Shown here piece after piece: positions 1 to 64,000 of a DNA stretch of 64,000 nt. The translations under genes and the position numbers were made by a program. The DNA comes from Heliocybe sulcata (lineage: Eukaryota > Basidiomycota > Agaricomycetes > Gloeophyllales > Gloeophyllaceae), in assembly GCA_004369045.1 (NCBI GenBank), contig ML213508.1, positions 1,288,976 to 1,352,975 on the forward strand, read 5' to 3'. How positions within the stretch are numbered: the first letter of the stretch is position 1; the number at the start of each line of letters is the position of its first letter. Under the pieces are notes generated by a model, which saw nothing but the letters and a program-made list of their open reading frames with translations, was not told where the DNA came from and ran no database searches.

Positions 1-297
1 AGAGTCAATGGAAAGAGGGAGGCGGCTCGCTCGAACGCCAGTTCCAGAGAGGGAGATCACGAAAGCAATGAAGAGGAGGATGGAGAGTGGCACAGGACGG
101 AGTCGGGCGCTTGGCAAAGAGTCCGCAGATTCCACGATTTTGATGCGGTACAAGATCTTGTCTTGGAGCTTACGCTGCGCGGCAAGCCTGAGCGATGCCG
201 CCAAATCGAGGCTGAGAAGGAGGAATGGGAGTCTGACATGCGAGCTTGGGTAGCAGAAGTCAACAGTAGTGGAGTACCTCCCGAAGATCCTCAGTAG
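1..297 (+). CDS. HNH-domain family protein, copy A (C-terminal end only)
   Basis: Frame 1 is open from the first base to TAG at 295-297 and gives the last 98 codons of the HNH family seen whole at 19083-20475. The match to copy B is nearly residue for residue, including WHRTESGAWQRVRRFHDFD and the end VNSSGVPPEDPQ. The HNH nuclease core lies upstream of the window. The C-terminal segment is acidic, then rich in Arg and Glu, and has no recognised domain. The 3' flank also matches that of copy B, so this is the first unit of an old tandem array A-B-C. Confidence is high for the family and low for any activity. Confidence 0.85.
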   Translation, partial: RVNGKREAARSNASSREGDHESNEEEDGEWHRTESGAWQRVRRFHDFDAVQDLVLELTLRGKPERCRQIEAEKEEWESDMRAWVAEVNSSGVPPEDPQ

Positions 298-550
298 TAT
301 GTATTTGTACGCTCAAGTGTCCATGAACTCGAGGCAGCTGGCCACTTCTAGAGCATGGCAATCTCTCTGAGTCCTGAGCTCAATTCTTGTGCAGATGGCT
401 CATGTCGAAAATAAAGGTCCAGTGACATATGCCTAAAAACGTAATGGAACATATGCCTAAAGACGTAAGAAACATATACCAAATATATTAATGTACAACA
501 CGCCCACGTGAACTGCTCAAGTAACGCCCGCCACAAAGGCCTCACGTTTC
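1..550 (+). repeat. Duplicated block: HNH gene tail plus 3' spacer
   Basis: This block aligns almost end to end with about 20175-20690 (3' end of copy B plus the spacer to copy C). The spacer shares tagtatgtatttgtacgctc, the gcccgccacaaag stretch and many short blocks with small indels. Similarity stops at cgtttc (545-550) and resumes at 19054, where the promoter of copy B begins. That defines the insertion point of the 18.5-kb nested cluster. Confidence 0.8.
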
Positions 551-650
551 CCCAAGCTAGGGATCGGGTGGGGAGCGAAGACAGAGGTCAGCCAGTAGAA
601 TAGATATAAATGATACGACACGAAATCGTTACTGTTGGATACGATTTCGC

Positions 651-891
651 TGGGTTGGGGAGGGCCTGGTGCGGCAACGGCCGAAGGCCGTTGGGCCTGC
701 CGAGATGCCGATGTGGCTGAGGGCCACAAATGTGTGGCAGCCAATCGGAAGCCGCACCGAGGCACTGAGTGCGAGGGTGGGCAGAAACGCGTCGTTTCTG
801 CTGCCGGACGAAACCCGGGCTACACCCAACCAGAGCCGAAGGCTCATGACAGCCGGGTTTTGGCCAAGGCCGAAATGGCTACCCCAACCCA
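651..891. repeat. GC-rich 240-bp foldback element, copy 1
   Basis: The 241-bp unit begins TGGGTTGGGG and ends with its exact complement CCCCAACCCA. It is filled with short hairpins such as cggccgaaggccg and gagccgaaggctc. A second unit of 240 bp, in the opposite orientation, is at 30601-30840, and about 80 bp at one end align clearly between them. There is no convincing coding capacity and no clear target-site duplication. It looks like a structured non-autonomous repeat. Confidence 0.7.
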
Positions 892-1041
892 GAGGCGAGG
901 CTCTGGAAGTAACACCTTGAGGAACAGCGTGAAGGCAGTGCAATTCATACGACATGGGCAGCTAATAACAGCTAACATAAGTGACAGCGGGACAGGCAGC
1001 GTACAAAGCGCGAGAGCAGCAACAACGAATAAACACGGTAC

Positions 1042-1747
1042 TTATGCGACGAGACTATCGGGAAAATCAGCGGGCAAGTTATTATGAACACGGTATGCGT
1101 CGAAGTCAGACTTAAGCATAGCAATGCGGGATTTATCATATGATTTCGAGATGGTGAGGGGGAGGAGATCCTCAAGGCGCCGCCAGTACAGGAGGAAAGC
1201 GAGAGACCTCCAACGGCCCTGGGCCGCAACAGTTTCGGGCAGGACCCCCGCTAAGAGAAGTTCGGTAGCGCCGCCAATATGGAAGCTGTGCCCAGACATG
1301 CGTGACAGTCGCAGCGGGTCCCAGGCCTCCTTGCAGCGGCCAAGGAAGGCCGACTTCGTCATGGGCATCCAGCCCTCATCAGTGGTAGCGTACGCGAAGA
1401 GCGGGGTGTTGTCGGGCATGCGCGAGTTGAGATTGAGGTGGCGGCGCAAGGCGCACACGGGGCAGAGGAGGTTCCGCCCAGTGAGCAAGATGCGAGCACC
1501 CGACTCCTTCTCCACCTTGCCGAATGGTATTGTGAAGAGCGCTGACTCGATGCCGCAGGGGAGAGACTTGAATACGGGCTGAGGGGCCATAGCGACGTGC
1601 CGGCGACGGTCGAAGGCCAAGCGAGAAGGAATGGTCAGTTCGCCAAGGCGACAGCAGCCCCAGAATGCAACAAGTGCAACAGCAAGGACCGCACAGTCTC
1701 TGGGATCGTCCGGGCTAAGGAAGAGCTCCAGTGCCAAGAGGTGCTCC
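1042..1747 (-). pseudogene. DIRS-like tyrosine recombinase, C-terminal part
   Basis: The reading frame shows the catalytic half of a tyrosine recombinase: a GCCRLGEL segment that carries the first catalytic Arg in this class, a SGHSFHIGGAT segment in the H-x-x-R region, and a GRWRSLAFLLYWRR segment with the expected nucleophile Tyr. The RT parts of the same element lie upstream on the same strand, which places it with DIRS-like retrotransposons rather than Cryptons. The upstream part of the gene is at 9580-10444, on the far side of the Plavaka insertion. It is part of a fossil. Confidence 0.75.
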
Positions 1748-1784
1748 ATCAGGAAAACTAATATATCATGTAGTTTAGGACCAT

Positions 1785-1965
1785 TCTACCTTAACTACGG
1801 CACCCTACATAGCTGCGTTGGTTTACCCGGTAGGCTATCGTAGGCGTGGTAGGTCAGAACAGTCTCATCATAGGATATGATAGGTGCTGTAGGAAACCAA
1901 TATACCACTGTATCTACGGTAGACTGTGACAGAACCTACAGACTCTATGGCATTCTCAGTATGTA
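1785..1965. repeat. Left subterminal CCTAC/GTAGG repeat cluster of outer Plavaka element
   Basis: About ten matches to a core like gtaggt or cctaca, some with ATAGG, occur in both orientations within 180 bp. A matching cluster is near the right end. Subterminal arrays of this type are the known transposase or accessory-protein binding sites of CACTA elements; binding here is inferred. Confidence 0.7.
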
Positions 1966-2171
1966 CAGTGCAGCAAATCATTGCCAAGTCAGTCGCGCTA
2001 AGCAGAACATGAAGAGATCAACCCATACATTCAAGTAGAAACCTTTACTCTGCTCCAGGACATTGTCGACACGCCAGCTATCAGGCACTCCCGTCCCGAA
2101 CTTGGGAAATAAATGACAGCTACGTACGATACGATCCAGTGGGATCACTTCTGCATGCGGGAGGTGAGCAT

Positions 2172-3917
2172 CAGGAAAAACCTCCCACCGGGATTTCTGC
2201 TAATTAGGGCTAATGGTCAATTAACCGGGGTAATGGACCTAATCACGAGCTAACAAATACCTTAAATGGGAGGCTCGTCCAGTTCATAGCCAAACAATAC
2301 TACTCTATTGTAGATATGACCAGCACACTCATTCTGAGCTGAAATAGCCCTCTAATGATGGGGCACTTGCTGCAGATGCGATGCGGACTTGGCGAAATCA
2401 GAAACTGGTGTCACGTGACGGAACCGTGGGACGTGCCATTTGTTGATCAATCTTCAATTGAACCTCCGCTGTTCTGCGCTCTGTCTGGCTTCGACACCCC
2501 TCTCCTCTGTGTTCCTGTCCACACAGTTGTCTGCTCGCAGCCCCTCGGTTGTACGTCCTTATTACCATGTACTGTACAAAAGATTCCTGTCTCTTTTACA
2601 GGGCCGAAGACTTGGGACTATTTGCCCATACAGGTTGACGAGACCCGCTGTACGTATTTTCTTGCGAGGCGGAGAGTGTGCGCGCGCTTGGAGAGACCTG
2701 ATACCCAGCAAAGTCTGGCAAACACTGGGTTCCTCCTCCTGACCCATCGAAATTCTCTGAGGTGTGCCATCAGTCCACGTTGCTCCATGAAAACTGCGCC
2801 CTACTAACCCAGTATCTGGGATAACGACATCAGCGCCCTTCAGGGCAGCCCGCGGACCATCTGTCCACACAATACACTCCGTGCTGTTCCCCTATGCCTC
2901 CCCACCCACCGTTACTCCCAGCCCTCCAGCCTCTTCCTCGCAGGCTCCGGACCCTGGTACGCCTCCTTCCCTGGCATTGCCGCGCACACGCTGTGCCCAA
3001 ACCGTGGGAATGACACCAGGATATCATGCTGGATGTGCGGCGACTGGCCGACCCCCGGACCGTCGATGTGCGCAGCAGCGCGAGATCGGGGGCCAATCTT
3101 TGCTTGGCAGAGGGCCGAGGGAGGGTCGAGTCAAATAGGTGCACGTGGTCCTGCAGCGCGAGGAGGTTCGCAAGGACTTGCATGGGGTGTCAAAGGTTGG
3201 AGAGCGCGTTGAGGACAGGGACACACAAAGCAACTGCACCGTACGAGCATCCAATCTTTGTCGATATTGTCCACGCCTGGTTCTTCACTGATGTATGTCC
3301 TTTCATTCTTTTCTTGTCTACGGCTAACAGCTGTCATCATCAGATCTACGCGTCCCTGTCGGACTGGAAGGCCTGCGACAAGAAGGCTCGAAAATTCCCC
3401 GCAGACAACTACGCCAATCAGTACGAGGACAACATGAGTGTCTTGGTGGGCATTCGCCAGCACCACGCGCGTGCATACCATTCGACCATGCACCGGCTCT
3501 ATGTCCGGGCAAGGTAAGTCTGAATGCCCGATGATGTCTGCTCAGTTGGACTGATGTCCTTACGTTCAGAGGCGATTCCATGGCTGCGATGTCAAATCAG
3601 GCGAAGTCTAACATTCCCGCCTTGCTGGACTTGGAGGGAATGAGAGAGGAGTGATTATTACATGATGTGCCATACTATAGACATGTTGTGCTCCGTCTCT
3701 GTCAATCTTTCTTTGCAATGCAATATATACGAGTGTCACAAAATCTCATGGCCCATATGAGCTAATAGCAGTCTAATGGACATCTATTGTCTCAATATTG
3801 CTGAACTAACTCATCTAAATTAGTGGGACCTTGTGGAATAGACCTAACGGGCTAATCCGACAGAATTAGATGTATTCGGACAGAATTAGCCCGAATCCGG
3901 GCGGGAGGTTTTTCCTG
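2172..3917. mobile_element. Internally deleted Plavaka-type element nested in the transposase gene
   Basis: The 1746-bp element has imperfect terminal repeats of about 25 bp. Both ends start CAGGAAAAACCTCCC and continue with a CC-GG-ATT stretch. It is flanked by AT at 2170-2171 and 3918-3919. Subterminal CTAAT/ATTAG motifs crowd both ends (2190-2260 and 3760-3900), a different motif from that of the outer element. It keeps only the end of a DUF6532 gene and no transposase, so it is non-autonomous. It sits in the last exon of the outer transposase; about 20 further codons and a TAG (2120-2122) in frame lie beyond it. Confidence 0.8.
3242..3654 (+). pseudogene. DUF6532 C-terminal fragment in the inner element
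   Basis: Reading TAC GAG CAT at 3242 and removing two GT-AG introns (about 3293-3344 and 3514-3570) gives YEHPIFVDIVHAWFFTD, then IYASLSDWKACDKKARKF, then a His/Arg-rich helix and a stop at 3654. It aligns with the same region of the 6947-9290 gene (YEHPIIQSL..., VECVLDEWATG..., FRKETRQ...). The N-terminal half of the domain is absent or unrecognisable. Function is unknown. Its value is that a second, diverged Plavaka element also holds DUF6532 at the same end and in the same direction. Confidence 0.65.
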
Positions 3918-6756
3918 ATGGATTTCGCGAAGCCCGTGATACACTTAGAAGACCTAGGTGATGGTCGGTCGCGCGAGGTGGCGTGAACCATTCAACGTAT
4001 GCCAGTTGTTGAGCTTGCTGGGGGGCGACACGAAGATGAATCGGCAGCGTGAAGATAACGCGCACCTGGGCAACCAATAGATCTTTGATGTCCATCGTGT
4101 TAACGCTGGTACCGTCCCGCGATACAAGCACCGTATCAGAGTGAGATGGCACTCCCTTGCGTCCCGGTCTCCCTAGTGTGGGTGGAGATGCACGAATGCG
4201 GTCCACCAGCTGAGTATCAAGTGGGAGTACGCACGGTAGCTGGATCTTGACATGCTTGTAGATATCAAACCGGTCCGCGATATTTGGCTCCAGGATGCGT
4301 CGATTGAGCGGGTTGGACTTGCGTAGATACTCCGTCAGTGCCTCGAGGAACTGTGGAGCACTGAAGTCTTTCACGATCGTCGCAACTCTCGTCTGAGGGA
4401 AGCTGGGTTGGCAGGGCAGGATGAGACGGTGATTCCGATCTGACACTGATTGCGACGGCCTGCAGCTGTCTTCGTCGTCTTGATCTGGCATTGTCTCCTC
4501 AGAACTGTAGCAATCTTCGAAGTGCGGGCCGCGTACAGTTGCGCGCCAATCCAAGTAAATCGAGAACTCGTGCACCCATTCCTGACGATCTAACCAGCGC
4601 GTCATCTGCTCTGTATAATCCCGCTTATTTGTCGCATGATATGCTGCCTTGGCGAAGTCGATATGGAGGCACTCGGGCAACTCAGTATTGTACCCATCAG
4701 CCGAACCATGGGACTTGATGGAATCGAGGTAGTGCTGAATGGCATGAAGCTTTGGGAAATTGAAATCGTCACGGACGCCGTACTTGAGGAAGATGTCCTT
4801 ATATTCATGGAACTCGTGAAGTGCAGCTTGGAGCAAGGTTAAGGTGTCGTCGGTGTGAGTATGGAGCTGAGCATAAAATGAGAAGTCTAATAAAGCCCGG
4901 GCGGCTTTCGCAACCGAGGGCTGGACTGCACCGTTCAAGATGCCCACGAGAACTTTCTCCAGCTCCCTAGATTCCGTCCCAGTCCACTGCGAGATACCGG
5001 AGATGCCATTTTTGAAGTGCCGGATGTCCGGATGGTCAGGCATGCAGCTAAACTGAGCGTCGACTTCTTCTGCACCCGCAATACTGACGCACCACGACAG
5101 AAGGTGGTCTTTGATGACACCTTTGTGGACTTGATGTAGAAGGTCGGGCATGAAGCAACGGAAGATGTCGGTATGAGGAAGGTCTGCCCAAAATGGTTTA
5201 TCGACTGGTCGTAAGCCTTCGGCCGAGAATGCCTGGACACGACGCCCCGTTGCCTTATGCTCGAGGATCTTCTTCGTCCGCTGCGGCTTGCGATATTGTA
5301 TACAGTCCAGAAGGTCGCCAAGCTCCTTGGGGTCAACAAGACATTGCAGGCACCGATTCTGCTTGCAACACGCAATCAGACAGCACTCGGGGTGGTCCGC
5401 GACATAGGCTGCCAAGATAGGGAAGACAAGTCGAACCCAGCGGTCAGCACATACCATCTCGACACCTTCGGAACCAGCCTTTATCAATGAAGCCAGTATT
5501 CGGCGCATGCAGAAATGGAAGAGGCGGTAGCCCACAGCTGCCCTGTTGTTCTCAGACACACAGCTGAGTTCCGCAATGGGTAGGTACCCGACTAGGACCA
5601 TGGCGTGTGATGACGGTGAGCGTCTTGTTCCCTTCTCAATATTCCCTATTGTAAGGTACACAGGCCAGGCTTCTTCGTCGCCCCGGTGTTGCGAGAGCTG
5701 TGTCTTGTCGGAGGCCAAGATAACAGGCGCCACTGTAGCCCCGCATGGAAGTTTTGACTTCATAAGAGACAGACTATTAGTAGGTAGCTGCACAATCCTA
5801 TCCTAATCACTCACTCACCTGCATATCCCACCACCAGTCCGCAGTCCACATCTCGTCGTATATCCTTTTTGCCCCTTTCGAATCAGCATACACACGCTCC
5901 GGCACATATGCCAGCTTATTATTGAAAGCCGGGTTCCCGATTAACTCGCGTATGCACTCTACAGGGTCTCTGAACCAGAGCTCGACCTCCTCATCCATCA
6001 ATTTCCCATTCTCGTCAAACTCAGTCCCCGCAATCGTTATCACTTCCTGGGTCCATTTTGCACCTACGGTGGGTAAGGCATCGATCTTGGCGTTCAGTGA
6101 CTGCCTATTCTTGTACGAGGGTCTCATGCGGTTTCGTGTCTAAGTATAGTTTCGATGAGAAAGATCAGATATCGTTCTAACACTTAACTCACTATAGGTA
6201 ACTTCAAGAATTCGTCCATCTGATTCTGTCCCACATTCTGCACCAACCAGCTTGCTAGCTCCCACTCCTCCTTGTCCTCAAAAGGACTCCAGTCAATCTC
6301 TCCTTCGTGCTCCTGCACCTCCCGTATTATGTTGAATTTTGTCTTCTCTTGCCGCAGGACGTCTCCCGCAGCACCTGGGAATGGTTCAACAAACCGTGAA
6401 CCTGGGCGACTATCTTCTTCATTATCTTCGGTGCTTGCACCATGGGAAGGTTCATCCGTGGCGTCGTCGTCAGCAGTTGCTGGTACCTCAGGGTAGGGGG
6501 AGCCAATGGCATTGTCGCAGGGCATCACGGAAGGGCTGCTGAGCAACTCTGGTTCTGGTATATTCTCCCCATGTAAGCTTTCATCTTCACTGTCTGTACT
6601 TCCAGCTTCACTGTTGGTCTCGAGGCCGTAGGCGGTGATGGTGAAGGTCTTGAGTTTTTCGAGGTACTTGCTGAAACATTGCTGTGCCTTCTTGATATGT
6701 TGTTTCAAGCCATTTTTTGTAGGCAAGTGCTTTCCGCAATATCCGCAAGGAGGCAT
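3918..6756 (-). CDS. Plavaka-type transposase (last exon cut by nested element)
   Basis: Three exons: 6756-6193 (188 codons), 6139-5819 (107 codons) and 5787 to the insertion at 3918; all junctions are GT-AG and in phase. The N terminus is a zinc-finger-like start (MPPCGYCGKHLPTKNGLKQH) followed by an acidic, low-complexity stretch. Exon 2 ends WTADWWWDMQ. Exon 3 has the family signatures ILASDKTQLSQHRGDEEAWP and FRCFMPDLLHQVHKGVIKDH, which contain likely catalytic Asp residues, and CLHIDFAKAAYHATNKRDY near the end of the core. No stop interrupts about 918 codons before the insertion. The role would be cutting and joining of the element's ends in the nucleus. Family assignment is from recognised motifs; the exact catalytic triad is inferred. 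Confidence 0.85.
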
Positions 6757-6946
6757 TGTATCGTGCAAAGCAATCGCGAATGCAAGTTGGACGTCCACCC
6801 GGTACACACACCACGCGAACTGTGTGAATTTCGGTCGCAGATGCATTTGCCGGGTCCCGTGTCCCCGAACATTCTGGAAGTCTCCACCAACCGCAGTCAC
6901 GTACGCCCGTTGATTTAACCATCTTCATGTCCTGCAGCTTCCAACC
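6757..6946. promoter_or_regulatory. Divergent promoter between transposase and DUF6532 gene
   Basis: Only 190 bp separate the two start codons, so both genes of the transposon must share this upstream region. No clear TATA box was picked out. Confidence 0.5.
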
Positions 6947-9290
6947 ATGTCTGGCCCCGCAAAACGTCGAACTGAAGTGGAGGCACTGAACGAAGATGCC
7001 GGCGAATCAAGAAACTTAGGCAAAAGGACACATAAACCTTCAGCTAAGCAAGTAGACATACATGAGTTGAATCTACCTTTCTTGTCGATGGATCCTTACA
7101 TGTTTATAGATCGGGATGCAGAAGCGCATATGCTCCAATGAAAAGCCCGCTCTGAGAAGGCAGCACAGCGCCGCCATCAGGCTGTTGAGGAGGAGAATGG
7201 CTTTCAAGACTATCGCGATCTCTGTAAGTCTGATGTATCTCTTGCTTGTAGTGATCTCATATAGATTTCAATACCAAGCACCTGAGTCGGAGGAAGGTTG
7301 CCAGTATAATATTCCGGATAACCAGGAGATGGTACGTGAAAATGCAGAACATTGGGGTCACGGTAAGCTACTAAATATTGTTGTAGTTCAGAGGATCAAA
7401 ACAAGACCACGGCCGAAATCCCGCAAGGCTGGGTGCGGCCCAGCAAAGGAGAATGTCGCTCCAAAGTCTGTTGTCACCCCCGTGAGTAGATTGGACGTTA
7501 CTCGGGTATGCACTGCTTGATACAATACACATTGCTGAAGGCTACACTGACTATGGATGAACAACGAGTTAAGAAGCTCATCTCCCGGACCAGTCACATC
7601 CCTCCTCCCGCAGCCCCTTTACATGACCGAGGTAGGAATGACTCGTTATCACATCGCGTGCATGATAGCGAGCGCATCGGGAAACAACCTCAAAATCTCA
7701 CGAAGCGCATGCCACAAGAGCAACAACAGCAGCAGCCTCTTTTTAATGACCAAGGCAGTGACAACAATGGGTACATAATATGTTTCAGTGCCCCGCGGTA
7801 TCAGTATCTACTCACGATCATAGTTACCATGCTCACCGTGCGTATGACGATCATAACGACGATCAGCAGTTGGGATCAGACCAAGGATATACCGACGGCG
7901 AGGAGGAAGAGCCGCAGCCTCATTATCATCAACGTGCTGGCCACCTCCACTCATCACTGCTACGATCACCATCACCACACCAAGTTTCACAGGCCTGATA
8001 TGCCAGTGAGCCCGATGATTTGTCGTCTTCAAGCCCACCACCTCCCCACGACCATGCCATACAAGACCAAGTTCCCCGCAGTCGCAGTGATCATCCTGCA
8101 CGAGAGAAGATAGGAGCTAGCCACAGGTCAAACGAGAAGCACAAGCATGCTCCGCCGGCGCGATCACCAAGTCCATCTGGAGTTCAGGTACTTAAGGCGC
8201 GGAAACTTACGAATGGTGGTAGTCGCGGTAGGCCACGAGGTAAGGACTGGGACCATGTTACTTGGCAGATCCTCAACGATGCATGGGGCTATTTCCGTGC
8301 TCGACTGAGCACCGAGAACCCTTACCCTGGGCAAGAGGATGAGGATTGGGCTGGTGAAGCATGGGTGAAGGCATGCCAACAGCGAGGAGTTGAGATGGAG
8401 CTGGAGGATGACCTTGCAAAGACGGTATGTACATTCCTCTCTCGTTGTGCGCTCTATCGATGTCAGAACATCCCAGATTATTCAGCGGGGATCGCAAATC
8501 CGAGGCAAGCTCAAAACAGCGGCTGAGCTCCTTGTCCCTCAAGCATATGGCCTTCGTTCAAGCAGTGACGAAGAAGATGTCCGGGCAAACCACGATAAGG
8601 TGGCGAGGTTGACGGGTGATAAGCCATTGTTCTACTACGAAGTACGTTCTCTTTGTGTTGTTGATTCACAATGTTCACAATTGGGTTGAGGATCCGGATA
8701 GGCGCCGCCGAATGTACGAACATCCAATAATCCAAAGTCTTATCAATGTCACATGGTTCGCAAAGAAGAACGACACCGGTGTCCAGTATCCTGAGTACTT
8801 CAAAGGCGGGATCCCTCTTGTTACAGTTGGGCTAGTTTTGACTGCGGTAAGTATGCTCTCTTCTCTTAATCTGATCCTCGGGCTTGATGTATGGTTAGGT
8901 GGAATGTGTCCTGGATGAATGGGCAACCGGTACTCGCAATCGCAAGGATTTCTCTGAGAAGGCATACAAGGAAGTCTTTGAAGGACACTGCAAGCGACTA
9001 GAGCAATTCCGCAAGGAGACACGGCAGCTGCGTGTGTTGAAGCATATTCGCAGCAGCCTTCTTCGTAATGCGCGGTGAGTGTTGCTATGTGCGATTACCA
9101 ATTTCTGTTTCGTGTACTGAGACATACTTTCAGAGAACATGCGGGTGTTCCTCAAGATGAAGGTTCTGGCGGTCTGCCCTTGCTTGACAAGGAGGAGATC
9201 AATGCAGTTCTTGAGGATTGGCAAGGACGAGTAGGAGGTGACTCCGGGCAGTGCTACAGCACTGATTCTGATGGGGCAGATGATGACTGA
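6947..9290 (+). pseudogene. DUF6532-family protein, second gene of the Plavaka element
   Basis: Multi-exon gene starting MSGPAKRRTEVEALNED. The first half is low complexity: basic, Gln-rich, then a long His/Ser/Pro segment (7700-8100). A conserved helical C-terminal domain follows over about 8180-9220, with YEHPIIQSLINVTWFAKK, GGIPLVTVGLVLTA, VECVLDEWATGTRNRKDFS and a basic helix, and then an acidic tail. Introns are clear around 8427, 8643, 8848 and 9074. A TGA at 7139-7141 lies in the opening frame between LQ and KARSEKAAQ, and another stop lies in the His-rich part, so this copy is probably broken. Function is unknown. Its place opposite the transposase suggests a DNA-binding or accessory mobility role (inference). 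Confidence 0.7.
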
Positions 9291-9383
9291 GTAGGATTAC
9301 CATCCGCGTTCCATGTCCAGTCAATCAATCAATAGAGGCCTCTCATATAATACATAGTCTCTGTGGTTCTATAGAGCATCTTG

Positions 9384-9556
9384 GCTACATATGCACTGTA
9401 GGTCGACTCAGGACCTACGCTGGCCTACGATGTAGCACGACTTGCCTACAGTGACCTACAGCGTGTCACGGAGGGCATTTGTTTACCTATGGTGACCTAT
9501 AGAATAGGGGGTAACCAAATCGCCTACAATACCTATGGAGACATAGTAGCCCAACC
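9384..9556. repeat. Right subterminal CCTAC/GTAGG repeat cluster of outer Plavaka element
   Basis: About ten copies of cctaca, cctacg, gtaggt or the variant cctatg are packed into 170 bp, inside the right terminus. They mirror the cluster at 1785-1965. Confidence 0.7.
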
Positions 9557-9579
9557 GAGACAGTTGTCATTTTCCTGAT

Positions 9580-10444
9580 GTCGATCGTCACCGGGGCCCG
9601 CTGCGCACGGTGACAGGAGAGCGGTGCGCGCTTCGATGCCGAGGTCCGGACCAGCGAAACGAAACGGGAGTCACCATGCCAGGGTGCATCGTTCACGTCG
9701 TGCCAGGCGTGGAGGCCGGTCAGCCAGCCAGAGAGGGTGCCGCCTGAGACTGCTCCTGCGTGGTGAGCGACAAAACCGGCCAGTAGGTAGCGGGAGGCCG
9801 GCATACGCGAGGACTCGGGGATCCCTTCACCATCACAGAACTGGTGAAATCTAAGTAGGCCAGCACCATAGGTAGTGAGTGTCGAAGGCTCTAGTGCTGT
9901 GAATAGGAGGTGTTGTACCGCATTCGCGGTTCCCAGCAACAGCTCCAGGCAAAGTCGGGAGTCTAGGCAGATGGAGTGAGGGGATGTCCACGCCCGCAGC
10001 CGATCAACAGCCGCGACGTGAGGACAATAGGGACTGGGGGCAATGTCGCAGTCCGCCCGCGGTTTGCGACCCTTTCGGATACCAGACGAGCGCGGTGGTG
10101 CGAGAACCCCGGGCCGCTCAACAGATCTGCTGGAGGTTGGCGGGGGGCCGCACACCTCGCTGGTAGCCATGACAGAACGTCCTGCCACCTCGCTATGGTG
10201 ACGGAACCTGCAATGACGGACAGTAAGCAAAACATAAACATGGGTCAAGAACATGTCGAGCTCTCTCGGGAGCTTGAAACGCGAGCGCATGCGAGAAACC
10301 GCCGCACCCAGATCTCCGTGCGAGATGCGGTCTGTGGGGTTCTTTTCAGATTCGACATAATCGAGCACTAAAGAGATGTTGCGTGAGGCGAGAACAATGG
10401 CAGCTCGCCTAATCGATAAGTTCACCTCGAAATTGCAACTGCGG
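9580..10444 (-). pseudogene. DIRS-like RNase H tail and N-terminal tyrosine recombinase
   Basis: The minus strand reads NFEVNLSIRRAAIVLAS and NISLVLDYVESEKNPTD, the end of an RNase H domain of DIRS type, then a recombinase core-binding region (EPSTLTTYGAGLLRFHQFC, GGTLSGWLTGLHAWHDV). The frame runs into the Plavaka end at 9577. The upstream part of RNase H lies beyond the LTR-like unit at 10445-11961. Fossil, one of the four main pieces of the element. Confidence 0.75.
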
Positions 10445-11961
10445 TGATACGGCCAATCAGGGTTTAGCGTAGCGCTCCGAAAACACGTTTTAGGGTCGTT
10501 TCGTGATCGCGGCGACGTTGCGACTCTATTGCGCATGCGCTTGCTGCTGGCAGCTCCATGGAAGGCGAGCGACGACTATACTGGCGACCCCGACTATTCA
10601 CTCTGGCGGCGAGCTCGTGACTCTATTCCCCGCAGCACGGCAACACTCTCTCTATTCAGCGGGACTCAATGCAAAACGATCTATTCTAGTCTCAGGAGCT
10701 ATTCTTGGACTCGGCCACAATGATGCGCAGGCTTCGGCGTCCGGATCTTTCCGATCAAGTCAACGGCAACTCAGCACAACACAGCCCGGTCGGTTCTGAG
10801 GAGTCTAGGCCCTCGAGTCATTCTAGAGCGACCATCCCACTCAATGGCCCGCCTGTCGTTCCCATCATTGTCTCTGCCGCCCGTCAGGGCACATGCTCAG
10901 GGCGCCCGTACACATCAATTCACCACCTCCATCATCAGTTTCCGGCTCCCTCCGCGCGACACATCACTCGCCCGACCCACTCCCCCTTTCGGCACAACCG
11001 CGCCCCTCTTCAGCAACCACGCCCGCCACTCAAGTTACTGTGGCACTGCTGCGTCGACGCGAGGTCTCGTACGGTGTGGCGTGAGGACAAGACTCGTCGC
11101 GCGTTTCAAGCTAGGCTACGAGCATACTCAAGCAGGCACCGCGTCGCAAGGAAACGATAGGAGTGGTAGGAGAGTTAGGTACAGGGCGGTTGGGGCGATG
11201 CGCACCTTGTGGACGAGCGCGCGGCACAGGAGATGGTTTGCGGAAGATGGTTTTCTCTTCATGTACGACTGCGAGTAGTGTAGCGGCGACGTTTTGTACT
11301 TAATTCCTTTCTCTTTGTCTCGAAAATACAAGTTATCTTCACCCTTCGTATCTCATTCTTGGTGCAAGAGTTTCCTCTAGAGTATAAGGCCCTCGCCTGC
11401 CTTCCGACTTCATCCAGAGTTTGCGCGAACCTTCTGACAGTGCGCGTGACAAGTAAGCCCTTTGTTTCGAGTTTTTCTTAAGTCCGGCCTCGTGCGCCGT
11501 CCATCTCATTAATCGCGTTCGAGTTGTCTCGAGTTTTAGAAGTGTTGCGCAGCGCACTGACGGCATTGTACGCGTGCCTCGATCGCATTGCGTAGGCGAT
11601 CCCAAATCCGCTCCCTCTGAGACCGTGCGACAAGCGCGCATTCCATGACAGCTCGAGAAGTTATCGTCGCAAGCGCGCACCAAGTGCGTTAGAATCGCAT
11701 CGTCAAGCGGAGTATGATACAAGCAGCTCCCGAAGTGAGCGTATCGAATTGAGACTGCCGCACAACCATGACTGGTCTGCGCCAAACTACCTTTAGCCTC
11801 ACCTATACGTCTTACCCTACCCTATCCCTCCGAACGTTTATCATACCCTTCGTTACCCCGGACCTCGCAGCCATCTAGCACCAAGGGTTTGGTGCTACGC
11901 TTAGTGGTTGTTGTCTCCCCTTTAGGTTTGTGCGGGTCTCATCACGTGTTAGTGCCTTTCA
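10445..11961 (+). mobile_element. LTR-like unit, long form (LTR-A copy 1)
   Basis: The unit begins TGATACGG and ends GTGCCTTTCA, with TG...CA ends and an exact 4-bp flank GCGG on both sides (10441-10444 and 11962-11965). It sits inside the RNase H region of the DIRS-like element. Its 3' 150 bp (from about 11815) is shared by all LTR-like units in the window and includes ggacctcgcagccatctagc. It has no long open frame. It is 1517 bp, read as a solo LTR of an LTR retrotransposon whose internal part is not in the window. Confidence 0.7.
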
Positions 11962-13211
11962 GCGGCCTTTGTCGAAGGCACCGATGATCCCCTGGTTGTC
12001 AGAGTGGACCAGGATCGTGGCATTTTCGATGCCTTGCTCCTCGAGCAGGTAGATGATGAGCTCGACCGCCACACCCTCGAGCCATCCAATGTCCCGGAAA
12101 CAACTGTGCCACCCTGGAGTCATGCGCCAGGCATCCCATCGATCCCCCCAGGTTACGCCAATACCCCAGTCTGTCGAGGCATCAACAAAGATCTGGTGAT
12201 CGACTAATGGGCCTGTGCTGCGAAGGGAGCGGTAGACCCCGACTAGGGCAAGCTGGTTGGCCCACCACTTCAGGTCTGATACCATCGATCGCGGTGGGAA
12301 GCATCTCACCAACCAGTTGTTCTTGAACGAAGCTATGAAATTTGTGAGGTTGGGGAGGCATGAACACCCATCCCAGTATACGAAGGCAATGTGACATAGC
12401 GAGCCCTGCATCTTCATGACTTCTTCGAGCAGACATTGAGCCCTCGAGAACCTCTGAAGAAACACCTGCACCCGACCCAGGAACTTCAGGCACTTCTTCT
12501 CGGGTAGGCATACCGTCTTAGCCTCAATATCCCAGAAGAGACCTAGATACACGGAGCTAGGTGCGAAATCCTGGCCCTTATCCCGGTGCCAAGGAATATG
12601 GAGCGCAGTGATATGATCAAGCGCCATCGCACGATCGTAGGGGTAGGATGGGGAGCTGTTTTCGGTAAGATGTAAGAGGTAACGAAAAGTGACAAGGTCA
12701 TCGACCCACTTCACAGATGGGCCAACGCCCGTAGCCTTCCAGATATCCAACACCGCATTGGCGATTGAACCCGCATTGCTCTCCGAAGAGCAGCAACCAA
12801 AGGGGCAGGTATGATCGATCCAGAAGCCCTCTGTACTCTGGACCACGAACCACCTCTTGTGCAATGGGTGGATCGGGCAGGTACAGTGAAACTTGGCTAT
12901 GTCGAGTGTCATAGCCTGGGTCCCGGGCGGCGCCGTCGAGATCTATATGACTCCCAATGAGTAACTCATTGCACTTGATGGCAAAGACCAGTACGAAGCA
13001 GCCCAAGTGGCTCTCGTAAGAACTAGGCAGTGCCCAAATGGCAACCCGCAAGCAGAACCCGATGGGAACTGCGCAGCACCCAATGGCCGCTAGCCGAATG
13101 GCTTGCTATGGGACTCTAACGTCCAGACACAAAGGAGGCCTCGAACGGCGGAGGACTCACAATCTCAGCCACCTCATGGACCGACCCGAATCTCGTCGGG
13201 AACTTGTCCAT
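11962..13211 (-). pseudogene. DIRS-like reverse transcriptase core and start of RNase H
   Basis: A long frame from about 12912 to the LTR-like unit reads PGTQAMTLDIAKFH, then KWVDDLVTF (the RT DD box), a connection segment, and IFVDASTDWGIGVTWG and ILVHSDNQGIIGAFDKG, which are RNase H motifs with Asp residues. Upstream, 13211-12913 continues the RT palm (MDKFPTRFGSVHEVAEIV). It is bounded on both sides by LTR-like units. Fossil with about one further small break besides the insertions. Confidence 0.75.
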
Positions 13212-15831
13212 TGATACGCCCCACTGCAATCCTGGCCCCAGAAATCGCGTTTAGCGGGACTTCTGCGCTTCCCTGAGCTTCCGTGCTATTCTCGGATACG
13301 CCGTTCTATTCCTGGTGTCTTCTCGTGGCAGTCTCTCGCTATTCTCGGCGCCGGTGATACGCCTCTACGTGCTTCTGGTCTCCGAAAATCCATTTTCAGG
13401 CTATTTGCGCAGATTTCCACGCTCTGTGCGAGAGTGAGCGTATCCACGGCGTCACGCTACGAGCAAAACTCGAGTTTCCATGGACTTTTCACTATTTCCG
13501 GCAATTCCCGACGACTCCCGATCTCATTCGACAACCGCTCCGCCACATTACGTAAGCGCGCGTGCTCATCCCAGCCATCACGGCGGTGTGGCAATACCCT
13601 CCCGACAGCGGCGGTGTTGCACGGCGGTGCTGCGCTGCCCCGGTGGTGCCTTCGCATGTGCTGCCCATCAAGTTTCGAGTCATTTCCGAGACTGTGCGTG
13701 CCTTGCAGGCACCGGCGCGGCCTCCACACGGCCCATCAGCGCTTTTTGATGCAGCGCTGTGCGCGTTCCCACGCTCCTTTTGGTATGCACCCACCCTTGC
13801 ACATGGTCACTGTAGTGTACGGAGAGTGTTCCCCTTGTCTGAGGTTTGTGATAGATTGTTTTTCAGGAGTAGTTTCACTTTGTTAGCATATGGTACTCAT
13901 TTTATTTGATTTTCTCTGTAGTCTACTTAACTCGGACTTCCCGACACTGTAGGTTAGGTTAGGTTAGCTTCGGCCTTAGGTCTACCTCCCTGCGCAATTC
14001 TACTGTTCCCCTCTAAACTCTGCGTTTCTTATCTATCTGAGCTTACTGCGTCTACTGTCTGCTGCCTCTTGTCGCTGCGCTGCTGTTCCCGATTTCCGTC
14101 GCTGCTGCTGTCTGTGTTCTGCCAGACACCAGAGTTTCCCGTTTTCGTGTTTTTCTATTTTTAGCGTCTACATCTATTTTTAGTTAGCGCGCGCATTTCG
14201 CTTCTAGAGCACGCGCTGTCGCACGCCGTCGTGTTTTTAGCTTTTTGATCGCATTTTTGTTAGAGTATACGTTGCCCTGTGGTTGGCGGTCTCGGCCCTA
14301 TCCCTATTAAACTCCCTCCGAATGTTTTACTATACCCTTCGTCGCCCCGGACCTCGCAGCCATCTAGCACCAAGGGTTTGGTGCTACGCTTTGTGGTTGT
14401 TGTTCCCCTTTAGGTCTGTGTGGGTTTCATCATGTGTTCGTGCCTTTCACCAGCGGCTAAACAGACTCTATGCGCCAACTACACTATTCCGGGACGACAA
14501 CGCTTCCATTCAAATGTCAGCGAAGACGCGTCAGCATTGCCACCTGGGCCGTATTCAGCTTGACTTGCCATCCTTCTCGGCTGACGCTGCCACGGGAACT
14601 CCAGCGGGCCGATGACTAATGACGATGAGCTCAGATGAATGTCTGGCCGCATGCCAAATGACTGGTCGCTCCGGCACATCTGGCCGGCTGGTTCGTCATC
14701 CACTTGGCAGCCGCTGTCATTCCTGGCAACTGTATGGCCGATGGTTCAGCGGGAGCAAGTCTATGCAAGAGTCTCGGAAGGCCGAGGCATTTGTGGCTGT
14801 CCGGCACATGGTGCACCTGCCGCCAGCGCAGTCGACGCCGCTAATGCCGAGTCTGGCATACTCACCATCAGACGCGCGTCTCCCGACGCTGTCGGGAATA
14901 GCTGCAGTCAGCAGGCACAGGCGAGGTTGCCATGCGGCTCGTCTTTTATATAGCGGGAGCCATTTAGGGATAGGCTCAGGGTTGTGTGTCGGGATTGGAC
15001 GAAGGGCTGAGGTACGGTCGGGAGATGACGGATTCGAGGGCTAGTGATGGAAACGCGCCACGAAGAGAGTGCTGCGGCAATTAGGAGAGGACAGTAGTAC
15101 AATGGACAGACTTAGTATATAAAGCAGCCGCTTTTGTTTGTAGGAATAAAGTTATCTTCACCTTTTACATCTCAGTCTTGCGATAAGCGTTTCTGCAACA
15201 AAGGCGACCTCTATCGTCTTCCAACTTCATCAAGAGTTTTCGCAACAGAGAAAGCGCCGCTATTAGTGTGCGTCCGTCTTTAATTCCTTCCCCGTTTAGC
15301 GGCCTCGTGCGCCGTTCAAAGTGTTACTCCTGTGCTACTAGGCCAAGTACCCGTATTAGCGACCACCCACATCCGTCGAACGAAGCATCCGGAATTGCCG
15401 GTGAAAAGCGCCTTTAGCACTGCAGGAAGTCCCGCTCCTCAAGCTCTACGTTGAAGCGGCCCCGTGTGCCGTTCAGATACGTTCATAGTTTCTGTAGCAC
15501 CAGTCGCAGACGAAAGTCGGGTGACAGGTCTTCAAGAGCCTCTGCCGGCTGAACTACTGTAGTCGAAACCGCTCCGCCATATCGTTCGCTCCGCCGCTTC
15601 ATCAATAGCGGTGTTCTATTAGCGCGCCGGTCTCTATCGCCGAGCACCTAAACTCCCGTATCATCACCCCTCTTCATTGCACGTCTTACTATCCCTATTC
15701 CCCTCGAACTACCCCATACCCTTCGACTCCCCAGACCTCGCTTCCACTTGCCACCAAGGGATTGGTGGTTCGCTTCAGTGGTTGTTGTTCTCTCTAGGTC
15801 TGCCGTGGTCTCGTCGTGTGTCCGTGTCTCA
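13212..15831 (+). mobile_element. LTR-like unit, long form (LTR-A copy 2), itself interrupted
   Basis: The unit begins TGATACGCCCC and ends CGTGTCTCA. It lies in the RT gene of the DIRS-like element between the parts reading SMNDYID and MDKFPTRF. Subtracting the 1095-bp unit at 13355-14449 leaves about 1525 bp, the same as LTR-A copy 1. The two copies share a TATA-like and polyadenylation-like stretch (tatataaa near 15117, aataaag near 15147), a block with cttcatcaagagttttcgca, and the common 3' end. The flanking 4-mers do not match cleanly, so this is likely an older insertion. Confidence 0.65.
13355..14449 (+). mobile_element. LTR-like unit, short form (LTR-B copy 1)
   Basis: The unit begins TGATACGCCTCTACGTG and ends TGCCTTTCA, 1095 bp. 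It is over 90 per cent alike by eye to 46379-47476 and to the complement of 16561-17660. Flanks are CCGG and CCAG, an imperfect 4-bp duplication. It lies inside LTR-A copy 2, so it is younger than that unit. It contains a telomere-like run aggttaggttaggttag at about 13952. No coding capacity; read as a solo LTR. Confidence 0.75.
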
Positions 15832-16560
15832 TCACCGTGTCAATGTAGTCATTCATCGACGGACATGCGCGCGATCCCTTCGAGAGGTTGCGGCAGATCC
15901 GGGTCTTGTCAGGCTCACCAGGGCCCTGCGGTTGAGCTGCGATGGTGAGCAGTGACAATTGGAAAGGACCTAGGATCGCCTCCACTTCCTCGCGGGTGAA
16001 GGGACCACTCATGCGACCGGCAGCCTCTTCCTCGTGCAGATAGTCGTTGATCTCTCGGGAGTAGGGGATGCTGGAGGGATGGTTTGGGAAAATTATGCTC
16101 CGGTCCAGGGTGGGCGGGAAGTCGCCCATCGGGAATCCGTGCTTAAGCTTTTGAGTGAGGTCGGCATGATCGTCGACTAGATTATGATGCTGTAGTAACA
16201 TATCGAAAGCGTTGGTCTCGTAAGGCGTGCAGATTCTGTCAGAGATATGTGACCGGCAGGCATCATCTAAGAGTGAGATGCAAGAAGTGGCATGGCAAGC
16301 GGAGCAAGAGGTGGCGGAAGGTGACTCAGTTGCGGGGCTCATTTCTGCAGGTCCAGGAGAGCGCGTGGTGGTCGTGGACTCCGCAGAAAGAACAGCAGTG
16401 CAGCCTGTTGTTGAGTACATCGCAGGTGACGTTCCAGATTCGGCAGATCTCCTCGATACCACCTCTGGGGTGCAGGGTGCGACCTCTGGTCTCGGCAAAG
16501 AGAGGTGCACCATCTGGAAATTGCATCGCAGTGCAGTCCCAGATGAGGTGGCCCTTATGC
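15832..16560 (-). pseudogene. DIRS-like cysteine-rich segment and N-terminal reverse transcriptase
   Basis: The minus strand reads a Cys/His-rich stretch (HKGHLIWDC, then HCCSFCGVHDHHALSWTC) typical of the end of the gag-like protein in these elements. It then reads CTPYETNAFDMLLQHHN, FPNHPSSIPYSREINDY, GPFTREEVEAILGPFQLSL and ACPSMNDYID, the start of a DIRS-type RT. Each end is cut by an LTR-like unit. Fossil. Confidence 0.7.
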
Positions 16561-17660
16561 TGAAAGGCACGAACACACGACGCAACCTGCACAGACCTAA
16601 AGGGGAGACAACAACCACAAAGCGTAGCACCAACCCCTTGGTGCTAGATGGCTGCGAGGTCCGGGGTGATGAAGGGTATAGTAAAATGTTCGGAGGGAGT
16701 TTAATAGGGATAGGGCTGAGACCGCCAACCACAGGGCGACGTATACTCTAACGAAACTGCGATCAAAGCTAAAAATAGAATGCGATCAAAACGCGACGGT
16801 GCGCGACAGCACGCACTAACTAAAAATAGATGTAGACGCTAAAAATAGAAGAACATGGAAATGGGATACTCTGGTGTCTGGCGGGACACAGACAGCAGCA
16901 GCGACGGAAATTGGGAACAGCAGCACAGCGACGAGAGGCAGCAGACAGTAGATGCAGTAAGCTCAGAGAGATAAGAGACGCAGAGTTTAGAGGGGAACAG
17001 TAGAATTGCGCAGGGAGGTGGTCAGCTAACCTAAGGCCGAAGCTCGCCTAACCTAACCTACAGTACAGTGTCGGAAAGTCCGACTTAAGTATACTATGGA
17101 GAAAATCAAATAATCCGAGTACCATATGCTAACAAAGTGAAACTACTCCTGAAAAACAATCTATCACAAACCTCAGACAAGGGGAACACTCTCCGTACAC
17201 TACAGTGACCATGTGCAAAGGTGGGCGCATACCAAAAGGAGCGTGGGAACGCGCACAGCGCTGCATCAAAAAGCGCTGATGGGCCGTGTGGAGGCCGCGC
17301 TGGTGCCTGCAAGGCACGCACAGTCTCGGAAATGACTCAAAACTTGATGGGCAGCACATGCGAAGGCACCACCGGGGCAGCGCAGCACCGCCGTGCAACA
17401 CCGCCGCTGTCAGGAGGGTATTGCCACACCGTCATGATGGCTGGGATGAGCACGCGCGCTTACGTAATGTGGCGGAGCAGTTGTCGAATGAGATCAGAGA
17501 GTTGTCGGGAATTGCCGGAAATAGTGAAAAGTGCACAGAAACTCGAGTTTTGCTCGTAGTGCGACGCCACAGATATGCTCACTCTCGCACAGAGCGTGGG
17601 AATGTGCGCAAATAGCCTAAAATGCATTTTCAGAGGCCAGAACCACGTAGAGGCATATCA
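16561..17660 (-). mobile_element. LTR-like unit, short form (LTR-B copy 2)
   Basis: 1100 bp in the opposite orientation to copy 1, starting TGAAAGGCACGAAC and ending GAGGCATATCA. Flanks are ATGC and ACGC. It falls between the ORF1 part ending PVCLVCSR and the part beginning HKGHLIWDC, so it interrupts the cysteine-rich region of the DIRS-like element. Confidence 0.75.
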
Positions 17661-18749
17661 ACGCGAGCAGACAAGGCAGACGGGAGCCAGGCCAGTGCCA
17701 GCGCCGGTACCTCCTCTGCCGGCGCGCCGACCAGTCGCCTGAGGTCCTGCACCTCTCGAAGAGCTGGGGCCCGGGCCTGCAGACCTACCTCCCAATGAAC
17801 TACACATGTTGCGTTCTAGTTGCTTCATCCGGGCCAGCTGGAGATCGGCCAGCTTCGAGTGGTACCTGGTGTTGTAGTGGATCGGGTCGAACTTGAATGG
17901 TGAGGTCCGATATTCATGCCGCAATTCGATGTCGCAAGCCAAGACTGCATCGAAGTTGTCTCCGAAGTCCGGCAAGTTCAGAAACCAAGTCCAGTGGTCG
18001 TCCCACCGCCGGATGTAAGAAGCGTCGCCTAGCGCGGCGAAGACCATCATGGCGCCGTCGATGGCCTCACGGAATTCGTCCTTGGTTAGCAAAGATTCAT
18101 CCTTGAACTGGGAGATGTCGATGATTGAGATCTTGGAAGCCAGCTTCCTCCTTGGCATCGTATCGCCCTCCTCGGCGAGCTTCCGTAGGCCATTGTTGGT
18201 GAAAAGCGACAATCATAAGTGTTGCTTGTGTTTGATGAGAAGCTTGACTTCTGGGTGGACGCCTTGATAACGGACCGTCGCACCGGGGGTGATCTTGGTC
18301 TCGCCTTCGGTTGTGAAAAGCTTCAGCTTCTTCAGCTCGGAGACCTCATCCAGGTCTGCGTCGTCCGGAGCTTTTCTCTTCGAAGAGATAAAACCAACAA
18401 TACTGTCGAAGACGGTAGGACTGAGACTCACCAACATGTGCATCGCAGCTTGGAACTTGTTGCCATTCTTCGGCGTGCTCGGACGCGAGGGCGCGTCCTC
18501 TTCGTCCGGGATGTCGATCAGGGATTCCACCGAGGATGCAGGCGAGATCGAGTTGTCGGACTCGCGGCGGGATTCCTTCTCTACGCGGGACGTGTTCCTG
18601 ACACTGATAAGCCTGTTGAATTCTACCTTCTGTTCCCTAGATAGGCTCGCCAGTTGGGCTAGGTGCTCCGTCGTGTAGGGCTTCTTATTTTTGGGCGGAA
18701 AGATGGCATCGCCACCGCCAAGCGAGGAGGAGCCGAGTGTCTGGGTCAT
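17661..18749 (-). pseudogene. DIRS-like ORF1 (gag-like), copy 1
   Basis: Two adjacent open stretches read a low-complexity, acidic and Ser-rich N-terminal part (MTQTLGSSSLGGGDAIF...) and a conserved part with EEGDTM, GDASYIRRWDDHWTWFLNL and a Gly/Arg-rich tail ending PVCLVCSR. The conserved part aligns with the intact ORF1 at 28742-29755 (EEGDTM, GDQSYVKRWFDHFQWFLDL). It would act as a nucleic-acid-binding structural protein. Fossil with about one break besides the LTR insertion. Confidence 0.7.
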
Positions 18750-19082
18750 ACTAAAATAGCCGGAGATAAATATAAGCGAAGCTGTAGAGTACGACTACGC
18801 GTAAAACGTGAAGGAGTAAGGGTATGAGAGAACGAAACGAAAAATTTTGCCCGAGAGCCTAGCAGAGACGAGGGGGAACGAGGACGGGCTGACGCGTCGC
18901 GCTGGCAGGACTATATGAGAAGCGACGATCCTGGCACCACGCCACAGGCGTGGGTGCCACGCGCCAGCGCGCGCGAGACTCGCGTGGACCGCTCCTAGCT
19001 TGGCGGTTCACGGGCTCAAGCCGCTCGTGCCTCGCGTCGAGCCCGCTAGGCAGCGTTTCTGTGCAGCTCCTGCCAGCGCGAT
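18750..19082. other. Spacer and promoter region of HNH copy B
   Basis: No gene seen. The last 29 bases (from 19054) match the promoter of copy C (cgtttctgtgcagctcctgc). The rest, up to 19053, is probably the 5' end of the DIRS-like element. It is GC-rich, with a palindromic stretch near 18930-18965 (accacgccacaggcgtgggt). Confidence 0.5.
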
Positions 19083-20475
19083 ATGGCTGCAGATCCACTG
19101 GAACACGTTTCTCTACACCTCGGGGCCATTGGTTTTGTCTGGCTAGACATTCCGATAGATATCGTTACCCGCCTCTGTTTCCGTCCCATCAAATACTTGA
19201 AGTACCTTGGCTGGGCGATTCTTGACCTCGAGGGGGTAATTCACTCAGGAGGAGAGGTCGTCGACGACGACGCAGAACTGGTTCCGAGCGGCTTGTACGT
19301 CTACGTCGTGGAAGATTGTAAGCTACCGATGCCTCCTTCAATACTGTCTAACGAGTTCCGCCAGCAGTGGCTTCTGCAACACCTGTGAACGTAAAGGTAG
19401 CAAATAAGCGGACCGAGTCGCAAACACAAACATCTGCACGCGAGGCTTTCAGAACTACTTTGATGCGTAGGGATCCCGTATGTATCTTCACTCGCAGGCT
19501 GCCCATCGTTGGGTTGGAAGCCGTCCACATTGTCCCGTTCGCGAGGGGCGAAGAGGTAAGCTATAATTTAAACTCTCTGTTGCATATCTTCTTATGAGAT
19601 GACTGTTATATAAGTGGCTGCAAGCGATTATCAGGGACCGTACTTACTCGGCGATGGAGGATGTGCCGAAAGACGATCTTCACCTCAACCACAGCGTCAA
19701 CGGTTTTATCGCATCTCTCGATGTGCATACTGTCATAGGTGCGCGCCTAGCCGCTGTGCTCCAGGTAGACCATGGATCCTGTTGTTTCTGCATCTTTCAC
19801 TTACCCGGTCTTCAGACTCCCAATCCCATGCTGTCCCATGACGATGTACGACAGCAACTTCATCCGAGGTGGGAGCGTGATCATCACTACCCGAAAGATG
19901 AAACGAAGCACTATATATTCCAGTGGTTGAACTTTGATGGCTATGAGCCAGATGATGTCACATACGATGTACCGAATTGCATGCTGGCGGTTTTCTCTGG
20001 GGACCCTCAACAACCACGGCCTTCGCCGCTCCTCCTCCACTACATGTATGGTTGTACCGTTCTTCGCCTGTGGGGAAGAAATGTGGACATACTGGCCAAT
20101 AATCCTCGCTTCGCTCATACTCCACCTCCCACTGCCAGGATGCTCGGACCTCCTCAGACAAGGGCCGACTACGGCAGAGTCAATGAAAAGAGGGAGGCGG
20201 CCCGCTCGAACGCCAGTTCCAGAGAGGGAGGAGATTACGAAAGCAATGAAGAGGAGGATGGAGAGTGGCACAGGACGGAGTCGGGCGCTTGGCAAAGAGT
20301 CCGCAGATTCCACGATTTTGATGCGGTACAAGATCTTGTCTTGGAGCTTACGCTACGTGGCAAGCCTGAGCGACGCCGCGCAATCGAGGCTGAGAAGGAG
20401 GAATGGGTTTCTAACATGCGAGCTTGGGTAGCAGAAGTCAACAGTAGTGGAGTGCCTCCCGAAGATCCACAGTAG
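19083..20475 (+). CDS. HNH-domain nuclease-like protein, copy B (intact)
   Basis: Four exons join in frame: 19083-19317, 19365-19555, 19615-19764 and 19816-20475 (411 codons). The N-terminal part (MAADPLEHVSLHLGAIGFVW...) is conserved in copies C and D and has no recognised domain. Residues about 95-175 carry the HNH_2-type core: a Cys in RRDPVCIFT, the catalytic-type His in AVHIVPFARGEE, and an Asn/His pair in LNHSVNGF. A long variable tail follows, acidic and then rich in Arg and Glu. HNH domains coordinate a metal and cut DNA in other families; activity here is untested. The family is repeated in the window (A-D) in direct and inverted order, suggesting fast gene birth and death. Confidence 0.8.
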
Positions 20476-20712
20476 TATGTATTTGTACGCTCAAGTATCC
20501 ATGAACTCGAGGGGACTGGCCACTGCTAGAGCATGGCAATATATCTTAGTCCTGAGCTCAAATTTTGTGCAGATGGCTCATGTCGAAAATAAGATATGCC
20601 TAAAAAGGTGGAACATATACCAAATATATCGTACAACACGCCCACGTGAACTGCTGAAGTAACGCCCGCCACAAAGGGCCTCGCGTTTCTGTGCAGCTCC
20701 TGCCAGCGCGAT

Positions 20713-22087
20713 ATGGCTGCAAATCCACTGGAACACGTTTCTCTACATCTCGGGGCCATTGGTTTTGTCTGGCTGGACATCCCGATAGATATCGTTACCC
20801 GCCTTTGCTTCCGGCCCATCAAATACTTGAAGTACCTTGGCTGGGCGATTCTTGATCTCGAGGGTGCAATTCACTCAGGGGGACAGCCCGTCGAGGATAA
20901 CGCACAACTTATCCCGGGCGGGTCGTACGTCTACGTTGTGGAAGATTGTAAGCTACTGTCGCCCTTCTTGACCACCGGTCATTAATGAGATCTGCAAACA
21001 GTGGCTTTGGCAGTACCTGTGAATCTAAAGGTAGCGAATAGTAAGCGGACCGAGTCGCAAACACAAACATCTCCGCGCGAGGCTTTCAGAGCTGCTTTGA
21101 TGCGTAGGGATGCCGAGTGTGTCTTCACGGGCGCGCCCCCCTTCCTCGGGTTGAGAGCCGTCCACATTGTCCCGTTCGCGAGGGATGAAGAGGTAAGCTG
21201 TAATTTGAACTCTCTGTTGCATATCTTCGATGACCATTATATAAGTGGCTGCAAGCGATTATCAGGGACCGTACTTACTCGGCGATGGAGGATGTGCAGA
21301 AAGAGGATATTCCCTCAATCACAGTGTCAATGGCTTTATCGCAGCGCCATATGTGCATATTGCCATAGACACGCGTCGAGCCGCTGTGCTTCAGGTGAGC
21401 TATAGATCCAGTTGTCTCTGGGCCTGTCGCCTAACCGGTCTTCAGACTCCCAATCCGATGCTGTCCAATGACGATGTACGACAACGACTTCACCCGAATC
21501 GGGATCCCGTTCACCACTCCCCGCAAGCGAAGCGCTACATATTCCAGTGGTTGACTTTCGGTAACGAGAATCCGGATGAAGTCACACGCATTCTACCGAA
21601 TTGTTTGCTGGCGCTTTTCCCTGACGTATCACAACCTTCGCCGCTCCTCCTCCACTACATGTATGGCTGTACTGTTCTCCGCCTGTGGGGAAGAAATGTG
21701 GACGTACTCGCCGATAGTCCTCGCTTCGCTCACGGTCCACCTCCTGCTGCTAGGATGCTCGGACCTTCCCAGACAAGTGTCGATTACTGCAAAACCATCC
21801 CAGATTTGGAGGCAGGCCATTCGAACAATCCAAACTCGGTCGATCTGAACTCCCGCAGTGAAGAGCAGGATGAAGAGTGGCACAGGACGGAGTCGGGCAC
21901 TTGGCAAAGAGTCCGCAGATTCCATGACTTTGATGCTGTCCAAGATCTCGTCTTGGAGCTTACGCTGCGTGGGAAGCCTGAGCGACGCCGCGCACTCGAG
22001 GCTGAGAAGGAGGAATGGGAGTCTCACATGCAAGCTTGGGTAACAGAAGTCAACACTAGTGGGGTGCCTCCCGAAGCTCCACAGTAG
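20713..22087 (+). pseudogene. HNH-domain family, copy C (tandem copy with frameshift)
   Basis: Same exon layout and promoter as copy B, starting ATG at 20713 only 237 bp after the stop of copy B. Exon 1 ends VVEDC before GTAAGC, exon 2 has RRDAECVFTG and AVHIVPFARDEE, and the tail ends VNTSGVPPEAPQ. Between EDVQKEDI and SLNHSVNG, near 21309-21315, one base is missing relative to B, which throws the HNH region out of frame. Frame B resumes from about 21315 to the stop. Either a recent pseudogene or a sequencing error. Confidence 0.7.
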
Positions 22088-22398
22088 TATGCATTTGTGC
22101 GTCCAAGCATCCATGAACTTGAAGCCAGAAAGTCTGCATGTTTTCCAGAGACGGCGTACGCGTGACAAGATGCAAGCGCCTCGAGATACTTAGGGCAGTT
22201 GGGTGTCGAGGAGCACTGTTGTCACAAAGCGCCAGATCGGTTGTAACCTAGTACGCACATCTCGCTGAAAGTAACCATCTTTACAGTCTCGTGTGCACCT
22301 CCCATTGTAATAATATTGGAGCTCCTGGTAAAATATCTCCAACCCTCGCGACCGCATCTGCAGTACGCCAAACTACGAGACCGTATTATTAGGGCCGT

Positions 22399-23805
22399 TC
22401 ACTCCCATGCGCGCCATATTCTCGCGGATTCTGTGGACGGATCATTCAGAATCTGCATGGGGCCCACATTCCTTTGCTCACCACCCGCATGCGTCTCCAA
22501 TGCCCCACGTTCATCACTATCGACTCTGTGCGTTCCCTGCTCACCATCGGCCTCCCGAGTCTGTAGGGAACCCGCAACCTTTTCAGTATCGGCCGCGCTC
22601 TTACGAGCAGCCAGTTCCTCTTCCTCTGCCCGCATCACGTATGGCAGTACGCGATCGCGGACCTGGATGAATTCTTGCCAGAATGTCGCCAGGGAGCTCT
22701 GGTCAGCTGGCTTGCATAATTCGCTGCGCAGGTCAAGCACCCCCTGGCGTATCTCTTCCCAGCCCCTTTGCATCATCGTCAACTCCTCCTTGAGGGCGTC
22801 GAGGATCCGGTTACCGACGGCGTCCTCAACCTCGTAGCCACGAAGCTTACCCTCGACTGCGGCGACGCGCTCCTCGTCGCTTGCCAGGCGGGCCTCCTGA
22901 GATATCATGCGTTCTGGAATGGTGGGTCAGAAAATGCGTGAATAGCGCGAGACAAAATGTGTGCCTTACGTAGCGTTGGGTCTTCGACCAAGGGGGGGCT
23001 TTGGGGTGCATGTCCAGTGCTTGTGCCGGAAGGAGCTGGACTCTCAATCATGAATGAGCGGTGTAGCTTGCACCCATGAGATACCTACGGGAAACGTCGA
23101 AACGCGGCATTTTGGTCGCGGGAGATTCTTCAGGTGGGGTGGACGGGCGCTTGGAGGATGTGGAAGCCACGGGAGCAGCCGCTTGCATGGTCTTGGATCG
23201 CGTAGAGGGGCGCTTAACCGGCGTCCGGGGAGGGGGTTTGGTAACTTCAGTGGCCTTACTTTTACCTTTAGCAGTGGCACGGCGCGTGGTTTTCGTCGCT
23301 CGACCACGTTGCACCCCTTTGCCCCTTCTAAACGTTTCGTCGTCATCGTCCACTGACTTTTCCTCGGCGTCCTTGTCTCCGACCTCATCCTCCTCGTGTT
23401 CCACCTGAATTATGCGAGGATGCTTTTTGCGAGAAACCACTGGCGAGCCACGACGCTTAGAGTCTGTCCCGCGTGTCACAGCGGGAGGCTGCGTGCTGGG
23501 TCTATTGGCGTCTGCTCTGGGGGGCCAGGGAAGTGAGCGGAGTGGGCCTTCGCGCGCTTGGTCGAGGAATGACGCTGGGAAGCGTGTTTGGCAAGCTAAA
23601 ACAAAGTCTTCATCCCTCTGCACAATGGGATTATCCCACAACTCCTATAGTAAATGTCAAGCTGGCGTACAAATTCAACTGGCACAGGATAGTTGCTTAC
23701 CCGCAACGTCTCGAGCATTTTGTGCGCCAACGGTATTGAGGCCCTCGAGGAACTGAGGTAGCGGGCAATCGCGTCCAGAGGGGCGCATTCAGTTTCAGAA
23801 GGCAT
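22399..23805 (-). CDS. Unknown four-exon protein: basic, disordered middle and coiled-coil end
   Basis: Exons: 23805-23701 (35 codons), 23644-23089, about 23040-22970 and about 22914-22399; junctions are GT-AG and keep frame. The N terminus is a helical stretch (MPSETECAPLDAIARYLSSS). The middle is long, disordered and strongly basic, with alternating acidic patches and many Ser/Thr-Pro (KRRGSPVVSRKKHPR, then DDDDETFRRGKG, then RPSTRSKTMQ), compatible with nuclear location. The C-terminal third looks like a coiled coil (EERVAAVEGKLRGYEVEDAV, then EEIRQGVLDLRSEL). No family recognised. All exons are free of stops, so the gene is probably alive. Confidence 0.65.
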
Positions 23806-24013
23806 GTAAGACCAGGACACGAGCAGTTTGACGATGAGGGAGACGGGGGCGGTCCTTAGTCGAATTCTTGAGACGGAGGTTTCAAAGTCGGAGACGAGCT
23901 ATTTCGAGTTCGGGCGCCTATTAGCAGTCAATCCAACATCAAGTCGGCAACCGTGAGGACTCCAAACATTTCTCATCCAGGCTCGCGATTATGCGCAATT
24001 GGATGCGTTCTAG

Positions 24014-24275
24014 TGGCCATATCGCACTGGGAAGCGAAGGAACAACGAAGGGAAGTACATTTCGCGCATAGTCGCGCATATACCACGTGCTATTTTAGCG
24101 CCCGTCCTTCCAAATGCCAGCTCCCGCCCAGTTCGTAGACGCCCATGCCGACAAATTCACCTAATTCATTACCTAGGTACTCAAATCTCCTATAATTTTT
24201 CTGAGAATGCAACTCTTATCGATGCAGAGTGAGCGGTGAAGCTTTGAAGCCGGACGTCGGGTGAAGATGGCTCAA
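24014..24275 (+). pseudogene. Duplicated 5' fragment of the M20 dipeptidase gene
   Basis: Promoter, exon 1 and intron 1 of the gene at 25587 are repeated here with small changes: the start ATGCCAGCTCCCGCCCAGTT (about 24114), the block cgcatataccacgtgctatt, and the exon 2 start gtgagcggtgaag. The copy lacks about 20 codons of exon 1 and breaks off near 24275, where the sequence switches to the antisense end of HNH copy D. The two M20 pieces are direct repeats flanking copy D. Confidence 0.8.
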
Positions 24276-25507
24276 AATCATGGAATCTGCGGACTCTTTG
24301 TACAGTGCCCGATGCCGTCGTGTGCCACTCTTCATCCTCCTCTTCACTGATCGAGGTGAGATCTCCCGAGCTTCGATTGTTCGAACGGCCTGCCTCCAAG
24401 TTTGCGATGATTTTGCAGTAATCGGCGCTTGTCTGGGAAGGCCCGAGCATCCTGGCAGTAGGAGGTGGACCATGAGCGAAGCGAGGATGATCAGCCAAAC
24501 ACTTCACGTTTCTCCCCCACAGACGAAGAACAGTACAGCCATACATGTCGTGGAGGAGGAGCGGCGAAGGCCGTGGTTCTTGAGGGTCCCCAGAGAAAAC
24601 CGCCAGCAAGCAATTCGGTACATGGCGTGTGACATCATTTGGATCAAGGCCACCAAAATCCAAGTACTGGAATATATAGCGCTTCGCTTCATCTTTCGGG
24701 TAGTGATGATCGCGCTCCCAACTCGGATGAAGTTGCTGTCGTACATCGTCATGGGACAGCATGGAATTGGGAGTCTGAAGACCGGGTAAGTGAAAGATGC
24801 AGAAACAACAGGATCCATGGTCTACCTGGAGCACAGCGGCTAGGCGCGCACCTATGACAGTATGCACATCGAGAGATGCGATAAAACCGTTGACGCTGTG
24901 GTTGAGGTGAAGATCGTCTTTCGGCACATCCTCCATCGCCGAGTAAGTACGGTCCCTGATAATCGCTTGCAGCCACTTATATAACAGTCATCTCATAAGA
25001 AGATATGCGACAGAGAGTTTAAATTATAGCTTACCTCTTCGCCCCTCGCGAACGGGACAATGTGGACGGCTTGCAACCCGAAGTAGGACGGCGTGCGGGT
25101 GAAGATACATACAGGATCCCTATGCGTCAAAGTAGATCTGAAAGCCTCGCGTGCAGATGCTTGTGTTTGCGACTCGGTCCGCTTATTTGCTACCTTTAGG
25201 TTCACAGGTGATGCAGAAGCCACTGTTGGCGGAATTCGTTAGACAGTGCTCAAGGAGGCATCAGTAGCTTACAATCTTTTACAACGTAGACGTACGACCC
25301 GCCCGGGATAAGTTGTGCGTTATCCTCGACGAGCTGTCCCCCTGAGTGAATTACCCCCTCGAGGTCAAGAATCGTCCAGCCAAGGTACTTCAAGTATTTG
25401 ATGGGACGGAAACAGAGACGGATAACAATATCTATCGGAATATCCAGCCAGACAAAACCAATGGCCCCGAGATGTAGAGAAATGTGTTCCAGTGGATTTG
25501 CAGCCAT
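24276..25507 (-). pseudogene. HNH-domain family, copy D (C-terminal end lost)
   Basis: The inverted copy starts ATG at 25507 and follows copy B exon by exon: MAANPLEHISLHLGAIGF, the HNH core AVHIVPFARGEE and DLHLNHSVNGFIASLDVHTV, then the variable tail up to VQRVRRFHDFE. The last 60 or so residues of the family are replaced by antisense M20 fragment sequence, giving a chimeric end. Its exons are otherwise open. Near identity to B in the HNH exon suggests recent copying. Confidence 0.75.
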
Positions 25508-25586
25508 ATCGCGCTGGGAAGCGACGGAAAGTACTTACATCTCGCGCATATACCACGTGCTATTATTAGCGCCCGTTCCTTCCACT
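25508..25586. promoter_or_regulatory. 79-bp gap between divergent HNH copy D and dipeptidase starts
   Basis: The two ATGs are 79 bp apart, so the promoters overlap. The gap holds an E-box-like CACGTG in accacgtgct. The same block is kept in the duplicated fragment near 24075-24115. Confidence 0.5.
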
Positions 25587-27455
25587 ATGCCAGCTCCCGC
25601 CCAGTTCGTAGAGTTCGTCGACACCCATGCCGACAAGTTTATCCAGCGCCTGGCTGATGCAGTCGCAATACCTAGGTACGAAAATCTCCCATAATTGCTC
25701 TGAGAATGCAACTGACTTATCGATGCAGCGTGAGCGGTGAAGCCGGACGTCGGGAGGATGTAGTGAAGATGGCCCATTGGCTCAATGGCCAACTGAACTC
25801 GCTAGGCGTTACCACCGAGCTGCGCGATCTAGGGAAGCATGTCATGGACGGGCAGGAACTGTCACTCCCGCCTGCCATCCTTGGGCGGATGGGTGATGAT
25901 CCCAAGAAGAAGACGATCCTGATTTACGGTCACTTCGACGTCCAGCCAGTGCGTCTGTCCGCGCTCTCATTCATTCAGCTGCCGTCTAACCAGTTTGGTT
26001 GATGTAGGCGTTCAAATCCGACGGTTGGGATACGGAGCCTTTCAAGCTTGTCATCGATTCCAAGACAGGGCGACTCATCGGACGCGGATCTACTGATGAC
26101 AAGGGTCCTATCATGGGCTGGCTCAATGTTCTCGAGACGCACAAGTCACTCGGGCTCGAACTGCCGGTCAACCTGCGTTTCTGTTTCGAGGGCATGGAGG
26201 AGAGCGGAAGCGAGGGTCTGGATGACCTTATCGTGAGCGAGACGAAGAAGGGCAAGGAGGGCTGGTTCGATGGGGTAGACTGCGTTTGCATTGTGAGTCT
26301 GTTGAGGCAGTTCCGGATGATAGTCGTGACTGACGAGATACCAGTCGGACAACTACTGGCTCAACGACCGCACGCCCTGCCTCACCTACGGTCTGCGAGG
26401 ACTGTCCTACTTCAAGATTGTTGTGCAGGGCCCTGCACGGGACCTCCACTCTGGCATGTTCGGTCGAGCGGTACATGAACCCATGACGGACCTTATTGCC
26501 CTCATGAGCAAGCTGGTCACGCCCGACGGGAAGATCCTTGTCCCCGGCGTGGATGAGATGGTCCCCGCCGCAGACGACGAGGAGAAGTGAGAGAATTCTT
26601 CTGTCATCGTTCTGGGAACTCACATTCCCCTCAGGAAGATATATAATTCGCTTGACTACTCGATCGCAGACGTCGAAGACGCAGTCGGCGGCAAGATCGC
26701 TATCTCTGCAGACAAGGCTACAGTGCTGATGGGCAGGATGCGCATGCCCTCGCTCTCACTGCACGGCATAGAGGGTGCATTCTACGGCGCCGGTGCCAAG
26801 ACGGTCATCCCCGCCAAAGTCTCCGGCAAGTTCAGCATCCGGTGTGTATACCCTCCTCCTCCCTCGGTTACCCGTCTCAATGGACCCCAGCCTGGTGCCC
26901 CCGCAGACGCCTGACAAAATCAATCCTCTGGTGGTCAAGTACCTCGAATCCGAGTTCGCAAAGCTGAACAGCAAGAACCAGCTCTCCGTGGAGTGCCTGC
27001 ACGGTGGCAAGCCGTGGGTCGCGGACATCAAGCACTGGAACTACGAGGCTGCCATCAAGGCTACTCAGGTGCGTTGACCACACAAGCCCATCCTTTGAGT
27101 GCTGACGCCTGTGCACAGGCGGTCTACAAGAAGCAGCCAGACTTGACGCGGGAGGGAGGGTCGATCCCCGTCACCCTCACTTTTGCCGAGAGTCTTGGTG
27201 TGAATGTTCTCCTGCTGCCGATGGGCAGGGGCGACGACGGTGCTCAGTACGTCGGCTCCAGAAGTCTGTCGTGGGACATCCTCTGACTAGTGCCCGTATA
27301 GCTCTACGAACGAGAAGCTGGACAGAAGCAATTACATTGAAGGAGTGAGTGTTCGCTTCCCGTGCATCTACTGACGTGTATCTGACAATCGAGGGTACGT
27401 GAAGACCAAGCTGCTGGGAACGTACCTCTACGAGGCTGCTGCGATCTCGGCCTGA
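25587..27455 (+). CDS. M20-family metallodipeptidase (CNDP/Dug1-like)
   Basis: Nine exons join in frame to 480 codons: 25587-25675, 25729-25948, 26008-26292, 26345-26586, 26635-26841, 26891-27068, 27119-27246, 27302-27344, 27405-27455. Metal and catalytic motifs are all present: YGHFDVQP (His and Asp), [10 protein letters not shown] (bridging Asp), [11 protein letters not shown] (Glu pair), the Asp in SDNYWLND, and [12 protein letters not shown] in the lid domain. The length fits cytosolic CNDP2/Dug1 enzymes, which cleave Cys-Gly and other dipeptides with two metal ions and serve in glutathione breakdown; that role is by family. No signal peptide is visible. It is the clearest housekeeping gene in the window. 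Confidence 0.93.
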
Positions 27456-27851
27456 AAGCTGCTGGGCATCATGGTCATGAAATGAGATGTAAGACGAAGA
27501 AGCAAAGGATCATCGGTGTACAAGGTTGTAACACGAATCTTTGTATCCATAGTTCTGGTTTTCTTGGGTACGCATCCGGACATCATTGTCCGGATACTAA
27601 TGTGCAACACGTCGTTTGCGACTGATTGGACGCGACTCGTCAAGACATCGTAGGTCAACGTCAGCTGCGATACACCTCCACGTGCAAGAGAGCTCGAATA
27701 CCCAGCTCTGACTACATCAGTTGTGTCAATGATTCTTTCAGGTATATTTGTTTCGCAAATGCAGGTGGATACAGTAAAGAACGACTTCTACCACGCAATG
27801 TCCAGGGTCCAAGCGCTACAACAACAAAAAGCCATTAAGTCAAGCGGGATC
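27456..27851. other. Intergenic region 3' of the dipeptidase gene
   Basis: No gene seen. It holds a near-perfect 22-bp palindrome around 27568-27590 (tccggacatcattgtccgga). Confidence 0.5.
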
Positions 27852-27875
27852 AAAAAAAAAAAAAAAAAAAAAAAA
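27852..27875. repeat. Homopolymer of 24 A
   Basis: An uninterrupted A run, the longest homopolymer in the window. No target-site duplication or retroposed gene was recognised next to it. Confidence 0.9.
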
Positions 27876-27877
27876 GC

Positions 27878-28118
27878 GGAGCTGTTCATGGCATCAACAG
27901 CCACCTAGACAGCAACTTGACGAAGTTGGACGTGCTGAGACCCGTAAAGGGATCCCAGCCGGGCTCAGCGTTGAAGCCAACAGTGCCGCATCCAGGGTTG
28001 GTACCATTGGTGATGTCGTTGAACGCGCTGGTGCTGATGAAAGCAGAGGAATAAATCTACATGAGCGTGTACGCGAGCGTGAGCTATCAGAAGGCCAGAC
28101 TAAGCCAGGTTGGACTTA
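27878..28118 (-). pseudogene. Fragment of a sedolisin (S53, tripeptidyl-peptidase-like) gene
   Basis: After an intron-like 3' site the minus strand reads IYSSAFISTSAFNDITNG, then TNPGCGTVGFNAEPGWDP, then FTGLSTSNFVKLL and a stop. This is the conserved C-terminal end of secreted fungal S53 proteases, where the Asp of NDIT and the Gly-rich GW-P-TGL segment help bind calcium. Only this end is present; the Ser/Glu/Asp catalytic region was not found upstream. Confidence 0.65.
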
Positions 28119-28741
28119 CCGCGGGTAGTAGCGGTACTGGCGACAATAAGAGCGAGTTGGCTTCGTACGGTGTTGCGCTCAAGGCTGTGCAATGGAGGGT
28201 GGTGGAATCATGATTGTTTGCATGGGAATTACTTTTCCATACCAAAGCATTGCCTAACGATCGTCGTCCGCCATGCCCGCAGGCTCATGCAAATTGTGAG
28301 TTCCAGTCTAATCTATGTTCGTCGACCGCATCGTCGGCCAAGTTAATCCAGTCTCTCAAATCACCTTGCACATTGACTTGGAGTAAGCATGTAGACGGAT
28401 CGGGCTCCGCTGCGTCGATAAAAGCATGACGACGTTGCCGCACAAGGATGACGTGAGGCACGAACGGCTCAGACTTATGTCCAGCCAAGCTAAGAGCGAC
28501 ACCGAGACGCCACGCGCTGAGCACGCGTCTTCCACGTGTCTTTTCTTTTTTCTGCGTGCTCAGCGCGTCTTCGCCTTTCTCCCGGTTACGCGTCGCTCGC
28601 CAGCTTGGCACGTCGCACTCGTTTTTGTTCTCAGCTGGCTGTGTTTCGTGTCTTTCGCATAGTTCCTACTATACTTCGTCGCCTTTAATCTCATTGCTCT
28701 GGCTTTACTTATTTATCCGCCCTTGGCTATCCTAATCGGCC

Positions 28742-29755
28742 ATGACGCAATCCCCAAAACCCAAGCACAAGTCTCTCAATGCGCAGGCCTGGAAGGTCTG
28801 GGTCACCGGGCTTAGTCTTTCTCAGAAAAAGGAGGAGAATGGTATTAGGAAGGGAGCTAATAGGACTAAGCAGTTTGCTCGAGAGATGGCTACCCGCTGG
28901 CCCGGCCCCGAGGCAGGTGCTAATACGAGCTCTAGCACGGAGGACCCTGCCGCGGACCGGCTCTCCAGGATTTCCTCCGATGCGTCTCTGATCTCCATTG
29001 ATGAAGAAGATGGCCACCTCTCCCCCCCTCCTCTTAACCCATCACGGACCCCTCCGCCACATCCATGGGATGGATTCCTTGGCTTATCTCCCAAGACCTG
29101 GGCGAAGCGCATCCTCAGCTCCCCCGGTGACCAAGCGGTTCCACCTAGCAAGAGGAAGCGCACCCTGCGTACGACTGCCGGCGAGGTATCTGTGAGGCCA
29201 GGGCAATCCCTCCAGCTCTCTGGCTTCCACGACGAGCTCTACAAGCTGTCCGACTGCAACATATATATTCCCATTACAGCCTTCACGCTCAAGGCCCTTA
29301 CAAAATTTATGGAAGAGGGTGACACTATGAAGAAGGTTAAGCTGGATGACAAGGTCAGAGTCGTCAATCTTCTCTGGCTCCCGGATGAGCGGAGTACAGA
29401 GATCTGGGAATGGCGACAGGGTCGCGACAACTTCCTCCGTTTTGCTGCAAAGATAGGTGACCAGTCATATGTCAAGCGCTGGTTTGACCATTTCCAGTGG
29501 TTCCTTGATCTCGAGGACTTCGATGACAACTGGCAGGCCATCCGGGAGACGGACATCATCCTTCGTAAGCATTACCACTCCGAGCCATTCGAGTTCGACC
29601 CAGCCTTCTACCACCTCAAATACCTTGAAGTTCGCATGAAGAGGGGCTCCAAGTCGAGGGCTGAGTCAAGGGCAGAGACTGAGCTGAGGGCAGCAGAGGC
29701 CAGCATGCTGCTGGCTCAAGTCGAATCCCTGTTCAATGACTTCCAGTCTCAGTGA
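28742..29755 (+). CDS. DIRS-like ORF1 (gag-like), copy 2, open throughout
   Basis: A single open frame of 337 codons, homologous in its second half to the ORF1 at 17661-18749. The N-terminal third is basic and then Ser/Pro-rich, with a nuclear-localisation-like PPSKRKRTLR. The conserved part has FTLKALTKFMEEGDTM, GDQSYVKRWFDHFQWFLDL and EPFEFDPAFYHLKYLEVRM. The C-terminal end is an Ala/Glu coiled coil. The Cys-rich end, RT and recombinase are missing; a minisatellite follows at once. It is the remains of an element, or ORF1 kept alone. Confidence 0.65.
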   Translation: MTQSPKPKHKSLNAQAWKVWVTGLSLSQKKEENGIRKGANRTKQFAREMATRWPGPEAGANTSSSTEDPAADRLSRISSDASLISIDEEDGHLSPPPLNPSRTPPPHPWDGFLGLSPKTWAKRILSSPGDQAVPPSKRKRTLRTTAGEVSVRPGQSLQLSGFHDELYKLSDCNIYIPITAFTLKALTKFMEEGDTMKKVKLDDKVRVVNLLWLPDERSTEIWEWRQGRDNFLRFAAKIGDQSYVKRWFDHFQWFLDLEDFDDNWQAIRETDIILRKHYHSEPFEFDPAFYHLKYLEVRMKRGSKSRAESRAETELRAAEASMLLAQVESLFNDFQSQ

Positions 29756-29847
29756 ATCCAGGGCTCTTCATCTGGGATGTCCCTCGGTGGATCTGGCGGT
29801 CAATGAAGTAGTTCAATCGGTGAGTTCATTTCCTCTCCCTCTCGGGT

Positions 29848-30115
29848 CGCTCTTCGCCCAGGAGGCCCTGCTTTACCCCGGGTCGCTCTTCGCCCGTGTG
29901 GTCCCCCTACCCCGGGTTGCTCTTCACCCGTGTGGTTTCCCTACCGCGGGTCGCTCTTCGCCCGAGAGGCCCTGCTTTGCCCCGGGTCGCTCTTCGCCCG
30001 TGTGGTTCCCCCTACCTCAGGTTGCGCTTCGCCCGAGAGGTCCTGCTTTGCCCCGGGTCGCTCTTCGCCCGTGTGGTCCCTACCCCGGGTCGTGCTTCGC
30101 CTGTGGTGGCTCTTC
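29848..30115. repeat. GC-rich minisatellite
   Basis: About seven degenerate units of 35-47 bp built on ccgggtcgctcttcgcccg, alternating with gtgtggtccccctac or gagaggccctgctttgc. It lies directly after the ORF1 copy. Open frames across it are repetitive translations and are not credited as genes. Confidence 0.85.
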
Positions 30116-30240
30116 TCCCCCTCCCCAGATGCTCATCATCTGCGAGGTGGTAGGCGCTCTTCGCCGTGGACTGCCCCTCACCCATGTGGTATCCAATATT
30201 AATGCACCTGCCCTTCAGGTCTGCTTGTAGTCCCCAGCTG

Positions 30241-30600
30241 TCGCCTGTTTTCTCCGCCCTGGTGAAGACTGAGGTGGGGACGGGATTCCTCGAAGCCCAT
30301 CAAACATGACCCGGTCATTGTCAGGCCCTCTGTCATCGCTCTGCATACAGGCTTGATTGTCTGTCCCCTGCTGTATTTAGGAAGTCGTATGATGAGTCCT
30401 GCCTTGCACTGATTTCATGGGTCTCGAGTGATGTCACATCTGCCTACTGGCTCTGCCTGTTCCATAGTCCTATTATTGCCTTCAGGTGGCCCATACTCTG
30501 TTCCTGTGTGTCAACTGTCTGTTGTTGCTCGCCATAGTGGTGTATTCAAACTGCCCGTAGTACCATGAAGTATGTACATATGTCTCCGAGCCATCTGCTC
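30241..30600. other. Intergenic stretch
   Basis: Nothing coding or structural was recognised between the minisatellite and the second foldback element. Confidence 0.4.
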
Positions 30601-30840
30601 TGGTTGGGGGGATCCGTCTTCGGCTCCGCCGAAATCCGGCTGTTGTGAGCCGCTGGCTCGGGTTTGGTGTAGCCCGGATTTCGTCGCGTCGCGAAGACGG
30701 CGCGGGTTGTGGCTTCCCATCTCAACCCTGAGCCTCAGGCCCGGCTTGGCCACATCCTCGGTGCCACATCTTCAGCCACCGCGGATTTTGCCGCCAATGC
30801 TGTGCAGCCGGCTTCGCCGGCCTGAGCCCCCCCCAACCCA
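30601..30840. repeat. GC-rich 240-bp foldback element, copy 2
   Basis: It begins tggttggggg and ends cccccccaaccca. Read on the minus strand it aligns with 651-891, best over the last 80 bp (gaaatccgggctacacc here, gaaacccgggctacacc there). It carries similar short hairpins (cttcggctccgccgaa; gccggcttcgccggc). Confidence 0.7.
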
Positions 30841-30972
30841 CGGAACTCGGACTCAGCATTGTGCTACGTTTGAGTTTCATTTGACATCTTATTTCATCTT
30901 CCTCGTCTCGCAGCATGCACACTTAGCTTGGTATCACTGCTAGCTATAAAGGTTCGAAGCAGATATGACAAT

Positions 30973-32978
30973 CTATGAGTTTGACTCTCCAGTCTCTGCT
31001 CCAGCGTCATCGACACGCTGCCGTTTAGTCGGTGGTTCTGTCTTTTGATGAGCTTGCTGGCGAGGAAAAGGAAAACGTAGAGAAACTGACACACCCTGCG
31101 GCACATCACCCTCAAGCGGGAAGTCTGTAAGATGCAGATGATAGGTATCCCGTATGAACGTCTTTGCGGATGGAGTGAGAGCGACCTGCGCGTTGGAGGA
31201 TATAACGACGAGGTCGATTGCAGGGGCTAGGCTGCCGGGTGCAGCAGCACGAAGGCTTTTCAGCCACTCCAGCCCCTTAGAATTGACCGAATGCGACTCC
31301 GAAACGGTGACCTGAAAGGCAGTGATGACGTTGTCCTGCGGATTGTAGATGAACGAGTCGATCGTGGGCTCATTCCTCGCCTGCGGCCAGTAATACTTCC
31401 CGGCCAGGTCGATTTGCTCTCCCTTGCTATATTTGCAGATGACAAGCACCTGGTAGTCTGGGACCTCAGCTCGACGGTCCTCGGGCTCGATACGGAGGGT
31501 GTTATCTGAGTCCCCATAGATGTTCATGCAGTACTTTTTGTTAGTGCCCAACTTCATTACAGGCCATGACCGCGACTTGGGCAGCAAATCGTGCATGCGC
31601 CATTCCAGTAGGTGGCCAGCTGCAGCTTTGGTTTGCGGAACAGATACGAAGAGGTCGAAGAAGGCTCGCATACTCTGGCGCTCAGACAGTGACAGAGTGT
31701 TAAGCAGAAGGACAAGGATGTGCTCGGAGATCACATCGACTTGCACCCTGTGGCGTCGTTTGTCGGGACGAACCAAGAGAAGGTGGTGCGAGACGTTTTC
31801 GTCCATCTGCAGCTGACTGGTCTGACTGACGAGATTCCGCAGCTTTGGAAGATCGAGATTGGAAAGTGCTGTGGTAATGTCGAACGCTACTTGATCCTCC
31901 CAGTCTTCGCCCACACTGGCGGCAATATAAGCGTTACGTGTAGAGGGCCCGTACTTGTCGAAGAAATCTTTGATGATGCGATCGGTATCCTTGGTGCGTT
32001 TGGAATACAAGGAAAACCTGAGTGCGCTAAGTAAGCCGTGAGTACTTCTGTGAAATGTACTCGAACGCACGCCAACTGCGCCTCATCCAAAGGCATGGGG
32101 TTTATCAGATACATAGAAGTAAAAGTATTCCTCTTCTTTCCCCACGAGGTGCGGGAGGCCCGCGGGGACGCAGCTTGGATGAGGAATCGACCGAGGTAAG
32201 CGATATTCTGGGGTACGCCTTCGATGGCCGTGTTCGAGTCGATAAGACACCACGTCGCCTGGGGAAGTGCTTCTTCCAGGTCCGCGAAGTCGGCATTGAT
32301 GCTTGCCACTTTGAAAACACCGATGGAATTGAATATGTGGATGTCGGAGGCAGTTAGCTGCAGGACCACGGTCCAATGCCTCTCAAGGCATCGTAGAAGA
32401 GCCAAACTAAGGAACAAGGTCTTTCCTGCACGAAGACTCAGCCGGTCCGCTGCGCAAAAGTGATCCTTTGCCCTTACCGATGCCCGGGTGGCCTAGGATG
32501 GTATACGCGAATGCGTGTGGAGCAAAAGAGTCAGGAGTCGAAGGACCCTCTGGGGTCGCTAGATCAGCCGTTGACTGGGATTACAGATGCTGAAGTGCGT
32601 ACCGTAGCGCAACGGCCCCCCCATAGTATCGAAAAATGTGCCACCGCTTACGAATGCATGCTCCATGTCTCTCCAAGCAGCTTCGTACTCCCTCCGGATG
32701 AGGACTTTCGGCATGCCAAAACGACGTGGTGCCGGAAGGAACGTCTGATAGTCTCCCAGAGCACTATACAACTCCTTCGATCGAACGGGATCGCGAGCTT
32801 TCACCCGATATTTCTCCAACTCGTCCGTGTCCGCAAGGCGCCGGGCCCAGGATGAAACCGTGCTTGCATTCCATGCACTAGCATCCTCCTTGTCCAAAGC
32901 ATCGAGGTCGTTTAGCTTCGGCGAGGCAGGCTCAGAGTTGGGCGACATGGTGGCAAGAGATGTCACTGCATGTGACAT
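30973..32978 (-). CDS. CRN/RHS-like protein: P-loop NTPase with REase-fold C-terminal domain
   Basis: Four exons (32978-32603, 32558-32478, 32425-32071, 32026-30973) sum to exactly 622 codons with GT-AG introns of 44-52 nt. A Walker A motif GHPGIGKT (residues about 149-156) is split by intron 2. A hydrophobic strand plus acidic residues (ATWCLIDSN) follows as the Walker B region. The C-terminal part has PTIDSFIYN...ITAFQVTVSESHSV, the Asp and strand pattern of a restriction-endonuclease fold, and a basic end (TKRQRVDD). This order matches the large fungal Crinkler/RHS-type families, often linked to repeats and inter-genome conflict. The start may instead be ATG 32948. It appears whole; function is inferred from fold pattern only. 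Confidence 0.65.
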
Positions 32979-33189
32979 CCGGATGTTCAGAAAGTCGGAT
33001 CGACTGGGAGTAACGTCCGCCGAACGCGAACGCCGGCGCCAGCCGGCTGGCACGTGAGACTTTTTCTGCACGTGCATTCGCGTTCGCATGGCCACCGGAC
33101 GTTGCCGGACAGAACAATCAGTAACCGAATATATGACTGCGTTGTAAATGTCACCCAAAATCGGGAAGTCACCGTTGAAATATCTGTGC

Positions 33190-33949
33190 AACTGAATACA
33201 TGATTATCTACTTGATATATTACATATGGTTAAAATGAGAACATATATCTACAATTTGTTTGACTTTATGACTTGCAATACATATTTGTTATTCATCTGC
33301 AAAGATTAAGGTGAATGGTGATCTCATATTCTGCCGAAGCTACAGCAAAAAGAGTAAATTTTAAATATTAGCTTCTCATGTGGCTCTGGCTGTATTCCAA
33401 ATCTAACAAAGCATATCCATATACAGCAGAAGTTCGTTAAACATTTCAAATTTCCGCTTACAAAGAATGATGGCTGATATTTCTTTCAGCACCAGTCCAA
33501 CAAATGTCAAATTGAAACCAGGGACCGACATTTGTCATGATGATATATTCCATATATGGGTTCTCATTCGGGTCTGTGGCGGTATCCTGAAGTAAATTTG
33601 AAATTCCGCACATGAAGCATGTTTTGTAAAATATACCAGATATGGGCGATAATCCCTTTGCAATGCAATATTCGAAATTGTAGTTGATCGAAAACCTCAG
33701 TGCAAATAAGAGTTATACTTATAGCTCCACATCGGACAATATTTATAATTTACTTCAACATATTCTAACGCAATGTAGATTTGTATGTATTTCATATATA
33801 TGAACTCCTATACAAAACATAACATATATGAAAGATAATCGGCCATTCCCGGTGAATATTATCTATCAAAGCCCACACCTCAATTTAGGTCGGCATTTAC
33901 AGCAACCATGTACATTTGGTTCCCTCCAGTGAATCACGCTGCCCTGAAC
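33190..33949. other. AT-rich gene-free stretch
   Basis: Base composition drops sharply to AT-rich from about 33190. Stops occur in all frames and no repeat structure was recognised. Confidence 0.6.
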
Positions 33950-33951
33950 AT

Positions 33952-34280
33952 CAGGAAAATGCCGGACCATCTTGCCAACATCTTAATACCTTAAATTATC
34001 TTATTTTGCCCCTAATAAGTCTGTAAGATGCTCTAAGACATGTAAGAGAAAGTAAGGCAAGTCCATTCTTATGTTCTCTTGGCGGGCTCTTGGGTACTCT
34101 TAGGCTTATCTTATGGGCTCTTACCTATAAACTTTGGAACAATCTTATTTGTGATTTAAGTACACATAAGACTGCATAAGACAGCCAAGACAATGATGTA
34201 TTAAGGCACTTGTAAGGAACACATGTGTAACTAAGTCAGTGCTAAGCACCGCGCAAGAGTCTGCAAGACATTATTATGAG
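33952..34280 (+). mobile_element. Orphan left end of a Plavaka-type element
   Basis: It starts CAGGAAAATGCCGG directly after AT, the same terminus and flank as the elements at 1750 and 2172. It is followed by a dense TAAGA/TCTTA cluster (about 15 motifs in 290 bp, both orientations). No matching TTTTCCTG-AT right end was found to the right, so it is probably a truncated element. Confidence 0.5.
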
Positions 34281-34374
34281 TCCTGAGTTTACAAAGGAGG
34301 AGTCTTTAGCGACATGGAGCCGAATGATGATGATCGTGAGAAGAAACATGCCGAGAAGTGGTGGGAATCTAAAG

Positions 34375-34445
34375 TGTAGTTGAGACTACAAAATATTGAT
34401 ACTCCGCTTGTAGTTGAGACTACAATTCTGGATTTGTAGTGCCAC
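34375..34445. repeat. Two copies of a TGTAGTTGAGACTACA palindrome
   Basis: The sequence tgtagttgagactacaa occurs at about 34375 and 34411; each forms a 7-bp stem with a 4-nt loop. Half units recur at 34436 and 34598. Confidence 0.6.
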
Positions 34446-35564
34446 ATTTCAGTAATGCGCCCAGTGCTCACCTTCCGATTATTGTATCAATCCCATATTT
34501 CAAATATAATATTTACATTACATTCCCTACCTCTCCAAATATTTTTGTGATTTTACGGTTGATTCTGAGCCTGCAGTGAGCATCACAACAAACTGGAGAC
34601 TACAAACCACTTATCTTGAGGGAATTAAGGGAGAGCTCCCACGGTCTCTCCCATTACGGCAGTCCACGCCACATCTCGCGTGGGGCGGAAACTGCTGGCT
34701 AGACGCCCAGGCATCAATGTCGTCTTTCTTGATCAGTTGGGCCATCCATCCATCGCACAGTCTCTCGTGTCCACCCGCCATCCCTCGCTGTCCTGGTCTT
34801 GTCTCAGTTTGCTGATGCGCTTGATCGTCCCAACTGGTTTGGCTGCTGGACGTAGCGCATTCCTGCTACACTGGCGACTGACTTAGATCGTTTTGTTGCT
34901 TCTGATGCTCTTTGCTCTCCATTCAGCACACTTCATCCCGCGCATAGCAGACTTTTAGGCCCAGGGAAGACACTTGGACAAAGGAGGAAGGTGGATAGAT
35001 GTTGAGGGAGAGAATGCCGTGTGCATGCCCATATGTCTTTCTCATTTCTATTACTATCTTCCCCTGCATCATTTTCTCCACTTGCTGCACTTGATTCCAC
35101 CTCACCACCATTGGATTACACATTATAAGGATGTAACAGTACCTATGGATCAGTACAAAATAAGATATGCATTAGATCTTTATAGTAATATCCTGCAAGA
35201 CTCGCATCCCGGGCACCCTGCATCACAAGCCAGTGTAATGTTGTGCGCATTCCTCCGGCAATCTGTTCTTACTGTGACGCAGCTTCAGCTCACTGCGTCT
35301 GCCCTTTGCCTTCCGAATGGCCTCAAGTAGGGCAGTTATACCAGCTGTGTGTTCTGGGTAGTCAGCCTTAAATTTTGCTTCATTGCGATGGTAACTATTG
35401 CAGCAATCAGCATCCAGAACGAGATGCTGACTATGATCACACTCACATATCAATGAATTCGGTTGCAATGGTCTTATGCTGCCCATACACGACAGCCCCG
35501 CCCTGCTTTATCTGCTCTTCGGTCCAGTCTTGCAACGGGACTGAGAGGGACTGTGATGAATCGG

Positions 35565-36298
35565 TGTCACAGTTTTGCACCACATGTCACCATGTCACAG
35601 TCATAAGTCACACACACGTGATATTCACATGACATCACATGATGTGGCACAGTGGCTGTGTCTGATCCCATCAATGACATCTTTAGGGTTTAGCCTAAAC
35701 CTTCTACAAGTTTCTATCAGAGTTCCATCAGTGATGTGCTTCTATCTTTGATATATTACTGTTGCATCACTTCCTTTTGATATATCACCGTTGCATGCTT
35801 CTATTTCATATAGAAGCACCATTTGATATATTGCCTTGGCATCATATTGCACCATCATCATGTCATATCGCATCATCTCCATCTCATCCCCTGATTAGTG
35901 ATGATTACATGGAATAGCATCACTCAATCCAGTTTCCCTGATTGGTTCCTGTATGTACATGTGATTATGGACCATTTGATATTATAGATAGTTAGTCAGC
36001 TATGACTCATTATTACTCATCATTACTCAGCCATGTCATTTCCATTTAGTCACCATTCTATGGTGTATATAAGACTTGTAGATGTTCTCTTGAGACCCCA
36101 GACTTAGCCTCCTCGTTGATACCTAGTAGCCTAACAGCACTACATCTCTACATCTGCAATCTGTAACTCTGATTTATCCTCACCCTCTGTGTCCCTTGTC
36201 TATCTCAAGACCCCTCCTCACCTTTGCTTATCTGGTTAGGAATCAGTAAGCCTGTTTGTTATTGTTTGGGTCTGGTGGCACAGCTAGTCGCTGTGACA
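35565..36298 (+). mobile_element. Solo LTR with perfect 5-bp target duplication
   Basis: 734 bp bounded by TGTCACAG and CTGTGACA, flanked on both sides by ATCGG (35560-35564 and 36299-36303). It holds a TATA-like tatataagac near 36064, as in a Copia-type LTR. It lies near the end of the Crypton coding region. Degenerate repeats of a tttgatatat-gttgcat unit occur at about 35745-35850. Confidence 0.85.
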
Positions 36299-38153
36299 AT
36301 CGGCATATTCCCAGTCATGAAGAACAAGCATCCAACTGCCAGATCCAGTCAGTATCTTCGGAATAATCCACACTGGATTCTTGCACGATGGGGTGCATGG
36401 GGCTGCCGGTGGCTGGTAAGGTGTGAATTGCAGCGCCGATATTGATGCAATGGGTGGGAAATGGAAGTTTAGTGGTTGTGAGAAGAGCACTTCATATCTG
36501 GGAGTTTCCATGCTGCTAATAGAGACTGAAGCATAGTTCGGCAGGACAGGAGGGACAGCTGCAAATGCTGCATGGTATGGAATAGCAGCCGGAGGGGGAA
36601 TGTGGTGCATCACCTGGACTTGCCAGACAAGCACCTGATTCTTCTTGTCAATGCAGGCCATAAGCTGATGCAAGTCAGCGACAGATGCTGCACACGTGAG
36701 TGCAGCCTCCCCCATCAGTGACTGATCAGCTTCCCGGGAGATCAGACATAGCACATCAGAGTGGTCCTCCTCGTAATTATAGAGTTCATCAAGTAGATAT
36801 CTGATAAGTGTGTCACACTGTGATAGAACCCCATCAGATCATTAAGATCGCTCTGGTTGATGATCAGCTTACATGCTCTTTCTCGGCCCAGCCTCCCCAC
36901 CATCAGATGACAGAAAGTGGCCATCGCTCTCTGACAGGTGCAAACATAAACCTATACTGGGCTCCTCCATGCCGAAAGCAGTGTGTTGTGAAGCATCCTG
37001 CGCCCGTGGAGACCAGCTTGTTCTGCAAAGTCATTGAGCTCCTTCTGCACCGAATCCGATGTCAGAGCGCAGTGGGGATGCACTTTACAGTCCAGTCCAA
37101 TGAAGGGAAAGACACAGTCATCAGGTTGCAGCTGGCGCCCAAGCAACACCTCGTAATAGTCAAACCAATCAAGAATGTGGGCATACATGTCAATCGCAGG
37201 TGTTTTGGGCTGCAGGTAAATCTTACAATTATGTCCTGTTCAAAGTGATCAATGATAGGTACCAGTGCGACACTCGTGGAATCCATTTTGATGCACCACA
37301 TAGAGCTTGATTCTTGTCCTGCTTGCATTGCCAGTTCTTCTGATTCTTGAGATTGACCTCAAAATAGGGTGGATCAAGGGGTGTGCCACCTTTTTGCCAT
37401 TCATTGTTGAATTCGAAATGCTTATACTGCAGCTGGGTACTTTCACAGTTCCTGTTCCCATGGTCAGTCAATTGCTCAATCAGTGAAGATGCTCTTGGAA
37501 CTAGTACGGACCTGGTCCATATGACAAAGCTCAGGGAAGATCTGGCCAGAAACCATAAATAGATAGCCTTTGTCTCTGCATGCTTAGGATTCTCAGGCAG
37601 ATGCCACGGCTTCTCCGGGGCAAGCTGGGTCATCGACCACTCATACAACGTCTCCATGCACTCCCTAGACATCACGTGTGAGTGCTTTCTCTCCCCTCCA
37701 TCAATCCCATGCTTATGTTTGATGGATCGCATCATGTCTTCCACAACTGCGGAACAGACAGGGTTGCCAGTCCACTTCTGTTGTGTCTCATGATATGACC
37801 ACTGCCCTCAGTACATGCCCCCATCACTATTTCCAATACTTTGTGAGCCTGATATCAATGAGATACATATCCCAAATCACTCACAGTTGATCATATTCAT
37901 GCAGCAGAGCTGCGTGGATCTGCGCAGCAGTCGGATTGCCCAAATCTTGTTCAAAGCATTTATGGACAAGATACATCAAGATTACTGTTGGCGTTGCCTC
38001 GACTGGGTGACCCTCTAGAGCGGTGTGATACATAGGGTCCTTGAGTAATGCTGACTTCTCTGCTAGACCCAGCTCTCCATCTCCAGGCTGGAAGGCTGTA
38101 TTATTGCTGACAGACTGCTCTTGCTGAGCGGTGATGAGACACTGACACTCAAT

Positions 38154-39466
38154 GAAACCCGAAATGAAGACCTAGAAAGAACAAACAACCACACAATACC
38201 ACCAAACCCTTGGTGGTATGTGGCTGCGAGGTCCGGGGAATCGAAGGGTATTGATTAGTTCAAGGGGAACAAGAGGATGAAAGACGTGCTGTGGGGAGGG
38301 GCCTTTGATACGAGGATCGTAGCACGCAGTGTTTGTATGGCCGGCGCTAACGAACTAGTGTCGCTAAAGCGGAGCAGCGACAGCGACTTCCTAAAACTCT
38401 TTGACGACGACGGTGAACGGTTTCTACGACACACGGGGTCGCTTCACAGAAGTGGATGGGATAGGAGCGTACGACACTGGCAGTTGTTGACTTTTTAGAA
38501 GAAGGTTGGTGGAAACTCTTGACGAAGTCGGAAGACGCGATGAGCGCCTTAGTCGCTGAAGACTCTGACACTAAGCTGAGATGTGAACGGGAGAATGTAA
38601 CTTCAATTGTACAAACAGAAAATCATCCTTAAATACAAGTACGCTACAGACTACTACTGCGTCACCCTATTGTCTTGTCGTCCATCTGAGTCACTTCACC
38701 AATTGCCAAACCAATCGCTGTGTCCGGTCGTCGCTCGCCCTCTATCAAGCCCATCGTCCAATCCCAACCCGCTACACTGCTCCTGCCACCAAAGCGCAGC
38801 GATGCTGCACATGCTATCTGGACGAGCCATATGAGCACCGTCGCTAGCCTGCTGAACAAGACAATAGTAGATGTCGATAGCCCATCATCAATTCAGATCG
38901 ATAAGGCGTCTAATTGTGAGTGAACGCTCTCGAGCAGCATCGGTCCGAATCCCGAGTCTTGGCAAGCGGCTCTGGCACATTGGCAATGTCGGCCACGTCG
39001 GGGATGTCACTAGCATGCACTGAGCGACTATTGTTTGACGAGCCCGGCCGGCTCGGCATAAGCAGATGTGAGTCAATAAGATCAGATAACAGGGACGATA
39101 GTGTGTGGGACCACAGCCGGAGCTTCAGTGAGGGACGTGGCATTCGAGAGCGATGTGCTGACGCCTAGACCAGAGTCGAGAGCAGCGTGTCGAAGCCTAG
39201 GAGCGGGCCGTCGTTCCGACTGAATGTGGGTCGGCCGTGATGATGACAGCGGCCGAGTCGCTGGTGATGGCACTGAATAGGCGGCGGTTGCCGATGCTGA
39301 CGCGGCCTTGCTGATGTCAACTGGAAGCGCTGTCGCCCAAGTATAGCCCAGTTGGTGTATAGAGTCCAGAGGTCGCCGTTGCCAAGAATAGCACAAAGTT
39401 CCCATGTAAGACACAGAAGTGTCGCGAAACACATTTTCTGGGGTCAGAACAGATTGGGGCCTATCA
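38154..39466 (-). mobile_element. LTR-like unit, long form, diverged (LTR-A copy 3)
   Basis: 1313 bp on the minus strand, from TGAAACCCGAAATG at 38154 to GGGGCCTATCA at 39466. It follows LTR-A copy 2 along its length: the common 3' end with ggtggtatgtggctgcgagg, the aactcttgacgaagtcggaa block, the cttggcaagcggctctggc block, and the end attttctggggtcag. No matching flanking 4-mers were seen. It interrupts the Crypton recombinase gene. Confidence 0.65.
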
Positions 39467-40489
39467 GCGGAGAAGCTGGCGAACCATTTCTGTGCATTTG
39501 CAACTTGCTGCTGGTACTTCACAGTAGTGTTCCGGGCATGCAGATACTGAGTGGTCTTTTTCTTTCCCAGTGCTTGCAGCTCTGCAAGGCTTGCAGAAGG
39601 TGTCGACGTCATCTTCTGGGCGGTGGAGTTCTTGCGTGCAGGCTTTGCTTTAGTCACAGCCATAGCTGCAGATGAAGGGGACAGGAGACACACCAGGGCT
39701 CCCTGTAGTGCCCATCCGCCCAGCAAAACAGTCCAGATTTAATCTAAGACCACCCCGTCGATCACTATCATACACAGGTCAGCATCAGTAGTCTCTGCTG
39801 TAGTACAAAGTTACACTACAGGCACACACTGTATTTGCAGAAGTTAAATACAAAATACACAAAGAGTCTGTTCTCGATATTGCGCAGACTGCGCATACAT
39901 CAGGTGCTTGAAGCAGAGAGCATGCCAGCAATCAGGAGCCTGCATCGCCAATGCCAGGACTGATCACTCACTTGACCCACTCACAACTCTCACATGTCTC
40001 CACAATGCCTGCCCACTGCTCTGTAACATTGAACCCATAGGCTACTCAAACAAACCAGCCTGGGTGTCCTCATGCTCCCAAGCAAGTTGATTGTCAGCAA
40101 GGTCGGGGACAGCCAAACACCACTCGCCAGAAGCAGATAGTCTCCGTCTGTTGCTTGTCCTGCAGAGAAACCAGATGCAAGGCAAGTATGATATCTGGAT
40201 GTTGAGCATGTTGTTGACGATGGCAAGTGACATCAATGTAGTCAGCCAGGTAGAGTGGCTACGCCGCTCACTTGAACATGGACCTCTGTACAAGATTGTA
40301 CTGTCATCCGCCGAGACCAGAGATGTTGGAAGTGAGGGCGAGATGAAGAGTGGCTGAAGGCAGTGTGCTGGATGCGGAGACATTGTGTCAGTGACAGCGA
40401 TGGCGACAAACAGCATTTGAAGTTGCGTGAGTGGTAGTAGTACATCAGTAGGGAAAAACTTGCACTCACTCAACTCATATAGGAGTGAA

Positions 40490-41541
40490 TGATCTGCCGG
40501 CCGCTTTCAAATCCAACCCATCAGTCATCACTCATGCCCCAAAAGACTGGCATGCACCTCTCCTCAATGCCCATGCCTGCCAGCCCTGTCAGTGTACCCA
40601 CAACCTCCCACAACCTCCTCCACCCATCCTTCATCCCCTTCCCCGTCGTGCCCCGCTGCAGCAGGCAAAAAGTCGATATCATCACTCTCCTCCTCCCAAA
40701 CCCGCTCCCGAGCTTCTGTAGCTCTGCTGCCTGCTTTTCCTCCACAAGCACACTGATCTGCACTCGGAGGTGGACATGTGGCACGCTGACTTGAGGGGTG
40801 CAGAGGTCTGTGGGAAGGGCACAGGCAGGGCAAAGAGGAGGCGGTCAAGCTGTCTAGCGCAAGCGACTGACGATTGGCGCTAAAGTTACAAGCCAATGGA
40901 GAAGCCGGCAAAGCTGGAGTGGGGAGGTGAGGCTGAGGATGTGGGTGAGTAAGTGAGTGATGGAGGGAAGGAGAGGGGGGGCTGTACATTCATCACTGCT
41001 TTTGCGCATGTCATTTTTCAGAGCTTGCGCCTCTTGTTCTCATGCCATCCGTCAGACTCCAGCTCCCTGTCATCAGCATTGTCCTCGGTATCCAGCAGTC
41101 CAAGCTCTCCACACTCACCCCACCCTCCCCCTCCGTCCTCTGCACCTGCATGAGCCAATGCCACATCATGCACCAGTATCCACCCGCTGCCTCTGATACC
41201 TGTGTCTGTGTGCACGGTGCGGTGTTGTGCAGTCACTCGCAGACAATGACAAGCTCTGCAAGCTGCAGCGACATGACGGCTTGCATGAGTGTGGAGGTGG
41301 TGGTGTAGGGGTTCTGCGCGAGGAGGGCGGGCTCAGGGGGTAGAGCATGTGGGCTGTTTTGTGAGCGCTGGAGACGGGTTATGTAAGGGAAGTTGAGATA
41401 TGAGGAGGAAGGGAGCAATGCATGGCATAAAAGCTTGTAGGAGACCCCAGGTAGGAGACCCCAGGTGTTTGCTTCCATATGCAGTGGGATGTTGTGATGC
41501 TGAGGCAGGTTGCCAGAGAAATAAGCAGCTGCACTGCTCAC
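40490..41541 (-). pseudogene. Unrecognised low-complexity reading frames
   Basis: Short minus-strand frames follow one another: QAVMSLQLAELVIVCE, then RGSGWILVHDVALAHAG, then ESDGWHENKRRKL, then a Pro/Ser-rich part. They resemble pieces of one spliced gene, with coiled-coil, acidic and KRRK-type segments, but no family could be named and the frame is lost repeatedly. A 14-bp direct repeat (gtaggagaccccag) lies at 41438-41466. Confidence 0.3.
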
Positions 41542-42588
41542 TGTAATGTGTTCTCGCTGTGCATGGCTGTTGAGGGCATGTCATGGTTCTTTGTGGGTCG
41601 AGGGAGTGAGAACGGGCGAGAAGGAGCAGTCAGATGGCGGGGTAGCCATCTCACTGACATGTCGAAGATGATGCAAGGGTATTGAAGCATGGTGGTGGCA
41701 GTGACGAAGACAGCAGCATAATACCATCCTCTGAAACCTTGACACTTGCAATGGGGTGGTGAAACAAATAGGATCTTGACACTCGGAGGCCATGCTGTAG
41801 CGCTTTTGTGATATATAGGGATATTACCTATGGCTGAATTGTAATACTTTTCTTGTGGCTGTGTGGGGAAAGCCCCAGTTATCACAATGCTGCCCTACCA
41901 TAATGAGGATGGTCCTCAGTGCTCCTGCTGTGGACCAGCTGCCCTGGACTATGGATTAGGGTATTGTGAAAGCTTCCTTGTGAAGAAAACATATACCTAA
42001 AGCAGATCTAGGAGGAACTTATAATGCTTCTGATCGACTGCCGGCAGTTTCCGTGCTGCATCCTCATCCTGATGGGTGTTCGGGACCATGCTGTACATCA
42101 ATGTCATCATCTCTCACATCCAATAACATATTGGAAGTGGATCTTAGAAAAAAAACATATCATCGATTTTGGTCTGACATATCAGGATCCCCATGCTTCC
42201 TTCTGCCAATCAATACTTACCCAGCCACATTCTTGCTTGCTTTGGAAGAAATAAAAGTCAAACATATCAAAATTTTATATTCCCATGCACATTGCTCTCT
42301 TCACTCGGACTGCCATGCTATGTGTTGCATGCTTTTGAACCATCATAAGGTTGTCTATTGTATGTAAACAATGACATTATTACCAAATATAGATAAAATA
42401 AAAGGAGATATAACTTCTGCATTACTGACAGGCCGACAAATGCACAGGTGTGCATGGGAAAACCTTCCTGAGCTGATCATATATCTGCTCATGTTCTTGA
42501 CCTTCGGTGCACAGCATATCAATAGTTCTACATGACAGCATGTTGAAGCAATGATACATCAAGTATTACATAAGACCATATGGTACAG

Positions 42589-45500
42589 TTAATCATAATC
42601 TTCGTAGTCAAGGGCAATGGTGGCACTTTCATCATCAAGATCAGCAGGAAGACCCCCAGCATTGATGCGACCAGCCTCCATCTCAGCAGCAGCCTCGGCC
42701 TCAGCCTCAGCGAGAGCCATTTCATCTTCTGAGGCGAGAGCTGAGGGGTTTCCCTCCATGATGTGCTTGAGCTCTGCAACCACCTTCCATGCCTGCATTC
42801 ATGCTGAGGCCCCATCGGCATCCCCACCTTGTAGCCCATGCCAGCTCTGCTATTGCGTGTTCACGAGCATACACTCGTACACCCTCCTCGAGCAATGGGT
42901 CACTTAGCTGCCAGCGACCCACTCTCTCCTGCCACCACACTGCCTTCCAACAGCAGTATTCAATACTCCGCCGCATCTCCTCTTCAACCAAGATCAACTC
43001 CTCTAACCAGCACCTCACCTGAGCCTTTGCCTTCGCCCACTCGACTCTTAGAGCTACATGAACAATAGTTAACAAAGAGGAATGCGAACGAAGACAGGCT
43101 ACTGACCATCGTGCATCTGAGCATCATTAGCATCTCCAGAGGCAGGAACAGCATACCAAATCCACAAAAGTGTATGGTGACCTTCACCCACTTGGATGTT
43201 TCCATCACGCTCATGAGCTGCACGGTGCCCAGTGTGCTCTTCGAGATGCTCCAGCTCCTGCTTCTCTGCTTCAGTAAGCACCCTCTCATTTGGCACAGTG
43301 ACATCTTTGTTTGCATCGAGGGGCTGCAGTTCGAGCTCCCAGTCGCCAGGACCATTGAGGATGAGATATGCAGCATGCGTGCATTGATACTGTCAGACAC
43401 TTGCCTGAACCTTAACCTCAATGTGACTCTGGATCGCTCAAGCCCTTGTGTTCTGCACCTGCCCAGTGATGTTCTTGATCTTGAATCGGTTCATGTAGGA
43501 TTGCATACGGAGATGGCGGCGAAGAGACTGGAGGCCATCTTTGAGCTGTGCTGCTCTGAGCTGTGTCTCGATGTCATTGACAACAGCACCGGAGGTAGAG
43601 CTCAAAAGTTTCCGGAAGTGTGAGGTCTTCTGTATTCAAGGGATCCGAATGACGAAGAGTGGAAACAAGGGGCATATGGAAAGCTTGAAGGTCACGGTAG
43701 TGCTCGATCTTTTTCCGCAAAGTTGCCCTTTGATCGTCAATGGTCTTTATGTCGGCACTGGGACTCCTGGTTGGATTGAGAATATCTGCCCTTATAGTTG
43801 AAGCACATCAATAACAACTGAGCCTGAATGTTGACACAACTCACCGGGCTTTCTCAATGTCGAGACCTAGAACCAGCAATGCTGTGACACTCCTCTCACT
43901 CCCGAACCCGCTACCCTTCTCAGCATTGGCCTCCTCCTCAAGCTTGAGAGATGCTTGGACTTCTTTGAGTGTAACAACTGCAAGAGGTGATGAGAAGGAA
44001 ATGAGGGGTCAGTCAAAAATGACAAACCTTCTTCGGGCATATCATAGGGACAGCATTGCAAGTTGTCGGCTTCCCATGCCTCTAACATCCTATTCCATTT
44101 TTCGAGAGCTTCGGGCCATTCTCTCTTCAGCGAGGTGTTGAAGGCATTGTAGGCAAGGCAATGCTGACATGCTTGGGGAATTGCCGCGACAAGCAACCTG
44201 TGTAAATTCATCTCTAGAGGAGAATACCATCAGATAAGGAATGCACACAAATGTTCTAGTGCACACACCGAGCCGTACGATCTTGGACCAATTCATGAAA
44301 CCACACAGGTCATCCAAGGTATCCTGCCTTCCTCCCGGCATCATCTCTCTAGTGCTCAGCGCTGCTAGGTTCAGGACCACCCAGTTCCTCTCGGGTGTCT
44401 CGCAATTGGTGCATGCAACTCCAAAGCAGTAATTCAATGAGTAGGGTGCATGGCACCGCTTCCCATGGGCTTCAAGGTGGAATTTGGGCATGACATAGTC
44501 GAGGATGATCTTCAGCAGCATGAGCTGCATATCGTCGGGCATGTCCTTCATCCTGTCGGCGAGATGGACAGACCACGCACATGCGATGTCATAAGCAATA
44601 AGCACCATAAGAACCATGATACCGTGCACAGCCGACACGAAAACCCAGTCAACGTTCGAATACCTATGTAACCAAATGCGATGATATTAGGTAGCTCACT
44701 CTGTACTTGATGGCTATGACACACCTTTCACTGCGCTGCAAGTCTCCCAGACCATTCAGTCGCCACATTGTGTGTCATGCACAGCTAACCCCACATATCC
44801 CAGTAGTCCGGAGGCCTTTCGATTTCTTGAGGTTGGTGTGGATCAGAGCTGAGAACCCCGTGCAGCTCTTAATCTGCACGTGCCGTGAGCCTATAGCTAG
44901 ATACAAGAGTGACTTGCTCACCTCCTCGTCATTGACATGACTCAGGATGTATCGATGATAAGGCTCTGTGCGCACAAAATAAGACATTCTATCACCTAGA
45001 CCCCGATCCATACACTGATTTTTGCAGAGGTGATTCTTGAGCCGGAAGTTGCAGTCTTGATTTAACATGAGTCAATACAACCACCTATAAGGAAAATCAG
45101 ACCATGCTCTCATGATGAAAAGATACAGACCCATGCTTTATCGGGTCTGGCTTTCTCCCAGCCCATCAGTAAGTTAATGCCAGGCTGAGGACAGGTGCGG
45201 CACATCAATGCCAACTCTCCTTCCTCCATCCCTGAAATACCACTCTCGTCATGTCCCCTTCCACCTCGCTTCATGGCCTGGATGTGCTGATATTCGCGGA
45301 TCATGAGATGCAGAGACTTCAGCCATTCAGCCACATCTGTGAGCCCAGAACCATCAGTGATCCATTGCATGGTCTGGTAGAAGTGAAGGACAGATATCTT
45401 TGCATTGAGGTGGAGTGTCTGAAAGAGCCGCAGCAGCTCGAAGGTGGCAGAGGTCTGTAGCTGGAAAGGTGTCACAGGCCATAGCCGGGCACAGAGTAGT

Positions 45501-46316
45501 TGGATACGGTGCAGAGGTGGATTATGCCTGCAGCCACAGAAATCGACTTGAACAGAATGTATGCCGGTAGAGTGGAGGATCGTGAAGTCTTTGTGACCAG
45601 GGACTCTGAAAGGACAAGCAATGTTTGGCGGGTGGCCAAGTTGATAGTGCAGACCAAGAGTTCAAAGGCTGACACTGGAGAAGAAATTGTCAGATGAACA
45701 CCAGAGCTAAGTGAATGAGTGAGTGTTGTTGCCTGGATGACTGTTATTAACACTTACTTGTATGCGATGCAACGGTAAGTGAGCATGCCACACAAGCAAA
45801 CAGCTCCAGCAAACAAGCTCCCCGTAATCGCAGTCAATGCAGCAATACAAGTCAGCGTGGAGTTTGCACCCCGGACATTCCAAGTCCATGTGGATGCCTC
45901 TCCCTTCTAACCGCAGCAGTTCATTGAGATACTCCTTGCAAAACTGTATCCATGTGTGCAAGGGGACATCCTGTTCTGCCCATCAGCACCTGGTGGATTA
46001 CGGGCCAGAAAGTGCGCACAGAATTTTCATACTGCTTTGCCTTGACTTTAGTCACATCGGCTGGTCCATCCATCTCCTCAAACTCCAGGACATCTTCTGA
46101 TAAATCCTCTTGTATAGGCATATGGTGATGCTCTGGGATGGTTGGCCATGAGTCGGCGACTGTTTCAATATGCCAGTGCAGGATTTCTGGTGCAGGATTT
46201 CTGGTGCAGGCCTTGCATGTTCTTTGACATGGAGTTTGCCAGTGGAAGTTGTCGAGAATGCTTGGCTCAAGAAGGATGCCACATGGAAATACCAGCCAGT
46301 AGATGTCGAGGGTCAT
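42589..46316 (-). pseudogene. KDZ-type transposase
   Basis: A multi-exon gene reading the whole KDZ layout. The N-terminal acidic part ends VRTFWPVIHQ. A Cys-rich CxC finger follows (CPGCKLHADLYCCIDCDYGEL). The middle has TFELLRLFQTLHLNAKIS, CRTCPQPGIN, CNFRLKNHLCKNQ and the core LIAYDIACAWSVHL...MPKFHLEAHGKRCHAPYSLN, then PERNWVVLNLAALSTREM. The C-terminal coiled coil has ALRVEWAKAKAQVRCWLEEL and an acidic end DYEDYD. KDZ enzymes are RNase H-fold transposases, and the Asp of YDIACAW and Glu of PERNW match expected acidic positions (inference). A TGA at 44775-44777 interrupts GVSCA-HTMWRLNGLG, where the family usually has Arg; otherwise most exons are open. Confidence 0.8.
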
Positions 46317-46378
46317 AGTGTCTTGCTGACCTTGAAAGTCCTGCTCAGTCCCATTGCGACCTCAGTGAGGCGACACGC

Positions 46379-47476
46379 TGATACGCCTCTACGTGGTTCT
46401 GGCCTCCGAAAATGCATTTTTAGGCTATTTGCGCACATTCCCACGCTCTGTGCGAGAGTGAGCGTATCTGCGGCGTCGCGCTACGAGCAAAACTCGAGTT
46501 TCTGTGCACTTCACTATTTCCGGCAATTCCCGACAACTCTCCGATCTCATTCGACAACCGCTCTGCCACATTACGTAAGCGCACGTGCTCATCCCAGTCA
46601 TCACGACGGTGTGGCAATACCCTCCCGACAGCGGCGGTGTTGCACGGCGGTGCTGCGCTGCCCCGGTGGTGCCTTCGCATGTGCTGCCCATCAAGTTTCG
46701 AGTCATTTCCGAGACTGTGCGTGCCTTGCAGGCACCGGCGCGGCCTCCACACGGCCCATCAGCGCTTTTTGATGCGGCGCTGTGCGCATTCCCACGCTCC
46801 TTTTGGTATGTGCCCACCCTTGCACATGGTCACTGTAGTGTACGGAGAGTGTTCCCCTTGTCTGAGGTTTGTGATAGATTGTTTTTCAGGAGTAGTTTCA
46901 CTTTGTTAGCATATGGTACTCGGATTATTTGATTTTCTCCATAGTATACTTAAGTCGGACTTTCCGACACTGTAGGTTAGGTTAGGATAGGTCGCTACCT
47001 CCCTGCGCAATTCTACTGTTCCCATCTCAACTCTGCGTCTCTTATCTCTCTGAGCTTACTGCATCCACTATCTGCTGCCTCTCGTCGCTGCGCTGCTGTT
47101 CCCGATTTCTGTCGCTGCTGCTGTCTGTGTCCGCCAGACACCAGTGTTTCCCGTTTTCGCGTTGTTCTATTTTTAGCGTCTACATCTATTTTTAGTTAGC
47201 GCGCACTTTCCGCTTCTAGAGCGCGCGCTGTCGCACGCCGTCGCATTTTGATCGCATTCTATTTTTAGCTTTTTGATCGCATTTTTGTTAGAGTATACGT
47301 CGCCCTGTGGTTGGCGGTCTCGGCCCTATCCCTATTAAACTCCCTCCGAACATTTACTATACCCTTCGTTACCCCGGACCTCGCGGCCATCTAGCACCAA
47401 GGGTTTGGTGCTACGCTTTGTGGTTGTTGTTCCCCTTTAGGTCTGTGCAGGTTTCATCGTGTGTTCGTGCCTTTCA
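46379..47476 (+). mobile_element. LTR-like unit, short form (LTR-B copy 3)
   Basis: 1098 bp, TGATACGCCTCTACG to CGTGCCTTTCA, with an exact 4-bp flank ACGC on both sides (46375-46378 and 47477-47480). It is the cleanest member of the family, so its ends define the unit. It lies 63 bp upstream of the first KDZ transposase ATG found, within the KDZ element. Confidence 0.8.
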
Positions 47477-47565
47477 ACGCGGAACAAGGGGAAGTTGAAT
47501 TCAACAAGCTCGAACAGCACTGACCGCGCCTGTGTAAGGATCCCATATAATACCCAACTTGACTT

Positions 47566-47652
47566 GAACAAGTCCATGTAACGTAGTGGTTCTTAGTCGT
47601 CGATTGAACCCAGTCATATGCAGAAGGTTGTGCGTTCAATTCTCATCCAAGC
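47566..47652 (+). repeat. tRNA-derived (SINE-like) Pol III sequence
   Basis: An A-box-like gtaacgtagtggttc and a B-box-like gcgttcaattctc lie about 45 bp apart, with agaaggttgtg before the B box as in the variable region of tRNA-Met-like sequences, and a cctttttt run 12 bp after. The acceptor and anticodon stems do not pair well, so this is not a working tRNA. Confidence 0.4.
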
Positions 47653-48278
47653 CCTGTCCTTTTTTAGTCCATGCTGATGTGGTGCACCATCAAATATAAT
47701 GATTTTGTTGTTCCGCAAGTTCATGTCGGTTTCCTTTTCAACTAAGGACCTGAACACGTTCATAGACTGGTGTATTGCCCAGAATACCAAGAATGAGCCT
47801 TAGGTGTGCAGCGCTGCACACTGTGGCGTGCATCTAGTGCATACTCAAGGCAGTTTGATATGTGCCACCTGTGATAGTCCTGCTGCTATGCTCTTGCTAT
47901 CCTTGCAGTTTCTTGGCTAATGACCAATTACAGATCACAACTCACCTTTGGCAATGTATTTCTGTATTTGTAGTCCCTACAGACTGTGCAATCTATGGCG
48001 TAGGAGTCATTTCAGACAGGAATCGGATGGAATCTGTGTTGTTGTCTCTCAGTGCTGGTGATCATCAATGCAGAGCCGTAGCTCTTCCTGTATTGCACGC
48101 TCTGACTTGTACTTCAGTCGATCTTGGCTCGGGAAAGTAGCAGCAATGAATTACCAAGATAAAAGCAGCTTATATTGAACAGATACTCGCACATGCAGCT
48201 ATGCTATGACAACATTTCATACATCAAAAGCTGGACGGACTTGCTGAGAAGACCAAGAAACATGAAAGGAGGAGCCCA

Positions 48279-49268
48279 TTACAGAGGGACAGGCAATTGA
48301 CATACTGGAGCATGCTCATACTGGCTCAACTCCGAGAAGCAGAACGGCTGGACAAGGCCAGCATGTCTAGCTCTTTCAAACGCCCGTGTTGCAGCATCTG
48401 AACTCCGATAGACCTCATACTTGCTGGTGGGCAACCCGATAACCAGCCAGGAAGCCTGTGCCCTGTACCTATTGAGTATCAGATTGCAAAGAGTGAAGTA
48501 ATAGTGCTCACCAAGACTGATACACACCAAGAGATTCACCTCTAATGACGACATAATATTCATGCAAGGGGGCGCTGCTGTTGATGCAAGGAGGGGTATC
48601 AGTTGTGCATCCGATCCAATCGTTCTTCACCAGTATATACTGTCCACGCGGGTAGCTCTGGTGGGAATTGGAGGAGACACCATTTACCAGTGGAGCTACA
48701 GCACTCCTGGAATCGTGTGTATCGATGCAGTTCATGGTCATAAGACAAAACCCACTTACCAGCTATTGTACAGACCAGGCCTGATGCCAGAGAAGATGAC
48801 ATACCATTTGCGACCAGCTTGCGGTTGACAAGTCACAAGCAATGGTTGAGGGAGTGAAGGAACATTCCTGGTCCGACCGTTTGGATGAGTCCAACCACTG
48901 ACAGCAGTAACTGACAGAGCGGGTGATGGGGCAGCTACAGGAACAGGTTGGTTTGGTTCCAGAACAGAAGAGGTGCCGAGGTAAGGGATACTGGGATATG
49001 GGGCCAGTGTTGCTGTGACCAGTGTCAGTTCAGTTGTCGGATCAGGGACAAATATATCAAAAACAGGATCTGGGTGGGTGTTATTGGCATCACTGGGGAT
49101 CGCCTGTTTGCTATCCAGCTGTGAGAGATGCCGCCGTAACCCTATAGCCGGTAAGATAATGATCTATGTTTTCGTTGACTACCACAACTTACTCTGGACT
49201 TGGTCCACCATAAGCGCCGAGAAGATGTCAGCAAGGTCATCTGCAGTGGGAGTCGCTGGAACGTGCAT
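48279..49268 (-). CDS. Protein with two viroplasmin (RNase H1 N-terminal) motifs
   Basis: The gene starts MHVPATPTADDLADIFS at 49268. After a Pro/Thr/Val-rich linker it reads GRKWYVIFSGIRPGLYNSW, an intron, then SAVAPLVNGVSSNSHQSYP: a full viroplasmin-like fold half by half. A second unit reads YYVVIRGESLGVYQSW, an intron, then GLPTSKYEVYRSSDAATRAF. In both units the intron falls right after the final Trp. In RNase H1 this small domain binds RNA-DNA hybrids or double-stranded RNA. No catalytic RNase H domain follows. Position inside the KDZ element, next to two other element genes, suggests cargo or an accessory factor (inference). Confidence 0.65.
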
Positions 49269-49434
49269 CGATATCTCTGCTTGATCAGTGAAGTTTGACT
49301 GCAGCAGGGCTACTCACACTCAGCACTGAACATGTGGCTCGTGCATGTGGTCTGCAACTTGTCTGGTTGAAGTTGAAAATTCTCACCAATGGTGTATTTT
49401 CGGTTCGAGTTCTCTGCACTAAAGTCTCCGAAAC

Positions 49435-51710
49435 ATGGCACCCAAGAATGTCATGAAGAGAATGAAAAAGTCTAGGCACACTCTGCAGCTGACAGCCCGC
49501 TCAGCTAACAATCTCTGGGAGCAAGATATCCTTGCCACCGATGACCATGATGTGGATGACCAGTCTGGTGCCAACCATCATAGCAGCGACGAGAAGAATG
49601 GCCATGGACGGCAGTCTTGGGCAACCGAGCGAGATCAATGCATATAGTCAGTACTACCCCGATTGTGTGTCTACCAGGGTGAAGGATGCCTGGCAACACA
49701 TCAAGGATGATTACAAGGACCACATCCGCCAAGAGTTGACCGAGGATGACGAGCCAGCGCCAAATTTCATTAATACCCACGTGCAGGTACTCCGTGAGAT
49801 GCTTGATGCCGAACCCGGCGATTTCAGATCTCATCTGAAGGAGCTGATCGACCATGACCACAAGGCCGCAATGGTGCAATTCCATCTGGGAAAGGAGACT
49901 CCAGTGAACCGTACCCCAGAGGACTACCAGAAGTACGTCTTTTCCTCCAATTTTGCTTGCATATGCTAGTATGGAGACAGTCTCATTCACTCATGGTTAT
50001 CAGGTTCATCCAAGCCGCGCAGTATGTCCTTATTCCGTGGTTCAAGTGGTTATGTGAGGGTATGGGCCTCAAGGGTGCAATGATACTCAGAGGCCCTCTC
50101 CCAATGAAAGGTGGCGAGATCGGAGTGTTCAGGTATGTTCACATCCCCTGCTGGGTAGCTACAATACTGAAGACATATTAGTATCCATGAAGGCCTGACG
50201 AGAGGTGCTTTCCCAGTCAATTGGCCACAGTTGGACAACTTAGGTTATGCTCAGGTAGAGCAGTGTATCTATCGGTTTTTATTGAAGGCCCACAGTGAGT
50301 AATGTTTGCACGGGAGTCTCCTGCGCAAATCTAATTGAAAACATAGCTGAGGAAGATTGTTGGCTGTGGGCCTTGCAGGGATCATTCAGTTCAGATCTAA
50401 CTGTAGCTCTGGGTACAGGATCTGCTGAGACAGGAGGGTCGGTTGACACACAACCAGCCAACAGCTCGGGTGACAATGCGATGCTGATAGCGAGCGCTGA
50501 GATGATACCTCCAACTGCCACCCCGCCATCTGCTTCTGGCACTGCCCACCTGCACCTGGATGCACCTGCTACTCCAAGTGCAATGCCTACTGCTCCAACT
50601 GCAACACTTACTCTTCCACCTGCAACAGCAGCAGCAACACCTGCTGCCCCGGCAGTAAGCACAATGCACTCAGTCGCTGCTGTGACGACAACTGCAACAG
50701 CAACAGCATCTACCACCGCACCATCAGCCACAAATCTGTCTGAGACCACACCGCCTCCTGCTTTGCAAGCCGCTGCAGCGATGACGATGACCCCTACCTC
50801 TCCTGCCGCAACAACAGTGTCCACCAGTGCACCATCAGCCACAAATCTGTCGGAGACCACGCTGTCTCCCGCTTCACCGGTCACCACTCCGCCGGCATCT
50901 CCAATGATGACAGATGTCATCCCCATTGAGACGATGCCCATTTCTCTGCCTGTGGGTGTAGCAGCCTCTACTACACCAACTACCAAGACAAGGTTGCAGG
51001 TGCTGCTGGCGCAGAATGACCAATCCTCCTGGCCTCGCTGGCTTTCTGAGACCATCGATTTTGGCCAGAGCACTGGTGGCAGTGGCACTTGGGCTGCCTG
51101 TCTATGTGCTCTGGTAGATCTCGAAGAGAAGCATGGTTTTAAAGATGACGGAGGGTCAGTACCACTTCCTGAGCAACATGCACTGGCTGCACCGTTTTGT
51201 TGGAAAAAGTATGCGCGGTCTTTCTCTGCAACTAATGCCATCTGGAGGACGGTCCCAGATGTAAGTGAGGAGGTGAGCAGATTCAAGTGGTGGTGGGGCA
51301 CTATGCTGCACGTTGTGAAGGAGACCTCGCCCACCATTGACTGGACTGTACTTGCGCAAGTCGGGAAGAATGGTGTCGTCTGTGTAGTCATATCATTGAT
51401 CTGGTGGTCTTGCTGTATCGACAAACATGAGCTTGACCGGGAGGACTGGACCCGGGCAGTGACAGAGGTGACAGCAACCTTCTATCTTATCCGGGATTTG
51501 GTGGCTGTCAGCGGCCTACAGAAGTGGAAGGGGAAGCTGAAAAAAGAAGGGATGGAGCTAGTCAAAGAGGTGTCGGAGAAGGCCAAGGGGCGGAAGTCGA
51601 GTAAGCGAGCAGGCTTGCCTGCACCCGAGGAAAGTGCTGCGAAGGTGTCGCGTAAGCGTGCCAGGTATGTCACCTTGTTTCTGAGCTCATCAGTGTCTGA
51701 TCTCTTTTAG
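49435..51710 (+). CDS. Large Ser/Thr/Ala-rich protein of the KDZ element, unknown function
   Basis: It starts MAPKNVMKRMKKSRHT with a basic, nucleus-type N terminus. An acidic helical region follows (PDCVSTRVKDAWQHIKDDY, LREMLDAEPGDFRSHLKEL), then IPWFKWLCEGMGLKGAM and HEGLTRGAFPVNWPQLDN. From 50400 to 50990 comes about 190 residues of Ala/Thr/Pro/Ser repeats, then a conserved-looking Trp-rich domain (SSWPRWLSETIDFGQS, FKWWWGTMLHVVKE) and a basic end (KGRKSSKRAG). Introns lie near 49935 and 50135, and a frame change near 49640 may be an intron or a break. It is divergent from the viroplasmin gene (167 bp between starts). Confidence 0.5.
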
Positions 51711-52592
51711 GCCCAACTAAGCATTCCTCAGTATTGTACCAGACCGGCTTGTGTGCCTTGGCTCTGTCCCCTCGTGTACGCCACCTCATTGTCATCATCG
51801 CCATATTCTTGTGCCATCATGATCCCCCCCTTCTTGTGCCACCACCACCACTGCCATCACCTTCTTGTGCCGTGCCACCATTGCATGTTGCCATCATCAT
51901 TCACTTCTAGCACAGTCAATGATGCTGCCACCACTACCATGGCTTCCCTGTGCTGCTAATCGTCATCGCCTTGTTCCGCTGCGCCGCTGCCGGCTTCTTG
52001 TGCTGCTGTCTTCTGATTTTAGTTGCTTTCTTGAAGCTACCACTCATCTTATTGTAAAGTACACTGACTCTACTCTTACTAGTAATTCATAGCCCCTGTC
52101 TTATGTGTCATATATTCTTGATAGCACACTGATTAATATATTTCTTGACTTGTAGTTGTGTAGCATGAGCACCGCCCAATATTGCAAAGTAAATGTCCTT
52201 GTTCCAAATAAGGTATGTCAATCTTGATATGTTTTGTGCCTAAGTAAGCAGGCTTCCCATCAATATGTCATCATTGTAGATCCAGTCAAAGGTATCTAGG
52301 CACATATCTCACTCCCAAAGCTTTGTGGCCACTTCTGAGCCAACATCGGAAGAGCACCAAAGCCGTGATCTCCAAATTTGGTATATTATTGTGGCAATCA
52401 TATCATAGAACATGTTATTCCCACGCTCCGCTTGACCAGATCTACTGCAGATCTATTCTAAGATGCTGGGACCACCGTGGACCAAGCCAGCAACCACAGG
52501 ACCCGACTATGAACCGGGTTTCTTAGCCGGGACTATGTATTATAATTCGAGCATAGGATATATCCCTATATATCACAATACTGCTACAGCAT

Positions 52593-54883
52593 AAGGTGAC
52601 ACTTGAGACCAGCAAGGTGGCCTCCACGGACATAACGAGATTGTGGTAGCATCCTGTAATGTAGCAGTCAGCACTAGATAGCCAACCAGACAACAAACAT
52701 CAACTCACCTGTATACTCAGGATCCGCCTCTCAACAAAGCCACCAAGAAGGGACAGCTTGCGCGCAACTTGCAGGAGGCCAAATCATCCCTATATCGATC
52801 TCAGAGATCCATTCGAGACCTCTTCTTGATGCAATGTCATCCTGACACTCAACCACAAGAACGGATATGTGGTGCCGGCCCGCAGGACTGCTTGCGGGAT
52901 CCCCAGCTATTCGAAAGCGAGCCATAAGGCATTGAGGCGGGATGGCAGTCGACAGGACATTGATGCAAGCACCGGGAGGTGGGTGTGATGAGCAGTAAAG
53001 AGAGTCAGCATGCAGCGGCTGTTGTGCGAGGAAGGATCAGTACTGAGTGTAGCACGGAAGGGGACTATAACGTGCCTCATATGTGACCTGCAATGTATGT
53101 GCAGCGAGGACAGCTAGGTTCAACAAGATTTCAAACTCCGCCATCAGACGCGTCAACCTCCTTCGGCACGCAGTGGCTGAAGCCTTGGCTAAGGACATTT
53201 CAGTATCATTTTAGGGATTATACCCCTTATATAAACACTGGAATGGTACTATTCAATGCTACCTGTGTATACATACAAACTTGTGCCCAGGGACACGGTA
53301 CTCCTCACTGACCAGCTTCTACGGCAGTATTACTGGACTCTGATTTAGTGGGTAATAGCTGGTAAAGTCCAGTAAGTAGGGGAAAGACTTACATTTAGCA
53401 TAAATTCACGTGAATTTAAGCAGTCACATGTGAGCATGCTACCTGTACTGACCCCAGGTTATACAGCACAATGCAACACAGGTGCGATATATCAAATCGG
53501 GATATCAGACGCATCAAAGACATGCCATGTCGCGCTATGCCATAGCACAGCAGTGTTCACGGTCAGTACTAGATATCTGACTGATAAATAGATGTATCGA
53601 CACTCTATTTCACACTAGTTATCTGATCACCACTTTGTATTGACAGCCTGCAGCTTTACAATTGTTGACTACGGCCAGGTCCTTTGCAACCACAACTGCC
53701 CTCCCAAACCTATACCAGCACTGGTACCTAGGGTTAGGTCTTGACGGAAGCATATCAAACACGAGGGGAAGTGAACCAGGCCGGCAAACGGTGGCGACAA
53801 AGTTTGCAGTCAAAGGACAGCGCCAAGCCTCTCAGCCACAGCCCGGCTATAGCATCGCCGGGATCCCGGGGTCAGGGGAGACCCCCATTTTAGGGCACAA
53901 AAATGGTATTCTAAAGTGTCACGATTAAAGCGACTTACTTACCTGTTGCTTATCGTGAGAGAGAATTGTTGGAGTTTCAGCCACAGGATTTCTGTGCCAG
54001 TTGTGAATCCTGACTTCTGATTGGCTGGTGGCTTGTAATGGAGCGCTACTTACTATTGACTACAAAGTTTTGTAGTTGGACTATGATAAATTCTGCTTAA
54101 GGCAACTATGATGCACATGCAGCTCGAGAATTGCAACTATTGCACCTGCAAGTGCGTCATAGCCCTGCTCTGACACAATCAGCATGTGCTGCCTTCAAAT
54201 ACAGCAATAAAATATGATAAAAATCCCGAAAAATCACAAAATATTCCAGGAGACAGGGGCAGTGCTATAAAAGCTATTAATAGCACTTTGCCACTCACGG
54301 AGTCCTGTATAAAAGCTTTCAGCTATTGAAATCAGGTCAAAAAATCGCGAACAAATGTGCCAAAAATCAGGATAAGCAGTAGTACTTAGCTGCTCAGCAT
54401 TTTATGCTTATGTATGCATCTTGCTCATTCCGGGTGGCATTCAGCAGCCTCAAATAAGCGTAAAAATGCCCAAAACAATTGGAATAATCAAGAGCAATCA
54501 GTCATCTGTATATCTATGCTTACAAAAGCATATGAAAATGCGGCATAGCCTCTTATAGCAGAAATAAACTAAAAACATCATGCAAAAATGCGCAAAAATT
54601 CAAAATAACCAAGGACACTCAGGTAACCAGGTATTGATGCTTGTGCATTTGGCTGGCATCTTCCAGTAGTCCTAATATAGAAGATGCAACTGTATAGCTG
54701 CAAGTCCATGTTCTCACGCCACTTCCTCTATTGTTTGAGTCACATTTTTTCAGCGTTAACACCACTAACTCTGACTTCTGAGACGGTGCTACCACACATG
54801 CAGAACTGTCTCAACACCTCCTGGATCTCCATGCTCCTGGCCCTTATTGGGCATACTGCAATGCTTCAAATCCTGAAGTATTG
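52593..54883. other. Gene-free, AT-richer region
   Basis: No convincing gene or element. A hairpin ttgactacaaagttttgtagttgga lies near 54055. Confidence 0.4.
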
Positions 54884-55124
54884 TATCTCATGCTTTGCCT
54901 GGCTCCATCCTATGGAGTATGTCTCAGGCTCTGCCTGGCTTCTTATGAAGTACTGTGTTACAGGCATGTCCTGGCTCCTAATTATGGAGTATCACTTTAC
55001 TTGCGCTATTATGGTGCAATACTATACCCAGCTCCTGATTATGGAGTATCACTATACTTGGCCCATGATGGAGCATTGTACTACAGCCATGTCCTGGCTC
55101 TCTATTACAGAGTATTATATGCAT
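54884..55124. repeat. Degenerate tandem repeat, about 55-60 bp period
   Basis: Four to five units share cctggctcc, atggagtat and a following actat-rich part (for example at 54898, 54970, 55030 and 55094). It ends at the LTR-like unit. Open frames across it are repeat translations. Confidence 0.7.
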
Positions 55125-56447
55125 TGATGAACACGAACACACGACGAAACCCGGAAAGAGGAAGACCTAAACAAACAACAACAACCACACACCAGCACCA
55201 ATCTCTTGGTGCTGCTGCGGCTGCGAGGCCCCGGGAATCAAAGAGTATGGAAGTAGTTCAGAGGGAGTCAATGGGAAATATAGGACCGAGACCACAAACC
55301 ACAAGAGCGACGTAGCGAAGCACTAAAAATAGAACAAGTGGCGAAAGTGACCGGAAGCGACGGAGAGCGCTATAGAAGCGAAAAGGCGTTGAACGCTGAA
55401 AAATAGATGTAGACTCTAAAAATAGAACGAAGCGAAAAGACCTCTGGTGTCTGGCGGAACACAGACAGCAAAAGCTCTGAAAGAAACGGATGGAAAGCGT
55501 ACAGTGAGTGAAACAGCGAGGCATGGGAAAATATGACGGAGTGACAGCGGCGGGTGTAGCGACAGCTTCCAATAGTTGGCAATAGCTAGGGACGACTCAG
55601 AGCGTAGAGCGGCGAAGATTTCGTGAAGCGCAAGATAGTGAGCGACACTTGTCGGCCGTTTAGCGACAAGCAGCGACGATTAGCGACAAAGAGCGGGATT
55701 AGCGACGGCGACGCAGGAAACTCAGACAGAGACGCAGGATAAAGAGGGGAACACTGGATTGCGCAGGGAGGACGAGATACAAGCTCTGGGGGACTCTGGT
55801 AGACTCGGGAACCTGAACTACGAGTACAGGAGGTGCTACTCTAGTAGTCTACCTGCCTAAACCAAATATCCGAGGTCCCTGTGCTAGACAATAAGAACAA
55901 CAGCTATATGCAAGACAATAAGAAGGCTAGACCAAAACCCGAACCTCGGAACAAGCTCCAGGAGCTGCAGTGTCCATATACGGAGGCGGCCGCTGTCCGA
56001 TGCAAGCGTGGGAATGTGCGCTCGTCGCATCAAAAACACTGCCGGATGACAAACGGGGCTGGTGAGGCATGCACACTCTCGGAAATGACTCGAGATGACT
56101 GAGACGACCTAGAACAAGACTGCCGGCCATTGCCGAAGCGTCGCTGCACCGCGCCGCTACAATGTACGATGCTGATGCCAACAGCGACAGCGACGCCGAT
56201 GCCGACAGCGATGCAGCACCGCTGCCTATCAAGAGGCCAGCGACAGCCTGTGGGACGATTCAGAGAGTCTGTCGGGCGAGATTGGAGCTCCGGAAAAAGC
56301 CAGGAAATAACAGAAAAATCCATAGAAACTTGAATATCGCTCGTAGCGCAACGCCGCAGATACGCTCACTATCGCTCAGAGCGTGGGAATCTGCGTAAAT
56401 AGCTGGAAAATGTGTTTTCGGCACTCAGAGACAAGTAGGGTGTATTA
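55125..56447 (-). mobile_element. LTR-like unit, short form, diverged (LTR-B copy 4)
   Basis: About 1320 bp on the minus strand, from tgatgaacacgaacacacga to tagggtgtatta. It shares the common 3' end (ggtgctgctgcggctgcgag) and, at the other end, the tcgctcgtagcgcaacgccg block of LTR-B. Flanks are GCAT and GCGT. It is the most diverged LTR-B copy. Confidence 0.65.
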
Positions 56448-56741
56448 GCGTGCAATCCAGCTGGCCCTTTTGCAAGGTATTGAAGCCACTTCATTATGTC
56501 ATATCAAAACCCTCTTATTAGGGACTATAGTCTTTGCTTTGGTTTTGATATTATTTATCATTTGGATGATATTTATGAGGAACTGTTTATTATGACAGTC
56601 TGTTTGCACCTAAAATGGTTTTGATTATATAACTATACCAAACATGCGCAAATTATTCAAGTGCACATAGTCTTGCAACCACACACATATACTTGCATAA
56701 CACCACACATTATATCTTGGCTACCATATTCAAGAACTAGC

Positions 56742-57756
56742 CTACATCATCTCCTGGCTTCGCTCCCCACCTCCTTCACCACTCTCACCCTTCCTGTTGC
56801 CTGCCAATGATCCATATGCAGTGACGATGCTGTCCACTGCCTCTTGGGTGAAATTCTGTGTCTTCATCATTCCTCCTGATTCCTTCACCCAATCAACGTT
56901 CTCTGTCTGGCAGCTGCAACACATGCCTGGAATCTTGACCTTCTCAAGAGCCTCCAAAATCTCAGCTCCTGACATCCCTGAGTCTGGATGCAGCAAGTGC
57001 TTTGTGACACTCTGCCACCAGTACAAGACCCAGCCTTCTGAGCACTTGCCTGGCTGCCAGCACTGAAGGCTAACAATTGGGTCAGGGGGGTAGAAGGCAA
57101 GGCCTGTAAGGTGGTTCTTGATATGGGTGTGGGTCTGAGTCAGGATGTAGAATGCATTCGGTCCCATCAGGTGAGCAATGTTCCCAGTGATCTCATCAAG
57201 GGCATCTCCAATAGCTTTTGAAAGGCAGGCTCTACCCACTGGGTTACATGGTGAGCACAGGTGAGGTTGAATTGAAGGACAGGGGTGAAGTCTGTGTTCT
57301 TTGGTGGCTCGCTCACAGCAAAGGCCCGGCCATCATCCACCTGTAGCATTGTTGAGAGCTTGAGGATTGCTATGAGCTCTTTCAAGCCCAGGGAGCCTAC
57401 AGTGTGTCTTCCTCTTATTTCAGCAACCTCTCATTCACGACTTGAGCCTCACTCACCCTTCAAACATGTACACCAACAGGACATCAAGCTTCTCCTTCTC
57501 GACACTTTCAGGAAGAATCATGGGTGTATCATCTGAGCTTCCCTCTACCTGCATGTCCCCCGGAGTTGGCATGGTGAGCATGGTCTTGAAGACCTCTGAG
57601 CAATGAGCTAGGAGGCCAAGGTGGACATTGTATAGTGTATCTCTGAGCTGTAATGCCATTAGAATACTCCTCCTTACCTATTGATTGAAATCATACCTTC
57701 ATTCTGAATGAGCTGTCCTTATAGTAGAACTTACTGTGGTACTTCACCTCAGACAT
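56742..57756 (-). CDS. BTB/POZ-domain protein of the large basidiomycete family
   Basis: Exon 1 (57756-57697) encodes 20 residues, MSEVKYHSKFYYKDSSFRMK; exon 2 starts at 57647 with LRDTLYNVHLGLLAHCSEVF. A typical BTB core follows (HCSEVFKTMLTMP, then a variable acidic loop, then KLDVLLVYMFEG). After further introns come LKELIAILKLSTMLQVDDG, the family-specific HHVTQWVEPAFQKL and a Cys-rich end (CCSCQTENVDWVKESGG). BTB domains dimerise and often link targets to ubiquitin ligases; the Agaricomycete expansions have unknown roles. All exons read open. It is the only gene in the last 8 kb that looks intact. Confidence 0.7.
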
Positions 57757-57854
57757 TAGAGAGTTGACAGAGACAGCAAGTCTGACAGAATGCTGCCTAA
57801 TCTGGTATACAGTCACTTCACCCTTTGGCTGCTGGCCAGCCACCTGTCTCATAG

Positions 57855-59847
57855 ATGGACTCAGCTCACTCTCAAACATTTCCTGCCCTTCCACCCTCAG
57901 CTGATGGTACTGCCTGGTCAGCAAATGTAATAAAGGCCCATTCTATTATTGATGATGTCTATGCCCATGCTTCCGAACTTCTTTGTCAGGAAGATGGAGA
58001 CCCACTTCGACTTCGGCTACACTCTGAGAGGGTTTTCAAGTGCATGCTACCTATTCTGGAGGCCCTTGATGTTGAGGTTGCAGATGAGAATTGGAGTTTG
58101 GAGTGTGCTCATGCACTAGCCAAGATAACAGTTGATCTCAAGAAGGCTGCTTTGGCTGCAGATGGGGTGTACATCTCATCTCTTGCCTGTGTAGCTGATG
58201 TTTCTTTATCTTGTGGCATTAGAGAACAAGGGAAGATTAGCAAGATCAACCCTGTGACTGTTGTTCACACTGGCCGTTGTGGTTGACCACGGAAGGTCAT
58301 CAACCCAGACTGGCTCCATGAAGCCATGTCAATGCGTCGGAAGATTACTGTCCAGAAACTCGCTGATCTGCTTGGTCTACATTGCAATGCTGTTAGCAGA
58401 CAGCTCAAGTTATATGGTGTTTACCAGCAATTCTCTGATATCTCTGACCAGGATATTGACCGACTCGTCTGACTCTACAAAAAGCACCATCCAACCTCTG
58501 GTCTCTGCTACGTCATTGGGTTTCTCAAGACCCATGGCCTGAGGGTACAGAAACGTAGAGTACGAATGTCACTTTGTCGCATTGATGGACTTGGCCAAGT
58601 TCTTCGGAACCATGAGGCTATCGATCGGTGACAATATACTGTTCCTCACCCGAACTACCTATGGCATATGGATGGATACCACAAGCTCATACACTGGGGA
58701 ATTGTTGTACATGGCATGGTTGATGGGTTTTGTCAGAGTGTATGTTGTCTCCCTTGCATTCTGTGGTCCATCCATTAACATTGGTTTCAAGGTCATCGGC
58801 ATCCAAGTCAACACAAACAATCATGCCTCAACAGTGTTAGATCTGTTTCTTGATGCAGTAGCTGAGTATGGTATTCCTTCTCGAGTACGTGGGGATCGAG
58901 GAGGGGAGAATATGGAGGTCTGTATATGGATGGTCAAATACCATGGTCCGAATCGTGCATCATTCATGTGGGGAAGGTGAAATAGACAGATAGCCATCTG
59001 CTCATGCTAAATGCTCTGGCATAGCTCCACTTGCAACACATGAATTGAGCGCCTCTGGGTTGAAATCGGTGCCCAATTTGGTCATCAATGGCGGGCATTC
59101 TTTGCTAGATTAGAGCAACTGCATCATCTCGATCACACCAATTCAGCACATCTATGGCTACTTCATACTCTATTCCTCCACCATATCAGAGATGATTGTG
59201 CTAAATTCAAGCAAGATTGGAATCACCATCCGATCTCAGGAGAATCTGACCAGACACCATCAGTGAGTATATTCTTTATCCAGGTTTAACCCAAGATAGT
59301 GACCGAGTTGCAGGATCTCCGCTTCCTTGGCCAGCTCAAGCATGGTGTCTACAATAATAATCTTGAGGGTGTCCACCCTGATCTCTTGAATCAGTACTAT
59401 GGCACTGACTCTCTGCATGACCTTTGGCATAGCAGCCAGATCAGAGCAGGTCATTCTGATGATGAGCATGAAGATGCTCCTGATCTTGAGGAACTCATCC
59501 CTCACGAGCAAGAATGACATGTTCGCCATGAGCCAATAGCTGTTCCGAAGGCAAGAAGTCCATTTTTACCAGAGGTCACCAGTATGTTTCTGGCAGCTCT
59601 GCAGGATGTCCATGAACAGGAAATTCTGCCAGATGGGTTTGGAGTATTGGAGGACGAGTGGGATGGGATTGCATACCCTGAATTTGAGTCTATATTCAGT
59701 GGTCGCAAGTGGATTGATATCCCTTTGCCCTTTGCTGTATGGTGGTCCCAAGCAATAGCTTGGTTGCAAGACCTCTCCCTGCTTACGCATTTTATGGATT
59801 TGTATGGAGATCAGGGAGATACAGTCTCTGATACTGACAACTTATAG
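57855..59847 (+). pseudogene. rve-type (DDE) integrase-like gene, decayed
   Basis: A leading helical part (IIDDVYAHASELLCQEDGD) is followed by a helix-turn-helix (WLHEAMSMRRKITVQKLADL), then GLCYVIGFLKTHGLRVQKRR and a DDE integrase core. Core segments are WHMDGYHKLIHWGIVVHGMV (first Asp), TVLDLFLDAVAEYG and PSRVRGDRGGENMEVCIWM (second Asp), and WNHHPISGESD downstream. The acidic tail ends near 59847. Such multi-copy integrase-domain genes are common in Agaricomycetes; whether they belong to a DNA transposon or another element type is not settled here. The copy is interrupted in several places and is treated as a fossil. Confidence 0.65.
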
Positions 59848-59892
59848 TATGCAATGTAATGTAATGTAATGTACTGTACAAACAAGATCCAT

Positions 59893-61050
59893 CTATGCTA
59901 TCAAGTCTGATAGGCAAGGAAGGAGATTCCAGCCCTCTTGCAAGCAAGCTGCATTAGCTTTCTCAGCTTCACTCTTTCTGACCTTTTCCTGATACAACTT
60001 GGCTGACTGCATGCCAAACTCAACCCATCTAAAGAGGCCACCTGCAGACCATTGGACAAAGGACAGTTGCTTCTCACCAGGACGAACAGGCACATTGGAG
60101 TGCCGTAGAATGGCAGACAGAATAAATATGGTTGACCTGGGAGGAAATTTGATCACCAGCTTCAGATCCCAGCACGAGGTGACCACCTATCTTTGAATCG
60201 AAAGAGCCTAATGCTGTGATGGCACACCTCCCAAACACCAGATTGAGGTGATCTGTATGAATGTAGAACCTCACCATGGGCCCAAAGTTGAAGGTGACAC
60301 AGGCAAAGACTGAGTTGCAGAAGTGCTGTTCAAGGCGATTATCACTGCAGCACAGCTCTGACAGCATTGAACCATAGTAGCAACACAGCATGGAGGTGAA
60401 AAGATCAAAAGCCACTGCATGAGATGGTCAGTGAAGCTCCATGTAGCTTTGCATAGAATAGGCTTACAGTTGGTAAACTGGACCAGTTGCTGGATGTAGG
60501 TATTGTCAAGCAATCTTGAAATAGCAGCTAGGTTGGCAACTGGAAGAGCCAAGTTGCCAGGTGCCTTCTGACCACCACTGTATGAGATTCCCATAGTCAC
60601 TGCCATGAATTCACCCCGTCAGTGCTTCTTCTGCTTTGCTGAGCACCGAATCTGCTCCCTCTCCTTTTCCATAGCCTCAAATACACCGGCAGGCACCTCT
60701 CTCCAGCTCTGGTCTTTGGGCTGACCTGCGAGTACTATGAGCACAGGTCCATCCATCTCAGGGTCTGCCACAACCTTGGGAGATCTAGTTGGAGATGAGT
60801 CGAGAGTGCCAACAAGCAACCAACACACTTACATGCCATCCCACTCGACCTTCTGCATGCCCATCACCTCCAGTTCATCCAGGGTGTATTCTTGCTGCCC
60901 TTCAGATGCCACCTTCTTCAATGATCCCTGATACCCCGGCTTTCCAGTATGAATCTGCCTCAGATCGGCCTTGACCAGTATCTCTCGTATGTCCTGCAGC
61001 CGCTGCAAGTGAATCTTCTTATGCTTCAATGAATACCTGGCCTGGTCATC
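59893..61050 (-). pseudogene. TET/JBP-like 2-oxoglutarate dioxygenase
   Basis: The N-terminal region reads LVKADLRQIHTGKPGYQGSL and YTLDELEVMGMQKVEWDG. It is followed by MDGPVLIVLAGQPKD and FMAVTMGISYSGGQKAPGNL, and then by the catalytic fold: FGPMVRFYIHTDHLN (His-x-Asp iron ligands), RCAITALGSFDSKIGGHL, FPPRSTIFILSAILRHSNVP (distal His) and SFVQWSAGGLFRWVEFG. Relatives oxidise 5-methylcytosine or thymine in DNA, and in basidiomycetes they are known to be spread with KDZ transposons. This copy has TGA at 60619-60621 in KKH-RGEF where relatives have Arg, and a small frameshift near 60168-60175 between GGHLV and DLKLVI, so it is broken although its iron ligands are kept. Confidence 0.75.
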
Positions 61051-64000
61051 GGATCAAGTGAAGTCTTCCTCATGCCTTTTGTGGTTCTTGTGCCTACTCT
61101 TGTGAGAGTGAAATGCTTTCTTCTTAGCTGGTGGAACTTCCGATAACAGGCAGCCATCAGTGGCTCATTGCAGAGTAGGGATGGATGGTGATGGGCTGGA
61201 GGCAGATGCGACAGAAGGGAGAGATGCTGAGAAAGCAGGGAGCAAGGAAGTCACCGAGCAGGGGGGATTTTCCCAGAATGGTGAGGCAGCAGAATCTGGG
61301 CAAGCAGCTGAGGAAGGGGAAGAGGCCACAGTGGAAGTAGCAGCTGGTTACAAAAGGGTTAGAGACTGTCAAGGAGCAAGATATGAGGATACGGGCATAC
61401 ACTGGGGCCAAATCCTCCGATAGCACAACTCAGCATCATCCTCATCATGACCAATACCCTTATCCAATAAATCATCTGAGTACGCATGCTGCTTGCAGGC
61501 CTCCAGAGCCTTGACCACATCGAATTCTGCAGCCGGCTTAATGACATCATCCATCAACCAAGCAGAGAATGTTCACCCTGAATGCGTAGATCGACCCTCG
61601 GGTGGAAGGGTGGAGTGGCCTTTGAACAAACCCTGTGCCTGCAGAAAGGGTGTCAATAGTCATTGAGGGGAAAGTGCACCCTGCTCACCTCATGCAGGAG
61701 CTGCAGGACTGACTTAGGCACTGGAAGTACAGTCAGTCTCATGCAAAAAACCTCGTCGACATCTTTATGTAGCACCAAGCACAGCAGGAGGAGCATCTGT
61801 GCCAGCAACGCCACACTGCCCAGGCACCCAGTCGAATCACACAGGTATGCGATCACAAAGAGCACAAGGAACAGAGGTTCATTGTAGCAGAATGTCACCT
61901 GTACAACTGAGCTATCGACATTACTCACCATTCATGACCACATATACCGCACAGAGTGAGCTGACAAAGAACACATTGACACATCACAGCTGGCAGGGCA
62001 ATGCCTACATTCCACACCACAGATGCACAGCTCAATCAACAAGTTCGCATTTGTCTGTCTAGTCCTATCTTCTGCTTTTTCCACCACTTCGCCCACTCCA
62101 TCCTCAGCCATGTCGGGTCCCAGCCATCCTCAAATGCCTCGACCTCAAGCATCTTGCAAGCTCTAGCCTCAGTCTGTTCGCCACACAATGGAGTGTATCA
62201 TCCAGCCACTCTTCAAGGCATCCTTCGGGACTTCAGAGGTCATCATGCTCATGCTAGTGTGAAGGGTGATAAGGGCAGTGCCATGGGTTGGAACTGAGGG
62301 CCAGGAAGGAGGCAGAGGACTTACGGATGGACGAGACCAAGGTGTGTGCACTGACAGTCTGCAAGAGAGCTGCCAGCTCAATCCGAGAGCTCCTGAACCA
62401 CTGTCCTCTCCCCTGGCACTCACTCCTGTGCAGCAGGCTCATCCCCACCCCCTCGGCAATGGTCTCCCCATGCACGTCCTCTGCCTCCCAGTCACATATC
62501 TCATCCTTGCGTGCATCTGCCTCACCGTGATGCCACCTTCATCACCTGCCTTCATCACCTTCCTGCAATGCAAGCACAACTTTGTCATCAACGCAGGCCG
62601 CCTACGACACGCACTCACTCCTGCACAGCAAGCTCATCCCCACCCCCTTGGCAATGGTCTCCCTGCGCATGCCCTCTACGTCCCGATGGTGATGCAGGGT
62701 GGCTATGACTAGGATGCTGAGTTTGTCTGGCAAGTCTTCCATGACACTGACCTCCTCTGCCAATTCTGCCAGGCCGATGTCCAATCTCTCACCACCCCGA
62801 ATGCAAACATCACTACAATGTCCACATCACCGAGCCTGAATCCGGTACGTATCTCTACCACATCTATCTGCTCCACCCTCACCCTCACTTCAGTGTCTGC
62901 CAAACATCTGGAAAGACACCAACCACGTGTTGGTACATCATATGCAAGTGCATGTAGAGTATGGGGAACAGAGTGCCACGGTGTTGTGTTGTGCGGGAAT
63001 GGGATTGAATGGGATGATGGGGTGCAGGTACGTCTTGGGCACGCTCTCATCTTGTAATTGCCGGCTAAGGTTGGATTCAGGCATGTGATATTCCGAGCAA
63101 CATTGCACTCTCCATGCCCATTGTATCGCCTGGCCTGACCAGCTGATATGGTTTGATCACAATCTAGCATGGGAGATCGCTCACTTCTGCTGACCCGTGC
63201 CTTTACAACACACCACACTCATGCGGCTCTCTCCAGTTTGCGATCAATGCCCCAGCATCAGTCAACTCCTCGCTGTCTGACAGTCTGACGCCCCCTCGAT
63301 CCGAGAGCTTGCTCCTCATGTGTGTCTACAACACACCACGCTCAGCTCTTGTGCAGCTCCCTCTCATCGGCCAGTCCGCGATGAATGTCTGAGCAGCACT
63401 CGACACCTCGCCATCCGACAATCTGCAAGAAAGATGCCCATTTGATCTGTGCTCACTCAATCCGAGAGAGCTCGCTCCTTGCACATGTCTGGCTCACCGC
63501 AAATGCACTTGGAAGGATAACACCCTCTATCAAGCCTGCCGATCTTGCGACACAGTTTCAAGCACTTGCCATTCCCTTCCTGTCTATCACCCAAGAAACT
63601 GAGCAACAGCTATCTGCACAAATCCACATCCTTACCACCATATCCTTGCAATCCCGAAATAAACATCAAGTGCTAGTTCTCAACCACTCCCAACACCGAC
63701 ATGATGTACCGTCATCCATGAAGTGAGTGGTTGGCCCAAGGCTTGGGCATCAATATGTTCTGCAACATTCCTGAGTTTTCCAAGGTTGGCCTGTGGGTGA
63801 AGATGGGTCCGCACCCCACAATGCTGGCTATGCTCAAGGCGAACCCTACTGTTTGCCACGACACCAGAGCCCCCGTGCACGGCACATTCGATTCCTCCAT
63901 CATGCTCACCATCACCCTCCTCCACATCCCACACTGCCGTCCAGACATGCTCGCTCTTTCTGCCAGCTTGCAGCTGCCTGTGACTGCCTTCGTTGTCTAC
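61051..64000. other. Region with no recognised gene
   Basis: Short frames occur on both strands (for example AAEFDVVKALEACKQ on minus near 61500, and FCNIPEFSKVGLWVKMG on plus near 63760) but none could be joined or named. It may hold the remains of another large transposon extending past the window. Confidence 0.3.
62419..62680 (+). repeat. 65-bp direct duplication
   Basis: The stretch ctcatccccaccccctcggc with its flanks at 62419-62483 recurs at 62608-62672 (ctcatccccacccccttggc), with about 190 bp between starts. Confidence 0.7.

Follow-up and report, generated by a model that had tools for sequence, protein, structure and literature searches.

The window, a stretch of 64,000 nucleotides of the Heliocybe sulcata genome, contains a transposable element of the PlavakaB type which is itself interrupted by a smaller element (Table 1). 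The preliminary description of this DNA had claimed a 7.8-kb element with matching ends, and the element was found to be real, as evidenced by its target site duplication and by the empty site, where its removal restores an open frame of 565 residues. The CAGG ends with AT flanks attributed to it were incorrect, as the element begins and ends with CATCAGG..CCTGATG and is bordered by a 2-bp duplication. These are PlavakaB ends by the definition of Kojima (2025; PMC12730594), in which PlavakaB combines CATCA..TGATG ends, target duplications of 2 or 3 bp and a Plavaka transposase.

Table 1. Features of the outer and nested elements, in positions of the window.
Feature	Position	Strand	Basis and remarks
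Target site duplication TC, left copy	1745..1746	.	Empty-site reading
Outer PlavakaB-type element	1747..9580	.	7834 bp, ends CATCAGGAAAA..TTTTCCTGATG; ends and flanks, empty site
Transposase C-terminal remainder, far side of nested element	1978..2166	-	Resembles C-termini of other elements, by eye
Nested non-autonomous element, derived by internal deletion from a two-gene element like C8:1288297	2169..3920	.
DUF6532 C-terminal remnant of nested element	3206..3445 (C6:1292181-1292420)	+	Pfam E 1.7e-8, ORF 3014-3517
Transposase frame, Plavaka profile positions 103-325 plus the portion downstream, cut by the nested element	3921..5802	-	PF18759 E 8.6e-91, ORF 3886-5802
Transposase frame, Plavaka profile positions 1-99	5807..6139	-	PF18759 E 2.2e-34
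Transposase N-terminal open frame, C2H2-like zinc finger	6184..6924	-	Pfam zf-C2H2 weak, E 0.005-0.013, below cut-off
DUF6532 gene, divergent from transposase	6947..9290	+	ORFs, Pfam
DUF6532 domain, four exons	8248..9075	+	Exons 8248-8424, 8477-8641, 8691-8846, 8899-9075
16-nt subterminal repeat, four copies, CCTAC/CCTAT type	9412..9545	.	Identity 75-100%
Target site duplication TC, right copy	9581..9582	.	Empty-site reading

Two ORFs of the outer element are matched by the Plavaka profile PF18759 and three of its frames by the DUF6532 profile PF20149 (E 2.3e-5, 2e-9 and 5e-15; 24.8, 38.1 and 56.3 bits), the nested element scoring 35.0 bits with the latter profile, for which the curated cut-off is 24 bits. 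The two genes lie head to head, which together with the Pfam matches bears out the earlier claim that a DUF6532 protein is encoded divergently from the Plavaka transposase, while the proposed distance of 190 bp between the start codons holds for one transposase ATG only, the other in-frame ATG reducing it to approximately 100 bp. Both genes are broken in this copy: the DUF6532 gene carries an in-frame TGA at 7139-7141, and the nested element sits within the part of the transposase gene that codes for the C-terminus, where it interrupts the larger transposase frame. The DUF6532 intron at 8847-8898 is common to other copies. The stretch RGRPRGK ahead of the domain in the gene of the window was considered as an AT-hook and rejected, being unseen by eye in the translations of other families. 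No Myb/SANT match was obtained among the DUF6532 frames scanned, and against solved structures the DUF6532 alignment gave no sequence match better than E 0.25, which was taken as chance.

The nested element likewise carries a DUF6532 end, as had been noted from the sequence, and by sequence similarity it belongs to another family than the outer element and is of two-gene origin itself. It matches the complete element C8:1288297-1294638 at 80% across 656 bp on the side of DUF6532 and at 77% across 86 bp at the opposite end. Of six further elements used for comparison, among them the outer one, none gave a match at E 1e-3. A perfect 2-bp duplication is absent from the flanks of the nested element. 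That the two cases in the window might be independent captures at non-homologous positions is ruled out, as the nested element derives from a two-gene ancestor of the same layout and the DUF6532 genes have an intron site in common, a phase-0 intron being present at the same coding site in 10/10 copies examined.

The association was followed through the Heliocybe sulcata genome, where 24 of 25 DUF6532 matches exceeded the cut-off and where exon matches were merged by eye into 15 DUF6532 and 19 PF18759 loci. A correctly oriented CATCAGGRAAA end is present 462-836 bp downstream of 12 of the 15 DUF6532 loci, the gene pointing outward, and a matching end occurs within 2 kb at 13/15, against an expectation of 0.2-0.3% per locus and against 0/22 and 0/57 loci in two control families, the 57 loci of the kinase control having been merged by eye out of 114 matches. 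The two loci without a clear end, on C37 and C38, were counted as misses, the former (C37:54745) adjoining a run of N and the latter (C38:60 kb) showing a candidate end only in diverged form, at a distance of 2 kb. In this one genome DUF6532 is therefore far commoner just inside such ends than expected, as the earlier proposal required, and the genome-wide count excludes chance.

Seen from the transposase, ten loci have a CATCA end, eight of which belong to elements that possess both ends, a perfect 2-bp duplication and a DUF6532 gene; at the ninth the first exon of DUF6532 is followed by the end of the contig, and the tenth crosses a gap. All eight complete transposase-bearing elements (8/8) have the perfect target duplication, and all eight have CATCA..TGATG ends, the latter partly by construction because the elements were found through that end. 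The nine other, more distant PF18759 loci have neither a CATCA end on the 3′ side of the transposase within 6 kb nor DUF6532. The idea that DUF6532 is a second, divergent gene of Plavaka elements is accordingly supported for the CATCA-ended lineage of Heliocybe sulcata and not for these nine loci. At two of the nine, C9 and C8:1182 kb, the word CATCAGGAAAA was observed approximately 6.7 kb upstream. A transposase scan of the viral_contigs collection returned no relatives.

Distances between the transposases and between the DUF6532 proteins of seven elements correlate (r 0.86, 3/5040 permutations), albeit with a rank correlation of 0.35, and the DUF6532 tree leaves the window element and C5:339 unresolved (69/80). 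These seven were drawn from the ten transposase loci, C41:54891 being omitted because it is a near-copy of C5:339403, and C37 and C41:70487 because they are without a full partner. In pairwise comparison the seven transposases are 38-72% identical and their DUF6532 partners 19-57%, and dN/dS of DUF6532 is 0.068, 0.15 and, for the pair C27/C32, 0.53. In the Heliocybe sulcata genome DUF6532 resides in these elements in a set orientation, is inherited together with the transposase, retains a common gene structure and, in two of the three pairs of copies, is under constraint.

Subterminal repeats are less uniform. Exact 7-mers, scored for 10 of 15 rows with five partial elements left out, stand out in just one of seven complete elements, that of the window, and when one mismatch was allowed in a second test of the same seven, uncorrected for the repeated testing, short repeats exceeded shuffles in five, C30 and C8 failing this test also. 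Three weak matches to Tet_JBP (PF12851) are present genome-wide (E about 2e-5; 23.9-24.2 bits, under the cut-off of 34.9), of which those at C5:598326 and C27:3471 fall within two long elements also holding DUF6532, and that at C37:39237 is flanked by a transposase on one side and a DUF6532 on the other. Inspection by eye shows an HxD..H pattern in these matches.

The elements described here resemble PlavakaB in their CATCA..TGATG ends, 2-bp duplications and PF18759 transposase, but carry a second gene of a kind which the PlavakaB account, supplements aside, does not name (PMC12730594); a TET/JBP gene is reported there for some PlavakaB families. Plant CACTA elements show the same asymmetry of conservation between transposases and subterminal binding proteins, Spm/En, Tam1 and Tgmt* each pairing a conserved transposase with a poorly conserved second protein, and deletion derivatives are likewise common to both groups, as subterminal repeats may be in part (PMC2613891). 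In Spm/En and Tam1, however, both proteins come from a single gene region, the second one as a splice product (PMC2613891), whereas DUF6532 is a separate, divergent gene. Harbinger/Nuwa elements also combine a transposase gene with a separate second protein, there of Myb/SANT type, although their transposase belongs to another superfamily than Plavaka (PMC12730594). DUF6532 is likened to TNPA in its proposed mode of action and as a second protein encoded in the same element; its subterminal binding is putative.

The regular presence of DUF6532 as second gene of CATCA-ended Plavaka elements suggests that it helps either movement or escape from silencing. We favour, with a probability of roughly 0.6, the reading that it is a standing second gene of PlavakaB here and most likely a TNPA-like accessory mobility protein. 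Placed head to head with the transposase and transcribed towards its own element end, it has been passed on alongside its partner while at least three old lineages split; it may bind family-specific subterminal DNA, as TNPA does in plant CACTA elements, and its putative part in transposition would be to help the transposase recognise or pair the ends, or to regulate it.

VANC of plant VANDAL elements is an anti-silencing protein, and a standing DUF6532 gene might similarly act against host silencing rather than in the transposition reaction, which we regard as rather unlikely. Residency and constraint fit such a role equally well, and two of the three Tet_JBP matches lie inside elements that hold DUF6532, the third having a transposase and a DUF6532 at its sides, escape from methylation being Kojima's proposal for TET/JBP (PMC12730594); these matches are nevertheless under the Pfam cut-off and absent from the shorter elements, all of which have DUF6532. 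It is improbable that DUF6532 is passive cargo, captured once and carried along with no role in mobility. Capture does happen, as the long elements contain stretches of host origin, C27 a piece of a glucan synthase and C5:586 kb a LIM fragment, but DUF6532 is kept in 8/8 complete transposase-bearing elements found, always at the same site and in the same orientation, and two pairs have dN/dS of 0.07 and 0.15. Independent captures from a host gene family, or a chance neighbourhood, are highly improbable: DUF6532 is listed beside unrelated Pfam domains for Ganoderma genomes, which leaves room for a host gene family, yet 13/15 loci lie just inside ends, protein distances agree, the intron site is shared, and no locus of the 15 is shown as a host gene, C37 and C38 being those with no clear end.

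Beyond the accessory mobility role proposed here, and more tentatively, DUF6532, annotated in Agaricomycetes as an uncharacterised gene family, may be at root a transposon gene, an obligate and fast-evolving second component of PlavakaB that would recognise the subterminal DNA of each family, serving end pairing or anti-silencing, and would in some lineages be joined by a TET/JBP-like enzyme in a three-gene element. An uncharacterised domain is thus placed in a definite setting, with a role that can be put to the test, and PlavakaB elements can be set beside plant CACTA elements as systems of two or three genes. If this is true, the DUF6532 gene counts of mushroom genomes may largely represent transposon copy numbers.

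The outer Plavaka element terminates at both ends in CATCAGGAAAA, the second copy being inverted, and it is flanked on its left and right by TC rather than by the AT given in the preliminary description. Its borders are fixed, as removal of the element together with one TC copy restores a single minus-strand open frame of 565 residues. From a motif judged by eye we take this frame to resemble a tyrosine recombinase, and the portion of it that was scanned gave no Pfam match. In its ends and duplication the element agrees with PlavakaB, which Kojima 2025 (PMC12730594) defines by 5′-CATCA..TGATG-3′ termini with target duplications of 2 or 3 bp, and on these sequence features it would be assigned to that group. 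According to Pfam, the minus strand encodes the Plavaka transposase and the plus strand DUF6532, which bears out the divergent arrangement proposed earlier; the 190 bp formerly reported between the start codons is one possible spacing, about 100 bp being the other. Both genes are broken, DUF6532 by an in-frame TGA and the transposase by the nested element, which lies within its last coding part.

The relationship of DUF6532 to transposon ends was established across the assembly (31.6 Mb, 51 contigs), in which the window occupies C6:1288976-1352975 (C plus a number being a contig of this assembly). Here 25 exon matches to PF20149 were merged into 14 loci and a protein query added one on C19, further protein queries of the genome revealing no locus beyond these 15. 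The end word CATCAGGRAAA occurs 91 times, as compared to 18 for its reversed control. A correctly oriented end was found 462-836 bp downstream of 12 of the 15 loci, the chance expectation for 1.2 kb being 0.0017 per locus (binomial P about 3e-31, which assumes independent loci, yet some are near-copies). As the motif came from the window, it is relevant that 10 of 13 loci retain an end within 1.2 kb when the window's two are set aside. At 2 kb the count rises to 13/15, against 0/22 for DUF6534 and 0/57 for Pkinase_fungal, so that in this genome DUF6532 is much commoner inside such ends than chance would give. The two exceptions are a C37 locus adjoining a run of N and a C38 locus whose candidate end is diverged and lies 2 kb away.

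Viewed from the transposase, 39 PF18759 matches were merged into 19 loci, ten of which have an end within 6 kb on the 3′ side. Eight of these ten lie in elements bounded on both sides by an end and flanked by a perfect 2-bp duplication; each of the eight carries DUF6532 at the far end, transcribed away from the transposase (the C27 element was read apart from bases 8001-12999). The ninth, C41:70487, aligns at 79% with the C30 element up to position 3900 of the latter, past its DUF6532 start codon (3658), and the N-terminus that it encodes is similar; the alignment breaks off 0.7 kb short of the contig end. The tenth, C37:28388, has DUF6532 22 kb away in the expected orientation; the interval contains N runs and unread sequence, and a second end was not found. 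For the nine loci that have no end within 6 kb on the 3′ side, profile and protein queries of the genome identified no DUF6532 match nearby. Two of these nine, on C9 and C8, represent a distinct Plavaka-like lineage; at each of them the word CATCAGGAAAA occurs some 6.7 kb upstream, and a several-kb gap separates N- and C-terminal matches. Elsewhere CATCAGGRAAAA ends face each other in five pairs at spacings of 1.2-4.5 kb; these pairs enclose no PF18759 or PF20149 match and are probably non-autonomous derivatives.

Coordinates of the elements and associated features
Feature	Location	Remark
Complete element (outer)	window 1747-9580	duplication TC
Frame split by outer element	window 1042-1746 and 9583-10575	minus strand
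In-frame TGA, outer DUF6532	window 7139-7141	
Nested element	window 2169-3920	
Complete element	C8:1288297-1294638	duplication TC
Complete element	C30	duplication TG
Complete element	C6:1232343	duplication TT
Complete element	C41:54891	duplication AA
Complete element	C5:339403	duplication CA
Complete element	C5:585985	duplication CA
Complete element	C27:416-20424	duplication CT
Distinct Plavaka-like lineage (L020-L026, L033, L034)	C9:797034-805282; C8:1182733-1186241	
Facing end pair	C1:2405965-2407849	
Facing end pair	C2:292608-296756	
Facing end pair	C14:662397-666895	
Facing end pair	C17:61779-63014	
Facing end pair	C22:76508-77778	
Tet_JBP weak match (L051)	C5:598326-598517	inside long PlavakaB element
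Tet_JBP weak match (L054)	C27:3471-3677	inside long PlavakaB element
Tet_JBP weak match	C37:39237-39428	C37 region, second end not found

The nested element has termini of the outer element's type around a different inner sequence, and its flanks lack a perfect 2-bp duplication. It aligns with the complete C8 element at 80% across 656 bp on the DUF6532 side and at 77% across 86 bp at the opposite end, with no match at E 1e-3 among six other elements, the outer one included; judged by these alignments, it is a deletion derivative from a different two-gene family. Its DUF6532 remnant does lie on the same side and in the same direction as the outer gene, as had been claimed, owing to the common layout and an insertion in the same orientation.

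With regard to function, PMC2613891 describes TNPA of maize Spm/En as binding subterminal repeats, TNPA and TNPD both being required for transposition, and CACTA transposases as conserved while the binding proteins show little mutual similarity. The Plavaka/DUF6532 pair has the same asymmetry: among seven elements, transposase identities span 38-72% and those of DUF6532 19-57%. With one mismatch allowed, subterminal short repeats exceeded shuffles in five of seven complete elements, two of the five belonging to one family; in an exact 7-mer test they stood out in one of seven. The N-terminal tails of DUF6532, counted from assumed start codons, are net basic by 6-10 in four of six genes and by 1-2 in the other two. 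Taken together, the repeats, basic tails and identity asymmetry only hint at a TNPA-like role. An anti-silencing role for DUF6532 is retained beside it because TET/JBP-like matches sit between the transposase and DUF6532: a frame on the DUF6532 strand in two long elements and a third match in the C37 region, these being the genome's only three PF12851 matches, all under the cut-off. The same two long elements also contain host-like fragments, of a 1,3-beta-glucan synthase on C27 (L054; ORF of 259 aa, E 2.2e-114) and of a LIM domain at positions 8803-9357 of C5:585985 (E 4e-12).

The name Plavaka was reportedly given by Iyer in 2014. Within the literature text searched, no second Plavaka gene of the DUF6532 kind was found, and the only paper there to mention DUF6532 or PF20149, a Ganoderma genome comparison, names it and Plavaka in one sentence amid other domains; as far as these searches go, DUF6532 has not previously been described as a second Plavaka gene.

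In this genome the two genes have been inherited together. Transposase and DUF6532 distance matrices for seven of the ten loci correlate with r 0.86 (reached by 3/5040 permutations), the rank correlation being only 0.35, and the groups (C30, C6, C8) and (C5:586, C27) are well supported in both protein trees. The window's element pairs with C5:339 in the transposase tree (support 100/99), and the two are the closest DUF6532 pair by identity (33%); this branch is unresolved in the DUF6532 tree, which as drawn splits the pair with weak support (69/80). Nei-Gojobori dN/dS, on exons hand-picked out of intact stretches, was 0.15 (C41/C5:339, 227 codons), 0.068 (C30/C46, 238 codons) and 0.53 (C27/C32, 279 codons) for DUF6532, and 0.105 (C5:339/C41, 157 codons) and 0.055 (C30/C41:70, 222 codons) for the transposase. 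An intron of 46-61 nt occupies a common phase-0 site in 10/10 DUF6532 copies, bordered by GT..AG in nine and GG..AG in one, and this shared site speaks for a single acquisition of DUF6532, which would have preceded the split of the three lineages.
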